From: Desulfurococcaceae archaeon
Lineage (GTDB): Archaea; Thermoproteota; Thermoprotei_A; Sulfolobales; Desulfurococcaceae
Assembly: GCA_023269825.1 (NCBI GenBank)
Contig: JAGDWI010000003.1
Span: 124,001 to 188,000, forward strand
Length of the DNA: 64,000 bases
Direction: 5' to 3'
Below, piece after piece: positions 1-64,000 of this stretch. Below the pieces are notes generated by a model. The model was not told where the DNA came from, did no database searches, and was given only the letters and a program-made list of their open reading frames with translations. Position numbers and translations under genes: made by a program. Every line of letters begins with the position of its first letter. Position 1 is the stretch's first letter.

Positions 1-836
1 AAGAACTACTTAAAGGCGGAAAAATACCTGGAAACATTATACCAGATAGGTTTCTCAAACATACAAGACTCATAGACTTCGCTTCCACAGTAGGGTGGCG
101 TATAGTTAGAATAGCAACACACCCCGCTGTTCAAAGTAAGGGTATTGGTAGCTGGGCCATGGAGAAAATTTTCGAAGAAGTAAAAGAAAGAGGGCTTGAT
201 TGGCTTGGATCAGGGTTCGGGGTAACAGAAGAATTACTCCGTTTCTGGATTAAGAACGGGTTCAGCGTTATTCACATAAGTCCCGATAGAAACCCCGTTA
301 GCGGAGAATACACCGTCTTGGTTTTAAAACCAGCTAATGAGAAAACCGCTAAACTCATAGAAATAGCTCAACTAGAGTTCAAAATGAAAATTCTGAATAG
401 TCTTCCAATAAACTATAGGGAGCTAGAACCCGAAGTAGCTCTCTTACTGCTTGATAATCAACCATACATATACAATGATAAGCCATTAAATGTTTTCTCG
501 ACAATAGCGCTTGATAGACTTTGGACGTATTGTAAGGGGCCTATGACGTTTGAAGCCGCAGCTGACTTAATGTACGGTATTAGTAGAGTACATTGGTTAA
601 CAAAGAAAGAATCACGGCCAAACCTGGATAAGATACAAGAGTTGCTTTTAATTACAAAAGCACTCCAAGGACTTACGTGGGATGAAGCATCAGAGTTATT
701 GAAGAAACCAGTGAAAACACTCCAGGAAATGGGTCACGAGATAGCCTGTATTTACTTCAGGTACTTAACGAGAATTGAACCAGATGAGTATACTCCAGGC
801 GTAAATATAGGTACATATAAAACTGGGATATTATAA
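1..836 (+). CDS. tmcA: tRNA(Met) cytidine acetyltransferase TmcA, C-terminal part (cut by window edge)
   Basis: The window opens inside this gene. Reading in frame from base 3 gives 277 residues to the stop. The match is to the C-terminal part of the archaeal TmcA/Nat10 family, which uses acetyl-CoA and ATP to form N4-acetylcytidine in tRNA. The visible part is the GNAT acetyltransferase fold, with the acetyl-CoA loop QSKGIGSW encoded near bases 133-156, followed by the helical tail. The helicase-like and N-terminal domains lie outside the window. An internal ATG at 159 is not the real start, because similarity to the GNAT fold extends upstream of it. The Sua5 gene follows 30 bases downstream on the same strand, so two tRNA-modification genes may be co-transcribed. 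Confidence 0.85.
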   Translation, partial: ELLKGGKIPGNIIPDRFLKHTRLIDFASTVGWRIVRIATHPAVQSKGIGSWAMEKIFEEVKERGLDWLGSGFGVTEELLRFWIKNGFSVIHISPDRNPVSGEYTVLVLKPANEKTAKLIEIAQLEFKMKILNSLPINYRELEPEVALLLLDNQPYIYNDKPLNVFSTIALDRLWTYCKGPMTFEAAADLMYGISRVHWLTKKESRPNLDKIQELLLITKALQGLTWDEASELLKKPVKTLQEMGHEIACIYFRYLTRIEPDEYTPGVNIGTYKTGIL

Positions 837-866
837 TGGGTTTCACTACTCCAGCGGGTACCCTGA

Positions 867-1934
867 ATGACGATCATTTTAAGAACAGATGCTTTTAGGC
901 CTGACCTGCAGGTGATAAAGCAAGCTGCACAAATACTACTAGGTGGAGGCATAGTAGCTTTCCCAACGGAAACAGTCTATGGACTAGGCGCAGTGGTGTT
1001 TAACGAAGAAGCCGTTAACAAGATCTTCTGGGCTAAGAGGAGGCCACCGGATAATCCCTTAATAATCCATATATCGAAGATATCTATGCTCGATGAAGTA
1101 GCTGTGGACATCCCCGAGGAAGCATTTAGGTTAATACGCGTGTTTTGGCCTGGTCCACTAACACTGATCCTGAATAGGAATCCCAAAGTACCTAAACTGG
1201 TTACAGGCGGATTAGACACCGTTGCTGTAAGAATGCCCGCGCACCCTGTTGCATTAAGCTTAATCGATGAAACTGGTTTCCCTCTCGCTGCACCCAGTGC
1301 AAACATCGCTGGTAGACCAAGTCCTACTACAGCTGAGCACGTGATAAGGGATCTACATGGAAGAGTGGATGCAGTAATAGACGCTGGTGAAACTATCTAT
1401 GGTGTTGAATCAACTATAGTAAACATTCTATCTAAACCACCTGTTTTACTTAGACCAGGAGCGTACTTGGTTGAAGACATTGAGAGGGTCTTAGGTACGA
1501 GGATCATTGTTCCAGATTATGCCAGAGGATTAAGGGAGTCAGATACAGCGTTAGCACCTGGGTTGAAATACCGGCACTACTCGCCTGAAACCCCGTTAAT
1601 TCTAGTTGAACCTCTTTCAAGCGATTTATCCAAGCTCGTGGATACCGTGAAAGAACTATCACTGAAATACATTAAGAACGGGTTTAAAGTATGCGTTATT
1701 GCATCAAAAGAAACTCTCAGTAATTACGCGTTTAATTCACATAACGTGATTGTTTTAAGCATTGGTTCACGACTCAACTTATTTGAAGTTGCTAAGAACC
1801 TTTTCAAGGTTCTTAGGAGCTTAGACGACTTAGGTTGCAGTGTTGCAATAGTGGAGGGATTCGAAGAACGAGGACTTGGATTAACAATAATGAACAGGTT
1901 GAGAAAAGCCTCTACGCTTAAGATACAAGCCTAG
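867..1934 (+). CDS. sua5: Threonylcarbamoyl-AMP synthase, Sua5 type
   Basis: This enzyme makes threonylcarbamoyl-AMP from threonine, bicarbonate and ATP. That is the first step of t6A37 formation in ANN-decoding tRNAs, and KEOPS completes it. The 355 residues fit the long Sua5 form: a YrdC domain (about 1-210), a linker, and a C-terminal Rossmann-like Sua5 domain. YrdC signatures are KRRPPDNPL at 57-65 and SANIAG at 144-149. The linker motif APGLKYRHYSP near 230-240 is the conserved Sua5 linker. The KEOPS genes that use its product (kae1, bud32 and two Pcc1-type genes) are elsewhere in this window. ATG start. Confidence 0.95.
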   Translation: MTIILRTDAFRPDLQVIKQAAQILLGGGIVAFPTETVYGLGAVVFNEEAVNKIFWAKRRPPDNPLIIHISKISMLDEVAVDIPEEAFRLIRVFWPGPLTLILNRNPKVPKLVTGGLDTVAVRMPAHPVALSLIDETGFPLAAPSANIAGRPSPTTAEHVIRDLHGRVDAVIDAGETIYGVESTIVNILSKPPVLLRPGAYLVEDIERVLGTRIIVPDYARGLRESDTALAPGLKYRHYSPETPLILVEPLSSDLSKLVDTVKELSLKYIKNGFKVCVIASKETLSNYAFNSHNVIVLSIGSRLNLFEVAKNLFKVLRSLDDLGCSVAIVEGFEERGLGLTIMNRLRKASTLKIQA

Positions 1935-1948
1935 ATTATCCCTATAAC

Positions 1949-2230
1949 CTATAGTTTAACTTCTATATGCGTTGTTTCGAGAACATAGTTTGGTAGATAC
2001 TTTGAAAACAGAGATTTCACTGCATTTAATACTGCTTCATTGGATTCCCTGCTCCCATATAGTCTTAGAACAGCTTCATTGAATCCAGGATATAAATGTA
2101 GGCTTGCTGTGAACTTACCATTATACATGATTCTTATGCTATAAGAGTGCCTTTCAGCCCATAATCCACTCTTCCTGAGCTCGCTTACTATTTCATTCAG
2201 TAACTTCACGTTTAAACCAACTGGTAGCAT
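1949..2230 (-). CDS. Small protein of unknown function, 93 aa
   Basis: I do not recognise this protein. It is 93 residues, predicted alpha/beta, with an N-terminal helix (LNEIVSELRKSG), a central run of beta-strand-like segments, and a charged helix before the C-terminus. It has no cysteines, no signal peptide and no membrane segment. It lies tail to tail with sua5, with 14 bases between the stops, and is followed on the opposite side by the divergent UbiX gene. The ATG start at 2230 fits codon use and there is no in-frame alternative upstream within the gap. The size and strand pattern slightly resemble the Pcc1 ferredoxin-like fold, but I see no specific motif. Confidence 0.6.
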   Translation of the reverse strand: MLPVGLNVKLLNEIVSELRKSGLWAERHSYSIRIMYNGKFTASLHLYPGFNEAVLRLYGSRESNEAVLNAVKSLFSKYLPNYVLETTHIEVKL

Positions 2231-2342
2231 TACTTTATCCCATGAACCACGGTTACATCAATGTATTATAAAAATTTTATTAGATTAAATCATCATAGCC
2301 TAAGTGCGAACACGGGATGATAAGGCTCTAAAGGACTGAAAA

Positions 2343-2963
2343 ATGATGAACCCGCGCAGGGATGACTGTGCTTCTAATCTAATAGTTGCTTTAACTGGTG
2401 CAAGTGGTATATCTTATGGTTTACAGTTGCTTAAACACATTGGGACTGCGAGAAACAAATATGAATTCGTTTACGTTGTCTACACTGAGAACGCATTAAG
2501 AGTTGCCCGCGTTGAGGAAAACGTTGATCTAGGAAATCTTTTATCACTATATAAAATAGATGCTGTTTACTCCGAGAAGGACATAGATGCACCTATTGCT
2601 AGTTCCAGTAACTTAATATGCTCCGATATGGTTATTATACCTGCTTCCCTGAACACTATTGCTAAAGTAGCTAATGGAGTACAGGATAATTTAGTGACTA
2701 GAACTGCCTGCAATATACTACGTTTGAAAAGAAAACTCATAGTAGTGTTTAGGGAAACACCATTATCCACTATTGATCTAAGAAATCTCCTTAGATTAGC
2801 AACTGCTGGGGCCACTATTTTACCGGCTTCACCAGCATTTTATCCAAGACCTAAATCCGTTGAGGATATGTTGAATTTTATTGCGGGCAAAGTCTTCGAT
2901 GTACTTGGTATATATCACAATATATATCCTAGATGGAATAGTTTTTCCTCGGGGCAATCGTAA
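2343..2963 (+). CDS. ubiX: UbiX family flavin prenyltransferase
   Basis: Members of this family join dimethylallyl phosphate to reduced FMN, giving the prenylated flavin cofactor of UbiD decarboxylases. The nucleotide loop LTGASGISYG (residues 16-25) and the later segment VANGVQDNLVTR, followed by a proline-containing active-site strand (VVFRETPLS), are typical. The 206 residues are slightly longer than the usual 190 because of about 12 extra N-terminal residues, so the true start may be downstream. No UbiD gene is in the window, so the partner decarboxylase must be elsewhere. The Cys-rich gene at 3026 follows on the same strand. Confidence 0.88.
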   Translation: MMNPRRDDCASNLIVALTGASGISYGLQLLKHIGTARNKYEFVYVVYTENALRVARVEENVDLGNLLSLYKIDAVYSEKDIDAPIASSSNLICSDMVIIPASLNTIAKVANGVQDNLVTRTACNILRLKRKLIVVFRETPLSTIDLRNLLRLATAGATILPASPAFYPRPKSVEDMLNFIAGKVFDVLGIYHNIYPRWNSFSSGQS

Positions 2964-3025
2964 AGATATATTAGGAGACAGACATAGATTTTTATGAGAA
3001 TCCGATAACGGCTAGGTGCCTATTA

Positions 3026-3433
3026 ATGAAAAACACCACTAGCGATAGTTTTAGAAGTCGCCCTTACTCTCATGCTCATAAACAATATAAACCAATACAT
3101 CACGAAGAAGCAGAGAGAGAAAAGAAAATAGCCCCGCAGCCAATTGGTGAAAAATGTAATCCCCTTTGCCCATTATTCATGTGCACTAGAAACGCGTTAT
3201 TTGTCGCTAATAAACCAATCAAGGGAAGAGTAATTAAAGTAGCTCAATGTAGATTAATTGGCGGCGATTGCATAGGAGGAGAGTGCCAGTATGCCTCATG
3301 TAGGTTAAATAGTCTTTTACCAAACAACAAGTGCGCTAAAGCATTAGAGAAAAAGTTCTCTAGGCCGCCGGATGAGGAAATATTTAGAGAAATGATGAGA
3401 GTAGAAGAATACGATATAAGTGACTTAAAGTAA
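3026..3433 (+). CDS. Cysteine-rich protein of unknown function
   Basis: I do not recognise the family. The 135-residue protein has a basic, His-containing N-terminal tail (about 1-40), then eight cysteines at residues 44, 48, 53, 75, 82, 87, 92 and 103. They fall in two groups: C-x3-C-x4-C and C-x6-C-x4-C-x4-C. The C-terminal end is acidic and helical. This spacing could hold zinc or an iron-sulfur cluster, but which is not clear from sequence. A GGTG ribosome site sits 8 bases before the ATG. It lies just after ubiX and converges with endA. Its small size and intact frame next to conserved genes argue that it is real. Confidence 0.65.
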   Translation: MKNTTSDSFRSRPYSHAHKQYKPIHHEEAEREKKIAPQPIGEKCNPLCPLFMCTRNALFVANKPIKGRVIKVAQCRLIGGDCIGGECQYASCRLNSLLPNNKCAKALEKKFSRPPDEEIFREMMRVEEYDISDLK

Positions 3434-3460
3434 GTAACGGGGTCTGTGAGCAATCCTTTT

Positions 3461-4021
3461 TCACGGTTTCCACCAGTTAAAGACAAGGTATTTTACGTCG
3501 CTTCCATCTTCCTTAACAATGGCTATTACTAGTTTCTTTCTAACGGAATGCAGTAATCTACCGGCTCTAACTAGTTCTACTGGGTCAATTATCTCGCTAT
3601 TAGTATATACTAGGACCCCGAATGGGGCGTGATCTATTCCCGGCCCATGCCTATATATCATGTAATCGCACCCGAATTTTAATCCTCGTCTAACTACGAA
3701 TCCTCTTTTCTTTAAGTCAACGTATACACGGTATAAGGCTGAGAACTTGTTTACTCTTAATTCACCAATCTCCAGTAATTCCTTCCAACTCAGTATTTTT
3801 CCATTCTCAATTACGTTGATGAGATTTTTCTCGGCTAGGTATACTGCTTCTATAATTGAAAGCTCTAAAGGAGATTTTATGTCCCTGCTTCTTGGTTTAT
3901 TTACTCCGAGAAAAGTTCCATGATATCCTTTCCAGTATAATTCGTTTCCACACTCATAGTCGAATACTACTACTCTATTTCCGAGTAGAAACCCGTAGCA
4001 ACTCTTATTTTCTTTTTCTAT
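3461..4021 (-). CDS. endA: tRNA-intron endonuclease, catalytic subunit (apparent ATA start)
   Basis: This enzyme cuts the bulge-helix-bulge at tRNA exon-intron junctions. The translation from base 4021 gives 186 residues, the usual length of an archaeal EndA subunit. It has the N-terminal domain (LLGNRVVVFDYE, ELYWKGYHG) and the catalytic domain with YRHGPGIDHAPFGV, and the lysine in SVRKKLVIAIV, so the Tyr/His/Lys triad appears complete. No ATG, GTG or TTG exists in frame between the stop at 4058-4060 and an internal ATG at 3661, which would remove two thirds of the protein. The best start is ATA at 4021-4019. It follows GAGGT by 7 bases and overlaps the upstream TAG stop as ATAG. Crenarchaeal EndA usually pairs with a second subunit, which is not seen here. 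Confidence 0.85.
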   Translation of the reverse strand: MEKENKSCYGFLLGNRVVVFDYECGNELYWKGYHGTFLGVNKPRSRDIKSPLELSIIEAVYLAEKNLINVIENGKILSWKELLEIGELRVNKFSALYRVYVDLKKRGFVVRRGLKFGCDYMIYRHGPGIDHAPFGVLVYTNSEIIDPVELVRAGRLLHSVRKKLVIAIVKEDGSDVKYLVFNWWKP

Positions 4022-4698
4022 GTTGCCGACCTCGCTATTGCGAGATACCGTACCTCCTCACCGACGTTTTTCAGGAAATCGCTTATTTCCTCTAAGTGTT
4101 CAAATATGTCTTTAAGTATTAGTAGAGCTGTAATGTATCCCGAGTACCTAGCATATATTTCAAACAAGCTCTTCCTGTATATTGTGTCTATTTTCTCCTC
4201 TGTTTCGAAGACACTACTTATTATTCCTAGTACTGCTTTAGGTGAGAGCCTTATTTTCATGAACGCGTCTTCTAGGTCCTGTACTTGTTTCTTCTCAATT
4301 TCAATTATATTTATGAAAGTGTCTAATACGTCTTTGTCTAATAACACCTTATTCTCGTGTGCCAAGTATACTCTGTACGCTACACCATCTATTTGTTGAA
4401 GGACTCTATCAAGAGTTCTTATAATGTTTATAAAGCTAGATGAGTAGAATACTACCTCACTGCTTTTAATAAGGTACTCCATTATGAGAACAACTAGTTC
4501 CTCGCCTTTGTTCTTGATGTTTCTTACTTTTTCATATATTTTCCCTAGGTCTCCCCCTCCTTTTCCTTCCTGGTAAACTTTCAGCATTAAGTTTAATTCG
4601 CTCATTTCATCTCTAACTATTCTACACATGTTGACAATGTGTTCTATCGCTGTCATTTCCACGAGTGATTCTCGCCTCTCTTCAATCATCTCAATCAC
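4018..4698 (-). CDS. PhoU-like / DUF47-like helical protein
   Basis: The 226-residue protein is almost entirely alpha-helical, with heptad-like acidic and hydrophobic repeats. It resembles the DUF47/PhoU-like family, which is often linked to phosphate transport control. I see no transporter gene nearby, so the role here is open. The gene is directly upstream of endA and shares the bases ATAG with it, so the two are probably translated together. The GTG start at 4698 is listed. An ATG nine bases inside (4689) is equally possible, since GTGA lies just before it. Confidence 0.65.
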   Translation of the reverse strand: MIEMIEERRESLVEMTAIEHIVNMCRIVRDEMSELNLMLKVYQEGKGGGDLGKIYEKVRNIKNKGEELVVLIMEYLIKSSEVVFYSSSFINIIRTLDRVLQQIDGVAYRVYLAHENKVLLDKDVLDTFINIIEIEKKQVQDLEDAFMKIRLSPKAVLGIISSVFETEEKIDTIYRKSLFEIYARYSGYITALLILKDIFEHLEEISDFLKNVGEEVRYLAIARSAT

Positions 4699-4754
4699 TC
4701 TGATTCATAAATAATCAGCTAAGAGGCTTTAAAATATAATTTGAGCATGGAGAG

Positions 4755-6371
4755 GTGCTTGCCCTGAGAGTTGCAGTTGTAGATGCTCTTGCAAGAGCTA
4801 GGGGCAAAAGATACTCTACCTTTGATGTCGTGGGAGCAGGGCCTAGAGTAGTTGCGGGAATCGTTGAAAAATACGCTGAAGTAGAATTCTACACGTATGA
4901 AAATGCCCCTGCATTATTATCAAAAGCAGCTGACATAGACGTAGTCATGATCTCAGCTATGTCTACCGATATTTATGCGGTGAAGAAGCTAGTTAACCGC
5001 TTACGGGAATCAGAATACCGTGGATTAATTATTCTAGGAGGACCCATTAGTTTTGAATACGTCAAAGTTCTCAATGAAGTACCAGTCGACTACGTGGTCG
5101 TAGGTGAAGCGGAAATCCCTTTAACTAAATTGATGCCGGCATTAAAGAATTCATCAAATGATCTCGTATCAGTCCCCGGGTTAGCTTATAGGGATCGCGG
5201 AAAAATTAAATTAACTTCCAGCCACGTATATACACCAATAGAGGTCATGGAATCAATCAAACCTTGGACAAGAGTAAACGAAGCATTCAAATATCCTCAA
5301 ATATATAGATTCTATGTAGAAGTCGTCAGGGGATGCAGCAACTATAATAGGCCAACCATAAGTCTTCCTGGAAGAGAATGCATTAACTGCGAGAAGTGTA
5401 GAAGCCCGGTGCTTGAGGAAAGATTAAGTTGCCCCATGAATATTCCACCTGGCTGCGGCTTCTGCAGTGTTCCATACATGTTTGGCTCACCTAGAAGCAG
5501 AAGCGTAAAATCAGTACTTAATGAAGTATTAGAATTACTGCAACATGGAGCTAGAAGAATCGTGTTAAGTGCACCGGATTTCCTTGATTATATGAGGGAG
5601 AAAACGGTTAAAGGCCCATTAACTGATCCATGCTATCCTCCAGCTAATATTGATGCCATTGAAGAATTACTGAATACCCTTACTTCTATCGAAGAAGTAA
5701 AAAACGGTAAAGCTGTTGTAATGATTGAGAACATTAAAGCATGCTTAGTTAATGAAGATGTAGGAGCTATACTAGGAAAATACTTGAAAGACACAACAGT
5801 TCACATAGGACTCGAAACGGGTTGCGATTGGTTTAATGAGAAATTTCTCGGTAAACCAATTAAACTTAAACACGTGGTGAATGCAGCGAGGATCCTGAGA
5901 AAGTATGGATTGAGACCTTACGTCTATTTAATGACAGGGCTACCGTTCGCAACCAGCGAAGTCTACGCTGAAACCTTAACTGCAGTTAATTCTCTAAGAG
6001 AGTGTGGTGTGGAAAAAATAACTTTATATAAGTACATAAATCTACCTGCTACAGCATTCGAGAACCTTAAACCAGTAATGGTTAAAAACATGAACATAGT
6101 AAGTAAGCTGAAGAAGTCTATTGACCTATATAATTTAGCGACTAAAAGACGCTTCCTAGGTGAGAAAATTGAAGTATGGTTCCTTGAATTTCATGGAAAA
6201 ACCTATGGATACCCTGTTAAGCATGGACCAGTAGTATTTGTTGAGGATTCATATAATAGAAGACTAAGTGGTTGCAGAGGCTTAGTTAAAATTACAGACA
6301 TTGAGACAAGGTTCATGAAGGGGCGTCTTGTTTCAGTTTTAGAGTGCCCAGAAAGATCTCAAAGTTCTTAA
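4755..6371 (+). CDS. B12-binding-type radical SAM protein
   Basis: The N-terminal 150 residues look like the Rossmann-type B12-binding domain of COG1032 radical SAM proteins (LIILGGP, VDYVVVGEAEIPL), but the base-on DxHxxG motif is not visible. The radical SAM domain follows. Its cysteines are C226, C234 and C237, a C-x7-C-x2-C pattern rather than the common C-x3-C-x2-C, ending in GCGFCSVP. Four more cysteines sit just upstream in RGCSNY and RECINCEKC and could bind a second cluster. The substrate is unknown; the family contains methylthiotransferases and methylases. The start is uncertain: GTG at 4755 overlaps the ribosome site GAGGTG, while CTG at 4764 has normal spacing. The 3' end overlaps the convergent gene by 59 bases. 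Confidence 0.8.
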   Translation: MLALRVAVVDALARARGKRYSTFDVVGAGPRVVAGIVEKYAEVEFYTYENAPALLSKAADIDVVMISAMSTDIYAVKKLVNRLRESEYRGLIILGGPISFEYVKVLNEVPVDYVVVGEAEIPLTKLMPALKNSSNDLVSVPGLAYRDRGKIKLTSSHVYTPIEVMESIKPWTRVNEAFKYPQIYRFYVEVVRGCSNYNRPTISLPGRECINCEKCRSPVLEERLSCPMNIPPGCGFCSVPYMFGSPRSRSVKSVLNEVLELLQHGARRIVLSAPDFLDYMREKTVKGPLTDPCYPPANIDAIEELLNTLTSIEEVKNGKAVVMIENIKACLVNEDVGAILGKYLKDTTVHIGLETGCDWFNEKFLGKPIKLKHVVNAARILRKYGLRPYVYLMTGLPFATSEVYAETLTAVNSLRECGVEKITLYKYINLPATAFENLKPVMVKNMNIVSKLKKSIDLYNLATKRRFLGEKIEVWFLEFHGKTYGYPVKHGPVVFVEDSYNRRLSGCRGLVKITDIETRFMKGRLVSVLECPERSQSS

Positions 6372-6717
6372 TGAGCTCGTCTACCTCTATGGCTTTGCTC
6401 TCATATCCTTGCTTGTACAGTATTCTAGACATGTCTCTCAAAATACTGATCATGTAGGGTATCGAGATCAAGGTTAGCATTCTATAGTATGTGCTAATGT
6501 ACTTTATTAACTTATCCTCCCCCGCGCGTGATTCAACCACGTCTCTAGCTTCACGTAGAATTGAGGGTGCTCTCATGAAAATAGCCTTGACGGCTTCTAC
6601 GTATTTAAACATCTCGTCAACATTACTAGATGATGCAGCTAACTTGCCATCATTAATCACGTCTTCGCAGTCATCTACGAGCTGTTTAATAGATGATAAA
6701 AGGTCATGGAACACCAT
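6313..6717 (-). CDS. Small helical protein of unknown function
   Basis: I do not recognise this 134-residue protein. It is predicted to be nearly all helix, with repeated pattern LxxxxxxLxxDxx and no cysteine pair, signal peptide or clear membrane span. The region YYRMLTLISIPYMISIL is hydrophobic but interrupted by charge nearby. AGGT lies 7 bases before the ATG. It starts only 5 bases after the stop of the AbrB-like gene, so the two form an operon below glyS. Its end overlaps the end of the radical SAM gene on the other strand by 59 bases. A PhoU-like helical bundle is possible but is only a guess. Confidence 0.6.
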   Translation of the reverse strand: MVFHDLLSSIKQLVDDCEDVINDGKLAASSSNVDEMFKYVEAVKAIFMRAPSILREARDVVESRAGEDKLIKYISTYYRMLTLISIPYMISILRDMSRILYKQGYESKAIEVDELIKNFEIFLGTLKLKQDAPS

Positions 6718-6722
6718 TAAAT

Positions 6723-7094
6723 CTACCTAGCTTTCCTAATGGTGGCTATACTGTTGTCTGCTACACCTTGTTTTTCAAGCTCAACGGGATAAACTACGAC
6801 TGCGTTGTCCTTGGATTCCACAACCTCTGCTGTAAATAGTACCTTTTTCTTACCTGCTACAACTACCTCTACAGTATCACCTGTTTTAATGCCTAGCTCG
6901 CTGGCAATGTGAGATGGTAGTTTCGCAATGGGTTTATTTAGTGTTCTATCGTACTTAATTCTTATTCTTTTCTCGCCTAGGTGTTTTTTCTCGCCTTTTA
7001 GTTCTGATGCTGACGGTATTATCGCTATTAACTTAGATACATCTATTTTTTGTTTTTCTTCTTGACTCGGTGTTTCAGGTTTCTCGTTCTCCAT
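6723..7094 (-). CDS. Small protein with AbrB/SpoVT-like swapped-hairpin domain
   Basis: The 123-residue protein has a charged, disordered N-terminus (about 1-25) and then a stretch resembling an AbrB-type swapped hairpin: IAKLPSHIASELGIKTGDTVEV. Proteins with this fold are DNA-binding regulators or antitoxins, but the usual basic strand at the domain start is only partly evident. The start is an ATG with GGTG 8 bases upstream. It follows glyS by 50 bases on the same strand and precedes the helical gene at 6717. AbrB domains paired with PhoU-like helical proteins are known in archaea, so this pair may be a split version. The function is not established. Confidence 0.6.
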   Translation of the reverse strand: MENEKPETPSQEEKQKIDVSKLIAIIPSASELKGEKKHLGEKRIRIKYDRTLNKPIAKLPSHIASELGIKTGDTVEVVVAGKKKVLFTAEVVESKDNAVVVYPVELEKQGVADNSIATIRKAR

Positions 7095-7144
7095 TTGTTT
7101 AACACCTATACATTATTTACTATCAAAAATAAGTTAATTTAGCT

Positions 7145-8896
7145 TTAAACAAGCGCGTTTAAGCCAAGTCTTGTAACTAGGAATTTGCTTATTTCATTTA
7201 TTTCTACTCGAACTTGCTCTGTTGTATCTCTATCTCGTATGGTAACAGTATTGTCTTCAAGTGTCTGATGATCAACTGTTACAGCGTATGGTACCCCTAT
7301 TTCATCGGCTCTAGCGTATCTTCTCCCAATGCTTCCCTCTTCGTCATAAATCGCTCTGAATCCCTTCTTAATTAAATCCTTGTAAATACTTCTCGCAATA
7401 CTAACCATTTTCGCGTGCTCGGCTTTCCTACCAGCTAGTAATGGGAATACTGCAACGTGGTATGGTGCTAACTGAGGCAGTAGTTTTAACACTACCTTGT
7501 CTTCTCTTTCGTGATACGCGTACTCTAAGACAACATAGAGTAGTCTTTCTAGTCCGAAGGATGGTTCAACAACATGAGGATATATTTTCTTCCCATGCAA
7601 TTTAACTTCTTCTCTCCTTAACTGGAAGCATTCGGGCGGCAATTTGAAGCTTTCTACTTCGATAAACCCTTTTGCATGTAGTTCTCTTACTATTTCTTCC
7701 TGTTTCATTTGAGATAGTGTTCTCATAACTCGTCCAAAGTTCTCTTTACCCACAGTCCTCTCTATTATAGTGGGATTTGGAACAGCTTTCTCAACTGTTA
7801 CAGTCAATGGTTCCTCATATTTCTTAAAAACAGTGAAATCGTTTCCACTGTACTCAGCGTGTCTTTCAATATCATAGCTTGTTCTATAAGCGTAACCAGC
7901 AACCTCTACCCAGTCGAACCTTTGAGTATAAACCTCTTGATCAAATGTTTGCTGAGAGTAGTGTGCTCTCTCATGGGGTAGTTTCTCCACGAACCTTATT
8001 TTATCCAGTGGTATCCCTAAGTTTTTAACGAACATGTTTCCGATGCCCATCCAGTATGCTAACCACGGTGTTTTAACGATTTTTTTATCTATGAGTTCGT
8101 GGACTGTGAATTCAGCGGGTTCCTCAATATTGTTCATTCTCATATTCGCAGTGATTATCCTTAATTTTTCATTACTTACTTCATCGATTAGTTCTTGAAC
8201 TTCTTTCTCTGCTTCCTCGGGGTCGAAGAAGAATTCGACTTCCATAATGTTGAATTCTCGCAGCCTAATTAAACCTTGTCTTGGAGAGATTTCGTTTCTA
8301 CTCACTCTACCTATCTGTGCTACTCCTAGTGGTAGTTTACTTCTCGAGATTTTGAATACTTGGGGGAAATTAATGAACATCCCTTGCGCGTGCTCGGGTC
8401 TGAGATAAGCGGTTTCCCCTCTGTATGGACCTATTTGCGTTGCAAACAAGAGGAGCGCATTGAATACTGGGCCTAATTCTCCTCCGCAATCTGGACACTT
8501 CAAATTATGTTCTTTAATTAACTTACTCATGTTTTCCGTGCTCCAGCCTTCTACGTTTATTTTAAGCAGGTCTTTAATTAAGTGATCTGCTCTATACACT
8601 CTTTTACACTTCGAACACTCAACAACGGGATCTGTGAAGTGTTCCTCGTGGCCACTAGCCTTGAAAACTATTCTCGGATTAATAATGGGTGTTTCTATTT
8701 CGACCACGTTTTCTCTAGTGTACACAAAGTACTTTAACCATTGATTAGCTATATTTCTCTTTATTAGTACACCTACTGATCCAAAGTCATAGAATCCAGC
8801 TACACCTCCATATATTTCAAATGATGTCCAGAATATTCCTCTTCTCCTCGCTAGATCAACTATTTTCTCGTAGAGGTCTTGACTTTTGTTAACCAA
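7145..8896 (-). CDS. glyS: Glycyl-tRNA synthetase, archaeal/eukaryotic class II type
   Basis: This enzyme charges tRNA-Gly with glycine. The 583 residues match the dimeric archaeal enzyme. Visible are class II motif 1 near residues 60-75, zinc-type cysteines C94, C97, C134 and C137, RPEHAQG at 166-172, motif 2 RNEISPRQG at 200-208, the motif 3 region PSFGLERLL near 485, and a C-terminal anticodon-binding domain. The TTG start at 8896 follows AAAGGGGT. The gene is divergent from the ureohydrolase gene and leads an apparent three-gene operon with the AbrB-like and helical genes. Confidence 0.96.
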   Translation of the reverse strand: MVNKSQDLYEKIVDLARRRGIFWTSFEIYGGVAGFYDFGSVGVLIKRNIANQWLKYFVYTRENVVEIETPIINPRIVFKASGHEEHFTDPVVECSKCKRVYRADHLIKDLLKINVEGWSTENMSKLIKEHNLKCPDCGGELGPVFNALLLFATQIGPYRGETAYLRPEHAQGMFINFPQVFKISRSKLPLGVAQIGRVSRNEISPRQGLIRLREFNIMEVEFFFDPEEAEKEVQELIDEVSNEKLRIITANMRMNNIEEPAEFTVHELIDKKIVKTPWLAYWMGIGNMFVKNLGIPLDKIRFVEKLPHERAHYSQQTFDQEVYTQRFDWVEVAGYAYRTSYDIERHAEYSGNDFTVFKKYEEPLTVTVEKAVPNPTIIERTVGKENFGRVMRTLSQMKQEEIVRELHAKGFIEVESFKLPPECFQLRREEVKLHGKKIYPHVVEPSFGLERLLYVVLEYAYHEREDKVVLKLLPQLAPYHVAVFPLLAGRKAEHAKMVSIARSIYKDLIKKGFRAIYDEEGSIGRRYARADEIGVPYAVTVDHQTLEDNTVTIRDRDTTEQVRVEINEISKFLVTRLGLNALV

Positions 8897-8998
8897 ATTA
8901 ATACCCCTTTAGCTCATTAATCATTGCTAAGTAATTTGGGTTAAATATTATTTTTCACTATTAAGCTATTAAGTTGAAGTTCGAAGTGGTGGGCAATT

Positions 8999-9874
8999 GT
9001 GTGGAAAACTTTGCTCATGAAACCAACATTCGCGTGCTTGGAGAATGTAAAATCCCGAGTAGCAGTTATAGGCATTCCATTGGATAATACCGGTACATAT
9101 AGGCCTGGGACAAGATTTGCACCACAGAAAATAAGAGATGCTGCGTGTAACCTAGAGTTATACAGTATCATGGCAAACAAGTCAATAGAAGATGTTGGCT
9201 TCAAAGACTACGGGGATATTGTACTACCACCTGGAGATACTGTGAGATCCCTTCAAAGAATAGAGCTTATAACTAGGAACATCTCCGGGGAACATAATGG
9301 CTTATTAGTCATACTTGGAGGAGAACACCTCTTGACTTATTCAACAGTACGTGCGTTAGAAGATAGAATTGATACTCTTATTGTCTTTGATGCTCATCTT
9401 GATTCACGTTTAGAGTACCTTGATTCAAACGTGAATCATGCCACTTTTTTACGTAAATTGATTGAAGAAGGAGTAAATGTTTTACATATTGGATCAAGAG
9501 CATACACTGAAGACGAGGTCAATTATGTTAAGAGTAAGAGTAACGTTAAAGTATTCAACATATTAGATGTCTACAATAACAAACTAGAGTTCAGTGATCT
9601 TGGCAGAACATATGTTAGCGTTGATTTAGATGTCTTTGACCCAGCCATAGCACCAGGCGTATCTAATCCTGAACCTTTAGGATTAAACACGTACATGTTC
9701 CTAAACATATTGAAGAACGTCTTCAATAAATCTACGAGTATAGTAGCCATCGATGTTGTTGAAGTTAACCCATTAGTAGATTACAGCGACGTAACCAGTA
9801 TTCTCGCTGCAAAAGTAGTTATTGAGTCCGTGGGCTTATACTTGAGTAAGACGACAGAGTATAATGTTAAATAG
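8999..9874 (+). CDS. speB: Ureohydrolase (arginase/agmatinase family)
   Basis: The family hydrolyses guanidino compounds to urea with two manganese ions. In crenarchaea the usual substrate is agmatine, giving putrescine. The 291 residues carry the metal motifs GGEH (near 101-104), DAHLD (near 130-134) and DLDVFDP (near 215-221), plus the GVSNPEPLGL loop. The substrate is inferred, since arginase and agmatinase share these motifs. The GTG start at 8999 has GGTG 7 bases before it; an in-frame ATG at 9020 would remove seven residues. Its stop overlaps the convergent rpo12 gene by 8 bases. Confidence 0.85.
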   Translation: MWKTLLMKPTFACLENVKSRVAVIGIPLDNTGTYRPGTRFAPQKIRDAACNLELYSIMANKSIEDVGFKDYGDIVLPPGDTVRSLQRIELITRNISGEHNGLLVILGGEHLLTYSTVRALEDRIDTLIVFDAHLDSRLEYLDSNVNHATFLRKLIEEGVNVLHIGSRAYTEDEVNYVKSKSNVKVFNILDVYNNKLEFSDLGRTYVSVDLDVFDPAIAPGVSNPEPLGLNTYMFLNILKNVFNKSTSIVAIDVVEVNPLVDYSDVTSILAAKVVIESVGLYLSKTTEYNVK

Positions 9875-10016
9875 CTTTAACAATCCTATACGTTTTAGCT
9901 ACTTTGAAAACTATTTCGTAAGTGCATTTAGGACATCTAACTTGTCTACCATAGGTTCTTACCATTTCTTCGTAGTCAAAAACATAACCACATCTTCCAC
10001 ACTTATATTTAACCAT
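9867..10016 (-). CDS. rpo12: RNA polymerase subunit Rpo12 (RpoP)
   Basis: This 49-residue zinc-ribbon protein is the archaeal homologue of eukaryotic Rpb12 (RPC10), a core subunit contacting Rpo3/Rpo2. Cysteines at 6, 9, 28 and 31 form the zinc site (CGRCG and CPKC), and the ending VAKTYRIVKAI matches the conserved C-terminus of the family. It is translated from an ATG at 10016 on the minus strand. It converges with the ureohydrolase gene, overlapping by 8 bases, and lies back to back with the aIF1 gene. Confidence 0.93.
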   Translation of the reverse strand: MVKYKCGRCGYVFDYEEMVRTYGRQVRCPKCTYEIVFKVAKTYRIVKAI

Positions 10017-10105
10017 GCTTATTCACCTAAGAGTACCTTGCCCATTATTTCTGAAATAGGTTTTTAAGTTTTTAATATGTAAATAAAATATTGGCAGTCC
10101 CGGTG

Positions 10106-10432
10106 ATGCAAAAACACATGTCTGGTCAAGTATGTGGAGGCGAAATACCGGAGGAACTATGTGAGAGATTAATTGTGGAACAACCATTACTGAAGATCCG
10201 GCTAGATACAAGGAAATTCGGGAAAGCTGTAACAGTTGTTGACGGGTTTCCAAGCGATAAAGAATTACTTAAACATTTAGCGAGGTACCTTAAAACCAAG
10301 TTAGCTGCTGGAGGAACATACAGAGAGGAGGAGGGTAGAATAGAGTTACAGGGTGATCATAGACAACGTGTAAAACAGATTCTAATAGAAGAACTAGGCA
10401 TTAATCCAGAAAACATATTAGTAATGAGTTAG
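10106..10432 (+). CDS. Translation initiation factor aIF1 (SUI1 family)
   Basis: aIF1/eIF1 monitors start-codon recognition on the small ribosomal subunit. The SUI1 fold is clear: KIRLDTRKFGKAVTVVDGF, then KTKLAAGGTYREEEGRIELQG. The protein is about 108 residues. Start choice is uncertain: TTG at 10091, ATG at 10106 and ATG at 10118 are all in frame, and GGTG at 10102 fits the last with a long spacer. A T-rich TATA-like stretch near 10069 would place the transcript start close to 10095, so the message may be nearly leaderless. Confidence 0.92.
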   Translation: MQKHMSGQVCGGEIPEELCERLIVEQPLLKIRLDTRKFGKAVTVVDGFPSDKELLKHLARYLKTKLAAGGTYREEEGRIELQGDHRQRVKQILIEELGINPENILVMS

Positions 10433-10469
10433 AGATTAGAGTGAAAGAATAAAATATTCAGTGTTTTTC

Positions 10470-11435
10470 CTACTCTTCAACTTCCATACTTAGAACTTTC
10501 ATTAGTTCTCTGCATCTATTTCTAACTGTAACCTCTGTTACGCCTGCGACATTGGCTATTTCCTTCTGTGATCTTTCTTCACCTAGTTTCTCGCACGCTA
10601 AGTACACGGCGGCTGCCGCTAAGCCGATGGGGTCTTTTCCACCTAATACACCCGTTTCTCTTGCTTTATTTAATATCTCGATCGCCGTTCTTACAACAGC
10701 GCCTGATAAACCGAGTGCGTGAGCTATTCTTGGAACAAAGTCCGCTGGTTCACTTGTTGTGACCTTAATGCTTAGCTCGCGTAGTAGTAATCTATAACAC
10801 CTAGCTATTTCCTTCCTACTAACACGTGAATACTCCTCTATTTCATCAAGTGTTCTCGGTAGTTTCCTCAATCTGCACGCAAGGTATATAGCGGCTGCAA
10901 TAACGCTCTCAATGCTTCTACCTCTAACTAACCCCTTCTCAACTGCTTCTCTATAGATCTTCGCGGCTTCCTCCCTTATATAAGTTGGAAGATTGAGTAG
11001 ATCGCTTAATCTATCGAGTTCATTCATTGCTTGAGCTAGATTCCTCTCAACACTAGTTAAAATACGTGTCCTAGCTTGCCATTTACGTAGTTTATACAAC
11101 TGGTACTTCTTATTTATCAGTGTGTGGCCAGACGCGTCTCTATCAGAGTAATCAATCGCCGTGGTAAACCCCATGTCATGAACCGTTGGAGTTATTGGGC
11201 CACCTGTTCTCGCTCTTTTCTCTCTTTCCTCTGGAGTAAATGCACGCCACTCAGCTCTATCATCTATTACTCTGTCCTCTATTACTTCCCCTGTTTCAAG
11301 GCAAATATACTCCGCTCTCGCTACCTCATAAACTACCTTATCTGGTGGGCACTTTGACTTGTTTTCCTTAACTTGTTCTTGAGGAGATGTATTTGTTCCA
11401 GTATTATTACTATTTACGGATTCTTCATTAAACAT
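10470..11435 (-). CDS. tfb: Transcription factor B (TFB/TFIIB)
   Basis: TFB binds the TBP-promoter complex and recruits RNA polymerase. The protein has an N-terminal ribbon, a B-reader linker (EWRAFTPEE), and two cyclin-like repeats of about 90 residues; the last helix set QKEIANVAGVTEVTVRNR contacts the BRE. The ribbon keeps only one cysteine of each usual pair (CPPDK and CLETGE), as in the main TFB of Sulfolobus. I start it at the ATG at 11435, with GGTG 8 bases before, rather than at the GTG at 11453. That gives 321 residues. Divergent from tRNA-Gln. Confidence 0.95.
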   Translation of the reverse strand: MFNEESVNSNNTGTNTSPQEQVKENKSKCPPDKVVYEVARAEYICLETGEVIEDRVIDDRAEWRAFTPEEREKRARTGGPITPTVHDMGFTTAIDYSDRDASGHTLINKKYQLYKLRKWQARTRILTSVERNLAQAMNELDRLSDLLNLPTYIREEAAKIYREAVEKGLVRGRSIESVIAAAIYLACRLRKLPRTLDEIEEYSRVSRKEIARCYRLLLRELSIKVTTSEPADFVPRIAHALGLSGAVVRTAIEILNKARETGVLGGKDPIGLAAAAVYLACEKLGEERSQKEIANVAGVTEVTVRNRCRELMKVLSMEVEE

Positions 11436-11552
11436 AAGAAACTCACCAAGCACCTATTGTTCTGTGTTTTACCCCCTTATAAATTTAACGCAAAGTTTAA
11501 AAACCCTAGTGTGAAATGGCCTTATAAATCCTTTATAAATAATGAGTTAAAA

Positions 11553-11562
11553 CTTAATAAAC
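11553..11562 (+). promoter_or_regulatory. TATA-like element upstream of tRNA-Gln
   Basis: The AT-rich stretch CTTAATAAAC lies about 35 bases before the mature tRNA 5' end. The other four tRNA genes in the window have a TTTAAA-type box at a similar distance, which supports the call, although this copy is the weakest. Confidence 0.4.
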
Positions 11563-11595
11563 TCTATGTAAAGATAAAGATAGAATCGGGAAAGT

Positions 11596-11683
11596 AGCCG
11601 GGTCGTCTAGCGGCCAAGGATGCGGGGCTTTGGCCGAACACGGAGGAAACCCCGTGACCGGGGTTCGAATCCCCGCCCGGCTA
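11596..11683 (+). tRNA. tRNA-Gln (UUG) with 15-base intron
   Basis: The acceptor AGCCGGG pairs fully with CCCGGCT at the 3' end, followed by discriminator A. D, anticodon and T arms all form, and the T loop is TTCGAAT. The anticodon TTG is at 11630-11632. The anticodon stem closes only if bases 11634-11648 (15 nt) are removed between positions 37 and 38, the standard archaeal intron site. No CCA is encoded. Assignment to Gln rests on the anticodon and the A at positions 1 and 73. Confidence 0.95.
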
Positions 11684-11743
11684 CTTTATATTGACCACTT
11701 AGTTTTTACCTCTCAATGATCCCCATGAAAACAACTCATTGAT

Positions 11744-12325
11744 CTACACAAAGCCGAGTCTACTTGAAGAAAGCTTGGACAGTGCTGATGCTAATTTATC
11801 CGCTATTCTCAAGGGTTCGGGTATAGGGCTATATATGCATGTACTTTTCAATAAGTGAAAAACTTTCCTTAACTCAATGTTTTTAGCATATACTCTAATA
11901 GTTCTCCAGGGCGTATTGAAATAAACCATTTTTAAGTATACTTCCTCTATTACACTATATCTCTCCCTCCAGTCAGTGAAGTGTTTTTGTAGCGCGATTT
12001 TAATTCTATTGAGATCAAGGGGGTACAGTTGAATAACTATTATTCCTTTACCCGTTAACTCCGACAATTGATCGGGATCCACGACGTCGAAGCCTGCATA
12101 AGTTATACCATCCAGTATTAAAACCTCTCCTCCAAGGAATTTTGATAACTCAGAAATTATTTGAGTTGATGTGTTAAGATCAACTCTAACTGTAGACCAC
12201 GCGATTTTCGTTACTTTATGAGATTCTACTGTTTCAACGCCAACTATGAAAGTTAATCCTTTCCCACTCTTATACGTGGGAGGAAAGAATCCATCATCGT
12301 ACGCTTCCATAACAATATTAGACAA
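11744..12325 (-). CDS. Endonuclease dU family protein (DUF99)
   Basis: This family is structurally related to endonuclease V, and a member has been shown to cut DNA at deoxyuridine. The signature LDGITYAGFDVVD is encoded near residues 71-83, and the early acidic segment AYDDGFF is also typical. The 193 residues match the family length. It starts 8 bases inside the end of the cdc6 gene, so initiator and nuclease are probably translated from one message. The TTG start at 12325 could instead be the ATG at 12310. Confidence 0.85.
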   Translation of the reverse strand: MSNIVMEAYDDGFFPPTYKSGKGLTFIVGVETVESHKVTKIAWSTVRVDLNTSTQIISELSKFLGGEVLILDGITYAGFDVVDPDQLSELTGKGIIVIQLYPLDLNRIKIALQKHFTDWRERYSVIEEVYLKMVYFNTPWRTIRVYAKNIELRKVFHLLKSTCIYSPIPEPLRIADKLASALSKLSSSRLGFV

Positions 12326-13514
12326 TGCTCTTCGTAACCTCTCTTACTACTTTTATAACTTCATCTTTGACCTTGATTATTTTAGTTAATCCATGTCTAC
12401 CCATGCTTCTAACATCTGCAATTATAATGCCCATCATGTCTAATTGCGAGATCACTTGGCTAACACTGCGCATTGACAGTGGTTCTAAACCATGTTTCCT
12501 AGCGATGTCAACGTATAGTGAGTACACTTCGCCCGTAGTAGTTGATCCCTTCTTGGAAACTAAGTCGACTATTGCTTTCAATACGAGTTTTTGTTGGAGA
12601 GGCAGTGTTACGATGCTCTGGTATAGTCTACCCTCCTCGATCTCTAATACTGCTTTCTTAACGTGTTCAATTGTTACCTCGCTCGCACCCTCTCTCTCGG
12701 CCACCTCCCCTGATACTCTAAGTAGATCTAACGCTCTCCTAGCATCACCGTGTTCTCTTGCAGCTAATGCTGCGCAATAAGAGATCACACTATCGCTTAT
12801 CACACCTGGATGAAAAGCTTTCTCGGATCTCTGTTTAAGTATTGTGAATAATTGTTCAGCATTATAGGGCGGGAAAAATATCTCTTCTTCACCTAGGCTT
12901 GATTTCACTCTTGGGTCAAGGTTCTCGACGAAATACAAGTTATTCGTAATACCTATTACTGAGACCTTTGATCTCGATAAATCCTCGTTAACTCTTAGAA
13001 GTTTATATAGTAAGTCGTCTCCGTTGCGTTTAACGAAGTAATCTATTTCATCGAGTATAACTATGTGTAACCCGCTCCAACTATCTAGGGCATTAACGTA
13101 TTTCCTATATACCTCGCTTAGCGCTAAACCTGTGTATGGTATCCTTAATCCAATACTAGAAGCTATAGTGGCTAAGACCTTGTATGGAGTATCTATTTTC
13201 CTAGTATTCACGTATGCGTAATTTAGCTTTATACCTATAGATGATGCTTTTTCCGCTAGTTTTTTAACAACATACTTAGCTACAACGGTTTTACCTGTTC
13301 CAGTTAACCCGTACAGTAGTATATTACTCGGGCGTTCACCCTTAGCTGAAACCACAAGTATATCTGCGAGTTTCCTTATCTCGGTTTCCCTGTGCGGCAA
13401 AGATTCAGGAACATAGTCCGGGTGCAATACTTCTCTATTAATGAATATCCTTGAAGCTAACCCGCGCTTCTTTATGATTTCCTCAATTATATCTAGCTCT
13501 TCGGCATTAAACAA
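12318..13514 (-). CDS. cdc6: Orc1/Cdc6 replication initiator
   Basis: This is the archaeal origin-binding AAA+ ATPase. From the chosen TTG at 13514 (398 residues), Walker A GLTGTGKT is at 69-76, Walker B VILDEID at 152-158, and sensor 1 (VIGITNN) follows. The C-terminal winged helix (about 300-398) binds origin repeats. I chose TTG because GGGGTG lies 7 bases before it; the longer reading from 13544 runs through that site. Crenarchaea often have two or three cdc6 genes, so which paralogue this is cannot be told. A second gene (endonuclease dU) follows in the same unit. Confidence 0.93.
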   Translation of the reverse strand: MFNAEELDIIEEIIKKRGLASRIFINREVLHPDYVPESLPHRETEIRKLADILVVSAKGERPSNILLYGLTGTGKTVVAKYVVKKLAEKASSIGIKLNYAYVNTRKIDTPYKVLATIASSIGLRIPYTGLALSEVYRKYVNALDSWSGLHIVILDEIDYFVKRNGDDLLYKLLRVNEDLSRSKVSVIGITNNLYFVENLDPRVKSSLGEEEIFFPPYNAEQLFTILKQRSEKAFHPGVISDSVISYCAALAAREHGDARRALDLLRVSGEVAEREGASEVTIEHVKKAVLEIEEGRLYQSIVTLPLQQKLVLKAIVDLVSKKGSTTTGEVYSLYVDIARKHGLEPLSMRSVSQVISQLDMMGIIIADVRSMGRHGLTKIIKVKDEVIKVVREVTKSIV

Positions 13515-13602
13515 GTTAAAGCACCCCATGTATTGGTTCAGCAAAAGAGCTTTAACATAAACCCCAGTCAGTATAGTATCCTTAATTAAAGCTATAAAAA
13601 CA

Positions 13603-13612
13603 CTTTTAAACC
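13603..13612 (+). promoter_or_regulatory. TATA element of tRNA-Ala
   Basis: CTTTTAAACC ends 28 bases before the mature tRNA 5' end, the spacing seen for the other tRNA genes here. Confidence 0.6.
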
Positions 13613-13640
13613 TGGATAATCAATACTAATGAAGTGAAAC

Positions 13641-13728
<88 letters not shown>

Positions 13729-13773
13729 CTAACTTGTTCGCCTGTTTCATTGAGTAAAGTCAAAGGTTTATAC

Positions 13774-13780
13774 TATAAAA
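13774..13780 (+). promoter_or_regulatory. TATA box of the rpo5-rpo2 gene cluster
   Basis: TATAAAA sits about 45-54 bases before the possible rpo5 starts, so transcription should begin near 13800. It is the only good box between tRNA-Ala and the RNA polymerase genes. Confidence 0.55.
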
Positions 13781-13824
13781 GCCCCTGTAACCTTGGAGAT
13801 ATAAAGGTTGGAGTGCTTTGGTAG

Positions 13825-14091
13825 TTGATACGTATGAATGAGGAAATAAACATCCTTGAACACGAGTTAGTGCCGAAGCATGAAATAGTGCCTCCAGAAG
13901 AGGCAATCCAGTTATTGAAGAAACTTGGAATAGAGCCCTGGCAACTACCATGGATGTCCATGGATGACCCAGTTGCTAAAGCAATAGGTGCAAAACCTGG
14001 AGACATAGTAAGAATTATTAGGAAGAGCCCCACTGCAGGAGTATTTGTTGCTTACAGATATGTAGTTGTAGAGGTGACTAAGAAGTCTTGA
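13825..14091 (+). CDS. rpo5: RNA polymerase subunit Rpo5 (RpoH)
   Basis: Rpo5 is the archaeal counterpart of the Rpb5 C-terminal assembly domain. The conserved opening [12 protein letters not shown] and the late segment [15 protein letters not shown] identify it. The size is 88 residues from TTG at 13825, or 85 from ATG at 13834; the ribosome site is weak for both. It leads the Rpo5-Rpo2-Rpo1N-Rpo1C block, and its TGA stop shares bases with the TTG start of rpo2 (TTGA). Confidence 0.95.
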
Positions 14092-17000
14092 CACAGCGCT
14101 TAACACCCGAGGATCTATGGGTTGTATCTAGGAGATACATTGAGGAAAAAGGATTAGTTAGACAACACTTAGATAGCTATGATAGATTCATCCGGGAGAT
14201 CCTCCCAGCTATTATCGAGGAATTTAAAGTTGTTCCAATAACAGATACCGTGAAACTATACATTGAAAAACCAAGAATCGAGAAACCTCAATGGATAGAA
14301 ATCGATGGCACCCCTCAATACAAGACGCCTCTCGAGTGTAGAATCAGGAATTTAACATACATGGCTCCCGTAATTGTAACCGTAAGACTTGAAGGAGACG
14401 GTGTGTACCGTGAGCTAAGTTTAAAGCTAATGGATCTCCCCGTAATGCTTAAATCGGAAATCGACCCATTAAGCAAAGCGAGCCCAGAGGAATTAATACA
14501 GTACGGGGAGGATCCGAGAGATCCAGGCGGTTACTTCATCATTAATGGAAGCGAGAGAGTCTTAGTTGCACAAGAAGACCTAGCGAGTAACACTATTCTC
14601 GTAGATTACGGACAGGAGGGTACAGGGATAACACATACAGCGAAAGTAGTTAGCGCAGCCAGAGGTAGAAGATCGCAACTAATAATAGATCGTAGGAAAG
14701 ACGGCATATTCTACGCTAATTTCCAAGGACATAAAATACCAGCCGTAATATTAATGATAGCGCTAGGTCTGGATACTCGTGAAGTACTCTACGCTGTTAG
14801 CCCGGATCCAACATACCATAACTACGTATTACCATCTATACTCCAAGTAGAGCAGGTTCTCCCGAAAATAGAGGTTCCACAAGAAATTAGTGAGGAAGAG
14901 CTAAAACAGTACATGGAGGAATATAGGAAGAAGCTGGTTGAGGAAGCATTGGACTTCATAGGTTCACGATTCGCCATTGGTAGACCGCGAGAAGAGAGAA
15001 TTGAGAGAGCTCGTAGACTTTTAGATGAAAGACTTCTCCCCCATATAGGAACAGATTCCAGTAGGGAAACAAGAATTCTTAAAGCCATGTTTATTGGACA
15101 AATGATTGCTAGAATAATAGAGTTAATGCTTGGCCGACGTGAACCCGACGATAAAGATCATTATAGAAACAAGAGGTTAAAGCTAGCAGGTGACCTCCTC
15201 GCCACGCTTGTGAGAGCTGCACTAGTATCATTTACTCGGGAAGTACGTGAAGAACTAGAGAAACAGCTATCTAAAACCAGGAAACTCGAGATAAAAGCAG
15301 CGTTCAAACACAGCATAATAACAGATAGAATACTACATGCTATGGCTACAGGTAACTGGCCTGGTGGAAGAACAGGCGTAAGCCAGTTACTAGATAGAAC
15401 CAATATGTTAAGCACACTTAGCCACTTGAGACGTGTTGTCTCACCACTCGCCCGTGGACAACCACACTTTGAAGCAAGAGAACTTCACGGAACTCAATGG
15501 GGTAGAATTTGTCCATTTGAAACACCAGAAGGAGCTAATATTGGTTTAGTTAAGAACCTCGCTTTACTAGTTAACGTGAGTGTTGGAATAGAAGATAAAC
15601 CCGTAGAGGAGCTCCTATACGAACTAGGCACAATACCAATTGTAACTAAGAGAATTAAAGGTAAAGTAGTTAAAGGCTATTTAGATGACATCATAGAAAA
15701 ACTCGAGAAAGGAGAAGTAAGAGGAGACGAGTACTCGGGATGGAGTAGAGTATTCCTGAACGGGAAGCTCATAGGGTATCATCCTGATGGTGAAACCTTA
15801 ACGAAAACCATTAGGAAACTTAGGAGACAAGGTAAACTGAGTCCAGAAGTCAACGTAGCACATATTCAAACCAATTACTTAAACGAAGTCATAGTAAACA
15901 CTGACGCTGGTAGAATCAGGAGACCATTAATAGTTGTTGAAAACGGAGTACCTAGACTCACGAAGGATCACGTTGAGAAATTAAAGAAAGGAGAAATCTC
16001 GTTCGAAGACCTAGTTAAAGAGGGAATCATAGAGTACCTAGACCCTGATGAAGAGGAAAACGCTTATGTTGCTTTAACAATGGATCAAGTAACAAAGGAG
16101 CACACTCACCTCGAACTATGGATACCTGGAATATTCGGTATAACAGCGTCTATAATACCATACCCTGAACATAATCAAAGCCCAAGAAACATGTATGAAG
16201 CAGCAATGGCTAAACAAGCACTTGGATTAAACGCCGCTAACTTCCAGAACAGAGTTGATACACGTGGTCACTTATTGCATTATCCACAAAAACCATTAGT
16301 TACAACTAAGGCTATTGATGTTATTGGTTACAATGAAAGACCGGCTGGACAAAACTTCGTGGCAGCTGTTTTAACGCTCACAGGGTACAATATCGAAGAC
16401 GCCGTTATATTAAATAAGAGTAGTGTTGAAAGAGGTCTCGCTAGGTCAACTTTCTTTAGGTTATATACGACAGTAGAGTATAAGTACCCTGGAGGAATAC
16501 AAGATGAGATAACTAAACCATCACCTAGTGCGAAAGGTTACAGAGGACAACGCTCATACGAGCTCCTCGAAGAAGACGGCATTGTTCCACCCGAAACAGA
16601 AGTAGTTGGCGGTGAAGTACTAATAGGTAAAGTTAGTCCACCGAGATTCATTAGTGCACAAGAATACGCTGTCGGTGGGATAACTAGGCAAGACACCAGC
16701 ATCGCTGTTAGACACGGTGAAAAAGGCGTAGTTGATGTAGTAATATTGACGATGGATGACGAAGGCAATAAACTCGTTAAAGCGAGAGTAAGAGATCTAA
16801 GAATACCTGAACTAGGCGATAAGTTCGCATCAAGACATGGTCAAAAAGGCGTAGTGGGCTTGCTAATACCACAGTATGATATGCCTTTCACGGAGGAAGG
16901 AGTAACACCAGACTTAATAATAAATCCACACGCTTTCCCAAGTAGAATGACTGTTGGACAATTACTTGAAAGCATAGCTGGAAAAGCGGCTGCTTTAAGA

Positions 17001-17558
17001 GGAGAATATGTTGATGCAACACCATTCTACAAAGAAGACGTTGAAAACATTAAGCTAGTACTCAAGAAGCATGGATACTCGCCAACAGGTGAAGAAGTTA
17101 TGTATGATGGTAGAACCGGTGAAATGCTGGAAGGACCAGTCTTCATAGGGATAGTATATTATCAGAAACTACACCACATGGTGAGCGATAAAATACATGC
17201 AAGAGCCAGAGGCCCTGTTCAGATCTTAACGAGGCAACCAACTCAGGGAAGATCCAGAGCAGGTGGACTAAGATGGGGTGAAATGGAGGTTGACTGCTTA
17301 GTTGGACACGGCGCAGCTTTATTATTGAGGGAAACTATGCGTGAGAGAAGCGATCTTTCAAGAATATATGTATGTGAAGAGTGCGGATTCATAGGTTACT
17401 TCGATAAAAACAAGGGTAAACTCATATGTCCAATACACAAGGATAAGACTACCCTGAAACCCGTTGATGTCAGTTATGCCTTTAAACTACTAATACAGGA
17501 GCTAATGAGCATGGGTATTAAGCCAAGGTTAATAATCCAGGACCTGCTTAAAGGGTGA
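14088..17558 (+). CDS. rpo2: RNA polymerase subunit Rpo2 (undivided B subunit)
   Basis: At 1156 residues this is the second-largest catalytic subunit in one piece, as in crenarchaea, not split into B' and B'' as in many methanogens. Visible are the fork/lobe regions, the DFINGSER-like [13 protein letters not shown], the catalytic-face motif [12 protein letters not shown] near 910, and a C-terminal zinc site (CEECG then CPIH) near 1100-1120. The TTG start overlaps the rpo5 stop by 4 bases, and its own stop overlaps the rpo1N ribosome site. Confidence 0.98.
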
Positions 17559-17563
17559 TACAC

Positions 17564-20212
17564 GTGGATAGCGTCCTTACTACTCGCATATCTAAAATAA
17601 GACTCGGCTTAATGTCACCGGATGAGATAAGAAGAATGAGCGTTACAACAATAGCTACAACCGACGTATACGATAATGATGGTTTACCAATAGATGGAGG
17701 AGTAATGGATAAACGCATGGGCGCCATAGAACCCGGTGAAGTATGCCCAGTTTGCGGAAACACACGTGATAGCTGCCCGGGACACTTTGGTCACATTGAG
17801 CTAGCTAAACCAGTTATCCACGTTAGTTTCGTGAAATATATTTTAATGTATCTAAAGGCCACTTGCGAAGCATGCGGTAGAATCAAAATACCCGAGGATG
17901 AAAGACAAGAGTACTTGAAACTCCTCCGAGATCTCGAAGACTTGGGGCTTGTTTACCTGAAGAAAAGGTTCCACGAGTACATTAGGAAGAAAGCATCAGC
18001 CACCACCACGTGCCCCCACTGTGGAACAGCATCACATAAAGTTAAGTTAGATAGACCATACACGTTCTATGTTCAAACAGAGAAAGGACTTAGAAAAATC
18101 ACTCCCAGTGAAATAAGGGAGAGACTGGAGAAAATACCCGATGAAGATGTAAGATTGCTTGGCGGAGACCCCAAGGAGGCTAGACCTGAATGGATGATTC
18201 TAACAGTTCTACCCGTTCCACCGAGAAGCGTCAGACCCTCCATTACTTTGGAAACAGGTATTAGAAGCGAAGATGACTTAACTCATAAATTAGTTGATAT
18301 TGTCAGAGTAAACAACAGGTTGAGAGAACACATTGAAAGCGGTGCCCCAAGCGCTATTATCGAGGAGGAATGGGAGCTTCTACAGTACCACGTTGCAACC
18401 TATATAGATAACGAAGTTTCAGGCATACCCGTAGCGAAGCACAGAAGCGGCAAAGTCTTGAAAGGAATTGCGCAGAGATTAAAGGGTAAAGAGGGCAGAT
18501 TCCGAGGTGATTTAAGGGGTAAACGCGTTGATTACTCAGCGAGAACTGTTGTAAGCCCAGATCCAAGTTTAAGCATCAATGAAGTAGGGGTTCCAGAGGA
18601 AGTAGCGAAAACGCTAACTATTCCAGAGAGAGTTACTCCATGGAACATCGAGTTTCTAAGAAAACTAGTATTAAATGGCCCAGATAAATGGCCTGGTGCA
18701 AACTACATTGTTAGACCAGATGGTAGAAAAATAAGCTTAAAGTACGTAGATAGAAAAGTAGTCGCGGAGTCCCTGGAACCAGGGTTCATTGTTGAAAGAC
18801 ACCTTTTAAATGGAGACATCGTTCTCTTCAACAGGCAACCATCCCTTCACAGAATATCAGTAATGGCTCACGTTGTTAGAGTGTTACCATATAAGACGCT
18901 TAGGTTAAACCCGCTCGTTTGCCCACCATACAACGCTGATTTCGATGGAGATGAAATGAACTTACACATACCACAGGGAGAGGAAGCTCGAGCTGAAGCA
19001 AGAATACTAATGCTGGTTGAGAAACATATATTGACTCCAAGGTATGGAGGACCAATCATTGGAGGTCTACAGGACTATATTAGTGGAGCATATTTGTTAA
19101 CAGTAAAATCAACGGTTCTAACGAAGGAGAAAGCTGCTACAATTCTATCAGCTAGTGGGTACAGAGGTTCCTTACCGGAGCCAGCTATACTTAAACCAAG
19201 AGAGTTCTGGACTGGGAAACAGTTAGTATCACTATTCCTACCGAAAGATTTCAACTATAGAAGAAACTCGAAGATTGGGAGTGCATCGGTTCTGAGATGC
19301 TTAGATGAAGATTGCCCTCACGATAGCTTGGTAATAATTAGAAATGGTGTACTACTCGAAGGAGTCCTAGATAAAGCTAGTATAGGTAGAGAAGAACCAG
19401 AGAGTCTAATGCACTGGTTAATCAAAGACTACGGTGAAAACTACGGCAGATTCTTCATGGATAAAGTATACAAGATGTTCGTTAGAGTCTGTGAAATGTA
19501 TGGCCTCACAATGAGTTACGATCAACTGGTTCTCAGTGAATATGCCAAGAAATCCATTGAGGACACAATTAGAGAAGAGCTCAGGGAAATAGATGAATTA
19601 ATTCAACTATATAGAGAAGGAAAACTAACACCTAGACCTGGTAAAACACTTGAAGAAAGTCTCGAAGACGAAATAGTTGATGCTCTCTCCAAAAAACTAC
19701 TCGACAAAGTAGCAGATGTTATTACACAATACTTTAAGCTAACGAACCCCGTGGTAGTAATGGCGAGAACTGGTGCACGTGGAAACCCCGTCAACTTAAC
19801 ACAAATGTCAGGGTTACTGGGTCAACAGACTGTTAGAGGTAAGAGATTAACCCGTGGATTCCACGGGAGAATGCTAACGCATTTCAAACCGGGGGACATC
19901 GGGGCTGAAGCCAGAGGCTTCATTAAATCCGGTTTCGTAGATGGTTTAAACCCATTAGAATTATTCTTCCACGCAGCTGCGGGTAGAGAGGGATTAATTG
20001 ATACAGCTGTTAGAACGAGTCAATCAGGTTACATGCAAAGAAGACTGATTAACGCATTGCAGGATCTAAGAGTGTACTATGATGGAACAGTTAGAACAGC
20101 GACTGGTGAAATAGTTCAATTAGTTTACGGAGAAGACGGTGTTGACCCCATGAAGAGTGATCACGGTAAAGCAGTTAACATTGATAGATTAATTAATAGA
20201 TACATGGGTTGA
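17564..20212 (+). CDS. rpo1N: RNA polymerase subunit Rpo1N (A')
   Basis: This is the N-terminal two thirds of the largest subunit. It carries zinc motifs CPVCG...CPGHFGH (about 54-75) and CEACG...CPHCG, and the magnesium-binding active site [10 protein letters not shown] at residues 457-466. The bridge-helix region ([18 protein letters not shown]) lies near the end. I use the GTG at 17564, 6 bases after GGTG, giving 882 residues; the in-frame GTG at 17555 overlaps the rpo2 stop and is less likely. Rpo1C follows after 6 bases. Confidence 0.98.
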
Positions 20213-20218
20213 TCCAGC

Positions 20219-21448
20219 ATGAATGCCCCGAGAAATGTAGAAGAAGAAATAAACCTTCTTTTAGAGAAAGTGAAGCAGGAGTTAACTCCCCAATTGTTTG
20301 AAGAATTATCAAATAAGTTAAAGGAAGCCGTTAAAAAACATAGGATAACAATGGAGCAGGCTTCTAAAGTAATCGAGGAAATAGTGAGAAACTACCATAG
20401 ATCGCTCATAGATCCGGGAGAAGCAGTTGGGACAATAACAGCACAGAGCCTTGGTGAACCATCAACTCAAATGACCCTGAGAGTATTCCACTACGCTGGA
20501 GTAAGAGAGTACAACGTGACGCTGGGTCTCCCGCGACTCATAGAGATCGTCGACGCTAGGAAGTCCCCGGAAACACCTATAATGGAGATTTACCTAACGG
20601 AAGACGTTAAACATGATCTTGAAAAAGTTAAAGAGATAGCGCGACATATAGAGTTAACGTATATTGAGAACATTACTGAAGAATTCGCAATAGATTACAC
20701 TGAAGGAGCAGCGATTATAAAGCTAGATCGGGAGATGCTCGCAGATAAAGGAGTAACAGTGGAAAAAGTTGTAGAGGTATTAAATGAATTAGAATTAGGC
20801 GAAGTAAGTGTTTCACCGGAGGATCCATACGAAGTTAGAGTATACCTCAGTGAAGAGTACTTAGATCCGGTGAAAATCGAGAAACTTAGAACCAAGATTC
20901 TACAAGCACGAGTTAAAGGAGTACGAAACATTAAGAAAACAATTATTCAGAAACGTGGAGATGAATACGTTATTATCGCTGAAGGAAGCAATCTCGAAGA
21001 AGTCATGAAGATCCCTGGTGTGAATTGGAGAAAAGTCTACACAAACAATATACATGAGATCGAGCGCATTCTTGGAATAGAGGCAGCTAGAGCAGCTATT
21101 ATAAAAGAAATTAAAAACACTTTAGATGATCAAGGTTTAGATGTTGACATAAGACATATAATGCTACTCGCTGATATGATGACTTGGACTGGTCACGTGA
21201 GACAAGTAGGGAGAATGGGTATTGCGGGAGAAAAACCAAGTGTGCTAGCACGAGCAACATTTGAAACCACGGTTCAGAAGCTAGTGGAGAGCGCCGTCAT
21301 GGGTGAAGAAGATGCTTTGCCGAGTATAACAGAAAATATTATAATTGGTCAAATGATACCTGTAGGTACGGGACTCGTCCGTGTATATATGAATCCAAGT
21401 ATTATTAAGAAAGAAGAAGTCAAGCCGCAAGGTGAAGAAAGTGAGTAG
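20219..21448 (+). CDS. rpo1C: RNA polymerase subunit Rpo1C (A'')
   Basis: This is the separate C-terminal part of the largest subunit, 409 residues, completing the active-site cleft with the trigger loop ([20 protein letters not shown] region near 66-85, given here in part) and the jaw. The split from A' is normal for archaea. ATG start. Its last bases overlap the L30e gene. Confidence 0.97.
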
Positions 21449-21764
21449 CTCTATACCAAAACCTGAACTAATTAAAGCTATACAAACGGCTTCAAGGACA
21501 GGCCAAGTAGTTTACGGAGCGAGAGAAGTAACGAAACTAGTTCTACACGGGAAAGCCAAATTAGTGGTTTTAGCCGCTAATGCACCGCCAGAGATAAAGC
21601 GTGACATCTCATACTACGCTAAGTTAAGCAAAGTCCCAGTACTCATATTTGAGGGAACAAACATCGAATTAGGGAACATTATTGGTAGACCACATAGCAT
21701 CGCTGTATTAGCGGTCATAGATCCCGGTCAGTCGAGGATTTTAGAGTTAGTAACAGGTGAATAA
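21441..21764 (+). CDS. rpl30e: Ribosomal protein L30e
   Basis: L30e is a large-subunit protein of the L7Ae/L30e RNA-binding family. It shows [17 protein letters not shown] and [10 protein letters not shown], which are typical. The GTG at 21441, 6 bases after GGTG, gives 107 residues; an earlier GTG at 21432 is also open. The start lies 8 bases inside rpo1C, in the usual position between rpo1C and nusA. Confidence 0.95.
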
Positions 21765-21767
21765 TGA

Positions 21768-22217
21768 GTGAGCAACGGGGAAAAAGCTCAAGCAAAAATA
21801 ACTCCCGAGGAATTCAGGTACATGGCTCTTCTCAGTGAATTAACTAATGCAACGGTAAGAGACTGCATAATAGATGAAGATAACAACCGCATCATTTTCC
21901 TAGTTAATCCCGAGGAAGTCGGAAAAGCTATTGGTCCACGTGGATTCTACGTACAGCAATTAAGGAGAATTCTCAATAAAAACATAGAAATAGTAGGGTA
22001 CAGCGACAAAATGGAGGAACAAGTGAAACTAGCGTTAGTTCCAGCTAGGGTTACAGATATGAAGCTTGTGAATAGACCTGATGGAACCAAAGTACTATAT
22101 GTCGCTGTTCACCCAGCAGATAAAGCCATAGCTATTGGTAAAGGAGGCAGAAACATTCAGAGACTCAAGTTAATACTGAAAAGACATTTCGGAATAGACT
22201 CAGCGATAATTGCTTAG
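21768..22217 (+). CDS. nusA: NusA-like KH-domain transcription factor
   Basis: Archaeal NusA keeps only the two KH RNA-binding domains; the bacterial N-terminal and S1 parts are absent, which fits the 149 residues. KH loops are VGKAIGPRGFYVQQL (about 50-64) and AIAIGKGGRNIQRL near 121-134. GTG start with GGTG 8 bases before. It sits between L30e and S12, as in most archaea. It is thought to act in elongation or termination. Confidence 0.94.
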   Translation: MSNGEKAQAKITPEEFRYMALLSELTNATVRDCIIDEDNNRIIFLVNPEEVGKAIGPRGFYVQQLRRILNKNIEIVGYSDKMEEQVKLALVPARVTDMKLVNRPDGTKVLYVAVHPADKAIAIGKGGRNIQRLKLILKRHFGIDSAIIA

Positions 22218-22236
22218 AAAACGGTTTTTAAGTAGG

Positions 22237-22244
22237 TTTAAAAG
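22237..22244 (+). promoter_or_regulatory. TATA element upstream of rps12
   Basis: TTTAAAAG lies 38 bases before the rps12 GTG, in the 65-base gap after nusA. It suggests that S12-S7 have their own promoter within the cluster. Confidence 0.45.
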
Positions 22245-22282
22245 CTCATTATACATACAGAGTAAAAACAGGTGCTTACAAA

Positions 22283-22729
22283 GTGCCAGGTAAAAAAGGC
22301 CCCAATGGATTATACGCTGCGAGAACATTATATAAGAAAAGAAAGAAGTTTAAGTGGTATCAGAGAGAGTATAAGTGGAGAATGCTGAGAAAGCTTGGAT
22401 TGAGAACAGATCCTCTTGAAGGAGCCCCAATGGCGCGTGGAATAGTTCTAGAGAAGGTTGGAGTAGAATCCCGTAAACCCAACTCGGCTTTAAGAAAATG
22501 TGTGAGAGTGCAGCTAGTTAAAAACGGTAAAGTAGTAACAGCGTTCGTTCCATGGGATGGAGGCGTTAATTACATTGATGAACACGATGAAGTCATCATA
22601 GAGGGAATAGGTGGTACTCTCGGCGGAGCTATGGGAGATATCCCGGGAGTAAAGTATAAGGTTGTCATGGTTAACGGTGTTTCACTAAAAGCTTTATGGC
22701 TTGGCAAGAAACAGAAACCAGTTAGATAG
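22283..22729 (+). CDS. rps12: Ribosomal protein S12
   Basis: S12 is a small-subunit decoding-centre protein. The diagnostic [16 protein letters not shown] segment (about 72-87) and [12 protein letters not shown] are present. The 148 residues match the archaeal/eukaryotic (S23) form. GTG start; AGGTG lies 8 bases upstream. S7 follows after 11 bases. Confidence 0.98.
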
Positions 22730-22740
22730 GTGCATTAGAT

Positions 22741-23337
22741 TTGGCTACGCAAACTGCACGTACACTCGAAGTTAAAGAAGTAAAATTATTTGGTAAATGG
22801 AGCTATGATTGGATTGACATCAAGGACCCTAGCTTAAAGAAATACATGTGCTTAAAACCAGTTCGCCTACCGCACAGTAGTGGGAGACATGAGCACAGGA
22901 AATTCGGTAAAGCTGAAGTACCAATAGTTGAACGATTAATTAATAAACTAATGTTTCCGGGTAGAAACACTGGGAAAAAACACCTAGCATACAATATCGT
23001 TAAAAAAGCCTTTGAACTAATATACTTGAAGACGGGAGAGAACCCGCTGCAAATCCTAGTAAGAGCTATTGAGAACTCTGCACCAAGAGAAGACACTACG
23101 AGAATAATGTACGGTGGAATAGTATACCACGTATCAGTCGACATCTCGCCACTAAGAAGAATTGATGTAGCATTAAAACACCTCACAGAGGGAGCTAGAT
23201 TAAAAGCATTTAATAATCCATTACCAATAGAGGAGGCGCTGGCTGAAGAAATAGTGTTAGCTGCAAATAATGATCCCAAGAGCTACGCTATACAGAAGAA
23301 AGACGAAATAGAAAGAATAGCATTAAGTAGCAGATAG
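22741..23337 (+). CDS. rps7: Ribosomal protein S7
   Basis: S7 nucleates assembly of the small-subunit head. It has [20 protein letters not shown] and the C-terminal [21 protein letters not shown] region typical of archaeal S7 (eukaryotic S5). 198 residues from a TTG start with AGGTG 8-9 bases upstream. It ends the S12-S7 pair before a 204-base spacer. Confidence 0.97.
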
Positions 23338-23490
23338 ATATCAACAGAAGATTGTATCCCTGTTTTTACGCTCACATAATTTCGTACATGTTCCGAGATT
23401 TAGTTTTCCCTAGTTATTAACACGATTCTGAGACCCTGCGTAGTGAAAGTTTAAATTATTAGACCGGGATCAAGCCATCTATTAGTAAAC

Positions 23491-23498
23491 TTTATAAG
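23491..23498 (+). promoter_or_regulatory. TATA box of the EF-1A gene
   Basis: TTTATAAG lies 44 bases before the ATG. The short leader contains two GGTG ribosome sites in tandem (GGTGAAGGTG), consistent with strong expression. The rest of the 204-base gap (23338-23541) shows no gene. Confidence 0.65.
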
Positions 23499-23541
23499 CA
23501 TAGTTTGTAATCATCGGAGTAGAAGGTGAAGGTGTTTAAAA

Positions 23542-24858
23542 ATGAGTGCGCCGCAAAAACCCCACTTGAACTTAATAATAATTGGGCACGTAGACCATGG
23601 AAAAAGCACGATGACTGGCCACATGTTATACCGTCTAGGTTACTTCGACGAAAAAACGCTAAAAGATCTAGAAGCTCAAGCACAGAAAATGGGTAAAGAA
23701 AGCTTCAAATTCGCGTGGCTACTTGACAGGCTAAAGGAGGAGAGAGAGCGCGGATTAACCATTAGCTTATCATACATGAAGTTCGAGACGAAGAAGTACT
23801 TCTTCACCATTATTGATGCGCCAGGACACAGAGACTTCGTTAAAAACATGATTACTGGAGCAAGTCAAGCGGATGCAGCAATACTAGTTGTGAGTGCGAG
23901 AAAAGGTGAATTTGAGGCAGGTATGAGCGCTGAGGGTCAGACAAGAGAGCACGCTTTACTTGCAAGAACTATGGGTATAAACCAACTAATAGTAGCAATA
24001 AACAAAATGGATGCTACTGAACCACCTTACAGCGAGAAGAGGTACAAGGAAGTAGTTGAAATTCTAGGCAAGTTCTTGAAGAGCATTGGTTTCGACGTAA
24101 GCAAGATACCGTTCATACCAGTGTCTGCATGGACAGGCGAGAACCTCATAGAGAGATCGCCTAATATGCCATGGTACAATGGTCCAACCTTAGTTGAAGC
24201 ACTGGACATGTTGCAGGTTCCACCTAAACCAATTGATAAACCCCTAAGACTACCAATACAAGACGTCTACAGTATATCCGGTGTAGGTACAGTAGCGGTA
24301 GGTAGAGTTGAATCAGGAGTATTAAAGGTGGGCGACAGAGTAGCCATAACTCCACCAGCATTAGTTGCAGAAGTAAAATCCATTGAAACACACCACGTTA
24401 GAATAGAGAAAGCTGAACCAGGAGACAATATTGGCTTCAACTTAAAAGGCGTAGAGAAGAAGGATATTAAACGCGGAGACGTAATAGGACCAGTTGATAA
24501 TCCACCAACAGTAGCAGACGAGTTCACGGCAAGAATAATGGTTGTTTGGCACCCAACAGCTATAGCTGTAGGTTACACACCAGTAATTCACATACACACG
24601 GCCAGCATAGCATGCAGAATAACGGAGATCGTGGCAAAAATCGACCCTAGAACCGGTAAGGAACTTGAGAAGAATCCGCAGTTTATTAAACAAGGAGATA
24701 TCGCCATTGTGAAATTCAAACCGATTAAACCACTAGTAGCGGAGAAATACTCGGACTTCCCAGGACTTGGAAGATTCGCAATGAGAGACATGGGTAAAAC
24801 CGTTGGAATCGGTCAAGTAATCGAAGTTAAACCAGTTCAAGTAACAATTAAGAAATAG
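23542..24858 (+). CDS. tuf: Elongation factor 1-alpha
   Basis: This GTPase delivers aminoacyl-tRNA to the ribosome. G1 GHVDHGKST is at residues 15-23, G3 is DAPGHRDF, and G4 is NKMD, followed by two beta-barrel domains, for 438 residues in all. The insertion of the archaeal/eukaryotic form (KESFKFAWLLDRLKEER) is present. It has its own promoter. S10 follows after an 89-base gap, so the ancestral tuf-S10 order is kept. Confidence 0.98.
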   Translation: MSAPQKPHLNLIIIGHVDHGKSTMTGHMLYRLGYFDEKTLKDLEAQAQKMGKESFKFAWLLDRLKEERERGLTISLSYMKFETKKYFFTIIDAPGHRDFVKNMITGASQADAAILVVSARKGEFEAGMSAEGQTREHALLARTMGINQLIVAINKMDATEPPYSEKRYKEVVEILGKFLKSIGFDVSKIPFIPVSAWTGENLIERSPNMPWYNGPTLVEALDMLQVPPKPIDKPLRLPIQDVYSISGVGTVAVGRVESGVLKVGDRVAITPPALVAEVKSIETHHVRIEKAEPGDNIGFNLKGVEKKDIKRGDVIGPVDNPPTVADEFTARIMVVWHPTAIAVGYTPVIHIHTASIACRITEIVAKIDPRTGKELEKNPQFIKQGDIAIVKFKPIKPLVAEKYSDFPGLGRFAMRDMGKTVGIGQVIEVKPVQVTIKK

Positions 24859-24947
24859 TTTTAGTAAATCATGAAGAAATAAAAACAATTTTTTAATACC
24901 ATATGCACGAGAACATGCTTATTAAACTATAGAAACGGGGAAAACCT

Positions 24948-25259
24948 TTGTCTACGCCGAGAATGGTTAAGATAAAAATGTGGAGCACTAATATAAGAGT
25001 GCTTGAGGACTTTGTATCAAAACTAGTAGATATAGCGAAGAAGAGCGGTGTGAAAATCAGCGGCCCAGTTCCTTTACCGACGAAAAAACTAACCATTAGA
25101 ACACTTAAACTACCACACGGTGAAGGCAAAAAGAAGTACGAGAAATGGGAAATGCGAGTACATAAAAGACTATTATATATAGCTGAAGATGAGAGAGTTA
25201 TGAAGCAACTAATAAGAGTTAGAGTACCACCAGAAGTATGGATAGAAATAGAGCTTTAG
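24948..25259 (+). CDS. rps10: Ribosomal protein S10
   Basis: S10 (eukaryotic S20) lies in the small-subunit head. KMWSTNIRVLEDFV and ISGPVPLPTKKLTIRTL mark the family, and the protein is 103 residues. TTG start at 24948. The leader from EF-1A is AT-rich and has no other gene. Confidence 0.96.
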   Translation: MSTPRMVKIKMWSTNIRVLEDFVSKLVDIAKKSGVKISGPVPLPTKKLTIRTLKLPHGEGKKKYEKWEMRVHKRLLYIAEDERVMKQLIRVRVPPEVWIEIEL

Positions 25260-25278
25260 CAACGAGTTGGAATAAGCA

Positions 25279-25288
25279 ATTTAAACCT
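25279..25288 (+). promoter_or_regulatory. TATA element of tRNA-Ser
   Basis: AATTTAAACC ends about 25 bases before the mature tRNA 5' end, matching the boxes of the Ala, Leu and Asn tRNA genes. Confidence 0.6.
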
Positions 25289-25312
25289 AAATATTATAAT
25301 ATTTTTCTGAGA

Positions 25313-25416
25313 GCCGGGGTGCCCGAGCGGCCTAAGGGGCTGGCCTGGAGTGATAAGCATCATAGATAGCCAGTGGGGGTTCACCTCCCGCGCGGGTTCG
25401 AATCCCGCCCCCGGCG
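25313..25416 (+). tRNA. tRNA-Ser (GGA) with 17-base intron
   Basis: The acceptor GCCGGGG pairs with CCCCGGC, with discriminator G as expected for serine. A long variable arm marks a class II tRNA. The anticodon GGA is at 25347-25349. The anticodon stem CTGGC/GCCAG closes after removal of bases 25351-25367 (17 nt) between 37 and 38. The T loop is TTCGAAT. No CCA encoded. Confidence 0.94.
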
Positions 25417-25575
25417 CTCAACAGCTTAGAAATCTCTCCGTAGATCAAGTGAATTAGCTAAACTTAACACTGAGTAATTTAAAAACCCTTTTCACAGTAG
25501 TTTTTAAAAGCTTGTTAAAGTCTAAGTATGATGGGCGAGGATTAAATTAAGATTATTGCTTATGGTGGGGGATAA

Positions 25576-26052
25576 TTGGACAGGGAGTTTAGGAGAATAA
25601 TTAGAATTTTGGAAACAGATATAGATGGAGAACTACCAGTAATTTATGGTTTATCTGCAGTTAAGGGTGTTGGATACAACTATGCTTTAGCTACTTGTAG
25701 AGTGCTGGGATTAGATCCAGCGATGAAAATCGGTTACCTAACAGATGACGAAATTAAGAACATTGAGAGTGTTGTAAAAGAACCACGTAAATACAATATA
25801 CCATCCTGGTATTACAATAGGAGAAAAGACTATGCTACAGGAGAAGACTCTCACCTAGTGGGTTCTACTCTCTTATTTTACGTCAAGGAAGACATAGAGC
25901 ACGAAAAAAGAATCAAGAGCTGGCGTGGAATAAGACACGCGCTTGGATTAAAAGTCCGAGGACAAAGAACGAGGACTACAGGTAGAGCAGGTATCACTGT
26001 TGGAGTCAAGAGGAAGAAAGCTGGTCAACCTCAACAGCAGAAAAAGCAATAG
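25576..26052 (+). CDS. rps13: Ribosomal protein S13
   Basis: S13 (eukaryotic S18) contacts the A-site region and the subunit bridge. LSAVKGVGYNYALATCRVLG and the C-terminal GLKVRGQRTRTTGR are the family hallmarks. 158 residues, TTG start preceded by GGTGGGGG. First gene of the S13-S4-S11-Rpo3 operon. The 159-base gap upstream has an AT-rich stretch near 25500 that may be its promoter. Confidence 0.97.
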   Translation: MDREFRRIIRILETDIDGELPVIYGLSAVKGVGYNYALATCRVLGLDPAMKIGYLTDDEIKNIESVVKEPRKYNIPSWYYNRRKDYATGEDSHLVGSTLLFYVKEDIEHEKRIKSWRGIRHALGLKVRGQRTRTTGRAGITVGVKRKKAGQPQQQKKQ

Positions 26053-26062
26053 GTGAACAAAG

Positions 26063-26581
26063 ATGGGTGATCCAAAGAAATCCCGTAGGTTATGGATGGG
26101 GCCAAGGCATCCATGGCGTAAAGATAGATTAATGGATGAATCCAGGTTACTTGGTGTTTACGGTCTTAGAAGTAAAAGAGAATTATGGAAAGCATCAACG
26201 ATTGTAAGGTACTTTAGGCACAGAGCTCGTACACTGTTAGCTGCTCCAGAGGAAATACGTGAAAAAGAGGAAAAAGTTCTAGTTGAGAAACTCGTGAAAC
26301 TAGGTTTACTAAACGAGGGCGCGAAATTAGATGACATTTTAAACCTACGCGCTGAAGATCTTCTGGAACGTAGGCTTCAAACAATTGTATATAAGAAGGG
26401 GCTCGCCAGAACTATCCATGAAGCAAGACAATTAATAATTCACGGCCACATTTCGATTGGTGGGAGAAGGATTAGATCCCCTGGTTACATAGTATCCCGC
26501 GATGAAGAACAAGCAATTCAATACTATTATAAGAGCCCCTATCTTAAGAAGAAAGAGGCTTCATTAGAGGCTAGTGCTTAG
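26063..26581 (+). CDS. rps4: Ribosomal protein S4
   Basis: S4 (eukaryotic S9) is a primary 16S rRNA binder. It has the S4 RNA-binding domain ([20 protein letters not shown]) near 120-140 after a basic N-terminus. 172 residues, ATG with GGTG 7 bases upstream. It lies between S13 and S11 as usual in archaea. Confidence 0.97.
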
Positions 26582-26601
26582 TTTGAGCTAGGTGATTCAA
26601 T

Positions 26602-27003
26602 ATGGCTTTCGCGTTTAGAGAATTAAAGTGGGGGATTGCTCACATATACAGTAGTTCAAACAATACAATTATACACATAACGGATCTCTCCGGCGCTGAA
26701 ACTGTAAGCTTATGGAGTGGTGGAAGAGTCGTTAAAGCCGACAGAGAGAAACCCAGCCCCTACGCCGCTATGTTAGCTGCTTCAAAAGCTGCTTCTGAAA
26801 CCATGGAAAAAGGCATAATGGCTCTACACATTAAAGTTAGAGCTCCAGGTGGACATGGCCCCAAAACACCGGGTCCAGGAGCTCAAGCCTCTATTCGAGC
26901 ACTTGCAAGATCAGGATTTATAATTGGTAGAATAGAGGATGTTACACCCATACCACACGACACTACGAGGAGACCCGGTGGAAGAAGAGGTAGAAGACTG
27001 TAA
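26602..27003 (+). CDS. rps11: Ribosomal protein S11
   Basis: S11 (eukaryotic S14) lies on the platform near the mRNA 3' side. [16 protein letters not shown] and the end [10 protein letters not shown] identify it. 133 residues, ATG with GGTG 7 bases upstream. It precedes rpo3. Confidence 0.98.
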
Positions 27004-27019
27004 GCTAGGTGCATAGTGC

Positions 27020-27856
27020 TTGAACATAGAGATCTTGGAAAAAACTCCCTTTACGTTAAAACTGTATGTTAAAGACCTACCTATCCATGTTCTAAACGCT
27101 ATTAGAAGAGCTGTAATGAGCGAGGTTCCCGTAATGGCTATAGATTACGTTATCTTCATTGAGAACTCCAGCGTGTTCTACGATGAGTACATTGCACATA
27201 GACTCGGTTTAATACCCTTAACCAGCGAAAACGCTAGCGATAAGTATAAGTCACCCGAGGAGTGTGCTGAAGCCGGTGAGAAAAAAGTTTTCTCAACAGA
27301 TTGCTTCGTGAAATTAGATTTAGAAGCCGAAGGCCCTGAAAACGGAATGTTAACTATTTATAGTAGAGATTTGGCTTCAAGCGATTCAGACGTAAAACCC
27401 GTATTCGACAATATTCCACTAGCTAAGCTTGTGAAAGGACAAAAAATAAAGCTAGAAGCATTTGCTAGGCTTGGACGAGGTAAGGAGCATATTAAGTGGA
27501 GCCCTGTTTCAGCTGCAACACACAAGTATGTCCCAAATATCATAATTAACTCTGAGAACTGTAATGGCTGCGGGAAATGCATTGATGCTTGCCCACGTGG
27601 GGTTTTAAAGCTAGTTGATGGTAAAGCAGTAATCAATGAATCTAACTTATTGCTATGCAGTTTTTGTAGATTATGCGAACAAGTTTGCGAACCTCGGGCA
27701 ATTAGAGTTTCACATAGAGAGGACGAGTACGTTTTATACCTTGATTTTACTGGTGCTTTAAGTCCCCGTAAAACTCTTATTGAAGCTTCAAATATCCTAA
27801 TTAAGAAGCTTGATGAATTTGAAGAGAAGTTAAAGAACTTGGGTGTTATACAATGA
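27020..27856 (+). CDS. rpo3: RNA polymerase subunit Rpo3 (RpoD) with two ferredoxin-type clusters
   Basis: Rpo3 pairs with Rpo11 to seed RNA polymerase assembly, as do Rpb3 and AC40. The 278 residues include the dimerisation domain and an inserted ferredoxin-like domain. Eight cysteines form two [4Fe-4S] motifs, C181, C184, C187, C191 and C213, C216, C219, C223. Some archaea keep one or none, so this is the full set. TTG start at 27020. The stop overlaps the L18e ATG by 4 bases. Confidence 0.96.
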   Translation: MNIEILEKTPFTLKLYVKDLPIHVLNAIRRAVMSEVPVMAIDYVIFIENSSVFYDEYIAHRLGLIPLTSENASDKYKSPEECAEAGEKKVFSTDCFVKLDLEAEGPENGMLTIYSRDLASSDSDVKPVFDNIPLAKLVKGQKIKLEAFARLGRGKEHIKWSPVSAATHKYVPNIIINSENCNGCGKCIDACPRGVLKLVDGKAVINESNLLLCSFCRLCEQVCEPRAIRVSHREDEYVLYLDFTGALSPRKTLIEASNILIKKLDEFEEKLKNLGVIQ

Positions 27857-28218
27857 GAAACCTTGGAAAGAAAACAAATTTAGTGCTAAGAGAACTCGTT
27901 GAAACACTACATAAGTACTCGAGAGAAAACAAAGCTGAAATATGGAGTACTGTTGCTGAGGAGCTTTTGAAGCCATCGAGTAAAAGGAGAGCAGTTAATG
28001 TAAGCAAAATAAATAGGTACACGAACCCTGGTGACTGGGTTATTGTACCCGGTAAAGTGCTCGGCGCAGGTAATCTAGATCACTCCGTTGTAGTTGCCGC
28101 TCTCTCATTCTCAAAGACCGCTCTCGATAAAATTCAGAGAGCCGGGGGTAGAGCAATAAGTATACTTGAGCTTTTACGAGAGAACCCTAAAGGGTCGAAC
28201 GTTAAAATCATGGGGTGA
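27853..28218 (+). CDS. rpl18e: Ribosomal protein L18e
   Basis: L18e belongs to the L15/L18e large-subunit fold. VNVSKINRYTNPGDWVIVPGKVLG is the typical core. 121 residues, ATG sharing four bases with the rpo3 stop. Second part of the Rpo3-L18e-L13-S9-Rpo10-S2 run conserved in archaea. Confidence 0.97.
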   Translation: MRNLGKKTNLVLRELVETLHKYSRENKAEIWSTVAEELLKPSSKRRAVNVSKINRYTNPGDWVIVPGKVLGAGNLDHSVVVAALSFSKTALDKIQRAGGRAISILELLRENPKGSNVKIMG

Positions 28219-28222
28219 TAAC

Positions 28223-28675
28223 ATGCAACAGCCACAAATACTCTACATAGATGCGAGTGATCATATATTAGGTAGACTCGCAAGCATTGTTGCGAAGAAG
28301 CTTCTAGAGGGATATAAAGTCTATGTCTTCAACGTGGAGAAATCAATAATAAGTGGGGAAAAACAACGTGTTATAGAAGGATACAAGTTACTATTGAAAG
28401 TTAAATCCCACCTCAACTTGGAAAAATCCGGACTAAGAAGACCCAGAAACCCCGTAAACCTATTTAAACGCGCAGTCCGGGGAATGCTACCCATGGATAA
28501 ACCACATGGCAGAGACGCATATAAGAGGCTCAGAGTATATATAGGTATACCAAAAGACTACTCAAACATCGAGTTAGCGAGGTTCCCTGATGCAATGAAC
28601 ATTAGACTACGAGGTAGATATGTAACACTAGAAGAAGTATCAAGAGCCCTAGGTTGGAGAGGTGTAAGTAGATGA
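28223..28675 (+). CDS. rpl13: Ribosomal protein L13
   Basis: L13 is an early-assembly large-subunit protein. YIDASDHILGRLASIVAKKL and RAVRGMLPMDKPHGRDAY are conserved. I place the start at the ATG at 28223, 5 bases after GGTG, giving 150 residues. A longer frame from 28166 would overlap L18e by 53 bases and is not supported. The stop overlaps S9 by 4 bases. Confidence 0.97.
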   Translation: MQQPQILYIDASDHILGRLASIVAKKLLEGYKVYVFNVEKSIISGEKQRVIEGYKLLLKVKSHLNLEKSGLRRPRNPVNLFKRAVRGMLPMDKPHGRDAYKRLRVYIGIPKDYSNIELARFPDAMNIRLRGRYVTLEEVSRALGWRGVSR

Positions 28676-29100
28676 GCCAAGAGTTAAAAACAAAGTACAA
28701 AATCGTTATATCTACAGGTAAGAGAAAAACAAGCGTAGCTAGAGCTATAGTAAAGCAAGGCGAGGGAAGAGTTTGGATAAACAGTATCCCACTCGAAATA
28801 TACCCAATAGAAATGGTTCGAGAGAAGATAGCTGAACCCTTAGTATTAATTGGGAATTTAGCGAAACAAGTTGATATAAAAGTAAACGTTAGAGGGGGCG
28901 GTGTAATGAGCCAAGCCTATGCCTGCAGAGTTGCGATTGCGAGGGGGCTAGTGGAGTATTTCTCCGAACACCGCGAAGAATTAATGAGGATATTTAAGGA
29001 GTACGATAAACACATGTTAAGCGGGGATCCTCGTCAAACCGAGCCCAAGAAATGGGGCAGATATAGCGCTAGGAGAAGATGGCAAAAGAGCTACAGGTGA
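28672..29100 (+). CDS. rps9: Ribosomal protein S9
   Basis: S9 (eukaryotic S16) reaches the P site with its C-terminal tail. [20 protein letters not shown] and the ending [15 protein letters not shown] are diagnostic. 142 residues; ATG overlaps the L13 stop (ATGA). Rpo10 follows after 7 bases. Confidence 0.98.
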
Positions 29101-29107
29101 AAGCAAT

Positions 29108-29308
29108 ATGCTTTTCCCAGTGAGATGTTTCACGTGTGGAGCACCAATAGGTCACTTATGGGAAGAGTATATTAAGAGAGTGAAACAAGGAGAACCACCA
29201 GCTAAAGTGCTAGATGAGTTAGGCGTTAAGAGGTATTGTTGCAGGAGAATGTTTTTATCACATGTAGAAATAGCAGATGAAGTATTACACTTCCCTAAGG
29301 TCTCGTGA
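29108..29308 (+). CDS. rpo10: RNA polymerase subunit Rpo10 (RpoN)
   Basis: Rpo10 is a 66-residue zinc-bundle protein bridging Rpo3 and Rpo2. The zinc site is the CFTCG pair (C7, C10) plus the CCRRM pair (C44, C45). ATG with GGTG 8 bases upstream. In many archaea rpo6 follows at this point, but here S2 comes directly, so Rpo6 must be encoded elsewhere. Confidence 0.97.
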
Positions 29309-29317
29309 GGTGATTAG

Positions 29318-29941
29318 ATGGCAGAAGACATGAAGCAACAAATAACAATAGAATTACTCGTGCCAATTGATAAATACCTATCCGCTGGCGTACACATCGG
29401 TACACATATTTGTACAAAGTTTGCTGAACCATTTGTATACAGAATAAGATCTGATGGAGTATACATTCTTGATGTTAGAAAAATTGATGAAAGACTAAGA
29501 GTTGCAGGCAAGTTCCTAGCATCCTTTGACCCAACGAAAATAGCGGTTGTCTCAGTTAGATTATACGGTAGAAAACCAGTCGAGAAAATGTGCCAGTACT
29601 TGCAATGTAAACCTTTCACCGAGAGATTCCTCCCAGGTACGTTCACTAATCCATCGCTTAAATGGTACTTTGAACCCGAGGTATTAGTAGTAACAGATCC
29701 TAGGGCTGATTCCCAAGCACTCAAAGAAGCCGCTGAAATCGGCATACCAGTTGTCGGCTTCGTTGATACAGACAACAAAACAGAGTTCATAGACTTAGTA
29801 ATACCAGGCAATAATAAAGGCAGAAAAAGTCTCGCGCTATTATACTGGGTATTAACTAGACAAGTGCTACGCGAGAGAGGTTTAATACCTCCAAATGCTG
29901 ATTTACCTGAACAACCATCAGAGTTTGAAACATCTGTTTAA
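29318..29941 (+). CDS. rps2: Ribosomal protein S2
   Basis: S2 (eukaryotic SA) joins the small subunit late. [35 protein letters not shown] and [15 protein letters not shown] are typical. 207 residues; ATG with GGTG 5 bases before. It ends the ribosomal run, and the transposon-remnant gap follows. Confidence 0.97.
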
Positions 29942-30397
29942 AGTATTCCATTAAGTTTAAATCATTTCAACTAAATCCTTCAAATTGAAACATTGTGATG
30001 ACTTTCTCCTGCCCTGAAGGGACTTGGCTCCTTAAACTAGTTACCTGCTTTTTACTCGGGTTTAGACTTGTCATCTGCGGGGTAGTCGAAGTGGTTGAAG
30101 AACACGGTTTCAACTAGTTTAAGCGTTTCACTCCCCGAATTCCCTTGAAGGACTTAGAGGCAACCATATTCAACGCAGCCACATCACCAAGAACAATTAA
30201 ACAAAGAAAACCTACATAAGGCCCTTCTACTCATCCTCATCTTAAAACAGTGTTTTCAGCTGTAATGTTGGTTATAGAGAACGAGTAGTCAAAACATCTA
30301 TAACAATTCACGGTTGATTACCATTAATTATAGATCGTAATCTCTAACAATATTAGATAGAGTGCAATTAATTTATAATCAAGAGAGGTGTACTCAC
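29942..30397 (+). other. 456-base intergenic region between S2 and MEMO
   Basis: This is the longest gene-free stretch. Bases 29995-30200 hold a decayed TnpB-type remnant on the minus strand, annotated separately. The part from 30200 to 30360 has no open frame of note. It contains the short inverted repeat AAAACAGTGTTTT near 30244-30256 and AT-rich sequence that may include the MEMO promoter. The MEMO ribosome site AGAGGTG is at 30384-30390. Confidence 0.7.
29995..30200 (-). pseudogene. Decayed TnpB (IS200/IS605-type) C-terminus with right-end hairpin
   Basis: On the minus strand, bases 30185-30168 encode DVAALN, which fits the last RuvC motif of TnpB (D-x-x-A-x-x-N). Downstream the frame shifts, and a second short frame gives LKLVETVFFNHF and ends with TAA at 30052-30054. 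About 35 bases later is the palindrome CCCTTCAGGG in a context (AAGTCCCTTCAGGGCAGGAG) like the right end of archaeal IS605-family elements. Stops and frameshifts show it is dead. No TnpA, no left end and no complete element are present. The identification rests on short motifs only. Confidence 0.55.
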
Positions 30398-31252
30398 TTG
30401 AAGAAAACTCGAAGACCCATTGTAGCCGGGTACTTTTACCCCGATAATAGAGATAAGTTAATTGAAACCATTGAGTGGTCATTTAAACATGCTCTTGGTC
30501 CAGGTAATTTACCGACTTTATCAAGCGAGAGGAGAAAGAATGTTATTGGATACGTTGTACCACATGCTGGCTACATATACAGTGGGCCTATAGCTGCTCA
30601 TGCATACTACGACATGGCTATGCATGGGGTACCCGAAACTGTTATTGTAATTGGTACAAATCACACGGGAGTAGGTAAACCAGTCTCTATTTACCCGGAA
30701 GGTACATGGGAGACTCCGTTGGGGGCTCTAAAAGTAGATTCTGAGCTAGCAAGAGACATCGTTAAACGAAGCGATATAGCTGACCTAGATACATATGCTC
30801 ACTTAGAGGAACACTCCGTGGAAGTTCAACTGCCGTTCCTTCAATACATTTACGGTGAGAAAGTAATGTTTCTACCGATAGTTGTAGGAGTTCACACGCC
30901 CGAGACTGCAAAGGATCTGGCATCAGCCATCCTTAGTTCCGTGAGAAACTTAAATCGCGATACAATAATATTGTCTAGTAGCGACTTCAACCACTATGAG
31001 CCACACAACGCAACAATAGAAAAAGATATGTTAGCTATAAGTAAAATACTTGAACTAAACACGGAGGAATTCTACAAGGTCATATTGGAGAAAGATATAA
31101 GTATATGTGGACCAGGCGGAATAATGACGCTAATGGAGATCACTAAGTCACTTAATGGGAAAGCTTCACTATTAAAACACGCTACCAGCGGTGATGTATG
31201 GGGAGATAAATCAGCTGTTGTAGGCTACGCGAGCATAAAGTTTTACCTATAA
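30398..31252 (+). CDS. MEMO1 family protein (AmmeMemoRadiSam system B)
   Basis: The family has an extradiol-dioxygenase-like fold. Its archaeal role is unknown, though it is conserved beside isoprenoid genes. PHAGYIYSGPIAAHAY, GTNHTG, EHSVEVQLPFLQY and SSSDFNHYEPH carry the conserved metal-site-like residues. I start at the TTG at 30398, 7 bases after AGAGGTG, giving 284 residues; an upstream GTG at 30362 would add 12 unconserved residues. It heads a run with IPP isomerase, DUF2118 and GluRS. Confidence 0.92.
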   Translation: MKKTRRPIVAGYFYPDNRDKLIETIEWSFKHALGPGNLPTLSSERRKNVIGYVVPHAGYIYSGPIAAHAYYDMAMHGVPETVIVIGTNHTGVGKPVSIYPEGTWETPLGALKVDSELARDIVKRSDIADLDTYAHLEEHSVEVQLPFLQYIYGEKVMFLPIVVGVHTPETAKDLASAILSSVRNLNRDTIILSSSDFNHYEPHNATIEKDMLAISKILELNTEEFYKVILEKDISICGPGGIMTLMEITKSLNGKASLLKHATSGDVWGDKSAVVGYASIKFYL

Positions 31253-31290
31253 ATTCTTTTATTTTATTTTACCACAAAGGTGCCATTATA

Positions 31291-32418
31291 TTGGATAATG
31301 CGAAGAGAAAGATAGAGCACATAGAACTATGTTTGAGAAATGACGTTGTTTTTGAAAACAATTGCGAAGACTATTTTGAAGAAATAATTCTAATACATCA
31401 AGCATTACCGGGAATTAACTACAGCGACATAGATCTCACAACCAGGTTCTTAGGATGCGATCTGAGAGCGCCGATCCTAATAGAGGCTATGACGGGGGGT
31501 CATCCCAAGCTAAAGAACATCAATGAAAACCTAGCTAAACTCGCCGAGGAATTTAAAATAGCTATAGGTCTTGGTAGTCAAAAACCAATTGTTAAATCAA
31601 ACTTTGACCCGGAAGTAATTGAAACATATAAAGTTGTTCGCAGTATTGCACAGAGCGTCCCAGTCATAGGTAACATTGGGATAACGCTACTGCACGAGCT
31701 GGAAATAAATAGTATCATGAAGCTCTTAGAACTCGTTGAAGTTGATGCACTCGCAATACATTTAAACCCCGCACAGGAAATAATTCAACCAGAGGGAGAT
31801 CACAACTTCGGTAACATATTACTGAATAAGTTCTCGGATTTAATTAAAGAGCTGAAAATACCCATAATCGTGAAGGAAGTTGGTCATGGATTATCCATGG
31901 AAGTAGTTAAATCTTTTAGAGCAATTGGAGTAAAGTTCTTCGACGTGGCTGGAGCTTGTGGAACAAACTGGATTAAAGTAGAAGCACTTAGAAACCCTGA
32001 AAACAGTGTTAAACGAGATGTAGGGCTACTATTGTCGAAGATGAAGTGGGGTATCCCGACACCAATATCACTAATAGAGTCTAGATGGATAGCCCCCGAC
32101 GCATACATTGTAGCTAGTGGAGGAGTATGGAATGGTATTTATGCAGCCAAATTAATAGCTCTCGGAAGCGACCTAGTGGGAGTAGCTAGGCCCATTTTAA
32201 AAACCCTTATTGAGCACGGATACAGTGGTGCTAGAAAATACGTGGAGAAGTACCTTGAGGAATTAAAGACAACTATGTTTCTAACGGGCGCAAGTACATT
32301 GCGTGAATTACGTGTTAAACCAGTTATTTTAGGGCCAAATATTAGGTACTACATAGAGTCCAGAGGAATAAGTGTGCGGGAATACTTGGATAAATCTAGG
32401 TGTGCACATATTGACTGA
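31291..32418 (+). CDS. fni: Type 2 isopentenyl-diphosphate delta-isomerase
   Basis: This FMN-dependent enzyme interconverts IPP and DMAPP for archaeal lipid synthesis. APILIEAMTGGHPKL, AIGLGSQKP, the HLNPAQEIIQPEGD loop and VASGGVWNG in the flavin-phosphate region are typical. 375 residues from a TTG with GGTG 8 bases before. Mevalonate kinase and IPP kinase genes, which often sit between MEMO and fni in archaea, are absent here. The end overlaps the DUF2118 start by 8 bases. Confidence 0.96.
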   Translation: MDNAKRKIEHIELCLRNDVVFENNCEDYFEEIILIHQALPGINYSDIDLTTRFLGCDLRAPILIEAMTGGHPKLKNINENLAKLAEEFKIAIGLGSQKPIVKSNFDPEVIETYKVVRSIAQSVPVIGNIGITLLHELEINSIMKLLELVEVDALAIHLNPAQEIIQPEGDHNFGNILLNKFSDLIKELKIPIIVKEVGHGLSMEVVKSFRAIGVKFFDVAGACGTNWIKVEALRNPENSVKRDVGLLLSKMKWGIPTPISLIESRWIAPDAYIVASGGVWNGIYAAKLIALGSDLVGVARPILKTLIEHGYSGARKYVEKYLEELKTTMFLTGASTLRELRVKPVILGPNIRYYIESRGISVREYLDKSRCAHID

Positions 32419-32917
32419 GGAATACGCGTTTCCGGAAGCATATGTTGAAGATGTAGAGGGCCAAAGATACCTATGCTTAGAGAACGATGTTTTCACTGTA
32501 ATCAGCAGTGCTATTAATTTTGATCGATGCGTTAGGAGATTTGGATTAATACCATACGAACAAGTTCTAAACTACATAGACTTAGTTGACGCAAAAACAA
32601 AGTCATCAATAGCTGTTCTCAGGGAAAATATGCGTGAAAAAATCTACCAGGGATACATAATTGAAAAGGACACACATGTGTGCATACAGGAAATCACAGG
32701 TAACACTATATTCGTATTAGCGAAAGAAGGTATAAGTATTAAAAAAGACGCCAGTATTGCTTATGTTGTAACAAATAAACTCGAAGTTAGAAACATTAAA
32801 TCCATGTGTGAAGGTTTAATTACTCTCATCGTGGATTTACCATGGGAGGAACCAAGAAAAACAATTCTGGTGGTACCAAGTGTCTATAGATCAATCACTG
32901 CAAGAAAAAGTACGTGA
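32411..32917 (+). CDS. DUF2118 family protein
   Basis: This matches the crenarchaeal DUF2118 family, whose function is unknown. The sequence FPEAYVEDVEGQRYLCLENDVF opens it. A later part (EITGNTIFVLAKEGISIKKDASIAYV) looks like a beta-rich, biotinyl/lipoyl-like or hammerhead domain. The TTG at 32411 has AGGTG 8-9 bases upstream and gives 168 residues; the longer frame from 32372 lies inside fni. It overlaps gltX by 38 bases, which suggests tight coupling. I see no lipoyl lysine motif. Confidence 0.75.
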   Translation: MTEEYAFPEAYVEDVEGQRYLCLENDVFTVISSAINFDRCVRRFGLIPYEQVLNYIDLVDAKTKSSIAVLRENMREKIYQGYIIEKDTHVCIQEITGNTIFVLAKEGISIKKDASIAYVVTNKLEVRNIKSMCEGLITLIVDLPWEEPRKTILVVPSVYRSITARKST

Positions 32918-34637
32918 AGTTGCTTATAAACATGCATTACTGAATGCCATCAAACACGGTGGAAAAGCCGATTTAAAAGCCGTTGTATCTAAAGTAGCCG
33001 CTGAACTACCGGAAGCTCGTAAAAACATGAAGCTATACATGGACGTAATTAAAAACGTCGTCGAAACCGTTAATAAACTTGGGTTCAGTGAACAAGTTAA
33101 GATAGTGAAGAGTAATTGGCCAGAGTTACTTGAGGAGAAACCACAAGAATACAAGAAGGAGTTACCGCCTCTACCCGGTGCCCTTGAAGGTAAGGTTGTT
33201 ACAAGACTGGCTCCAAACCCGGATTTTTCATTACACTTAGGTAATGCAAGACCTGCTCTGCTAAACTACTGGTATGCTAAGATGTATAATGGGAAAATGA
33301 TCCTTAGGTTCGAGGATACCGATCCCCGAATAAAAGCACCTTACCCAGATACTTATGAATCCATCAAGAGAGACCTAGCCTGGTTAGATGTACATTGGGA
33401 TGAAGAATATATCCAGAGTTTACGTCTACCAATATTTTACGATGTAGTAAGAGATTTACTTAAACGAGGAGGAGCCTACGTTGATTTATGCAACGATAAG
33501 ATCTTTAAAACCTACAGGAATCAAGGCAAAGCTTGTCCCCATAGAGATAAACCAGTTGAAACTCAGTTGGAAGAATTCGACAAAATGCTGGGAGGTTTTT
33601 ATAGAGAAGGAGAAGCAGTTGTTAGAGTAAAAACAGATTTACAGCACCCAGATATAAGTGTCAGAGACTGGGTTGCCTTCAGAATAATTGATACAACAAA
33701 AACCCCTCATCCTGTAACAGGTGAAAAATACATTGTTTGGCCCACATATAATTTCGCTGCTGCAGTTGATGACCATTTGATGGGGGTTACACATATTTTA
33801 CGCGCGAAGGAACACGTAACGAATACCGTTAAACAAAAGTTTCTGTACGACCATATGGAGTGGAGGTACCCGGAGACTGTGCACTTCGGTCGTTTATCAC
33901 TCGAAGGCGTTGTCTTGAGTAAATCTAAAACAAAGAAACTAATCGTAGAGAAAGGCATAGAATCTTACTCTGATCCGAGATTAGGCACTATACAGGGTTT
34001 ACGTAGACGCGGAATAGTTAAAGAAACAATATGGAGGTTAATTAAAGATGTCGGTGTTAAAGGCATAGACGCCAAGATAAGTTTAGCTAATTTACATGCG
34101 ATCAATAGAATAATAATAGACCCCATTGCTAACAGGTATATGGCTGTTGAATCTCCTATCCCACTCGTACTTAAAGGAGTAAAAGATGAGCTAAAAGCCA
34201 TGATACCTATTCATCCATCAAGAAAAGATCATTACACCTATAGAGTGAGTGAAGGAACAAGAGTATTGATATCCGAAAGCGACTTCAAATTAGTTAAAGA
34301 CAAGGCATTTAGATTAATGGGGCTCGCGAACTTCACTATTAAAGGCATAGAGGAAGTGAATGGAAAACCATATTACGTTGCAGAATTACATAGTATCGAG
34401 TACGATGCCGTTAAAAAACAGGATATCCCGATAATTCAATGGGTCCATGGAGACGAGAAAATGGAAGCAATAATGCTTAAACCCGTGGGTTTGACTATCG
34501 AGGAGAGGAGAATATTCATTGAAAAAAGAATACTTGGTGAAAAAGCGGATTCAATTATTCAATTATATAGATTAGGTTTCGCGAGAGTAGACTCGATTAG
34601 CGAGAACAAAATCGTACTGATTTTTGCACACGAGTAA
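32880..34637 (+). CDS. gltX: Glutamyl-tRNA synthetase, archaeal type
   Basis: This class I synthetase charges tRNA-Glu, and in archaea also tRNA-Gln before amidation. The HIGH-like motif FSLHLGNARP lies near 116-125 after a roughly 100-residue N-terminal extension, and the KMSKS-like motif is VVLSKSKTKKL. The C-terminal beta-barrel anticodon domain fits the GlnRS-like archaeal form. 585 residues, GTG start with GGTG 7 bases before. It overlaps DUF2118 by 38 bases. Confidence 0.96.
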   Translation: MSIDQSLQEKVREVAYKHALLNAIKHGGKADLKAVVSKVAAELPEARKNMKLYMDVIKNVVETVNKLGFSEQVKIVKSNWPELLEEKPQEYKKELPPLPGALEGKVVTRLAPNPDFSLHLGNARPALLNYWYAKMYNGKMILRFEDTDPRIKAPYPDTYESIKRDLAWLDVHWDEEYIQSLRLPIFYDVVRDLLKRGGAYVDLCNDKIFKTYRNQGKACPHRDKPVETQLEEFDKMLGGFYREGEAVVRVKTDLQHPDISVRDWVAFRIIDTTKTPHPVTGEKYIVWPTYNFAAAVDDHLMGVTHILRAKEHVTNTVKQKFLYDHMEWRYPETVHFGRLSLEGVVLSKSKTKKLIVEKGIESYSDPRLGTIQGLRRRGIVKETIWRLIKDVGVKGIDAKISLANLHAINRIIIDPIANRYMAVESPIPLVLKGVKDELKAMIPIHPSRKDHYTYRVSEGTRVLISESDFKLVKDKAFRLMGLANFTIKGIEEVNGKPYYVAELHSIEYDAVKKQDIPIIQWVHGDEKMEAIMLKPVGLTIEERRIFIEKRILGEKADSIIQLYRLGFARVDSISENKIVLIFAHE

Positions 34638-34695
34638 CTTTTCAATTTAACTATTTCAATTTAGAGTCATACTTAAGATACTTTGATCAATAAAG

Positions 34696-34704
34696 CTTTA
34701 TAAG
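34696..34704 (+). promoter_or_regulatory. TATA box of rpl7ae
   Basis: CTTTATAAG lies about 54 bases before the chosen ATG, in the 120-base gap after gltX. It gives a leader of roughly 30 bases that includes the hairpin noted separately. Confidence 0.6.
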
Positions 34705-34729
34705 ACCTAAATAACGTAAATCACAATAC

Positions 34730-34752
34730 GCGGGACGACCGCAGGAGGAGGA
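34730..34752 (+). promoter_or_regulatory. Leader hairpin and strong ribosome site of rpl7ae
   Basis: GCGG and CCGC (34730-34733 and 34739-34742) can pair around the loop GACGA. The purine run GGAGGAGGA follows directly. L7Ae is known in some archaea to repress its own mRNA by binding a kink-turn in the leader. This hairpin does not match a kink-turn clearly, so an autoregulatory role is only a possibility. Confidence 0.35.
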
Positions 34753-34757
34753 TGACC

Positions 34758-35144
34758 ATGTCTAAACCATTTTACGTAAAATTCGATGTACCTCAGGAGT
34801 TAGCGGAAAAAACATATGATGCAATAAAAAAAGCTCGTGAAACAGGTGGAAAAATAAAGAAGGGAACAAATGAAACAACTAAAGCTGTTGAACGCGGTCT
34901 CGCGAAGCTGGTAATAATAGCTACAGATGTTGATCCACCGGAAATAGTTGCACATCTACCAATACTATGTGATGAAAAGAGAATACCATATACATATGTA
35001 CCCAGCAAAAAGAAGCTTGGCGAAGCGGCGGGAATCGAGGTTTCAGCTGCTTCTGTAGCGATAATAGACCCAGGCGGTGCTAAGGACTTAGTAGATGAAG
35101 TAATAAAGAAGGTTCAAGAAATACGTGCACAAACCGGTGCCTAA
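34758..35144 (+). CDS. rpl7ae: Ribosomal protein L7Ae
   Basis: L7Ae binds kink-turns in 23S rRNA, in box C/D and H/ACA guide RNPs, and in RNase [21 protein letters not shown] and [17 protein letters not shown] are the RNA-binding core. I use the ATG at 34758, with GGAGGAGG 6-7 bases upstream; an ATG at 34752 lies inside that site. 128 residues. It is alone on its strand, between gltX and the convergent S28e. Confidence 0.97.
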
Positions 35145-35286
35145 AATAAACCTTAGAATTTTAGTGATGTTTTTTACTAATAAACTCTTAATACACCTTA
35201 TTTATCACTCCACTTAAGATAGTGCAGGAATTAAAACTCGGAATTAAAATTAAATCTCGCTTACGCTGAGGGTTACGTACTTATTT

Positions 35287-35559
35287 TTACCTTCTTGTTG
35301 TTAGTTTCCTTGCTTCTCTCTCGGTTTCTCTCAATATAACTATATCTCCTACTCTCACCGGGCCCTTAATGTTCCTGGTAATAACTCTCCCCTTATCTCT
35401 TCCTTCAAGTATTCTAACTCGAACCTGGGTTATTTCACCCGTTACACCTGTTCTACCAAGTATTTGAATAACCTCAGCTGGAAAACCTATTTCCTCAATT
35501 ATATTCATCTTAGGTGGTTCGAAAACTACTTTTTTAACTCCACTAGTTTCCTCGCTCAT
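35287..35559 (-). CDS. rps28e: Ribosomal protein S28e
   Basis: S28e is a small OB-fold protein near the mRNA exit. [20 protein letters not shown] and [20 protein letters not shown] are diagnostic. I start at the ATG at 35559, 6 bases after GGTG, giving 90 residues; the TTG at 35577 is less likely. The minus-strand gene is divergent from L24e. Confidence 0.96.
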
Positions 35560-35591
35560 CGCAGTCACCGTAGTCAACTACACCGTGAAAA

Positions 35592-35614
35592 ATAATTTTT
35601 AAGGCTTTTAAAAA
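35592..35614. promoter_or_regulatory. Divergent promoter region for S28e and L24e
   Basis: Two AT-rich boxes face opposite ways: CTTTTAAAAATC toward L24e (plus) and CTTAAAAATTATT toward S28e (minus). Each lies about 33 bases from its start codon, so the two short genes probably share this 87-base spacer for transcription. Confidence 0.5.
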
Positions 35615-35646
35615 TCTAGTGTTAGGTCGGAAAAAGAGTGGTGTAT

Positions 35647-35832
35647 ATGCCAAGGCAATCTAATTGCACGTTTTGCGGAAGCAGCATAGAACCTGGAACA
35701 GGGTTAATGTATGTTTTAAATGATGGGACAATACTATGGTTCTGTAGTAGGAAATGCTTTAAAAGCTACCAAATGAAGAGAGACCCGAGAAGATTGAAGT
35801 GGACCAGGAAATATGGACAAGAAACTAAGTAA
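35647..35832 (+). CDS. rpl24e: Ribosomal protein L24e
   Basis: L24e is a zinc-finger protein of the large subunit, making a bridge to the small one. The zinc ligands are C7, C10, C33 and C37 (CTFC and CSRKC). [11 protein letters not shown] closes it. The ATG at 35647 gives 61 residues; two GTGs just upstream are in frame. It converges with infB, whose stop lies 2 bases away. Confidence 0.95.
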
Positions 35833-35834
35833 AC

Positions 35835-37661
35835 TCAGCTAGTGGAATACTGCGGAAACACCATACCATACAGTGGATCAATTTTTCGTTTGATCTTGAC
35901 TATCTCGTTGAGAATCGCTCTCTCATCTTCACGTAATTCGCCACTATATTTCGTTAGCCAAAGAACCACGTGTTCTTTAGGGATATCAGTGTATAATATA
36001 TCTCCTTCATCTATATGTCTACCAACCATCACTTTGCCCTTAATACTAATTGCAACCCTTTGCCCGATCGTTGCTTGTTTCAGCACATTATCCCTATCTC
36101 TGATCTGCATAATTGCTCCTACTTCTGCACAGTCCTCTCTAATTAATTGATAACCTGGTTTTATTGTTCCCCCAACTACTTCGACCCCAATTATAGCTGG
36201 ATCGCTTCTGCGGAAAACGTACCCGGGTAAAATACGGATTTTGCCGGGTCTAACGAGGGTTTCGAGTTCTCTTAGTTTCATTTGTTCCCTGTACTCTTTG
36301 AGCCACTTCGAGTAATCCTCTAAGAGCTGATATATGATGTTGTTAACGAATACCTTAATTCCCTCTGTCTCAATTAATTCCTCTGCTTCTTTAAGTATTT
36401 TCGTGTTAAATACGAGGATTACCCCGTACTCTGGTTTAGATTTCTTCACTACTGATGCTTCTATGACATCGTTTTTTGTGACGGGCCCCACATCAGCTAA
36501 TTTTACAGGAATGTTCTCTTTCGTTAAAGCTGCTATTAGAGCTTCAAGTGATCCTAGAGTATCCGCTTTTACTACAACACCATCACTTTCCCTTTTAACT
36601 CTAATTTGTTTAATTTCCTCCATTACTAGTTTAACATATTCGTCTACTGGTTTACCTTGAGGTATTACATATAGAGGTGTTCCAGCTATTACATTGCTTA
36701 AATCGGGTGCTGCTATTTTAACACCTGCAGCAGCTATTACTTCATCTACTTGCATGAATCTTCCTTCATGCATTCTCATGTCTTGTAAAGGCCTTGGCAG
36801 TAATAGAGCTCTTACATGTGAAATTTTATATCCGTCTCTAGAAGCCACTATGAACATGTCGTTTTTTCTAATGATGCCATCGTAAATTATTGCGTCAAGC
36901 GTTGTACCCAACCCCTCTTCTTCTTTGACTTCTAATACTATTCCTTTAGCTGGTTCATCGCTTGTTATTAGTTTCTTCTTCATGAACTGCTGTGCTAAAC
37001 CAGCAATCAATGCCAATAACTCTGGTACGCCTTCACCTGTTTTAGCTGAAACAGGTATTATTGCGACTGTTTTTCTGAAGTCTTTTACTCGATCAAACCT
37101 ATCTGATTCAAACCCGAATTCATATAACTGAGCAACTAAAGCATATATTCTTTCCTCGAGTTTACTCAGCGCCTTGGGATTCTGTTTCCTTATAGATTCC
37201 AAAAATGGTATATCTTGCTGAGGAATCCATCCCTCAATCCTGTCTATTTTATTTGCAGCTACTACGAAGGGAACTCTTCTTTCTTTAAGTAACATTATTG
37301 ATTCACGAGTTTGAGGCATTATACCCTCTAAGATATCGACTACTAGAATAGCCATATCTGCAACGCTTCCTCCTCTTCTACGTAAACTCGCGAATAATTC
37401 GTGTCCAGGAGTATCTATGAACAATAAGCCGGGTATCTCTATTTTTAACTTAGGAAAGTGTTTTCTAAGGGGCTCAGCGATTTTCTCTAGAACGCTTGCT
37501 GGAACAACGCTTGCTCCAATATGCTGAGTTATTTCCCCTGGTTCTTTTCTAGCAACAGCGGTTCCCCTTATCTTATCAAGTAAAGTTGTTTTACCGTGGT
37601 CTACGTGTCCAAGAACCGTAATAATTGGTTGCCTTATCCATGTCTTACCGTGAGATTCCAT
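35835..37661 (-). CDS. infB: Translation initiation factor aIF5B
   Basis: This GTPase promotes subunit joining. The 608 residues have the short archaeal form without a long N-terminus. G1 GHVDHGKTT is at 18-26, G3 is DTPGHE, G4 is NKID, and then come the beta-barrels and the long helix linking to domain IV. ATG start with GGTG 5 bases before. No intein is present. It is divergent from S6e. Confidence 0.97.
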   Translation of the reverse strand: MESHGKTWIRQPIITVLGHVDHGKTTLLDKIRGTAVARKEPGEITQHIGASVVPASVLEKIAEPLRKHFPKLKIEIPGLLFIDTPGHELFASLRRRGGSVADMAILVVDILEGIMPQTRESIMLLKERRVPFVVAANKIDRIEGWIPQQDIPFLESIRKQNPKALSKLEERIYALVAQLYEFGFESDRFDRVKDFRKTVAIIPVSAKTGEGVPELLALIAGLAQQFMKKKLITSDEPAKGIVLEVKEEEGLGTTLDAIIYDGIIRKNDMFIVASRDGYKISHVRALLLPRPLQDMRMHEGRFMQVDEVIAAAGVKIAAPDLSNVIAGTPLYVIPQGKPVDEYVKLVMEEIKQIRVKRESDGVVVKADTLGSLEALIAALTKENIPVKLADVGPVTKNDVIEASVVKKSKPEYGVILVFNTKILKEAEELIETEGIKVFVNNIIYQLLEDYSKWLKEYREQMKLRELETLVRPGKIRILPGYVFRRSDPAIIGVEVVGGTIKPGYQLIREDCAEVGAIMQIRDRDNVLKQATIGQRVAISIKGKVMVGRHIDEGDILYTDIPKEHVVLWLTKYSGELREDERAILNEIVKIKRKIDPLYGMVFPQYSTS

Positions 37662-37741
37662 GATGCCACCTAGGCATTAGGATATATAAATGCCTTAATT
37701 AATTGGGAATACATGCCACCGGGGAACTGGTGGCGATAACC

Positions 37742-38392
37742 ATGCCGGATTATAAAATAGTTATAAGTGATCCAGAAGCCCCAAAGAAGATGAAAAGTAT
37801 TAAAGTGAAAGTAATAGGAGACCCTGATTTACCGTTCACTGATAAAATGAAGGATCAACTCGAGTTACCAATCGCCAAATTAAACTCTAAGCTAGTAGGA
37901 GAGATCGATGCTAAACACGGTGTCATAGTTGTAAGAATGCGTCGCCCAGACACCGGGGACAAAGTAAAAATGTTTTGTAAAGTACTAGTAGATGATTCGG
38001 TTCCAGAAAACACCGTTAAAGTTAGTTTAGCGAGACTAATAGATTTAACAGGAACACAGGAACTAGATGGAGAAGTTTTTAGAGCACCAGCGTGGCAAAT
38101 AAGAGTAAACGATGAGAGAACAAGCGCCTTCATAGGGTTAAAAATAGGCGACGAAGTCTCAGGGGAGATTGTTGGATTAAAAAACGTTAAACTAGTGATC
38201 ACAGGAGGTAGCGACATAAGCGGTTTCCCAATGAGACCAGATATACCTGGACCAGTGAAAAAGAAAGCACTATTATCTAACCCTCCAGGATTTCATCCAA
38301 GAGAAAATGGTGAAAGACGGAGAAAAACAGTTAGAGGAAACACCATAGCCCCTGACATAGTTCAAATTAATACTAGAATAAAGTATGAGTAA
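37742..38392 (+). CDS. rps6e: Ribosomal protein S6e
   Basis: S6e is a small-subunit protein of archaea and eukaryotes. MPDYKIVISDPEA and GGSDISGFPMRPDIPG are conserved. The ATG at 37742 with GGTG 9 bases upstream gives 216 residues; the ATG at 37703 would add 13 non-conserved residues. It precedes aIF2-gamma, a standard order. Confidence 0.95.
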   Translation: MPDYKIVISDPEAPKKMKSIKVKVIGDPDLPFTDKMKDQLELPIAKLNSKLVGEIDAKHGVIVVRMRRPDTGDKVKMFCKVLVDDSVPENTVKVSLARLIDLTGTQELDGEVFRAPAWQIRVNDERTSAFIGLKIGDEVSGEIVGLKNVKLVITGGSDISGFPMRPDIPGPVKKKALLSNPPGFHPRENGERRRKTVRGNTIAPDIVQINTRIKYE

Positions 38393-38438
38393 TTCGATTA
38401 ATATTCACTAATTATGATTCATACTAGTAGGTGGTTTT

Positions 38439-39701
38439 TTGAGCTCAAGTAAAATTAAACCCCCAGAAGTAAATGTTGGTGTTGTTGGGCACGTAGACCA
38501 CGGTAAAACAACGCTTGTTCAAGCATTAACGGGGATATGGACAGCTAAACACAGCAAAGAATTAGAGAGAGGAATGACCATATTCTTGGGTTACGCTGAC
38601 GGGAACATTGCGTACTGCTCTAACCTTAACCCACCGGATGCTTACACAACAGATCTCATGTGCCCTGATGGTAGCGAAGCTCAACTCTTACGTAGAGTTA
38701 GTTATGTTGATGCACCTGGACACGAAGCATATATGACGACGATGCTTAGTGGAGCCATGATCGTCGACGGCGCGATACTCGTTGTCGCAGCGAATGAGCC
38801 ATGCCCACAACCTCAAACAGTGGAACACTTAATGGCTCTAGAAGTACTAGGAGTAAGAAACATCATAATAGTTCAGAACAAAATAGATGTGGTATCCAAG
38901 GATAAAGCTATTAAAAACTACCAAGAAATACTCAGCTTCATTAGGGGAACAATAGCGGAAAATGCCCCCATAATACCAGTAAGTGCACTACACAAAGTCA
39001 ATATAGATGTATTACTTCAAGCTATTCAAGACATTATTCCAACTCCGCAGAGAGACCTATCTAAACCCCCAATAATGTACATTGTTAGAAGCTTCGACAT
39101 AAATAGACCGGGTACACCTTACAACATGATTCAAGGCGGCGTAATAGGTGGAACACTGCTTCAAGGCAAACTCAGACTTGGAGAAGAAATAGTTATTCTA
39201 CCGGGAGTAAAAATACCGAGAGAAAGCGGTAAAGCCAAGACATACACTTACGAACCCGTGATCACCACGATAGAGGAAATACGATATGGAGATCTAGCCG
39301 TTGAGGAAGCGACACCAAGCGGATTAGTAGCTATAAGAACAAATCTTGACCCATCGTTAACTAAAGCAGATCAACTAGTTGGTTCAGTGGTCACGAAGCC
39401 AGACAATAAAATACCTGTCGCCACATCTATGTCCATACTATACCATGAACTTGAAAGAGTAGTTGGCGTAAGAGGTCAACCCACAAAATTACCGCCCCTC
39501 CAAGTCAACGAAAAAGTAATCGTGGCCGCTGGTTCAGCGACACGAGTAGCTACAGTTAAAAATGTTAGAAAAGAACGAGTGGAACTTAAGTTAGATGAAC
39601 CAGTAGCAATGTGGAAGGGTTCTCGCGTAGCTATTGGTAGAAGAGTCATGGCTCGTTGGAGACTTGCAGGGTGGGGCATCGTCGAAGATGTATACGAGTA
39701 A
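38439..39701 (+). CDS. eif2g: Translation initiation factor aIF2 gamma subunit
   Basis: This GTPase subunit carries initiator Met-tRNA. G1 GHVDHGKTT is at 17-25, G3 DAPGHE and G4 NKID are present, and the length is 420 residues. The zinc-knuckle region keeps only two cysteines (YCSNL and MCPDG) of the usual four, so the zinc site may be lost. TTG start with GGTG 5 bases upstream. The PIN gene starts 14 bases before its stop. Confidence 0.96.
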   Translation: MSSSKIKPPEVNVGVVGHVDHGKTTLVQALTGIWTAKHSKELERGMTIFLGYADGNIAYCSNLNPPDAYTTDLMCPDGSEAQLLRRVSYVDAPGHEAYMTTMLSGAMIVDGAILVVAANEPCPQPQTVEHLMALEVLGVRNIIIVQNKIDVVSKDKAIKNYQEILSFIRGTIAENAPIIPVSALHKVNIDVLLQAIQDIIPTPQRDLSKPPIMYIVRSFDINRPGTPYNMIQGGVIGGTLLQGKLRLGEEIVILPGVKIPRESGKAKTYTYEPVITTIEEIRYGDLAVEEATPSGLVAIRTNLDPSLTKADQLVGSVVTKPDNKIPVATSMSILYHELERVVGVRGQPTKLPPLQVNEKVIVAAGSATRVATVKNVRKERVELKLDEPVAMWKGSRVAIGRRVMARWRLAGWGIVEDVYE

Positions 39702-40101
39702 GAAGCCAATTGTGGTGTTAGATACAAACATGTTAATGCTTATGGCTGAGGGCATACCAGTCTTAGATCACATTAGAGAAGAGCTTGAATCTGAACCTAG
39801 ATTCATTGTGATTAAACCTGTTTACAATGAACTACTAAAATTAGCGAACACTAGTGGTAATAAAACAAGGAGAAAAGCATTATTCGCCATTGAGATAGTT
39901 GAGAAATTCTGTGAAATTGTCGAGTACGATTTGAGAAACGGTGAAAAAGTTGATGACGCCATATTAAGATACGCCCTCGAAAACAGAGCAATAGTTGCAA
40001 CCAATGACAAAACGTTGAGAGCAAGACTCCGCGAGGTAGGCGTGCCTGAGGCATACTTTAGAGAAGAAGCTAGAAGAATAAAAATCGAAGGCTATAACTG
40101 A
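39688..40101 (+). CDS. PIN-domain nuclease (Fcf1-like family)
   Basis: The PIN domain makes metal-dependent RNases. The acidic residues are in VVLDTNML (D12), KVDDAILRYA and ATNDKTLRARL. The ATG at 39688 gives 137 residues. Position between aIF2-gamma and Rpo7 is conserved widely in archaea, which suggests a ribosome-linked role like Fcf1/Utp24 rather than a toxin. No antitoxin gene is next to it. The exact substrate is not known from sequence. Confidence 0.9.
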   Translation: MYTSKKPIVVLDTNMLMLMAEGIPVLDHIREELESEPRFIVIKPVYNELLKLANTSGNKTRRKALFAIEIVEKFCEIVEYDLRNGEKVDDAILRYALENRAIVATNDKTLRARLREVGVPEAYFREEARRIKIEGYN

Positions 40102-40190
40102 AACCCTCGTTCCGGGGAACAGTAGGTCAGTATAAATAACCCTATTTTTTATAAAATCTCCCGGTTTAATTAATCAAGGTGCTTTTCAAA

Positions 40191-40748
40191 ATGTTCGCCA
40201 TTGTTAAAATAAACGACTATGTAAGAATCCCACCTTCAAAATTCGGTAAACCATTAGATATCGCGGTATTCGAGGAACTTAAGGCAAAGTATGAAGGAGT
40301 ACTAGTTAGCATCGAATTCCAAAAGGAGAAACCTGGACTAGGTATAATTATAGCTATTGTGAGAGCCGAATCAGATCCACTCGGAGTAATTGTACCAGGT
40401 GATGGAGCATCCTACCATAAGGTTGTATTTGATGCATTAGTTTTCATGCCTTTCGAGAGAGAAGTAGTTGAAGGAGAAGTAGTGTCTGTTACGCGAGCAG
40501 GGTTATATGTAAATCTAGGAGCACTAGATGGATTTATACACATAAACCAAGTGGCAGAAGAACATGTAACATTTGATACAGCACGTGGTTCACTATTACT
40601 CGAGGAGTCGAGAAGATACGTGGATAAAGGAGACATCGTGAGAGCACGAGTATACGTAGTAAGCACTATGCCGGGTAAGGGTCTAAGAATACATATGACT
40701 ATGCGTCAACCAGGGCTTGGCAAAATAGAGTGGATCACTAAATCCTAG
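40191..40748 (+). CDS. rpo7: RNA polymerase subunit Rpo7 (RpoE)
   Basis: Rpo7 forms the stalk with Rpo4 and binds nascent RNA. It has the N-terminal RNP-like domain (KINDYVRIPPSKFG) and a C-terminal S1 OB domain (RAGLYVNLGALDGFIHINQV). ATG at 40191 with AAGGTG 9 bases upstream, 185 residues. Spt4 follows after 13 bases. Confidence 0.97.
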   Translation: MFAIVKINDYVRIPPSKFGKPLDIAVFEELKAKYEGVLVSIEFQKEKPGLGIIIAIVRAESDPLGVIVPGDGASYHKVVFDALVFMPFEREVVEGEVVSVTRAGLYVNLGALDGFIHINQVAEEHVTFDTARGSLLLEESRRYVDKGDIVRARVYVVSTMPGKGLRIHMTMRQPGLGKIEWITKS

Positions 40749-40761
40749 AGGCGACTTTTAA

Positions 40762-40974
40762 ATGAGTGCTAAATCTAAGAGTAAGCCGTTTAAAGCATGT
40801 AGATCCTGCAAATCACTCGTAGATAAGGACGCCCAAGTATGCCCGGTATGTGGCTCAAAGGAGTTTAGTGACGAATGGGATGGAGTAATAATCATATTAA
40901 ACCCCGATTCCTCGGAAATAGCGAAAGCCATGGACATTAAGAACAGGGGCAGGTTCGTTGTCAAAATCGAGTAG
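40762..40974 (+). CDS. spt4: Transcription elongation factor Spt4
   Basis: Spt4 pairs with Spt5 to keep RNA polymerase processive. This 70-residue zinc protein has ligands C13, C16, C27 and C30 (CRSC and CPVC) and the end GRFVVKIE. Between Rpo7 and the dephospho-CoA kinase gene, which it overlaps by 17 bases. Confidence 0.96.
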   Translation: MSAKSKSKPFKACRSCKSLVDKDAQVCPVCGSKEFSDEWDGVIIILNPDSSEIAKAMDIKNRGRFVVKIE

Positions 40975-41452
40975 TACACTTAGAGTACCATCACTGAGTT
41001 TAATCCATGATTTTCGACAAGACTTATGGATCCCACTTGGTACTCTATATGTTAACCCAGATAAAGGCCCTGTCTTAAACCTAAGCGTCGATGTCACTGT
41101 TGGAGACATTGTTTCAGAGAGACATATTAGCGATGTAAAGGTAGTTGATTTCAAGACAAAAAGGACAACTATGGGGTACCGTGGTGATTTCAGCGAGTGC
41201 AATTACTTGATTATAAACCCACCTGGTAGTATTAGTTTACACAGTTTCACGATAATAAATTCAACTGAAAGAGGCGCGATCTGCGTAATGGGTGAGGAAG
41301 ATTTACTCACGATACCTTTCCTACTTAAACCAGGTGAGAAGATAGCATATGGTCAACCAGATACGGGAGTTGTAGTAGTTGAATCGAGTACGGAAACAGC
41401 TATAAAGGTGTTTAAAATACTTAAAGCAACTGTTATACAGTATGGGATATAA
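40958..41452 (+). CDS. GTP-dependent dephospho-CoA kinase (DUF359 family)
   Basis: The family carries out the last step of coenzyme A synthesis in archaea using GTP, unrelated to bacterial CoaE. Conserved parts are VGDIVSE, VVDFKTKR, NPPGSIS and MGEEDLLTIP with AYGQPDTGVVVV. 164 residues. The TTG start at 40958 lies inside spt4; translation may be coupled. The neighbours Spt4 and S24e match the usual archaeal order. Confidence 0.9.
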   Translation: MSKSSSTLRVPSLSLIHDFRQDLWIPLGTLYVNPDKGPVLNLSVDVTVGDIVSERHISDVKVVDFKTKRTTMGYRGDFSECNYLIINPPGSISLHSFTIINSTERGAICVMGEEDLLTIPFLLKPGEKIAYGQPDTGVVVVESSTETAIKVFKILKATVIQYGI

Positions 41453-41473
41453 CCAAGTCAAGTGGTGTTTATA

Positions 41474-41809
41474 ATGAGTAAACACGTGAAAATACTGGAT
41501 AAGTACGATGCTGAAGTAGTTGAGGAGAAATACAATAAGTTAATTGGTAGACGCGAGTTAACTATAAGGATATTACACTTAGGAGAAGGAACACCAAGCC
41601 GTGGCTCGTTGAAAATAGGTATCGGCAAATTATACAATAAGGAACCAGAGTTAGTTTACATTAGAAAAGTCGAATCGAAATTTGGGCTCTCTGAAACAAT
41701 CATTGAAGCACACATATATGATAGTATTGATAGAGCTAAGTTATTTGAACCCGAACACATAGTTAAAAGAGATGAGGACTCACTCAAGAAAGTAACAACC
41801 ACCCAGTAG
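41474..41809 (+). CDS. rps24e: Ribosomal protein S24e
   Basis: S24e is an archaeal/eukaryotic small-subunit protein. The core NKLIGRRELTIRILH and the later VYIRKVESKFGLSETI are typical. The ATG at 41474 with GGTG 6 bases before gives 111 residues. S27ae follows after 9 bases. Confidence 0.95.
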   Translation: MSKHVKILDKYDAEVVEEKYNKLIGRRELTIRILHLGEGTPSRGSLKIGIGKLYNKEPELVYIRKVESKFGLSETIIEAHIYDSIDRAKLFEPEHIVKRDEDSLKKVTTTQ

Positions 41810-41818
41810 GTGATAGCG

Positions 41819-41980
41819 TTGCCTTACATACATAAACTATATGAAGTCGACTACAAGACAGGAACTATAAAGAGGAAAAACAAGAAATGCCCTAGATGTG
41901 GTTCATTCATGGCTTTTCACAAGCAACCTACGCCCAGATGGCACTGTGGAAAATGCAGCTATGTTGAATACGTTAAATAG
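41819..41980 (+). CDS. rps27ae: Ribosomal protein S27ae
   Basis: This 53-residue zinc protein is the archaeal S27a without the ubiquitin fusion. Ligands are C24, C27, C43 and C46 (CPRCG and CGKC), with the end YVEYVK. TTG start with GGTG 6 bases before. It lies between S24e and kae1 in the standard order. Confidence 0.94.
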
Positions 41981-42004
41981 TTTTTATAACAACGGAGTGT
42001 TTAC

Positions 42005-43081
42005 ATGTCTATATTTGAAAAAACCTATGAACTTAAATTAAAAACACCTTATCAAGAGAAAGTAGTCCGAGTTCTCGGAATTGAATCCACGAGTCACACT
42101 TTCGGAGCCGGAATAGTAGAACTCCGCGATAATAAAGTATATTTCCTAGCGAACGCGTCGAGTCAGTATAAACCAGCTCGTGGAGGTATTCATCCACGTG
42201 AATCTTTCACTCATCACGTTAACAATGCCCCTAAAATAATATCTAAAGCACTCCGTGATAGTGGCCTCGAAATAAAAGATATTGATGTAATAGCAGTTGC
42301 TGTTGGACCAGGTTTAGGACCATGTTTAAGAGTTGGGGCGAGCGTTGCAAGGTTTCTAGCCTCCTACTATGGTAAACCAGTTGCTCCAGTAAATCACGCA
42401 GTTGCTCACGTTGAAATAGGTAAACTTGTCAGCGGTTTACAGGATCCAGTGATAATTTACGTATCAGGCGGAAACACGATGATCCTGGTGCAGAAGAATA
42501 ACAGGTACAGAGTCATGGGTGAAACCCTTGATATACCACTAGGCAACTTACTTGACACTTTCGCTAGAGAAATAGGAATAGCTCCCCCCTACGTAGTCGA
42601 TGGAAATCACGCGGTTGACGTCTGCGCAGAGTGGAGCAATGAGTTCATCTCTCTACCATATACCATTAAGGGATGTGACCTAAGTTTCTCTGGTTTATTA
42701 ACTGCTGCATTGAAAACAGCTAAAGAACACCTACATGATAAAAAACACATAGGCAGAGTCTGTAGAAGCCTGCGTGAAGTAGCGTTCAATATGTTAATCG
42801 AGGTTGCAGAAAGAACTCTCATGTTGACAGATAAAAATAGCATATTACTAGTAGGAGGGGTTGCTGCAAATAAAGTGCTCCGAGAAAAAATGGAAACAGT
42901 AGCCAAACAGTATGGAGTAGAATACTACGGTACACCACCTGAAGTAGCTGGAGATAATGGACTCATGATCGCGTACACTGGTTTACTCCACTACCTGTTT
43001 GGAAAAATAACGAAGCCTGACTCAGTTCTAGTTAGACAACGATATAGATTAGATGAGGAGAATTATCCATGGTTGCCATGA
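42005..43081 (+). CDS. kae1: KEOPS catalytic subunit Kae1 (TsaD family)
   Basis: Kae1 transfers the threonylcarbamoyl group from TC-AMP to A37 of tRNA. It has the ASKHA fold with GIESTSH at 25-31 and the iron site HAVAH at 131-135; VSGGNTM and the DNG motif near the end are also present. The 358 residues include about 20 more N-terminal residues than usual. The last bases overlap bud32, which is a separate gene here rather than fused as in many euryarchaea. Confidence 0.97.
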   Translation: MSIFEKTYELKLKTPYQEKVVRVLGIESTSHTFGAGIVELRDNKVYFLANASSQYKPARGGIHPRESFTHHVNNAPKIISKALRDSGLEIKDIDVIAVAVGPGLGPCLRVGASVARFLASYYGKPVAPVNHAVAHVEIGKLVSGLQDPVIIYVSGGNTMILVQKNNRYRVMGETLDIPLGNLLDTFAREIGIAPPYVVDGNHAVDVCAEWSNEFISLPYTIKGCDLSFSGLLTAALKTAKEHLHDKKHIGRVCRSLREVAFNMLIEVAERTLMLTDKNSILLVGGVAANKVLREKMETVAKQYGVEYYGTPPEVAGDNGLMIAYTGLLHYLFGKITKPDSVLVRQRYRLDEENYPWLP

Positions 43082-43749
43082 TGCTTAACCTATTATCAAG
43101 AGGCGCGGAGGCCGAAATCTACCTATTAGACTTTTTCGGATTTAAAGCCGTTGCGAAAAAAAGGATTAGTAAAAAATATAGAAATCCAGACTTCGACCAA
43201 TTATTTATCAGGAATAGAACAAAGATTGAAGGTAAAGTTTTATCTGAGCTATATATGGCTGGACTACGCGTCCCAAGAGCCTATCTAGTGGATGAAGAGT
43301 ATGGCGTTATTATAATGGAGTATATTGAGGGAGATAGATTATCGAACATTATAAATAGCCTCGAAGAAGAAAGAGTCTTCGCGATTGCCCGAGAAATTGG
43401 GAGATTTGCAGCTCATATGCACAGCTTAAAAATATATCACGGGGACTATACGTTAGCAAACATACTAATCAACGGAGAAAACATCGTTGTTATTGATTTT
43501 GGTCTCTCCGGGTTCAGCGACGACATAGAAGAGTACGCTATAGACTTACATTTAATTGTTAGAAGCGTTAACGCGACGATACCTCACATTGCAGATGAAT
43601 TCGTGAACCAAATGTTACATGAATATAAATTACATTTCAAAGGTAACTCCGAAGATGTAATTCGTAGAATGATGGAAATAAGAGTTCGAGGACGCTACAT
43701 AGATAGAGAGCTGAGAAAAACAATTATGCGTGAGAAATATGTTGCCTAA
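43069..43749 (+). CDS. bud32: KEOPS kinase/ATPase subunit Bud32
   Basis: Bud32 is a small RIO-like kinase that supports Kae1 by ATP hydrolysis. HGDYTLAN at 124-131 is the catalytic loop, DFG is at 143-145, and the AEAEIYLL segment near 13-20 is the nucleotide loop. 226 residues from ATG 43069, which has GAGGAG 8 bases upstream; it overlaps kae1 by 13 bases. Confidence 0.96.
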   Translation: MVAMMLNLLSRGAEAEIYLLDFFGFKAVAKKRISKKYRNPDFDQLFIRNRTKIEGKVLSELYMAGLRVPRAYLVDEEYGVIIMEYIEGDRLSNIINSLEEERVFAIAREIGRFAAHMHSLKIYHGDYTLANILINGENIVVIDFGLSGFSDDIEEYAIDLHLIVRSVNATIPHIADEFVNQMLHEYKLHFKGNSEDVIRRMMEIRVRGRYIDRELRKTIMREKYVA

Positions 43750-44317
43750 AATATGTGTTGTTACAAGTAATACTCATAAATTCGATGAAATAAGTGATGT
43801 TTCACGCGAATACGGAGTAGAAGTTGAAATGTGCCCCGGTTTAAAGCTGGAAATTCAATCCGATAACCTTGAAGACATCGTTTTAAAATCAGCTTTATTA
43901 GCGTACCTATACTTAAATAAACCAATCCTAGTAGAGGATGCTGGATTATTCATTAACGCGTTAAACGGCTTCCCTGGACCCTATAGTAGTTACGTTTATA
44001 AAACACTGGGGGTTAACGGAATACTAAAACTCATGGATGGCGTAACTAATCGAAGAGCATGTTTTAAATCCGCGGTTGCACTCGTAGTGAATAATAGAGT
44101 TCTCTCCGCACAAGGCGAAGTATGCGGAGTAATAACAACTTATCCACGGGGACAAGGAGGATTCGGCTTTGACCCTATATTTATTCCAGATGGAGAGTCC
44201 AGGACTTTTGCAGAAATGAGTGTGAGTGAGAAAAATAAGCATAGTCATAGAGCAAAAGCTATTAGAAAAATCTTTGAGTTGTTGTTAAACGTAAATCATA
44301 ACGCTACATATTTATAA
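43739..44317 (+). CDS. XTP/dITP pyrophosphatase (RdgB/HAM1 family)
   Basis: The enzyme clears non-canonical purine triphosphates such as ITP and XTP. Substrate motifs are TSNTHKF (near 8-14), VEDAGLFI and GFGFDPIF. ATG at 43739 with GTGA just before it gives 192 residues; a GTG at 43730 adds three. The start lies inside bud32. This order after the KEOPS genes is common in archaea. Confidence 0.94.
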   Translation: MLPKICVVTSNTHKFDEISDVSREYGVEVEMCPGLKLEIQSDNLEDIVLKSALLAYLYLNKPILVEDAGLFINALNGFPGPYSSYVYKTLGVNGILKLMDGVTNRRACFKSAVALVVNNRVLSAQGEVCGVITTYPRGQGGFGFDPIFIPDGESRTFAEMSVSEKNKHSHRAKAIRKIFELLLNVNHNATYL

Positions 44318-44320
44318 ACC
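44311..44320 (+). promoter_or_regulatory. TATA element of rps15
   Basis: TTTATAAACC overlaps the HAM1 stop and lies about 39 bases before the rps15 ATG. Confidence 0.5.
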
Positions 44321-44358
44321 TAAAACAAAATTTCTAGTGAAATGACTAGGTGCTTACA

Positions 44359-44850
44359 ATGAACAAGAGACGGGATAAAGGACAATCTCACCCAACGAGA
44401 CCCGCTAGAGCTGGTTCACCTAGGTGGCTTAAACTAGACATGAGTCCAAGCGACATAGAGTTATTGGTAGTAGAGTTAGCTAAGAAGGGTTATACACCAT
44501 CCATGATAGGTGTTATTCTAAGAGATCAGTTCGGTATACCGTTAGTTAAACAAGTAATTGGGAGAAAAGTAGAGGAAATACTGGAAAAACACGGCATTAA
44601 ATTAGTTATACCCGAAGATTTATTCAACTTGATTAAGAGAGCCGTTAACTTAAGAAGACACTTAGAAGAGCACCCAAAGGACTACCATAGCCAGAGAGGA
44701 TTAATAGAAATTGAGTCAAAGATACATAGATTAGTAAAGTACTATAAGCGAGTAGGCAAGATTCCGCCTGATTGGAAGTATGATCCAGAGGCAGCTAAAT
44801 TAATTGTTTCCACGGGAATCTATAGGTTCCAGGAAGCGATTCAATATTGA
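44359..44850 (+). CDS. rps15: Ribosomal protein S15
   Basis: S15 (eukaryotic S13) binds the 16S platform junction. [20 protein letters not shown] and the helix [19 protein letters not shown] are typical of the archaeal form. ATG at 44359 with AGGTG 6 bases before gives 163 residues; the GTG at 44350 is inside the ribosome site. Confidence 0.96.
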
Positions 44851-44881
44851 TTTTTCTTAAACTCATACACCTGGTGATTAA

Positions 44882-46018
44882 TTGAGTGAAAAACTCTTAG
44901 CGGATTTCATAGAGAAATATAAAAGCTTCACAATAATACCTGAAACTTCTCTCGATTCATTACTATGTGCAGGTGTACTTTTCAAGAAACTTGTTGAACA
45001 CGGATTCAACGTTAAACTCTCCATTGATTCCAAGATATTAATTGATTACCCGGAAGATCCCGCATTAACAATAGGGTTACCTACTGTTAACAAAGACAAA
45101 CAGTTAGCAATACTACCAGGGGAAGATGAAAACAGCTCTATAACCGGGTTAATTGTAATGAAACTAGATAAGTTAGTTGGAGTTGATAAATGGGATAAAC
45201 TAGTAGCTATAATAGCTGGTTTATACAGAGGGTTCTACGATTTCAAGTCAGGAGGCTTCAAGGGAGTAGAGAACACTTTTCTAAAAGACCTCATTAATGA
45301 GAAAACCCTAACGGAGGTTGCGGGACTAAGATTATGGGGTTCTAGAAGACTTAATTTAGCTACAGCGTTATCGAGAACCCTTATGCCGTTTATACCCGGG
45401 ATAACTGGCAATATTGATAAGTCTCTGAAAATCGTATCAGAGGTATTTAAGACAACTGATCCCTTGAGCATTAAGCAAAAAGAATTAAAAATGAATGAAG
45501 CCAAGGATTCAATACTACTATTTCTAAAAACGCTCACAGAGACAACTAAAGATCCCCAATTAGCATTCAAACTGCTTGGAGATTTCTATATAAACTTACC
45601 CGAGCAAAGCGTTCTTGGAGAAATCGAGGCAAACGAATTAATGGGATCACTAGTAGTCTTGGAGAGTATTTGCAGAGAATGCCCTACTTATATTCCCATA
45701 TCAATAATTGAAAAAACAATATTATTACAGTCGATTGCAGTTTACGATGAGGTAATAGATGATCTTTCACGCCAATTATCTAGTCAAGTAGATAAAGCAA
45801 GAAAAGGTGAACCTATAGAAGGAGGGAAATTAATTAAGCGACCCGATATCGTTGTAGATGTTTTACATTACATTAATGCGTTACCGAGAGACAGAGTTGT
45901 TAAAGTAACTGGTGATCAAGGCACCTTTACGGTATTAAGGGAGTTGATAAGAGTGGGCGTTAAACCCGAGGAGGCATATTCCCAGTGCGAAGATGATCAA
46001 TTATGTCCAGTGAAGTAG
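44882..46018 (+). CDS. Degenerate DHH-family protein, RecJ/Cdc45-like
   Basis: The 378-residue protein resembles the archaeal RecJ-like family, relatives of eukaryotic Cdc45. The position after S15 and before a Pcc1 gene, and segments such as GLRLWGSRRLN and PFIPGITGN, support this. The DHH catalytic signature is absent: where an active enzyme has an Asp-rich loop, this has IIPETSLDSLLCAGVLFKKL. It is therefore probably a non-catalytic scaffold, as Cdc45 is in the CMG helicase. TTG start with GGTG 5 bases before. The end overlaps the next gene by 16 bases. Confidence 0.65.
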   Translation: MSEKLLADFIEKYKSFTIIPETSLDSLLCAGVLFKKLVEHGFNVKLSIDSKILIDYPEDPALTIGLPTVNKDKQLAILPGEDENSSITGLIVMKLDKLVGVDKWDKLVAIIAGLYRGFYDFKSGGFKGVENTFLKDLINEKTLTEVAGLRLWGSRRLNLATALSRTLMPFIPGITGNIDKSLKIVSEVFKTTDPLSIKQKELKMNEAKDSILLFLKTLTETTKDPQLAFKLLGDFYINLPEQSVLGEIEANELMGSLVVLESICRECPTYIPISIIEKTILLQSIAVYDEVIDDLSRQLSSQVDKARKGEPIEGGKLIKRPDIVVDVLHYINALPRDRVVKVTGDQGTFTVLRELIRVGVKPEEAYSQCEDDQLCPVK

Positions 46019-46302
46019 AAGTCAAAGTGAGGATTGCTTCGGAGAACTGCAATCTCGTGAAATCCATTAAAGCATCTTTAAGCCCCGATAATTTAATAAC
46101 TCCGAGCAATATGCGCTTAGATGAAGTGTTTGAATCACGTGAAACGAACGAATGCATGTATGAGATCAACATATTGGTAAGAGGAGATCTCGCCTATTCA
46201 CTGAAAAGAGCACGCTCCACAGTCGACGAGGTCTTAGCTATTGTTAAAATGTTGCAGAAATTGCTGATCATCATAAGTGGATCTCCGCTTGAAAAATCTT
46301 AA
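46003..46302 (+). CDS. Pcc1-type KEOPS subunit (paralogue 1)
   Basis: The 99-residue protein fits the Pcc1/CTAG family, a small dimeric alpha/beta fold that bridges Kae1 and tRNA in KEOPS. The shape is beta strand, Asn/Pro-rich turn (LSPDNLITPSNMRL), long helix with SLKRARSTVDEVLAIVKM. The position between the RecJ-like gene and S3ae is conserved in crenarchaea. Another Pcc1-type gene lies at 57523, so one of the two may be the paralogue Pcc2. Which is which cannot be decided here. Confidence 0.75.
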   Translation: MSSEVEVKVRIASENCNLVKSIKASLSPDNLITPSNMRLDEVFESRETNECMYEINILVRGDLAYSLKRARSTVDEVLAIVKMLQKLLIIISGSPLEKS

Positions 46303-46323
46303 TAAAGCATTTATTAAGGTAAG

Positions 46324-46333
46324 TTTTAAAAGG
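46324..46333 (+). promoter_or_regulatory. TATA-like element upstream of S3ae
   Basis: TTTTAAAAGG lies about 50 bases before the rps3ae TTG, in the 77-base gap after the Pcc1-type gene. Confidence 0.45.
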
Positions 46334-46379
46334 TAAAAACTAGTTCAAGTAAAGAGTCTAGTAGAGGTGCTTAATTAAC

Positions 46380-47021
46380 TTGTCATCTAGACCAGTGGTA
46401 AAAGACAAGTGGAAGATTAAGAAGTGGTATGAGGTACTAACACCTGAATCATTTGGCAGTATAAGCCTAGGGACTATTCCCGCGGATGACCCAGATAAAT
46501 TGATTGGAAGAGTTCTTGAAACAACGCTGTACGACTTAACGGGTGATATTTCGCAAGTACATGTAAAACTATATTTCCAAGTCATCAAAGTAGAAGGAGA
46601 CAGAGCGTATACTAGGTTTAAAGGACATGAACTGGCACGTGATTACATGAAAAGCCTTGTTAGGAGAAAGAGTAGCAAAATACAAGGAATATTCGATGTC
46701 CAAACCAAAGACGGATACATTATTCGAATAACCATTGTTGCTCTAACAAGTTACAGGTGTAAAACAAGCCAAAGAAGAGCCATTAGAAGAATAATGAGAG
46801 AATACATAATGCAGAAGGCAAGCGAGCTCACATTGGATGAATTAATACAAGAAGTACTTAAAGGAACTATTTCAAACGATGTATCTGAAAAAGCGAGGAA
46901 GATTTACCCGATTAGAAGAGTAGAAGTGTATAAAACAAAACTATTAATGGTGCCAACGCCGGAGGGGTTAAAACCAGCAGTTGTTATATCACCCATTCAG
47001 CTTAAACAAGCACAAAAATAG
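46380..47021 (+). CDS. rps3ae: Ribosomal protein S3ae (eS1)
   Basis: eS1 sits at the mRNA exit. KKWYEVLTPESFGSISLGTI and LYFQVIKVEGDRAYTRFKGH are diagnostic. 213 residues, TTG start with GAGGTG 10 bases upstream. A 134-base AT-rich gap with no gene follows. Confidence 0.97.
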   Translation: MSSRPVVKDKWKIKKWYEVLTPESFGSISLGTIPADDPDKLIGRVLETTLYDLTGDISQVHVKLYFQVIKVEGDRAYTRFKGHELARDYMKSLVRRKSSKIQGIFDVQTKDGYIIRITIVALTSYRCKTSQRRAIRRIMREYIMQKASELTLDELIQEVLKGTISNDVSEKARKIYPIRRVEVYKTKLLMVPTPEGLKPAVVISPIQLKQAQK

Positions 47022-47155
47022 AATTCACACTATGTATTTTTAGGAAAATCACGTGTTTGAGTCAATTTTATAATATATCCTGTATTGTTTACAAATACGG
47101 GTTATTTTAACTCTTAGTACATTAAAAAATAGTGTTACTGTGAAAGGGTACGTGA

Positions 47156-48403
47156 ATGAAAGGCATAATTCTTGCTGCCGGTGAAGGCACAAGACTTAGA
47201 CCCATCACTGAAACTAGACCTAAAGCCATGATCCCAGTTCTATGTAAACCTCTATTGGAGTGGCACATTGGTTCCATGTTGAATGCTGGAGTGGAAGAAG
47301 TAGTTGTAGTCGTTGGATATCTTAAAGAACACATCATTAATTTCCTTGAAACTCGTGGTTATTTTAATGGTAGAGTCAAAACGATTGATCAAAAGGAATT
47401 ACGTGGGTCCGGGGACGCTATTCTGAAAGCGAGTGAATACATTGGTTTAGATGAAGATGTTCTCATCGCTTACTCCGATCTCTTCTTAGAAGATTGGAGT
47501 ATATATGAAAAACTAGCTAGAGAAAACCATAGCGCCATCGTTGGGGTGAACGTTAATGTTCCCAGAAATTACGGGGTACTGTACTTAAACGGCCCATATT
47601 TAAGCAAGATAATAGAGAAACCCGAGAAACCTGAATTCAACGTTGTAAACGCGGGGATATATAAACTTAATACCAAGGATATCTTAGAAAATAGAGATGT
47701 GCCGCTGAGCCCACGTGGAGAAATAGAAGCCACCGACATAGTCAACAGAATTGCGTCTAAGAAACCAGTAAAGGTTTTAATGTATGATAAAGGCTGGCTA
47801 GATGTAGGAAAGCCCTGGCATGTAATAGAGGCTAATAAAATAGCTCTACTAAATATAGACACTGTGATTAAAGGTAAAATAATTGAACCAGTGCACATTA
47901 CTGGAAAAGTTTACATCGACGAAGAAAGCACAATACATCCTTTCACAGTCATCGAAGGCCCCGTTTACGTTGGAAAACGCGTTGATATAGGGCCGAATTC
48001 TTATATTCGACCTTGGAGCGTTATTTGTGACTACTCTAAGATAGGTTTTACCGTGGAAGTAAAAGAAAGCGTTTTATTTGAAAACGTTCACGCTCATCAC
48101 TTATCATATATTGGTGACAGCGTAATATGCGAAAACGTTAACCTCGGCGCTGGAACAGTTCTAGCGAACCTAAGGCATGATGGTAAACCAGTTAAAATCA
48201 TGATCAAGGGTGTTCTCGAAGATACTGGTAGAAGAAAACTGGGGGCAATTATAGGGGCAAACTCTAAAACAGGTGTAAATGTCTCAGTTAATCCCGGCGT
48301 TAAAATAGGTTCTAATAGTTGGATTCTACCTGGAACAGTTCTCTATAGAGATGTACCAAGTAATACTATATATCCCCCTAAGCCTATAATATCTTATGAG
48401 TGA
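47156..48403 (+). CDS. Bifunctional sugar-1-phosphate nucleotidylyl/acetyltransferase (GlmU-like)
   Basis: The N-terminal domain is a nucleotidyltransferase with AAGEGTRLRPITETRPKAM (residues 6-24) binding the NTP. The C-terminal third has hexapeptide repeats forming a left-handed beta helix (GAGTVLANLRH, GVNVSVNPGVKIGS), as in Sulfolobus enzymes that make UDP-GlcNAc and glucose-1-phosphate nucleotides. It probably supplies activated sugars for N-glycans or lipids. 415 residues; exact sugar is not known. DUF2095 overlaps its stop by 4 bases. Confidence 0.9.
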   Translation: MKGIILAAGEGTRLRPITETRPKAMIPVLCKPLLEWHIGSMLNAGVEEVVVVVGYLKEHIINFLETRGYFNGRVKTIDQKELRGSGDAILKASEYIGLDEDVLIAYSDLFLEDWSIYEKLARENHSAIVGVNVNVPRNYGVLYLNGPYLSKIIEKPEKPEFNVVNAGIYKLNTKDILENRDVPLSPRGEIEATDIVNRIASKKPVKVLMYDKGWLDVGKPWHVIEANKIALLNIDTVIKGKIIEPVHITGKVYIDEESTIHPFTVIEGPVYVGKRVDIGPNSYIRPWSVICDYSKIGFTVEVKESVLFENVHAHHLSYIGDSVICENVNLGAGTVLANLRHDGKPVKIMIKGVLEDTGRRKLGAIIGANSKTGVNVSVNPGVKIGSNSWILPGTVLYRDVPSNTIYPPKPIISYE

Positions 48404-48408
48404 AATAC

Positions 48409-48795
48409 ATGGTACCTGAGTATGATGTAGAGGATTTTAAGAAGAAGTTTCCGAGGTTAGCCGATGAAATGTTCTCCGGTAACCCAAAGCAACTTAAACT
48501 AAGAATGCGAAATATTGATCCTTGGAGAGGCTATGTCCCAACCGTCGTAGATTACATAAGGAGATGTAAAAGCGTCGAGGAGGCTTTTGAAGTAATCGAG
48601 TACCTTGTTCGAAGAAACGAGCTCTCAACGAAAGAAGCTGATGAGTTAAAGGAGAAACTAAGAAACGGTGGCATAGAGGCTTTTGGAGGTAGGAAAGAAG
48701 ACGACTATTACTACAGGTATGCGAGACGATACTGGGCTAGCCTAGTTTCATATCAACGCAGTTTTGAGGAAGAAGAAGTAGAGGAATCTACTTAG
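48409..48795 (+). CDS. DUF2095 family protein
   Basis: The family is small, helical and archaeal, with unknown function. FKKKFPRLADEMF and VDYIRRCKSVEEAFEVIEYL match. It ends in a very acidic tail (EEEEVEE). The start at ATG 48409 gives 128 residues; a GTG at 48400 overlaps the GlmU-like stop (GTGA) and would add three. It converges with the YchF-like gene, overlapping by 8 bases. Confidence 0.8.
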   Translation: MVPEYDVEDFKKKFPRLADEMFSGNPKQLKLRMRNIDPWRGYVPTVVDYIRRCKSVEEAFEVIEYLVRRNELSTKEADELKEKLRNGGIEAFGGRKEDDYYYRYARRYWASLVSYQRSFEEEEVEEST

Positions 48796-50017
48796 ACTTA
48801 GTAGCAACTATTTTGATGACATCATCGTCTTCCAGTACATGAGATTCACCTATACGCCTCTTCCTCTTAGCATCTATAGCGTATAGAAAACTATTACCTA
48901 AATCAGTGTGCACCATGTACGCCAGTTCTCTCGCAGTAGTACCTTGCTCGACTAAATATGCGTCCGGTAAAATGTTTCCATAGTGATCCGTGTATTTGTT
49001 CTCATCTTCAACGGGATACACTGTTATTAACTTGAGTTTATCGTAGATGGTTTTCCTCAATAATTCCTGGACACCTGTTGTTTTAAATACTTTGAACACG
49101 TTTCTCTCTATTAATTCCAGTACTTTAGCTTGGTCTTTCGGGAGAGTTTCCCTAGGTGATTTTAACCTGAATTCCTCATCTCCCGGAAGGTAATCAATTA
49201 CCCCTGCTTGATTAGCTTTTCTCAGTATTAGCTCAGCTAAAGCGCTAACAGGTACAATGTTTTCTTCACCAAACGTTTCAATGAGTTTTTTAACGTTGTC
49301 TATTGCTTCGGGGTAATCTATTTTATTTGCAGCTATAATGATCGGTTTTGATACCTCTCGTAGTTTGACCGCGAAGTTTTCTATATCGTTTTGATTCCAT
49401 GTTTTAGGGTGTTTGTTATCTAATCCAGCTAAATTAATTGCATCTAATACTTGTCTTCTCTTAATGCTCAACCCTGATAAGTTTTGAAATATTATGTCAA
49501 CGGGGTTTTGAGCTGTCACAATAGTTCTCGCTATTTTCGTGCTCCATACGCGTAGAACTACGCTCTTAAACCACTCATTTATCTCTAGAATAATTAACTT
49601 CGCTTCTTCAACGGGATCGTTTGTGCCTGGTTTACTCTTGTTTCCCTCCAGGTCTGTTGAGCCAGAGGCGTCAACTACGTGTATTAGTACATCGGCTTGC
49701 CTTAGATCATCCATGAACTTATTGCCTAGACCTCGGCCTTTACTAGCTCCCGGTATCAAGCCAGCTACATCTATTATTTTTACTGGTATAAACCTGTATC
49801 CTTTTACACAGTATCCACTTCTAGGGTTGCATCCCATTAAGTTTAGTTCTACATGTACGCATTTTTTCCTAAGATACGTAACTCCTATGTTCGGCTCAAT
49901 TGTGGTAAAGGGGTGATCAGCTATCTTCACGGGCACCATGGTCATAGCTGAGAACAGCGTTGATTTCCCAACATTAGTTTTACCTACTATTCCAATTATT
50001 TTTTCAGGTGGTGGCAT
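48788..50017 (-). CDS. YchF-type GTP/ATP-binding protein (Obg family)
   Basis: This ribosome-associated NTPase has G1 GKTNVGKST at 12-20, G3 DVAGL, and NKID, and a C-terminal TGS domain (VEQGTTARELAYMVH). The helical insertion between G3 and G4 and the 409-residue length fit the archaeal YchF group. The role in translation or stress is not clear. ATG start; divergent from L15e. The 3' end overlaps DUF2095 by 8 bases. Confidence 0.93.
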   Translation of the reverse strand: MPPPEKIIGIVGKTNVGKSTLFSAMTMVPVKIADHPFTTIEPNIGVTYLRKKCVHVELNLMGCNPRSGYCVKGYRFIPVKIIDVAGLIPGASKGRGLGNKFMDDLRQADVLIHVVDASGSTDLEGNKSKPGTNDPVEEAKLIILEINEWFKSVVLRVWSTKIARTIVTAQNPVDIIFQNLSGLSIKRRQVLDAINLAGLDNKHPKTWNQNDIENFAVKLREVSKPIIIAANKIDYPEAIDNVKKLIETFGEENIVPVSALAELILRKANQAGVIDYLPGDEEFRLKSPRETLPKDQAKVLELIERNVFKVFKTTGVQELLRKTIYDKLKLITVYPVEDENKYTDHYGNILPDAYLVEQGTTARELAYMVHTDLGNSFLYAIDAKRKRRIGESHVLEDDDVIKIVATKSK

Positions 50018-50080
50018 TTTTAATAACCTATCATATAAAAACCCTTTAGTAACTTAAGTAGATTTGGCATGGTGTTTACG

Positions 50081-50746
50081 ATGTCTAAAAGCATGTATCA
50101 TTATCTATCTGAGACATGGCAAAGAATATATGAAGGAGAGTGGAGGCACTTACTGAGAGAGAAGCTAGTTGAGTGGAGGAGAGAACCAGCAGTTGTTAGA
50201 GTTGAAAAACCAACGAGGTTAGATAGAGCTAGAGCTCTTGGATACAAAGCTAAAATTGGTTTCATCGTCGTGAGAGTTAGAGTACGTAAGGGAGGTCAAA
50301 GAAAACCTAGACCTCGAACAGGTAGAAGGCCGAAGAGAATGGGGGTCTACGGGTATGCTCCAGCCAAGAGCCTACGGTTAATTGCCGAGGAGAGAGCTGC
50401 TAGGAAATTCAGAAATATGGAGGTTCTAAATAGCTACTATGTTGGTGAAGACGGTAAATACAAATGGTTCGAAGTTATACTAGTTGACAGAAGTCACCCT
50501 GCTATATGCAGGGACCCTGAGATTAAGTGGATTTGTGAACCCCAGAACCGGGGAAGAGTATTTAGAGGTCTCACTGGAGCCGGTAAAAAGATGAGAGGGT
50601 TGAGGAAGAGTAGAGGTCTACGTGGAACTATTTACTATAAGTGGAAGAAGAAGCAGAAGGAGCGAGAACTTAGGAAACGCCATGAAGCTAGTAGAGGAGC
50701 TCGCGAACCATGGCAAGTAGCAGACAAGTTAAAAGAAGAAAAGTAG
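50081..50746 (+). CDS. rpl15e: Ribosomal protein L15e
   Basis: L15e is a basic large-subunit protein. [20 protein letters not shown] and [20 protein letters not shown] are typical. The ATG at 50081 with GGTG 6 bases upstream gives 221 residues; the GTG at 50069 is inside the ribosome site. The end overlaps the next gene by 37 bases. Confidence 0.95.
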
Positions 50747-51192
50747 AAGCTTCTCAAGTAGAGATAAGTACTTTTTGCCATGCAACAGAGGATTGTTCAC
50801 GCGTAGAAGAATCCATTAGAACCCTTTTACCCAGCGAACTACAATCACAATCCTTAAAAATAATTGAAGATGAAAAGGAAGGATACTATGGAAACCCTAT
50901 AAGGATATTAACGCTGAAAATTACGAGTAAACAACAAGTAGAGATATTACTTAATTATTTAGCCTCAAAAATGAGCTCCACTGAGAAAAGCATTCTGGGA
51001 GCAACATTCGACCTGAGATATGATTCGAAAACTGGTAGGTTCATTGCTAGGTTTTCTAAGCAAGACCTATATTTAGGTAGTGTAAAAGTTTCAGACATAG
51101 ATGATGTAGTTAAGGTGACTGTTTATCTTAAAAACACTAAGAAAAGCGAAGACGTATTCGAATATTTAAAGAACATTGGATTAATTTATTGA
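50710..51192 (+). CDS. RNA-binding exosome-linked family protein (COG1325)
   Basis: The 160-residue protein fits COG1325, an archaeal family annotated as exosome subunit or RNA-binding from its conserved place beside L15e and RNase P genes. [23 protein letters not shown] and [14 protein letters not shown] are typical segments. No direct function is known. The ATG at 50710 lies inside L15e and lacks a clear ribosome site, but no other start exists downstream in the N-terminal region. Confidence 0.75.
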
Positions 51193-51235
51193 GATCGCGT
51201 CTAGAGGAGATCTCGCCCTGTCCCCGAGGATCTTC

Positions 51236-51844
51236 GTGGATACATACGTGAAGACTTGCAATGAACACTTACTAAAGATAGCTCGAACCATGGGTTACAG
51301 AGTACTCGTTTGCGAGGAGATCGAAGGAGCTCTCTTGGGGAAAAACTCTAGTTTAACTCCTATGTTGATAAAGAAAGTAATTATTGAGGCGAAAAATGTT
51401 TCAGAGTTAAGGAAAACGCTCGCAGGAATCAACCATAAACAGCAATTCATAACAGTGCACCCTTTCGATAAAGAAGCGGCTAGATGGGCTTCACATGACG
51501 GCAGAGTTGACAGCATATTGTTAACTACTGAGAACATCAATCTTTTCGATAAAAAACAGCAGAATGTCATGAAGTACTATTCTAAACCATTAGAAATCAC
51601 CCTTAGAACCTTGATTTCAGATAACCTAGATCTCAGAGGAGTGATCTATAGGCGGATGCGGTCATATGTTAGCAGAAAAGCCCCCCTCATAGTGTCATCT
51701 ATGGCTAATAAATGGTACGAGTTGTATCCTCCCCTATCTATTGTCAAGTTTCTGCTCACCCAGTACGATGTACCCGAGAAAATTGGTTTGCAAGCGATTA
51801 CTCATGTTCCATGGTTTATTGTATCCAGAAAAGAGGTGAAGTAG
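51236..51844 (+). CDS. rnp3: RNase P protein component 3 (Rpp30)
   Basis: Rpp30 is a PHP/TIM-barrel-like protein that pairs with Pop5 in archaeal RNase P. The beta-strand/helix pattern (LLKIARTMGYRVLVCEE, HDGRVDSILLTTENI) and the place before pop5 support it. The length is 202 residues from GTG at 51236. That start truncates the first beta strand; a CTG at 51218, 6 bases after GGAGAT, would add MSPRIF and restore it. The start is therefore open. Confidence 0.82.
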   Translation: MDTYVKTCNEHLLKIARTMGYRVLVCEEIEGALLGKNSSLTPMLIKKVIIEAKNVSELRKTLAGINHKQQFITVHPFDKEAARWASHDGRVDSILLTTENINLFDKKQQNVMKYYSKPLEITLRTLISDNLDLRGVIYRRMRSYVSRKAPLIVSSMANKWYELYPPLSIVKFLLTQYDVPEKIGLQAITHVPWFIVSRKEVK

Positions 51845-51846
51845 TT

Positions 51847-52305
51847 TTGCTCGAGTATGTTTCCATAGTACTATTATTTACTGCGGTAATCATGCTTTCA
51901 TTATCTCTGTTTTTACTGCGTAAATCTCTAAGGATTTATAAAGGCGTGAAAGCGCTTCTAGAGCCCCATGTAAAAAGCGTTAAAAAACCAAGGAAAAGGT
52001 ATGTCGTGTTTGTTGCATTATGCGAGGATAAAGTTTACTTAAACAACGTGGAGGAAGCCGTGAAGAAAGCATTTATTGAGTACTATGGTAAAAGCATGTA
52101 TCATAAGGCATCCCCGCAATTAATACTATATGATGAAAACAGTGGACGAGGCGTGATTCGAGTTCTCCACACATGCACAGATCATTTACTAGCAACACTT
52201 GGTCTCGTTAAGAAAATCAATGATAAGAATTGCTTATTACTCCCATTGAGAACAACTGGAACTCTCAAGAAAGCACGCGAATACCTTGAGAAATTAAGAA
52301 TATAA
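51847..52305 (+). CDS. rnp2: RNase P protein component 2 (Pop5) with N-terminal membrane helix
   Basis: Pop5 pairs with Rpp30 and activates the RNase P RNA. The Pop5 fold starts at RYVVFVALCED (near residue 45) and ends with LLPLRTTGTLKKAREYLEKL. Before it is an extension whose residues 5-25 form an uninterrupted hydrophobic helix, followed by RKSLR and KG, so the catalytic domain should face the cytoplasm. The TTG at 51847 has GAGGTG 7 bases before it, which decides the start; 152 residues against the usual 110-130. The frame from 51712 lies inside rnp3. Confidence 0.85.
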   Translation: MLEYVSIVLLFTAVIMLSLSLFLLRKSLRIYKGVKALLEPHVKSVKKPRKRYVVFVALCEDKVYLNNVEEAVKKAFIEYYGKSMYHKASPQLILYDENSGRGVIRVLHTCTDHLLATLGLVKKINDKNCLLLPLRTTGTLKKAREYLEKLRI

Positions 52306-52384
52306 TCATCGTAAATTACTAATGTATACTGGATGATGATGCCGCTCCAGAATGAGTAGTGATTAATTCGCGACGAACTGATTA

Positions 52385-52394
52385 AATTTAAATC
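52385..52394 (+). promoter_or_regulatory. TATA element of tRNA-Leu
   Basis: ATTTAAATCC ends 30 bases before the mature tRNA 5' end. Confidence 0.6.
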
Positions 52395-52423
52395 CCCTAT
52401 ATTTAGTAGAAATAAATGGGAAT

Positions 52424-52508
52424 GCGGGGGTGCCCGAGCCTGGTCAAAGGGGGCGGACTTAAGATCCGCTGGCGTAGGCCTGCGTGGGTTCAAATCCCAC
52501 CCCCCGCA
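52424..52508 (+). tRNA. tRNA-Leu (UAA), no intron
   Basis: The acceptor GCGGGGG pairs with CCCCCGC, with discriminator A. The anticodon loop CTTAAGA with anticodon TAA (52460-52462) closes on GCGGA/TCCGC without an intron. A long variable arm marks the class II structure. It is the only tRNA in the window lacking an intron. It lies just after the RNase P pop5 gene. Confidence 0.95.
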
Positions 52509-52568
52509 CTCTAGTATTTCACTTAACTACTGATCCTCCTACACAGGAAATCGGAGGGGACACTGGTA

Positions 52569-52829
52569 ATGAAGTGCGTAATGTTAGAGATTGAAAGCAA
52601 GGGTTGTTCAAGTTGTGTTGCAACAATAATACCTCACTTACTTAGATTAAAAGGAGTAATAGGAGCGAAAACTTTAGGTAAAACAATTGTTGTTTTATTA
52701 GAAGATAGCATCGACGTAGAATCTCTACTAGAGAACTCTCATATTAAAGATTACTACAGAGTAAGGAAATTAACACTACTGAGTAATGTAGAGGAGTGCT
52801 TAAGTAGAAGAATATATAAATTCCCTTAG
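52569..52829 (+). CDS. HMA-like small protein with CxxC motif
   Basis: The 86-residue protein has the ferredoxin-like pattern of heavy-metal-associated domains, with a metal-binding-type pair at C13 and C16 (GCSSC), then a helix, a strand GAKTLGKTIVVLLED and a second helix. It lacks the usual MxCxxC methionine and has extra cysteine at 78. It may bind copper or another metal, or be a thiol protein. No metal ATPase is nearby. ATG start with GGAGGGG upstream. It is alone between tRNA-Leu and psmA. Confidence 0.6.
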   Translation: MKCVMLEIESKGCSSCVATIIPHLLRLKGVIGAKTLGKTIVVLLEDSIDVESLLENSHIKDYYRVRKLTLLSNVEECLSRRIYKFP

Positions 52830-52896
52830 TGCTAAATTAAATAAGGTTAGTTTTTATTCCTTCATCAGTATATCAAAAATTAGCATGGTGATAAAA

Positions 52897-53637
52897 ATGG
52901 GTTTATCAATGGCTGCAGCATATGATAGAGCAATTACGATATTTTCACCTGATGGTAGGATATACCAAGTAGAATACGCATTTGAAGCTGTTAGGAGAGG
53001 ATGGGCAACCTTAGGATTGAAAACTAAAACAGCAGTCGTGATAGCAGCTGAGAAGAAAAAAATCTCTAGTCTTCAAGATGAGAAATCTGTTCAAAAAATA
53101 TTCAAAATAGATGATCACGTGGGAGCGAGTTACGCTGGAATGGCTGGAGATGGGAGAATTTTGCTTGATTACGCTATACAGAAAGCTCTTCTCCACAGAT
53201 TCTACTATGATGAACCTATTCCCGTTGAATATTTGGCGAAGCTCGTTTGTGATGTAAAACAAATGTACACACAGCATGCTGGTGTAAGACCTTTCGGTGT
53301 TTCAATAATATTCGCTGGTATAGATGACCGAGGCCCCCAAGTATACATGACTGAGCCAAGTGGTAGATATGTTGGGTACTACGTTGCAGCTATAGGAGAA
53401 AAAAGCAACAATATATTAGAGTACCTCGAGAAAACATACAAGTACGAACTTGATCCAAGGGATTCAATTAAATTAGCCGTGGAAGCCCTTGCAAACATTC
53501 TCGAGAGTAAACCCTACGAGAATTTCATAGAATTAGGCTACGCCGACGTAGAGACCCGTAGATTTAGAATACTCACACCAGAAGAAATTAAGGTTTACGT
53601 TGACGAGCTCGTAAAAGAAGGCAAAATAAAAGCCTAG
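52897..53637 (+). CDS. psmA: Proteasome alpha subunit
   Basis: The alpha subunits form the outer rings of the 20S proteasome. The N-terminal YDRAITIFSPDGRIYQVEYA is the family signature, and HAGVRPFGVSI follows. ATG at 52897 with GGTG 6 bases before gives 246 residues; an ATG at 52885 is less likely. It heads a superoperon with SBDS, exosome, L37ae and prefoldin genes, as in many archaea. Confidence 0.96.
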   Translation: MGLSMAAAYDRAITIFSPDGRIYQVEYAFEAVRRGWATLGLKTKTAVVIAAEKKKISSLQDEKSVQKIFKIDDHVGASYAGMAGDGRILLDYAIQKALLHRFYYDEPIPVEYLAKLVCDVKQMYTQHAGVRPFGVSIIFAGIDDRGPQVYMTEPSGRYVGYYVAAIGEKSNNILEYLEKTYKYELDPRDSIKLAVEALANILESKPYENFIELGYADVETRRFRILTPEEIKVYVDELVKEGKIKA

Positions 53638-53697
53638 TAAAGAAAATTATAGACGTGTATCATGACGAATAACATGTATTTTTCATAGGTGTCTTTA

Positions 53698-54393
53698 TTG
53701 AAGGAAAAATATGTCATTGCACGCTTCGAAGCTAAAGGACATAGATTCGAGATCCTAGTTGACCCTGATCGTGCGCTTGAACTTAAATCAGGTAAAAGTA
53801 TTAGCATAGACGATGTTTTAATAAGTGACACAGTATACAAAGACGCTAAAAAAGGTTTAAAGGCTTCACCTGAAGCCATGAGAGAAATATTTGGCACAGA
53901 TGATCCAAGGACGGTGGCACTCGAGATAATTAAGCATGGAGAAATACAATTAACAGCCGAGCAACGTAGAAAATTAATTGAGGAGAAAAAAGCTCAGATA
54001 ATTAATTTAATCGCGAAAAACGTCGTTGACCCTAAAACAAAGCTCCCTATACCACAGAAAAGAATAGAGCTAGCAATGGAGCAAGCACGCGTCACCATAG
54101 ATCCATTTAAATCAGCTGAGCAACAATTCGAAGAAATAGTTTCACAACTAGCAAGAATTATCCCAATAAAAGTTGCTAAAGCATATGTTGCAATAAGAAT
54201 ACCTCCTGAATACGCGAGTCGAGGCATTAAAACTCTTCAAAGTATGGGTACTGTTAAGAAAAGTAGATGGCTAAGCGATGGTAGTTTGGAACTTGAAATC
54301 GAGATACCGGCTGGGTTGCAGCAGGAACTAATTGATAAAGTTAATGCTTTGACGAAAGGATCAGGGGATATTAAGATCTTAAGCGTGGGGTAA
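53698..54393 (+). CDS. Ribosome maturation protein SBDS (Sdo1)
   Basis: SBDS helps release aIF6 from new 60S-like subunits. The N-terminal FYSH domain (VIARFEAKGHRFEILVDP), the three-helix centre and the C-terminal ferredoxin domain are present in order. TTG at 53698, 6 bases after GGTG, gives 231 residues; a GTG at 53689 is inside the ribosome site. Rrp4 follows after 3 bases. Confidence 0.95.
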   Translation: MKEKYVIARFEAKGHRFEILVDPDRALELKSGKSISIDDVLISDTVYKDAKKGLKASPEAMREIFGTDDPRTVALEIIKHGEIQLTAEQRRKLIEEKKAQIINLIAKNVVDPKTKLPIPQKRIELAMEQARVTIDPFKSAEQQFEEIVSQLARIIPIKVAKAYVAIRIPPEYASRGIKTLQSMGTVKKSRWLSDGSLELEIEIPAGLQQELIDKVNALTKGSGDIKILSVG

Positions 54394-54396
54394 AGC

Positions 54397-55128
54397 ATGA
54401 AGATCCTTGTTGCAGATAGACAAATCGTCAGACCTGGAGACTGCTTAGCAATACTGGATAAAGAAGAAGCTTTACCAGAGAAAGAGCTCCGATATTTCCC
54501 CGATAAGCACATCTATATTTACAATAACCGGGTTTTCAGCGACATTATTGGAATCGTGAGTTTAAGCGAGGGATCTCTATCTGTTATACCGCTGGAAGGA
54601 GTGTATTTTCCACGCAAAGACGATATTGTAATAGGCGTTATCAGCGATGTGGGTTTATCATATTGGGAAGTCGACATAAAAGCACCATACAAGGCGATTC
54701 TACCAGCAAACGATGTCATAGAGGGATTTAATCCATCAATTCATAATTTAAGGAGCTACCTCAATATAGGGGATTACGTCTTAGCTAAAGTAGCCGTGTT
54801 CGACCGCTTAAGGGACCCCGTTCTTACAACCAAGGGTAAGGGCTTGGGGAAAATTATTGATGGTTTCGTTATTGATATTAAGCCAAGTAAAGTTGCCCGA
54901 GTCATAGGTAAAAAAGGAAGCATGCACAACTTGTTAACAACTATGACTAAATGCGAGATCGTGATAGGATTAAATGGGTATGTTTGGGCTAAGTGCCCTG
55001 ATGAAGCCAAGCTCGAGGTCTTAATAAAGGCCATTAAGTTAATAGAAGCAAAAGCCCATATGAAAGGATTAACGGAGGAGGTAAGAATGTTTTTAGAATC
55101 AATGCTGGGTGTAAAACATGAGCAGTAA
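54397..55128 (+). CDS. rrp4: Exosome RNA-binding subunit Rrp4
   Basis: Rrp4 caps the exosome ring with S1 and KH domains. S1 is near 60-150 ([16 protein letters not shown]) and the KH loop [12 protein letters not shown] is near 170. 243 residues, ATG start. Its stop overlaps the Rrp41 start. Confidence 0.95.
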
Positions 55129-55855
55129 ACCCATACTAATAAGAGAAGATGGGAAAAGAGTAGATGGGAGAAAACCAGATGAGATTAGACCGGTGAAGAT
55201 AACTGTAGGAGTCCTAAAGAATGCAAATGGAAGCACATTAGTAGAATATGGGGGAACAAGAGTTATAGCAGCGGTATATGGACCTCGCGAAGCTCTACCG
55301 AGACATATAAGCATGCCTGATAGAGCAGTATTAAGAGTTAGGTATCATATGGCGCCTTTCTCCACCGATGAGAGAAAATCACCTGCACCTACGAGGAGGG
55401 AAATAGAGTTATCAAAAGTTATAAGGGAAGCGTTAGAAGCAGTTGTATTCACGCAGTTATTTCCGAGAGCGGGAATAGATGTCTTCATAGAGGTTCTCCA
55501 AGCCGATGGTGGGACACGAACTGCTGGTTTAACTGCGGCTTCCATAGCATTAGCTGATGCTGGAATACCAATGAAGGATCTTGTGATAGGTGTAGCCATA
55601 GGTAAAATAAATGGAACAATTGTTGTCGATGTGAATGAGCTCGAAGACCAATATGGTGAAGCCGATTTACCTATTGGAATAGCGCCGAACCTCGGTGAAA
55701 TAGTTCTATTCCAGTTAAATGGAGTATTAACGAGAGAAGAACTAAAAACCAGTATGGAATTAGCATTTAAGGCAGTAGATCAAATATACAGGGTGGCTAA
55801 AGATGCTTTACACTATAAGTACATGAAGCTACTTGAAGAGGTGAAAGCACAATGA
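55118..55855 (+). CDS. rrp41: Exosome catalytic subunit Rrp41
   Basis: Rrp41 is the RNase PH-like phosphorolytic subunit of the hexameric ring. [32 protein letters not shown] and [15 protein letters not shown] (catalytic Asp region) are present. 245 residues; ATG start 11 bases inside Rrp4. The Rrp42 start overlaps its stop as ATGA. Confidence 0.97.
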
Positions 55856-56715
55856 GTGTTACACCGGAGCGTGAATTATATCCTAGAATGTACATAGAGT
55901 ACATAGTGAAGCTGCTTAAACGCGGTGAAAGAATAGACAATAGAGGTTTACTTGACTATAGACCTATAAGTGTAATACTAAACCCTATTGAAAAAGCGGA
56001 AGGAAGCGCATTAGTGAGACTCGGTAAAACACAGGTATTAGTCGGAGTAAAATTAGATCTCGGCGCACCCTTCAGGGATAGACCCAGTGAGGGTGTTTTA
56101 CAAGTTCACGCAGAGTTTGTTCCACTAGCTTCACCCTCCTTCGAACCAGGTCCACCAGATGAAAACGCAATAGAGTTGGCTAGAGTAGTAGATCGCTCCA
56201 TTAGAGAACCAAAAGTCATAAAACTCGACGAACTCGTGATTGAGCCGGAGAGAACAGTGTGGGTGGTTTATAACGACATATACCTAGTGGATCACGCCGG
56301 TAACGCCATTGATGCAAGTATGTTAGCGTCTATGCTAGCACTTGCAACAACAAAAATACCTAGTTTAACCAAGACAGAGCAAGGATACAGAATTGATAAG
56401 AAAATTAAGGAGCGAAATCTACCAATATCAACTCTTGTTGCAACCGTCACTATGGCTATCATAGGCGACGTTATAATCGTTGATCCAACCCTAGAGGAAG
56501 AAACTATTTCGGACTCAATATTAACCATAGCTGTTGATGAAAAGGAAAGAGTATGCGGTGCACAGAAGAAAGGTGAAAAAGGAATATCTAGGATTACACT
56601 GGAGAAAGCTGTAGATATAGCGATCGATAAGAGTAAATGGTTAATAAGTTACATGAAAAACGTATTAAATAACCCCCAAGAATACACTAAACCATTATCG
56701 GAGATGGGTGCATAA
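55852..56715 (+). CDS. rrp42: Exosome subunit Rrp42
   Basis: Rrp42 is the second, non-catalytic RNase PH-like subunit, needed for RNA binding by Rrp41. [13 protein letters not shown] and [17 protein letters not shown] mark it, as does [19 protein letters not shown]. 287 residues, ATG start shared with the Rrp41 stop. Confidence 0.97.
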
Positions 56716-56717
56716 CT

Positions 56718-56978
56718 ATGGGTAGAACAAAAATAGTTGGAATAGCGGGAAGATATGGAGCTAGATATGGTTCAACCCTACGTAAGAAAGTAAGAGATGT
56801 GTTAACGCGTAGATATGCGCCACACGTTTGCCCATTCTGCGCCCATAGAGGAAAAGTAGTTAGATTAAGCACAGGCATATGGATGTGCAAGAAATGCGGA
56901 GCGAAATGGGCTGGAGGAGCATATACACCGAAAACCGAGGTATCAAAGACTTTTCCGAGCATTATAATTAGGGATTAA
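56718..56978 (+). CDS. rpl37ae: Ribosomal protein L37ae
   Basis: This zinc-ribbon large-subunit protein has ligands C38, C41, C57 and C60 (CPFC and CKKC) in 86 residues. The opening GRTKIVGIAGRYGARYG is typical. ATG start 2 bases after the Rrp42 stop. Confidence 0.96.
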   Translation: MGRTKIVGIAGRYGARYGSTLRKKVRDVLTRRYAPHVCPFCAHRGKVVRLSTGIWMCKKCGAKWAGGAYTPKTEVSKTFPSIIIRD

Positions 56979-56982
56979 ATTT

Positions 56983-57519
56983 TTGTTACTAGTAACAACT
57001 TCTCGGAGACCGTCTCCTCGAACCAGGAGTTTTATTAAAGACCTGGTTTCAATTATTCCTAGTGCAAGTAAAATAAATAGAGGACATAAGTCACTAGTGG
57101 AATTAGCAATTGAGGCTAATAGACTTGGATACCAATATATTCTCATAGTATCAGATTGCGGAGGAAACCCATCCTCAATAGCAATATACGAGGTCACAGA
57201 GGATACCTCGGGTCATTTAGCGTTGAAAAACCTCGCTGTAATAAAGGTACGTGGCGTAAAGCTATCCAGGGAAAACCCTGAGTCCTCTAAAACATATGGC
57301 GCTAGCTCATTATCCATAAATTACTCTAACTGTGTTTCAAGCGATTGTTTTTACATCGCCGATTTATTAACTAAAATATTCGAGAAGATTCTCAGCGAGA
57401 AACCGGATATTATTATACATTTGAGTGAAAGCAAGTACATTGAGTTAAAGTTCACAAATATACATGGAAAACCAGTTGGACCAGTTCTAAGAATAATCCG
57501 TGTTGAAAAAAGGCAATGA
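56983..57519 (+). CDS. Brix-domain ribosome-biogenesis protein (Imp4-like)
   Basis: Archaeal single-domain Brix proteins resemble Imp4 and others that assemble rRNA. VTTSRRPSPRTRSFIKDLVS opens it, and GPVLRIIRVEKRQ closes it. 178 residues, TTG start. It lies between L37ae and a Pcc1-type gene, a conserved archaeal order. Confidence 0.9.
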   Translation: MLLVTTSRRPSPRTRSFIKDLVSIIPSASKINRGHKSLVELAIEANRLGYQYILIVSDCGGNPSSIAIYEVTEDTSGHLALKNLAVIKVRGVKLSRENPESSKTYGASSLSINYSNCVSSDCFYIADLLTKIFEKILSEKPDIIIHLSESKYIELKFTNIHGKPVGPVLRIIRVEKRQ

Positions 57520-57522
57520 AAA

Positions 57523-57774
57523 ATGAGTGTCTGCGTAGAATACAGGTTGAAATTGAACTCTGAGAGAACTCTTAGATCTCTACTGGAATCGCTTTCACCA
57601 GAACTAAGAAATCTACCGAGCGATTGCAGTGGTCAAATGTACTTGGAGAAAGATAACTACTTAGTCATTAAACTAGAATGCGTTAACGCTGGGAAAATAA
57701 GAGCATTAAACAATAGTTTTATAGGTGTTATGTTAATGTTATTGGAATTAGCAGGTGAAATTAAGAATGTCTGA
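57523..57774 (+). CDS. Pcc1-type KEOPS subunit (paralogue 2)
   Basis: The 83-residue protein is a small alpha/beta protein of the Pcc1/CTAG type, ending in a helix (RALNNSFIGVMLMLLELAGEI). Its place before prefoldin beta is the classical Pcc1 position in archaea, so it may be the original Pcc1 and the one at 46003 the paralogue. Sequence similarity is low, so this rests on length, pattern and context. Confidence 0.75.
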   Translation: MSVCVEYRLKLNSERTLRSLLESLSPELRNLPSDCSGQMYLEKDNYLVIKLECVNAGKIRALNNSFIGVMLMLLELAGEIKNV

Positions 57775-58135
57775 GAAAACGCTTCCACCGGAAGTTCAAC
57801 AATTATTGATTCAGTATCAAACTCTAAGAGAACACCATTCAAGAATCGATGCCGAGTTAAGAATTATTGAAGCAGAGTTGAGTGAAATAGAAAACATCAT
57901 GGATACCTTGAAAAACCTTGGTGCTGATGCAGAGTTATATAAAGCTGTTGGCCACATACTCGTGAAGAAATCAAAAGCAGAAGTAACAAAAGAGCTTGAA
58001 GAGAGAAAAGAGCTACTAATCATTAAGAGAGACAAGTACAAGAAACAACTCGATTTCTTAACCAAGCAGATTAATGACATAGAAAATAAGCTTAGGGAAA
58101 CACTCGCTAAGTACGGTATAACTGCTCCTCGGTGA
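57767..58135 (+). CDS. pfdB: Prefoldin beta subunit
   Basis: Prefoldin is a jellyfish-shaped chaperone with two alpha and four beta subunits. The two long coiled-coil helices flank a short hairpin (NLGADAELYKAVGHILVKKS), as expected. ATG at 57767 gives 122 residues, overlapping the Pcc1-type gene by 8 bases; a GTG at 57755 is in frame. Its stop is part of the tandem duplication at the next start. Confidence 0.95.
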   Translation: MSEKTLPPEVQQLLIQYQTLREHHSRIDAELRIIEAELSEIENIMDTLKNLGADAELYKAVGHILVKKSKAEVTKELEERKELLIIKRDKYKKQLDFLTKQINDIENKLRETLAKYGITAPR

Positions 58136-58154
58136 GTAAACGCTGAGTAAACAC
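58131..58154 (+). repeat. 11-base tandem duplication at the DUF3194 start
   Basis: TGAGTAAACGC (58133-58143) is followed at once by TGAGTAAACAC (58144-58154), differing at one base. The first copy contains the prefoldin stop TGA. The duplication puts the original-looking GTG (58132) out of frame with the gene downstream. Confidence 0.85.
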
Positions 58155-58460
58155 GGTAGAGAAAAAGAATACTTAGAAATACTCAAGAATATGTCGGATG
58201 ATGAACTCGAAGAACTAGTCACTATTGTAGAAAAAGAGACTAGTGAGTACTTGAAACAATTGCTTCCACCGAAAACAGATTTCAACGTTTCCGTTAGTAT
58301 TGAGAAAACCGGTGAAGCTGTTAACGTATCAATCGATGTAACAATAAGAGGTAGACTACAAGAGTACCGTGAAGAAGCTAGAGACGCTGTAAATTACGCT
58401 AAGAGAAAACTAGTTAAAGTACTTGAATCAATGAGAAATAAGTTTATAAAATATGATTGA
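58143..58460 (+). CDS. DUF3194 family protein, apparent CTG start
   Basis: This small family sits beside prefoldin beta in archaea and has unknown function. The core is LEELVTIVEKETSEYL, then a beta hairpin (DFNVSVSIEKTGEAVNVSIDV) and a C-terminal basic helix. The ATG at 58191 gives 89 residues but has no ribosome site. The frame continues upstream to a CTG at 58143, with GGTG 8 bases before it, giving 105 residues (SKHGREKEYLEIL added). A GTG at 58132 would start the frame if the 11-base repeat were single. So the start is CTG or the downstream ATG. Confidence 0.7.
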   Translation: MSKHGREKEYLEILKNMSDDELEELVTIVEKETSEYLKQLLPPKTDFNVSVSIEKTGEAVNVSIDVTIRGRLQEYREEARDAVNYAKRKLVKVLESMRNKFIKYD

Positions 58461-58475
58461 AAACACAGGGATTTT

Positions 58476-58484
58476 TTATAAGGT
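58476..58484 (+). promoter_or_regulatory. TATA box of the EF-2 gene
   Basis: TTTATAAGG lies about 57 bases before the ATG in the 80-base gap after the DUF3194 gene. Confidence 0.6.
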
Positions 58485-58540
58485 ATAAATTGCTATTTTG
58501 AATATAACACATAATGATATGCTTAAACCGGTGTTGAATA

Positions 58541-60751
58541 ATGGTTAAATATAAGCAAACTGCAGATGTACTCAAAATAATGAAGAATGTGGAGTATATT
58601 AGAAATATTGGAATAACAGCTCACGTAGACCACGGTAAAACAACGCTATCTGATTCCCTACTAAGCGCTGCAGGACTCCTCTCGGAGAAATTGGCTGGGC
58701 AAGTACTAGCATTAGACTACCTTGATATCGAGCAGAAAAGGCAAATGACTGTTAAAGCAGCAAACGTGAGCTTATACCACGAATACCATGGAAAACCATA
58801 CGTTATTAACTTAATTGATACACCTGGACACGTAGACTTCCAGTCGAGAACCCTTAGAGCTCTTAGAGCAATAGATGGTGCTATAGTAGTTGTTGACTCC
58901 GTGGAAGGCGTAATGACTCAAACTGAAATGTACCTTAGAGTTGCACTAGAGGAACGCGTTAAACCAATATTATTCATAAATAAGATCGATAGGTTGATAA
59001 AAGAACTAAAGCTCTCGCCAACGGAAATTCAGCAAAGACTGGTTCAAATAGTTAAAGACATTAACACACTCATCGCTAACTACGCTGATAAAGAGTTTCA
59101 GAAAGCATGGTTACTGGATCCAGCGAAAGGCCAAGTAGCATTCGGCTCAGCTAGAGATCGATGGGGTCTCACGATTCCACTTGCCGCACAGAAAGGCATA
59201 AAGATCAGCGATATCATAGACATCTATAACAGAGGAAAAGATGCCGTAGCAGAGTTACAGAAAGCTGCACCACTACATGAAGCAATATTAGATATGGTCG
59301 TAAAGTTTACACCCAACCCGAAAGAAGCACAGAAGTATAGAATCCCGAAGATATGGCATGGTGACATGAATAGTGAAGTAGCGAAATACATGATGGAGTG
59401 CGATCCTAATGGACCATTGGTAATTATGGTTACAGATGTAAAGGTGGATCCTCACGCAGGCATAGTAGCTACAGGGAGAGTATTCTCAGGTACACTTAAA
59501 CCCGGTGAAGAAGTATACCTTGTAAACGCTAAAACGCTTCAAAGAGTACTCCAAGTAAGTCTCTACATGGGTCCATACAGAGAGCTCGCTGATGAAATAC
59601 CAGCAGGAAACATTGCCGCCGCTCTAGGTTTAGATAAAGCGAGATCGGGTGAAACAATAGTATCAAGTATACTGAAAGACTCTGTGGTTCCATTCGAGAA
59701 AATGAGAATGATTACTGAATCCGTTGTAACAGTTGCTCTTGAACCAAAGAATCCCCAGCAACTCACGAAACTCATCGATTCACTCTATAAACTCCACTTA
59801 GAAGACCCAAGTCTCATTGTTAAGATAAACGAAGAGACTGGCGAGTACTTGTTAAGCGGTGTAGGCACGTTACACATTGAAATAGCTCTCACATTACTTA
59901 AAGACATCTATGGATTAGATGTAGTTGCATCTCCACCTGTAATAGTCTACCGTGAAACTGTGAGAAACGAGAGCCAGATATTTGAAGGGAAATCACCCAA
60001 TAAGCACAATAAATTCTACATTAGCGTGAAGCCGCTCGATGAAACTACAATTAAGTTAATACAGGAAGGACTAGTAAGCGAGGACATGGATCCACGCGAG
60101 AGAGCTAAGATCCTTAGAGATCACGCTGGCTGGGATACTGATATGGCTAGAAGAATAATGACTATTGATGAAAATATAAACATATTCGTAGACTTAACTA
60201 CGGGTGTACAGTATCTTAGAGAAGTAAGAGATACCGTTATACAAGGATTCAGACTAGCTATGAGAGAAGGGCCATTAGCACAAGAACCAGTAAGAGGGCT
60301 CTTAGTTGTTTTACATGACGCGGTGATACACGAGGATCCAGCTCACAGAGGACCTGCGCAAATATATCCAGCAGTGAGAAACGCTATATTCGCTGGAATG
60401 TTGACGTCGAACCCCACGCTACTAGAACCCATATTAAAACTCGACATTAGAACCCCATTGGAATATGTTGGAAACCTATCAGTTGTGATTACTAAGAAGC
60501 GTGGCAAAATCCTAGATATACAGCAATCAGAAAACCTAGCTAGAGTCATGGCCGAAGTTCCAGTAGCAGAATCATTCGACGTAGCAGACATGTTAAGAAA
60601 CGCTACAGCCGGTAAAGCCATCTGGGGCCAAGACTTCAGTAGATGGGCTCCTGTTCCAGACTCTCTACTCATGGATCTAATAGCTAAGATCAGGCAGAGA
60701 AAAGGATTAAAACCAGAACCACCAAAGCCGGAGGACTTTCTAGGGCCTTAA
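58541..60751 (+). CDS. fusA: Elongation factor 2
   Basis: EF-2 moves tRNA and mRNA through the ribosome. G1 HVDHGKTT is at 28-35, G3 DTPGHVDF and G4 NKID are present, and 736 residues cover all five domains. The segment [18 protein letters not shown] near 605-620 contains the histidine modified to diphthamide. ATG with GGTG 7 bases upstream. The following 264-base gap (60752-61015) shows no gene I can support. Confidence 0.98.
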
Positions 60752-61015
60752 ACCATAGTACAGAGTTTTTAAACTTCTCACTCATTATTTAACCTACACG
60801 TATTACCATTTTAGTTTACAATAAAACTATTCTTCACCAAGGTAACATTATTTTCACTGAGAACATCTCCATTGGCAAAGTTAGTTAAATCCATGGCAGA
60901 GAGCAATGAAACCCGTGAATAACTCGGTTAATCAAAGACTCGAACAGAGATCCCTCTAGTTCTCAGAATTATATGTGGGGGAATATGGTTTTTTACTAGG
61001 GAACTAAGTTAAAAG

Positions 61016-61115
61016 CGCCGGGGCGGGGATTTGAACCCCGGTCCACCGGGTGACTGCCAGGCTCGAACCCGCGAGGTTAACAGCCCGGCGCTCTTCCAGG
61101 CTGAGCTACCCCGGC
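61016..61115 (-). tRNA. tRNA-Asn (GUU) with 26-base intron
   Basis: On the minus strand the acceptor GCCGGGG pairs with CCCCGGC, with discriminator G. The anticodon GTT is at 61081-61079. The anticodon stem CCGGG/CCCGG closes after removal of 26 bases (61052-61077) at position 37/38. The intron contains GGGTTCGAGCC, which resembles a T arm, but the true T arm (CGGGG, TTCAAAT, CCCCG) lies downstream. This is the longest of the four introns. Confidence 0.95.
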
Positions 61116-61140
61116 GCCCTTTAATTCTAATTGTTTAAAG

Positions 61141-61151
61141 GGATTTAAAAA
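61141..61151 (-). promoter_or_regulatory. TATA element of tRNA-Asn
   Basis: TTTTTAAATCC on the minus strand lies 26-36 bases before the tRNA 5' end, as for the other tRNA genes. Confidence 0.6.
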
Positions 61152-61184
61152 CACTGCAATAACTCTATCTTGCATTATAGTTTA

Positions 61185-62459
61185 TCACTCTATGTTGATT
61201 GCGTCTCCATTTGATGGAATGTGTATATTTATATCTTCGCCTAGTTTACCTCTTAGTGAGCTCGAGAGATCGGATGCTTCTTCCAAGTTTCCATGAATGA
61301 TCACAATGTTCCTTAAGCTTCCCTTGTATCGGCTGACGAATTTAACTATTTCATCTCTACCCGCGTGGCTAGAAAGATCAAGCCATATTATTCTAGCTGA
61401 TATTTGATCTATGGATTGTTCTTCTAGTTTTCCTTGTTCCAATATTTTGTGCCCATTGCTGTTCACTGCTTGATAACTTACTAATACAACCGTGTTGCGT
61501 GGATCACTGTATATTTGTTTGAGATAATATAAACTGGGTCCACCTTTAAGCATTCCAGCAGATGCAATAATTACGCATGGTTTTTTCAGTATTTTTTTCC
61601 TCATGGATACATCTTTCACAAAATCTACGTTTTCAACAACTTTACTGAATAAATCCGAGTCCCTTAGGAATTTCTTATGTCTCAAGTATAAATCAGTGAT
61701 ATCTCTGCTCATGCCATCAATGTAAATATCCAAGTATGGGGCTTGAGTATAAAGCATTGTCATTACTTCCTGTGTTCTACCGACACTAAAAGCAGGTATT
61801 AACACAATGCCTCCTCTATCAATAGTGTCTTCAACCACCTCCAGTAATTTTTTCTCAACAAGGTGTCTAGGCGGGTGGTTTCTACCACCATAAGTTGATT
61901 CTATTATAATCGTGGATGGTTCCACGGGAGGCGTTTCAGCGCTACTTAGAGTCCAAGTCTGTATAGTGTTGAAGTCACCTGTATACAGTACTCTCTCCCC
62001 TTGAGGAGTCTCAACGTAAACCATTGAGCTACCAATGATGTGACCAGCGTTGAATAACTTGATGTTAAATCCATCTATTTCCACGCTTTCACCGTAATTG
62101 AGAAAAACCGAATTATTGTACATTTTATCGAATTCTCTTAACTCGTAATCTATGTAGTAGGAGTTTAGCCTCAAGAAGTCTACTGTGAGTAATTTAGCTA
62201 CATCTAGTGTCGGCCTAGTAGCAATTGATTTTGGGCTACCAGTAATGTATAAGTATGGTGCAGCTCCGACATGATCTAAGTGTGCATGCGATATAACCAG
62301 AGCTGATATGTCAATTGGCCGAACATGTATAGGTAACTGCGGAATATCTTTCTCGTCAAAGTTAACTCCATAATCCAGTAACACTGACCTATTGGACTCC
62401 TTGAGTAAAACGGCTGATCTACCTACTTCTCTGCCTCCGCCTAGAATTCTTAATTCCAT
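61185..62459 (-). CDS. Beta-CASP metallo-beta-lactamase RNase (aCPSF2-like)
   Basis: The family includes CPSF73-like endo/exonucleases used in mRNA 3' end formation and decay. HAHLDH at 58-63 is the metal motif; GHIIGSS, TGDFN and STYGGRNHP follow, and the beta-CASP part has LIPAFSVGRTQEVM and SHAG. No N-terminal KH domains are present, so it is aCPSF2-like rather than aCPSF1, at 424 residues. ATG at 62459 with GGTG 5 bases before; a longer frame to 62492 is less likely. Divergent from the NAC gene. Confidence 0.9.
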   Translation of the reverse strand: MELRILGGGREVGRSAVLLKESNRSVLLDYGVNFDEKDIPQLPIHVRPIDISALVISHAHLDHVGAAPYLYITGSPKSIATRPTLDVAKLLTVDFLRLNSYYIDYELREFDKMYNNSVFLNYGESVEIDGFNIKLFNAGHIIGSSMVYVETPQGERVLYTGDFNTIQTWTLSSAETPPVEPSTIIIESTYGGRNHPPRHLVEKKLLEVVEDTIDRGGIVLIPAFSVGRTQEVMTMLYTQAPYLDIYIDGMSRDITDLYLRHKKFLRDSDLFSKVVENVDFVKDVSMRKKILKKPCVIIASAGMLKGGPSLYYLKQIYSDPRNTVVLVSYQAVNSNGHKILEQGKLEEQSIDQISARIIWLDLSSHAGRDEIVKFVSRYKGSLRNIVIIHGNLEEASDLSSSLRGKLGEDINIHIPSNGDAINIE

Positions 62460-62551
62460 TAGATCACCATCTAATTCGCGATGAATAAGCATGGTTGTTT
62501 TTAAACATTATAAGAATTAACCTTTATAAGTAGAATAGGAGGTGTGCTTAA

Positions 62552-62917
62552 TTGGCGTTTTTGAACCCCCACGAGTTAAGGAAACTCCTCAGAAGATACG
62601 GAATAGAGGTAGAAGAACTACGTGGAGTTGAAAAAGTCGAATTATACATGGGTAATAAGAAAATCGTAGTTTCATCTCCTCAAGTCGTGGCTTTCAAAAT
62701 GCAGGGTCAAGTAATATATCAGGTAACGGGGCAAGAAGAAGTAGTTAAAGAGCAACAGGAAAAAGAAGAAGTACAAGTGCCGGTATCTGAAGACGATATA
62801 AAGTTCATCATTGATTACACAGGTGTTACAAGGGAGAAAGCTGTTGAAGCACTATTAAAAGCTAAAGGGGATTTAGCTAAAGCCATTATGATTATTCGTG
62901 GAGAGGAGAAACCGTGA
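62552..62917 (+). CDS. nac: Nascent polypeptide-associated complex protein (NAC)
   Basis: Archaeal NAC is a homodimer that binds nascent chains at the ribosome. It has a NAC barrel (VEKVELYMGNKKIVVSSPQV), a charged linker and a C-terminal UBA domain (SEDDIKFIIDYTGVTREKAVEA). 121 residues, TTG start with GAGGTG 7 bases before. The polymerase gene starts 5 bases after its stop. Confidence 0.96.
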   Translation: MAFLNPHELRKLLRRYGIEVEELRGVEKVELYMGNKKIVVSSPQVVAFKMQGQVIYQVTGQEEVVKEQQEKEEVQVPVSEDDIKFIIDYTGVTREKAVEALLKAKGDLAKAIMIIRGEEKP

Positions 62918-62922
62918 ATACC

Positions 62923-64000
62923 ATGAAAACTAGCAATGGGGAATTTTCGCTTCTCCAGTCACGTGATCTCCACGTGCTTCCATATAAGAGGAGCTTCGAA
63001 AAAATCATTAAGTCACCCTGTTATCTCCTCAATGTATATTATGATGGAAAAATTGGAAAAGCAGTAATGGAGTTCCTAAGTGAAGACGGCTCGAGGATCA
63101 TTAAGGTACCTGATCCCTATGGACATAAACCCTATTTTCTAACCGATGAAAACCCAGATGAGTTGAAAAAGAAAATCACAGATGATAGTTTAGAAGGTTT
63201 CGAGGAAGTCGAGAAAATTAACCCGTTAACAATGCAAAGGATAAAATTAACTAAAGTAGTCACGAAAGATCCTCTCGCTGTTAGAAAACTGAGGAGTAAA
63301 GTCGGTAACGCGTGGGAAGCGAAGATCAAGTATCATGCTAACTACATATATGACATGGATCTCATCCCGGGAATGCGCTACGTTATCTCAAATAATGAGT
63401 CAAAAAAACCTATACTCGTTGAACCAGTAATACCCGAGGAAGTCATTAAAACCATTGAAAAAATCTTCGAGAAGGAACCTGATTTAACCAGAGCGCTAGC
63501 AAAGGAGTTCGCGAAACTCTTCGAGGAACCACCGCCTAAGGCTAAGAGAGCATCCATAGATATCGAGGTGTATACTCCATTTAGAGGTAGGGTTCCAAAC
63601 CCGAAGCTCGCAGAGTACCCTGTTATAAGCTTAGCTATCGCAGGGAACGATGGATTCAGGAAAGTGTTTATGTTTTCACGGCCATTCAAGAACTCATTTC
63701 TCTACGCGAGTGAGGAGGTTTACCCTGCGAACGCTGAAATAGAGATCTTTGACTCCGAGAAAGCAATGCTCTTAGAGTTCTATAAAGCTGTTTCCAGGTA
63801 TCCAATCATTTTAACATATAATGGAGATAAATTCGACTTGATATATCTATACACAAGATCACTTAAACTAGGTATACCGAGGTACCTTATTCCCATACAA
63901 ATAAAGGAGGATTTGGCGAGATTTGAGTCGAGCATACACTTAGACCTATACAGGTTTTTCTCAAATAAAGCGATTAAGAACTATGCTTTCGGGGGGAAAT
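62923..64000 (+). CDS. polB: Family B DNA polymerase, N-terminal part (cut by window edge)
   Basis: The frame from ATG 62923 runs to the window end, 359 residues seen of about 800. It begins with the N-terminal polymerase domain and reaches the 3'-5' exonuclease: Exo I is DIEVYTP with D213 and E215, and Exo II is NGDKFD at 300-305. It thus keeps proofreading residues. The palm motifs lie beyond the window. A GTG at 62914 is also in frame and overlaps the NAC stop. Which crenarchaeal PolB type it is cannot be settled. Confidence 0.92.
   Translation, partial: MKTSNGEFSLLQSRDLHVLPYKRSFEKIIKSPCYLLNVYYDGKIGKAVMEFLSEDGSRIIKVPDPYGHKPYFLTDENPDELKKKITDDSLEGFEEVEKINPLTMQRIKLTKVVTKDPLAVRKLRSKVGNAWEAKIKYHANYIYDMDLIPGMRYVISNNESKKPILVEPVIPEEVIKTIEKIFEKEPDLTRALAKEFAKLFEEPPPKAKRASIDIEVYTPFRGRVPNPKLAEYPVISLAIAGNDGFRKVFMFSRPFKNSFLYASEEVYPANAEIEIFDSEKAMLLEFYKAVSRYPIILTYNGDKFDLIYLYTRSLKLGIPRYLIPIQIKEDLARFESSIHLDLYRFFSNKAIKNYAFGGK

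Follow-up and report, generated by a model that had tools for sequence, protein, structure and literature searches.

A CTG codon as the probable start of a DUF3194-like gene in a Desulfurococcaceae archaeon and its closest relatives

In the genome of a Desulfurococcaceae archaeon (GCA_023269825.1), the reading frame of a DUF3194-like gene opens without an ordinary start codon, which raises the question of where its translation begins. The frame lies in a 64,000-nucleotide stretch of contig JAGDWI010000003.1 (positions 124,001 to 188,000, forward strand), referred to below as the window, and all coordinates are counted from its first letter. After a TAA at 58137-58139, the frame reads ACG CTG AGT AAA CAC GGT AGA GAA AAA GAA TAC TTA GAA ATA CTC AAG AAT ATG, the last codon being the internal methionine codon at 58191-58193 (plus strand) that a table-11 caller would choose as the start. 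Scanning this frame in the window upstream of ATG 58191 revealed no ATG, GTG or TTG. The initial annotation had noted that the frame offers CTG 58143, well spaced from a GGTG, beside an 11-base tandem duplication, and had proposed either CTG initiation or a start-site rearrangement still under way. To this end, the DUF3194-like gene was compared across the genus; all eight genus genomes were searched, and the gene was present in each of them.

Gene neighbourhood and protein family

The DUF3194-like gene (58143-58460, plus strand) comprises 105 codons counted from CTG, with a translation beginning MSKHGREKEYLEIL, and its relatives align from residue 1. It is placed between the gene for the prefoldin beta subunit (57767-58135, plus strand; taken from the list of open reading frames, with Pfam PF01920, Prefoldin_2, at E 8.8e-19) and that for elongation factor 2 (EF2; 58541-60751, plus strand), which was named from its ORF translation without a family search. 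The gene order of the cluster is Rrp42-like, L37Ae-like, Brix, Pcc1, prefoldin beta, DUF3194 and EF2-like. Pcc1 and prefoldin were the only members to pass the Pfam cut-off and the support for Brix was weak; the Rrp42-like, L37Ae-like, Brix and EF2-like members carry names taken from their ORFs.

As a single sequence, the window protein scored 17.8 bits (E 0.0044) against DUF3194 (PF11419), which is below the curated Pfam cut-off of 21.5 bits, and a PF11419 search of the window's genome gave zero matches above that cut-off. PF11419 was matched at E<=0.1 by 6 of 16 aligned homologues (best E 4.4e-5), and a profile of these 16 homologues matched PDB 3UEB (TON_0450; E 2.3e-9) and 1PU1 (MTH677; E 3.1e-6). 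By profile comparison, the window protein is related to DUF3194 through these intermediates. The fold predicted from a three-sequence alignment (pLDDT 85) resembled 3UEB with a TM-score of 0.65 and a probability of 0.94, and residues 3-16 formed a confident helix in it (pLDDT about 88, same alignment). The likeness to TON_0450 and MTH677 thus consists in the profile match to both and the predicted fold similar to 3UEB, whereas the difference lies in a weak Foldseek E-value (0.51) and in the single window protein falling under the DUF3194 cut-off.

Conservation of the CTG codon and its Shine-Dalgarno element

CTG AGT was found at the identical position in five of the eight genus genomes: that of the window (G000), its sister G007, and G003, G004 and G006. 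The codon at 58143-58145 (plus strand), the predicted start, is invariant among them (5 of 5), and three of the five have no alternative canonical start for 20-24 codons. A tree of four proteins (EndA, prefoldin, DUF3194 and EF2) placed the five CTG species in a monophyletic group, with G005 next and G001 and G002 outside. The homologous codons outside the CTG clade are ATG CTG in G005, GTG TTG in G002 and CTA TTG in G001. The five CTG species are related, and the conservation therefore does not amount to five independent observations.

The invariance of the first codon is not what would be expected of a leucine codon. In the same frame, internal leucine codons vary across the five species (TTA/TTG/CTT/CTA/CTA at codon 11 and CTC/CTT/CTG/CTT/CTT at codon 14), and CTG makes up 4-8% of leucine codons. 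We compared leucine codons in 59 orthologue sets from G000, G007, G003 and G004. At 75 conserved leucine positions that are CTG in G000, CTG was also found at 10 in G007, 1 in G003 and 6 in G004, and at 0/75 in all four. Since none of these codons was kept across the four genomes, the behaviour of the invariant CTG is unlike that of a leucine codon.

A Shine-Dalgarno (SD) element, GGTGA at 58131-58135 (plus strand), lies 7 nt from CTG 58143, inside the usual spacing of 4-7 nt, so that the spacing remarked on in the initial annotation holds. The prefoldin beta stop codon, TGA 58133-58135 (read CCT CGG TGA, 58127-58135), is contained in this element. In all five species of the clade GGTG(A) is present 6-7 nt upstream of CTG, as GGTG in G003, G004, G006 and G007. 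GGTGA pairs with GGATCACC, the 3' end of 16S in relatives from the genus, and matches the 16S end given as GGATCACCTC. An archaeal 16S covariance-model search of the window's own assembly gave no match, and the pairing rests on the relatives; this assembly is without a detected 16S rRNA gene although it consists of only 3 contigs with a completeness rating of 97%. Counted by codon type, 11% of CTG codons were preceded by an SD element versus 21% of ATG and 20% of TTG, a measure too blunt for CTG starts.

Candidate start sites of the DUF3194-like gene

We consider it very probable that the gene initiates at CTG 58143, with the ribosome positioned by GGTGA 58131-58135, and that the CUG start is ancestral to the five-species clade. 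A ribosome terminating on prefoldin, or a free 30S subunit, would bind GGTGA and start at CUG with Met-tRNAi. Termination on prefoldin beta and translation of the gene are probably coupled. The initiator tRNA would read CUG through near-cognate pairing, and the product would begin Met-Ser-Lys-His-Gly-Arg. Initiation at CUG is probably weak, and the expression level would be low. Among 313 first canonical starts preceded by an SD element in stretches of G000, G003, G004 and G007, 133 were ATG, 115 TTG and 65 GTG; TTG is nearly as frequent as ATG. Because about a third of the SD-preceded starts are TTG (115/313), a U-to-C change in a TTG start would be an easy route to CTG. Sequence comparison establishes that CTG and its SD element are conserved, that the N-terminus is coding and in which order the events took place.

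The main rival to CTG initiation places the start one codon upstream, at ACG 58140 (ATA in G003, G004 and G006), as a decayed ATG that is still used, with CTG as the second codon. Such a history is suggested by the ATG CTG of G005 and by the fact that both ACG (G000 and G007) and ATA are one change away from ATG; in addition, endA of this genome apparently begins at ACG. The preceding codon nevertheless varies, and CTG is invariant beyond the behaviour of leucine codons (0/75), an invariance which a start at the upstream codon leaves unexplained. The SD element would also be poorly spaced, at 3-4 nt from this codon; a distance of 3 nt is seldom seen (9 of the 313 SD-preceded starts). We therefore regard the upstream codon as an unlikely start.

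A start at ATG 58191, with the upstream frame untranslated and open by chance, is highly improbable. In G000 no other canonical start lies close to where the frame opens, and ATG is also present in G007, but the position is leucine (CTC/CTA/CTG) in G003, G004 and G006, and these three of the five species would then be left with no start. Their first ATG, GTG or TTG follows 20-24 codons downstream, and no SD element lies upstream of ATG 58191. Furthermore, third-position changes predominate in codons 2-16 across the five species, with REKEYLEIL-like residues preserved. Judged by this pattern, codons 2-16 evolve as coding sequence, and a product from ATG 58191 would be missing the first predicted helix. 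CTG initiation, as suggested by the initial annotation, is thus strongly supported by CTG in the five closest species together with an SD element and a coding N-terminus, and by the lack of conservation of ATG 58191.

The tandem repeat, which the same annotation had reported, was confirmed letter by letter: it spans 58133-58154 (plus strand) and consists of TGAGTAAACGC (58133-58143) and TGAGTAAACAC (58144-58154), identical at 10 of 11 bases. GTG 58132-58134 overlaps the prefoldin stop and reads GTG AGT AAA CGC TGA; reading the sequence also bore out that this GTG meets TGA after four codons with two copies and would be in frame with one. Deleting one copy therefore restores an in-frame GTG 58132, as would be expected if a recent duplication had broken an ancestral GTG start and the rearrangement were still in progress. 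This reading has very little probability, and the claim of a rearrangement in the act was not upheld. The repeat is unchanged letter for letter in the sister genome G007 (L001/L004: ctcggtgagtaaacgCTGAGTAAACA), which shares 68% protein identity, and among all eight genus genomes it is confined to this pair; G003, G004 and G006 have CTG without the repeat and without the overlapping GTG, and the tree places CTG before the repeat. Restricted to G000 and G007 while CTG is also found in G003, G004 and G006, the repeat is old but younger than CTG, and the presence of CTG in three related species without it means that the CTG start does not owe its origin to the duplication. From this distribution, the repeat is a later by-product on the branch to G000 and G007 and not the cause of the CTG start, which would already have been in place as the ancestral state of the five species. 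The initial annotation had named a combination that would speak against its reading, namely relatives that carry this duplication and whose product starts at ATG only. Of this combination, the duplication was found in G007 and nothing indicates an ATG-only product. Tandem 11-mers with at most one mismatch occurred at 2 places in the window versus 0-3 in five mononucleotide shuffles, and the repeat by itself is thus without significance and notable for its position only.

A protein without its own start, arising by frameshift or readthrough out of prefoldin, has next to no probability despite the overlap of the two genes at the SD element in G000 and G007, as each of the five species has a stop in frame (TAA or TGA) 1-4 codons ahead of CTG, which rules out such a fusion, and in G003, G004 and G006 the prefoldin gene terminates well before CTG is reached.

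Near-cognate starts elsewhere and known systems

In a scan of 209 genes that have relatives, homology reaching beyond the first canonical start in the upstream direction was conspicuous only for DUF3194, endA and one HerA-like ATPase frame. The tRNA-splicing endonuclease gene endA (3461-4051, minus strand; PF01974 E 2.1e-28, PF02778 E 4.7e-15) has a probable ACG start at 4051-4049 behind GGTGA 4062-4058, and its frame in the window holds no ATG, GTG or TTG before the conserved domains. Of the 31 family genomes, 30 have ACG at this junction, 29 of them with the full motif GGTGA-6nt-ACG; the pattern is nearly always GGTGA-(A/G)GANNT-ACG. The exceptions are G015, which keeps ACG without GGTGA, and G010, in which the junction is lost. 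Part of this conservation belongs to the upstream gene (GEE-I/L/V-R), because that gene overlaps the junction. The arginine codon that supplies the ACG is CGN in 30/30, whereas CGN otherwise makes up 16-22% of arginine codons and was kept in all four genomes at 42 of 738 conserved arginine positions. As the overlapping codon stays CGN in all 30 despite the rarity of CGN, the comparison indicates that endA likely starts at ACG. The HerA-like ATPase frame (G000:C3:365964-367088, minus strand, outside the window; named from sequence) showed homology to G004 upstream of its first canonical start and may represent an unusual start or a truncated gene.

Starts at CUG are on record in prokaryotes, though at very low frequency: in 36 genome triplets, 2 AUG-to-CUG switches were counted among 61,358 AUG starts and 1 UUG-to-CUG switch among 2,468 UUG starts (Belinky et al. 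2017, PMC5622118). As proposed here, CUG stands in place of AUG, GUG or UUG in those cases. They involve solitary changes from one close genome to another, whereas here one CUG is kept across a five-species Desulfurococcaceae-like clade. AUG, GUG and UUG are the start codons named in a review of archaeal initiation (PMC7531240), and no description of a DUF3194 CTG start emerged from our literature searches on DUF3194 and on archaeal CUG/CTG starts. CUG starts are already known as a rare kind, to which the DUF3194 CTG, judged by its conservation, adds a well-supported case. Other non-canonical starts, those of infC (AUU) and Streptomyces sigR (GUC), are under IF3 control (PMC5472188). The DUF3194 start is similar in being non-canonical and conserved; in infC and sigR this is tied to initiation fidelity. 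The latter two are bacterial and experimentally shown, whereas the DUF3194 CTG start is proposed from comparing sequences. Archaea have aIF1 in place of IF3. We considered aIF1 as a self-regulating near-cognate gene and rejected it, as aIF1 has an ordinary ATG in the window and the genus; because of this ATG in the window, no IF3-like autoregulation is visible.

Tentatively, we suggest that the lineage may retain near-cognate starts over the long term as a selected low-efficiency setting, with CUG in DUF3194 (the five-species clade) and ACG in endA (almost the whole family), each behind GGTGA at the junction with an upstream gene. If so, how much protein is made would hinge on start-codon fidelity (aIF1) and on the coupling of translation. 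In prokaryotes, starts at CUG or ACG are great rarities that tend to be regarded as isolated or doubtful, and retained cases would, on comparative evidence, provide clear testable examples of archaeal near-cognate initiation. Gene callers that use table 11 (ATG/GTG/TTG) would cut DUF3194 short, and endA could be shortened or overlooked by them.

The usual sequence among homologues from the window's family is TTG GTT AAG or a variant of it, spanning the prefoldin stop. Genus g17, which belongs to another family, has CTG GTT AAG there in each of its four matching genomes, with no canonical start; at these loci (L103-L106 in G057, G081, G037 and G083) CTG is codon 9 of the open frame, and the first 50 codons hold no canonical start. 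The g17 CTG gives weaker support, because the four genomes are close and the CTG lies within an alanine codon of the prefoldin frame. At one further locus, L117 (G084), the DUF3194 frame runs without a canonical start for 42 codons and has GCG where its siblings have GTG.
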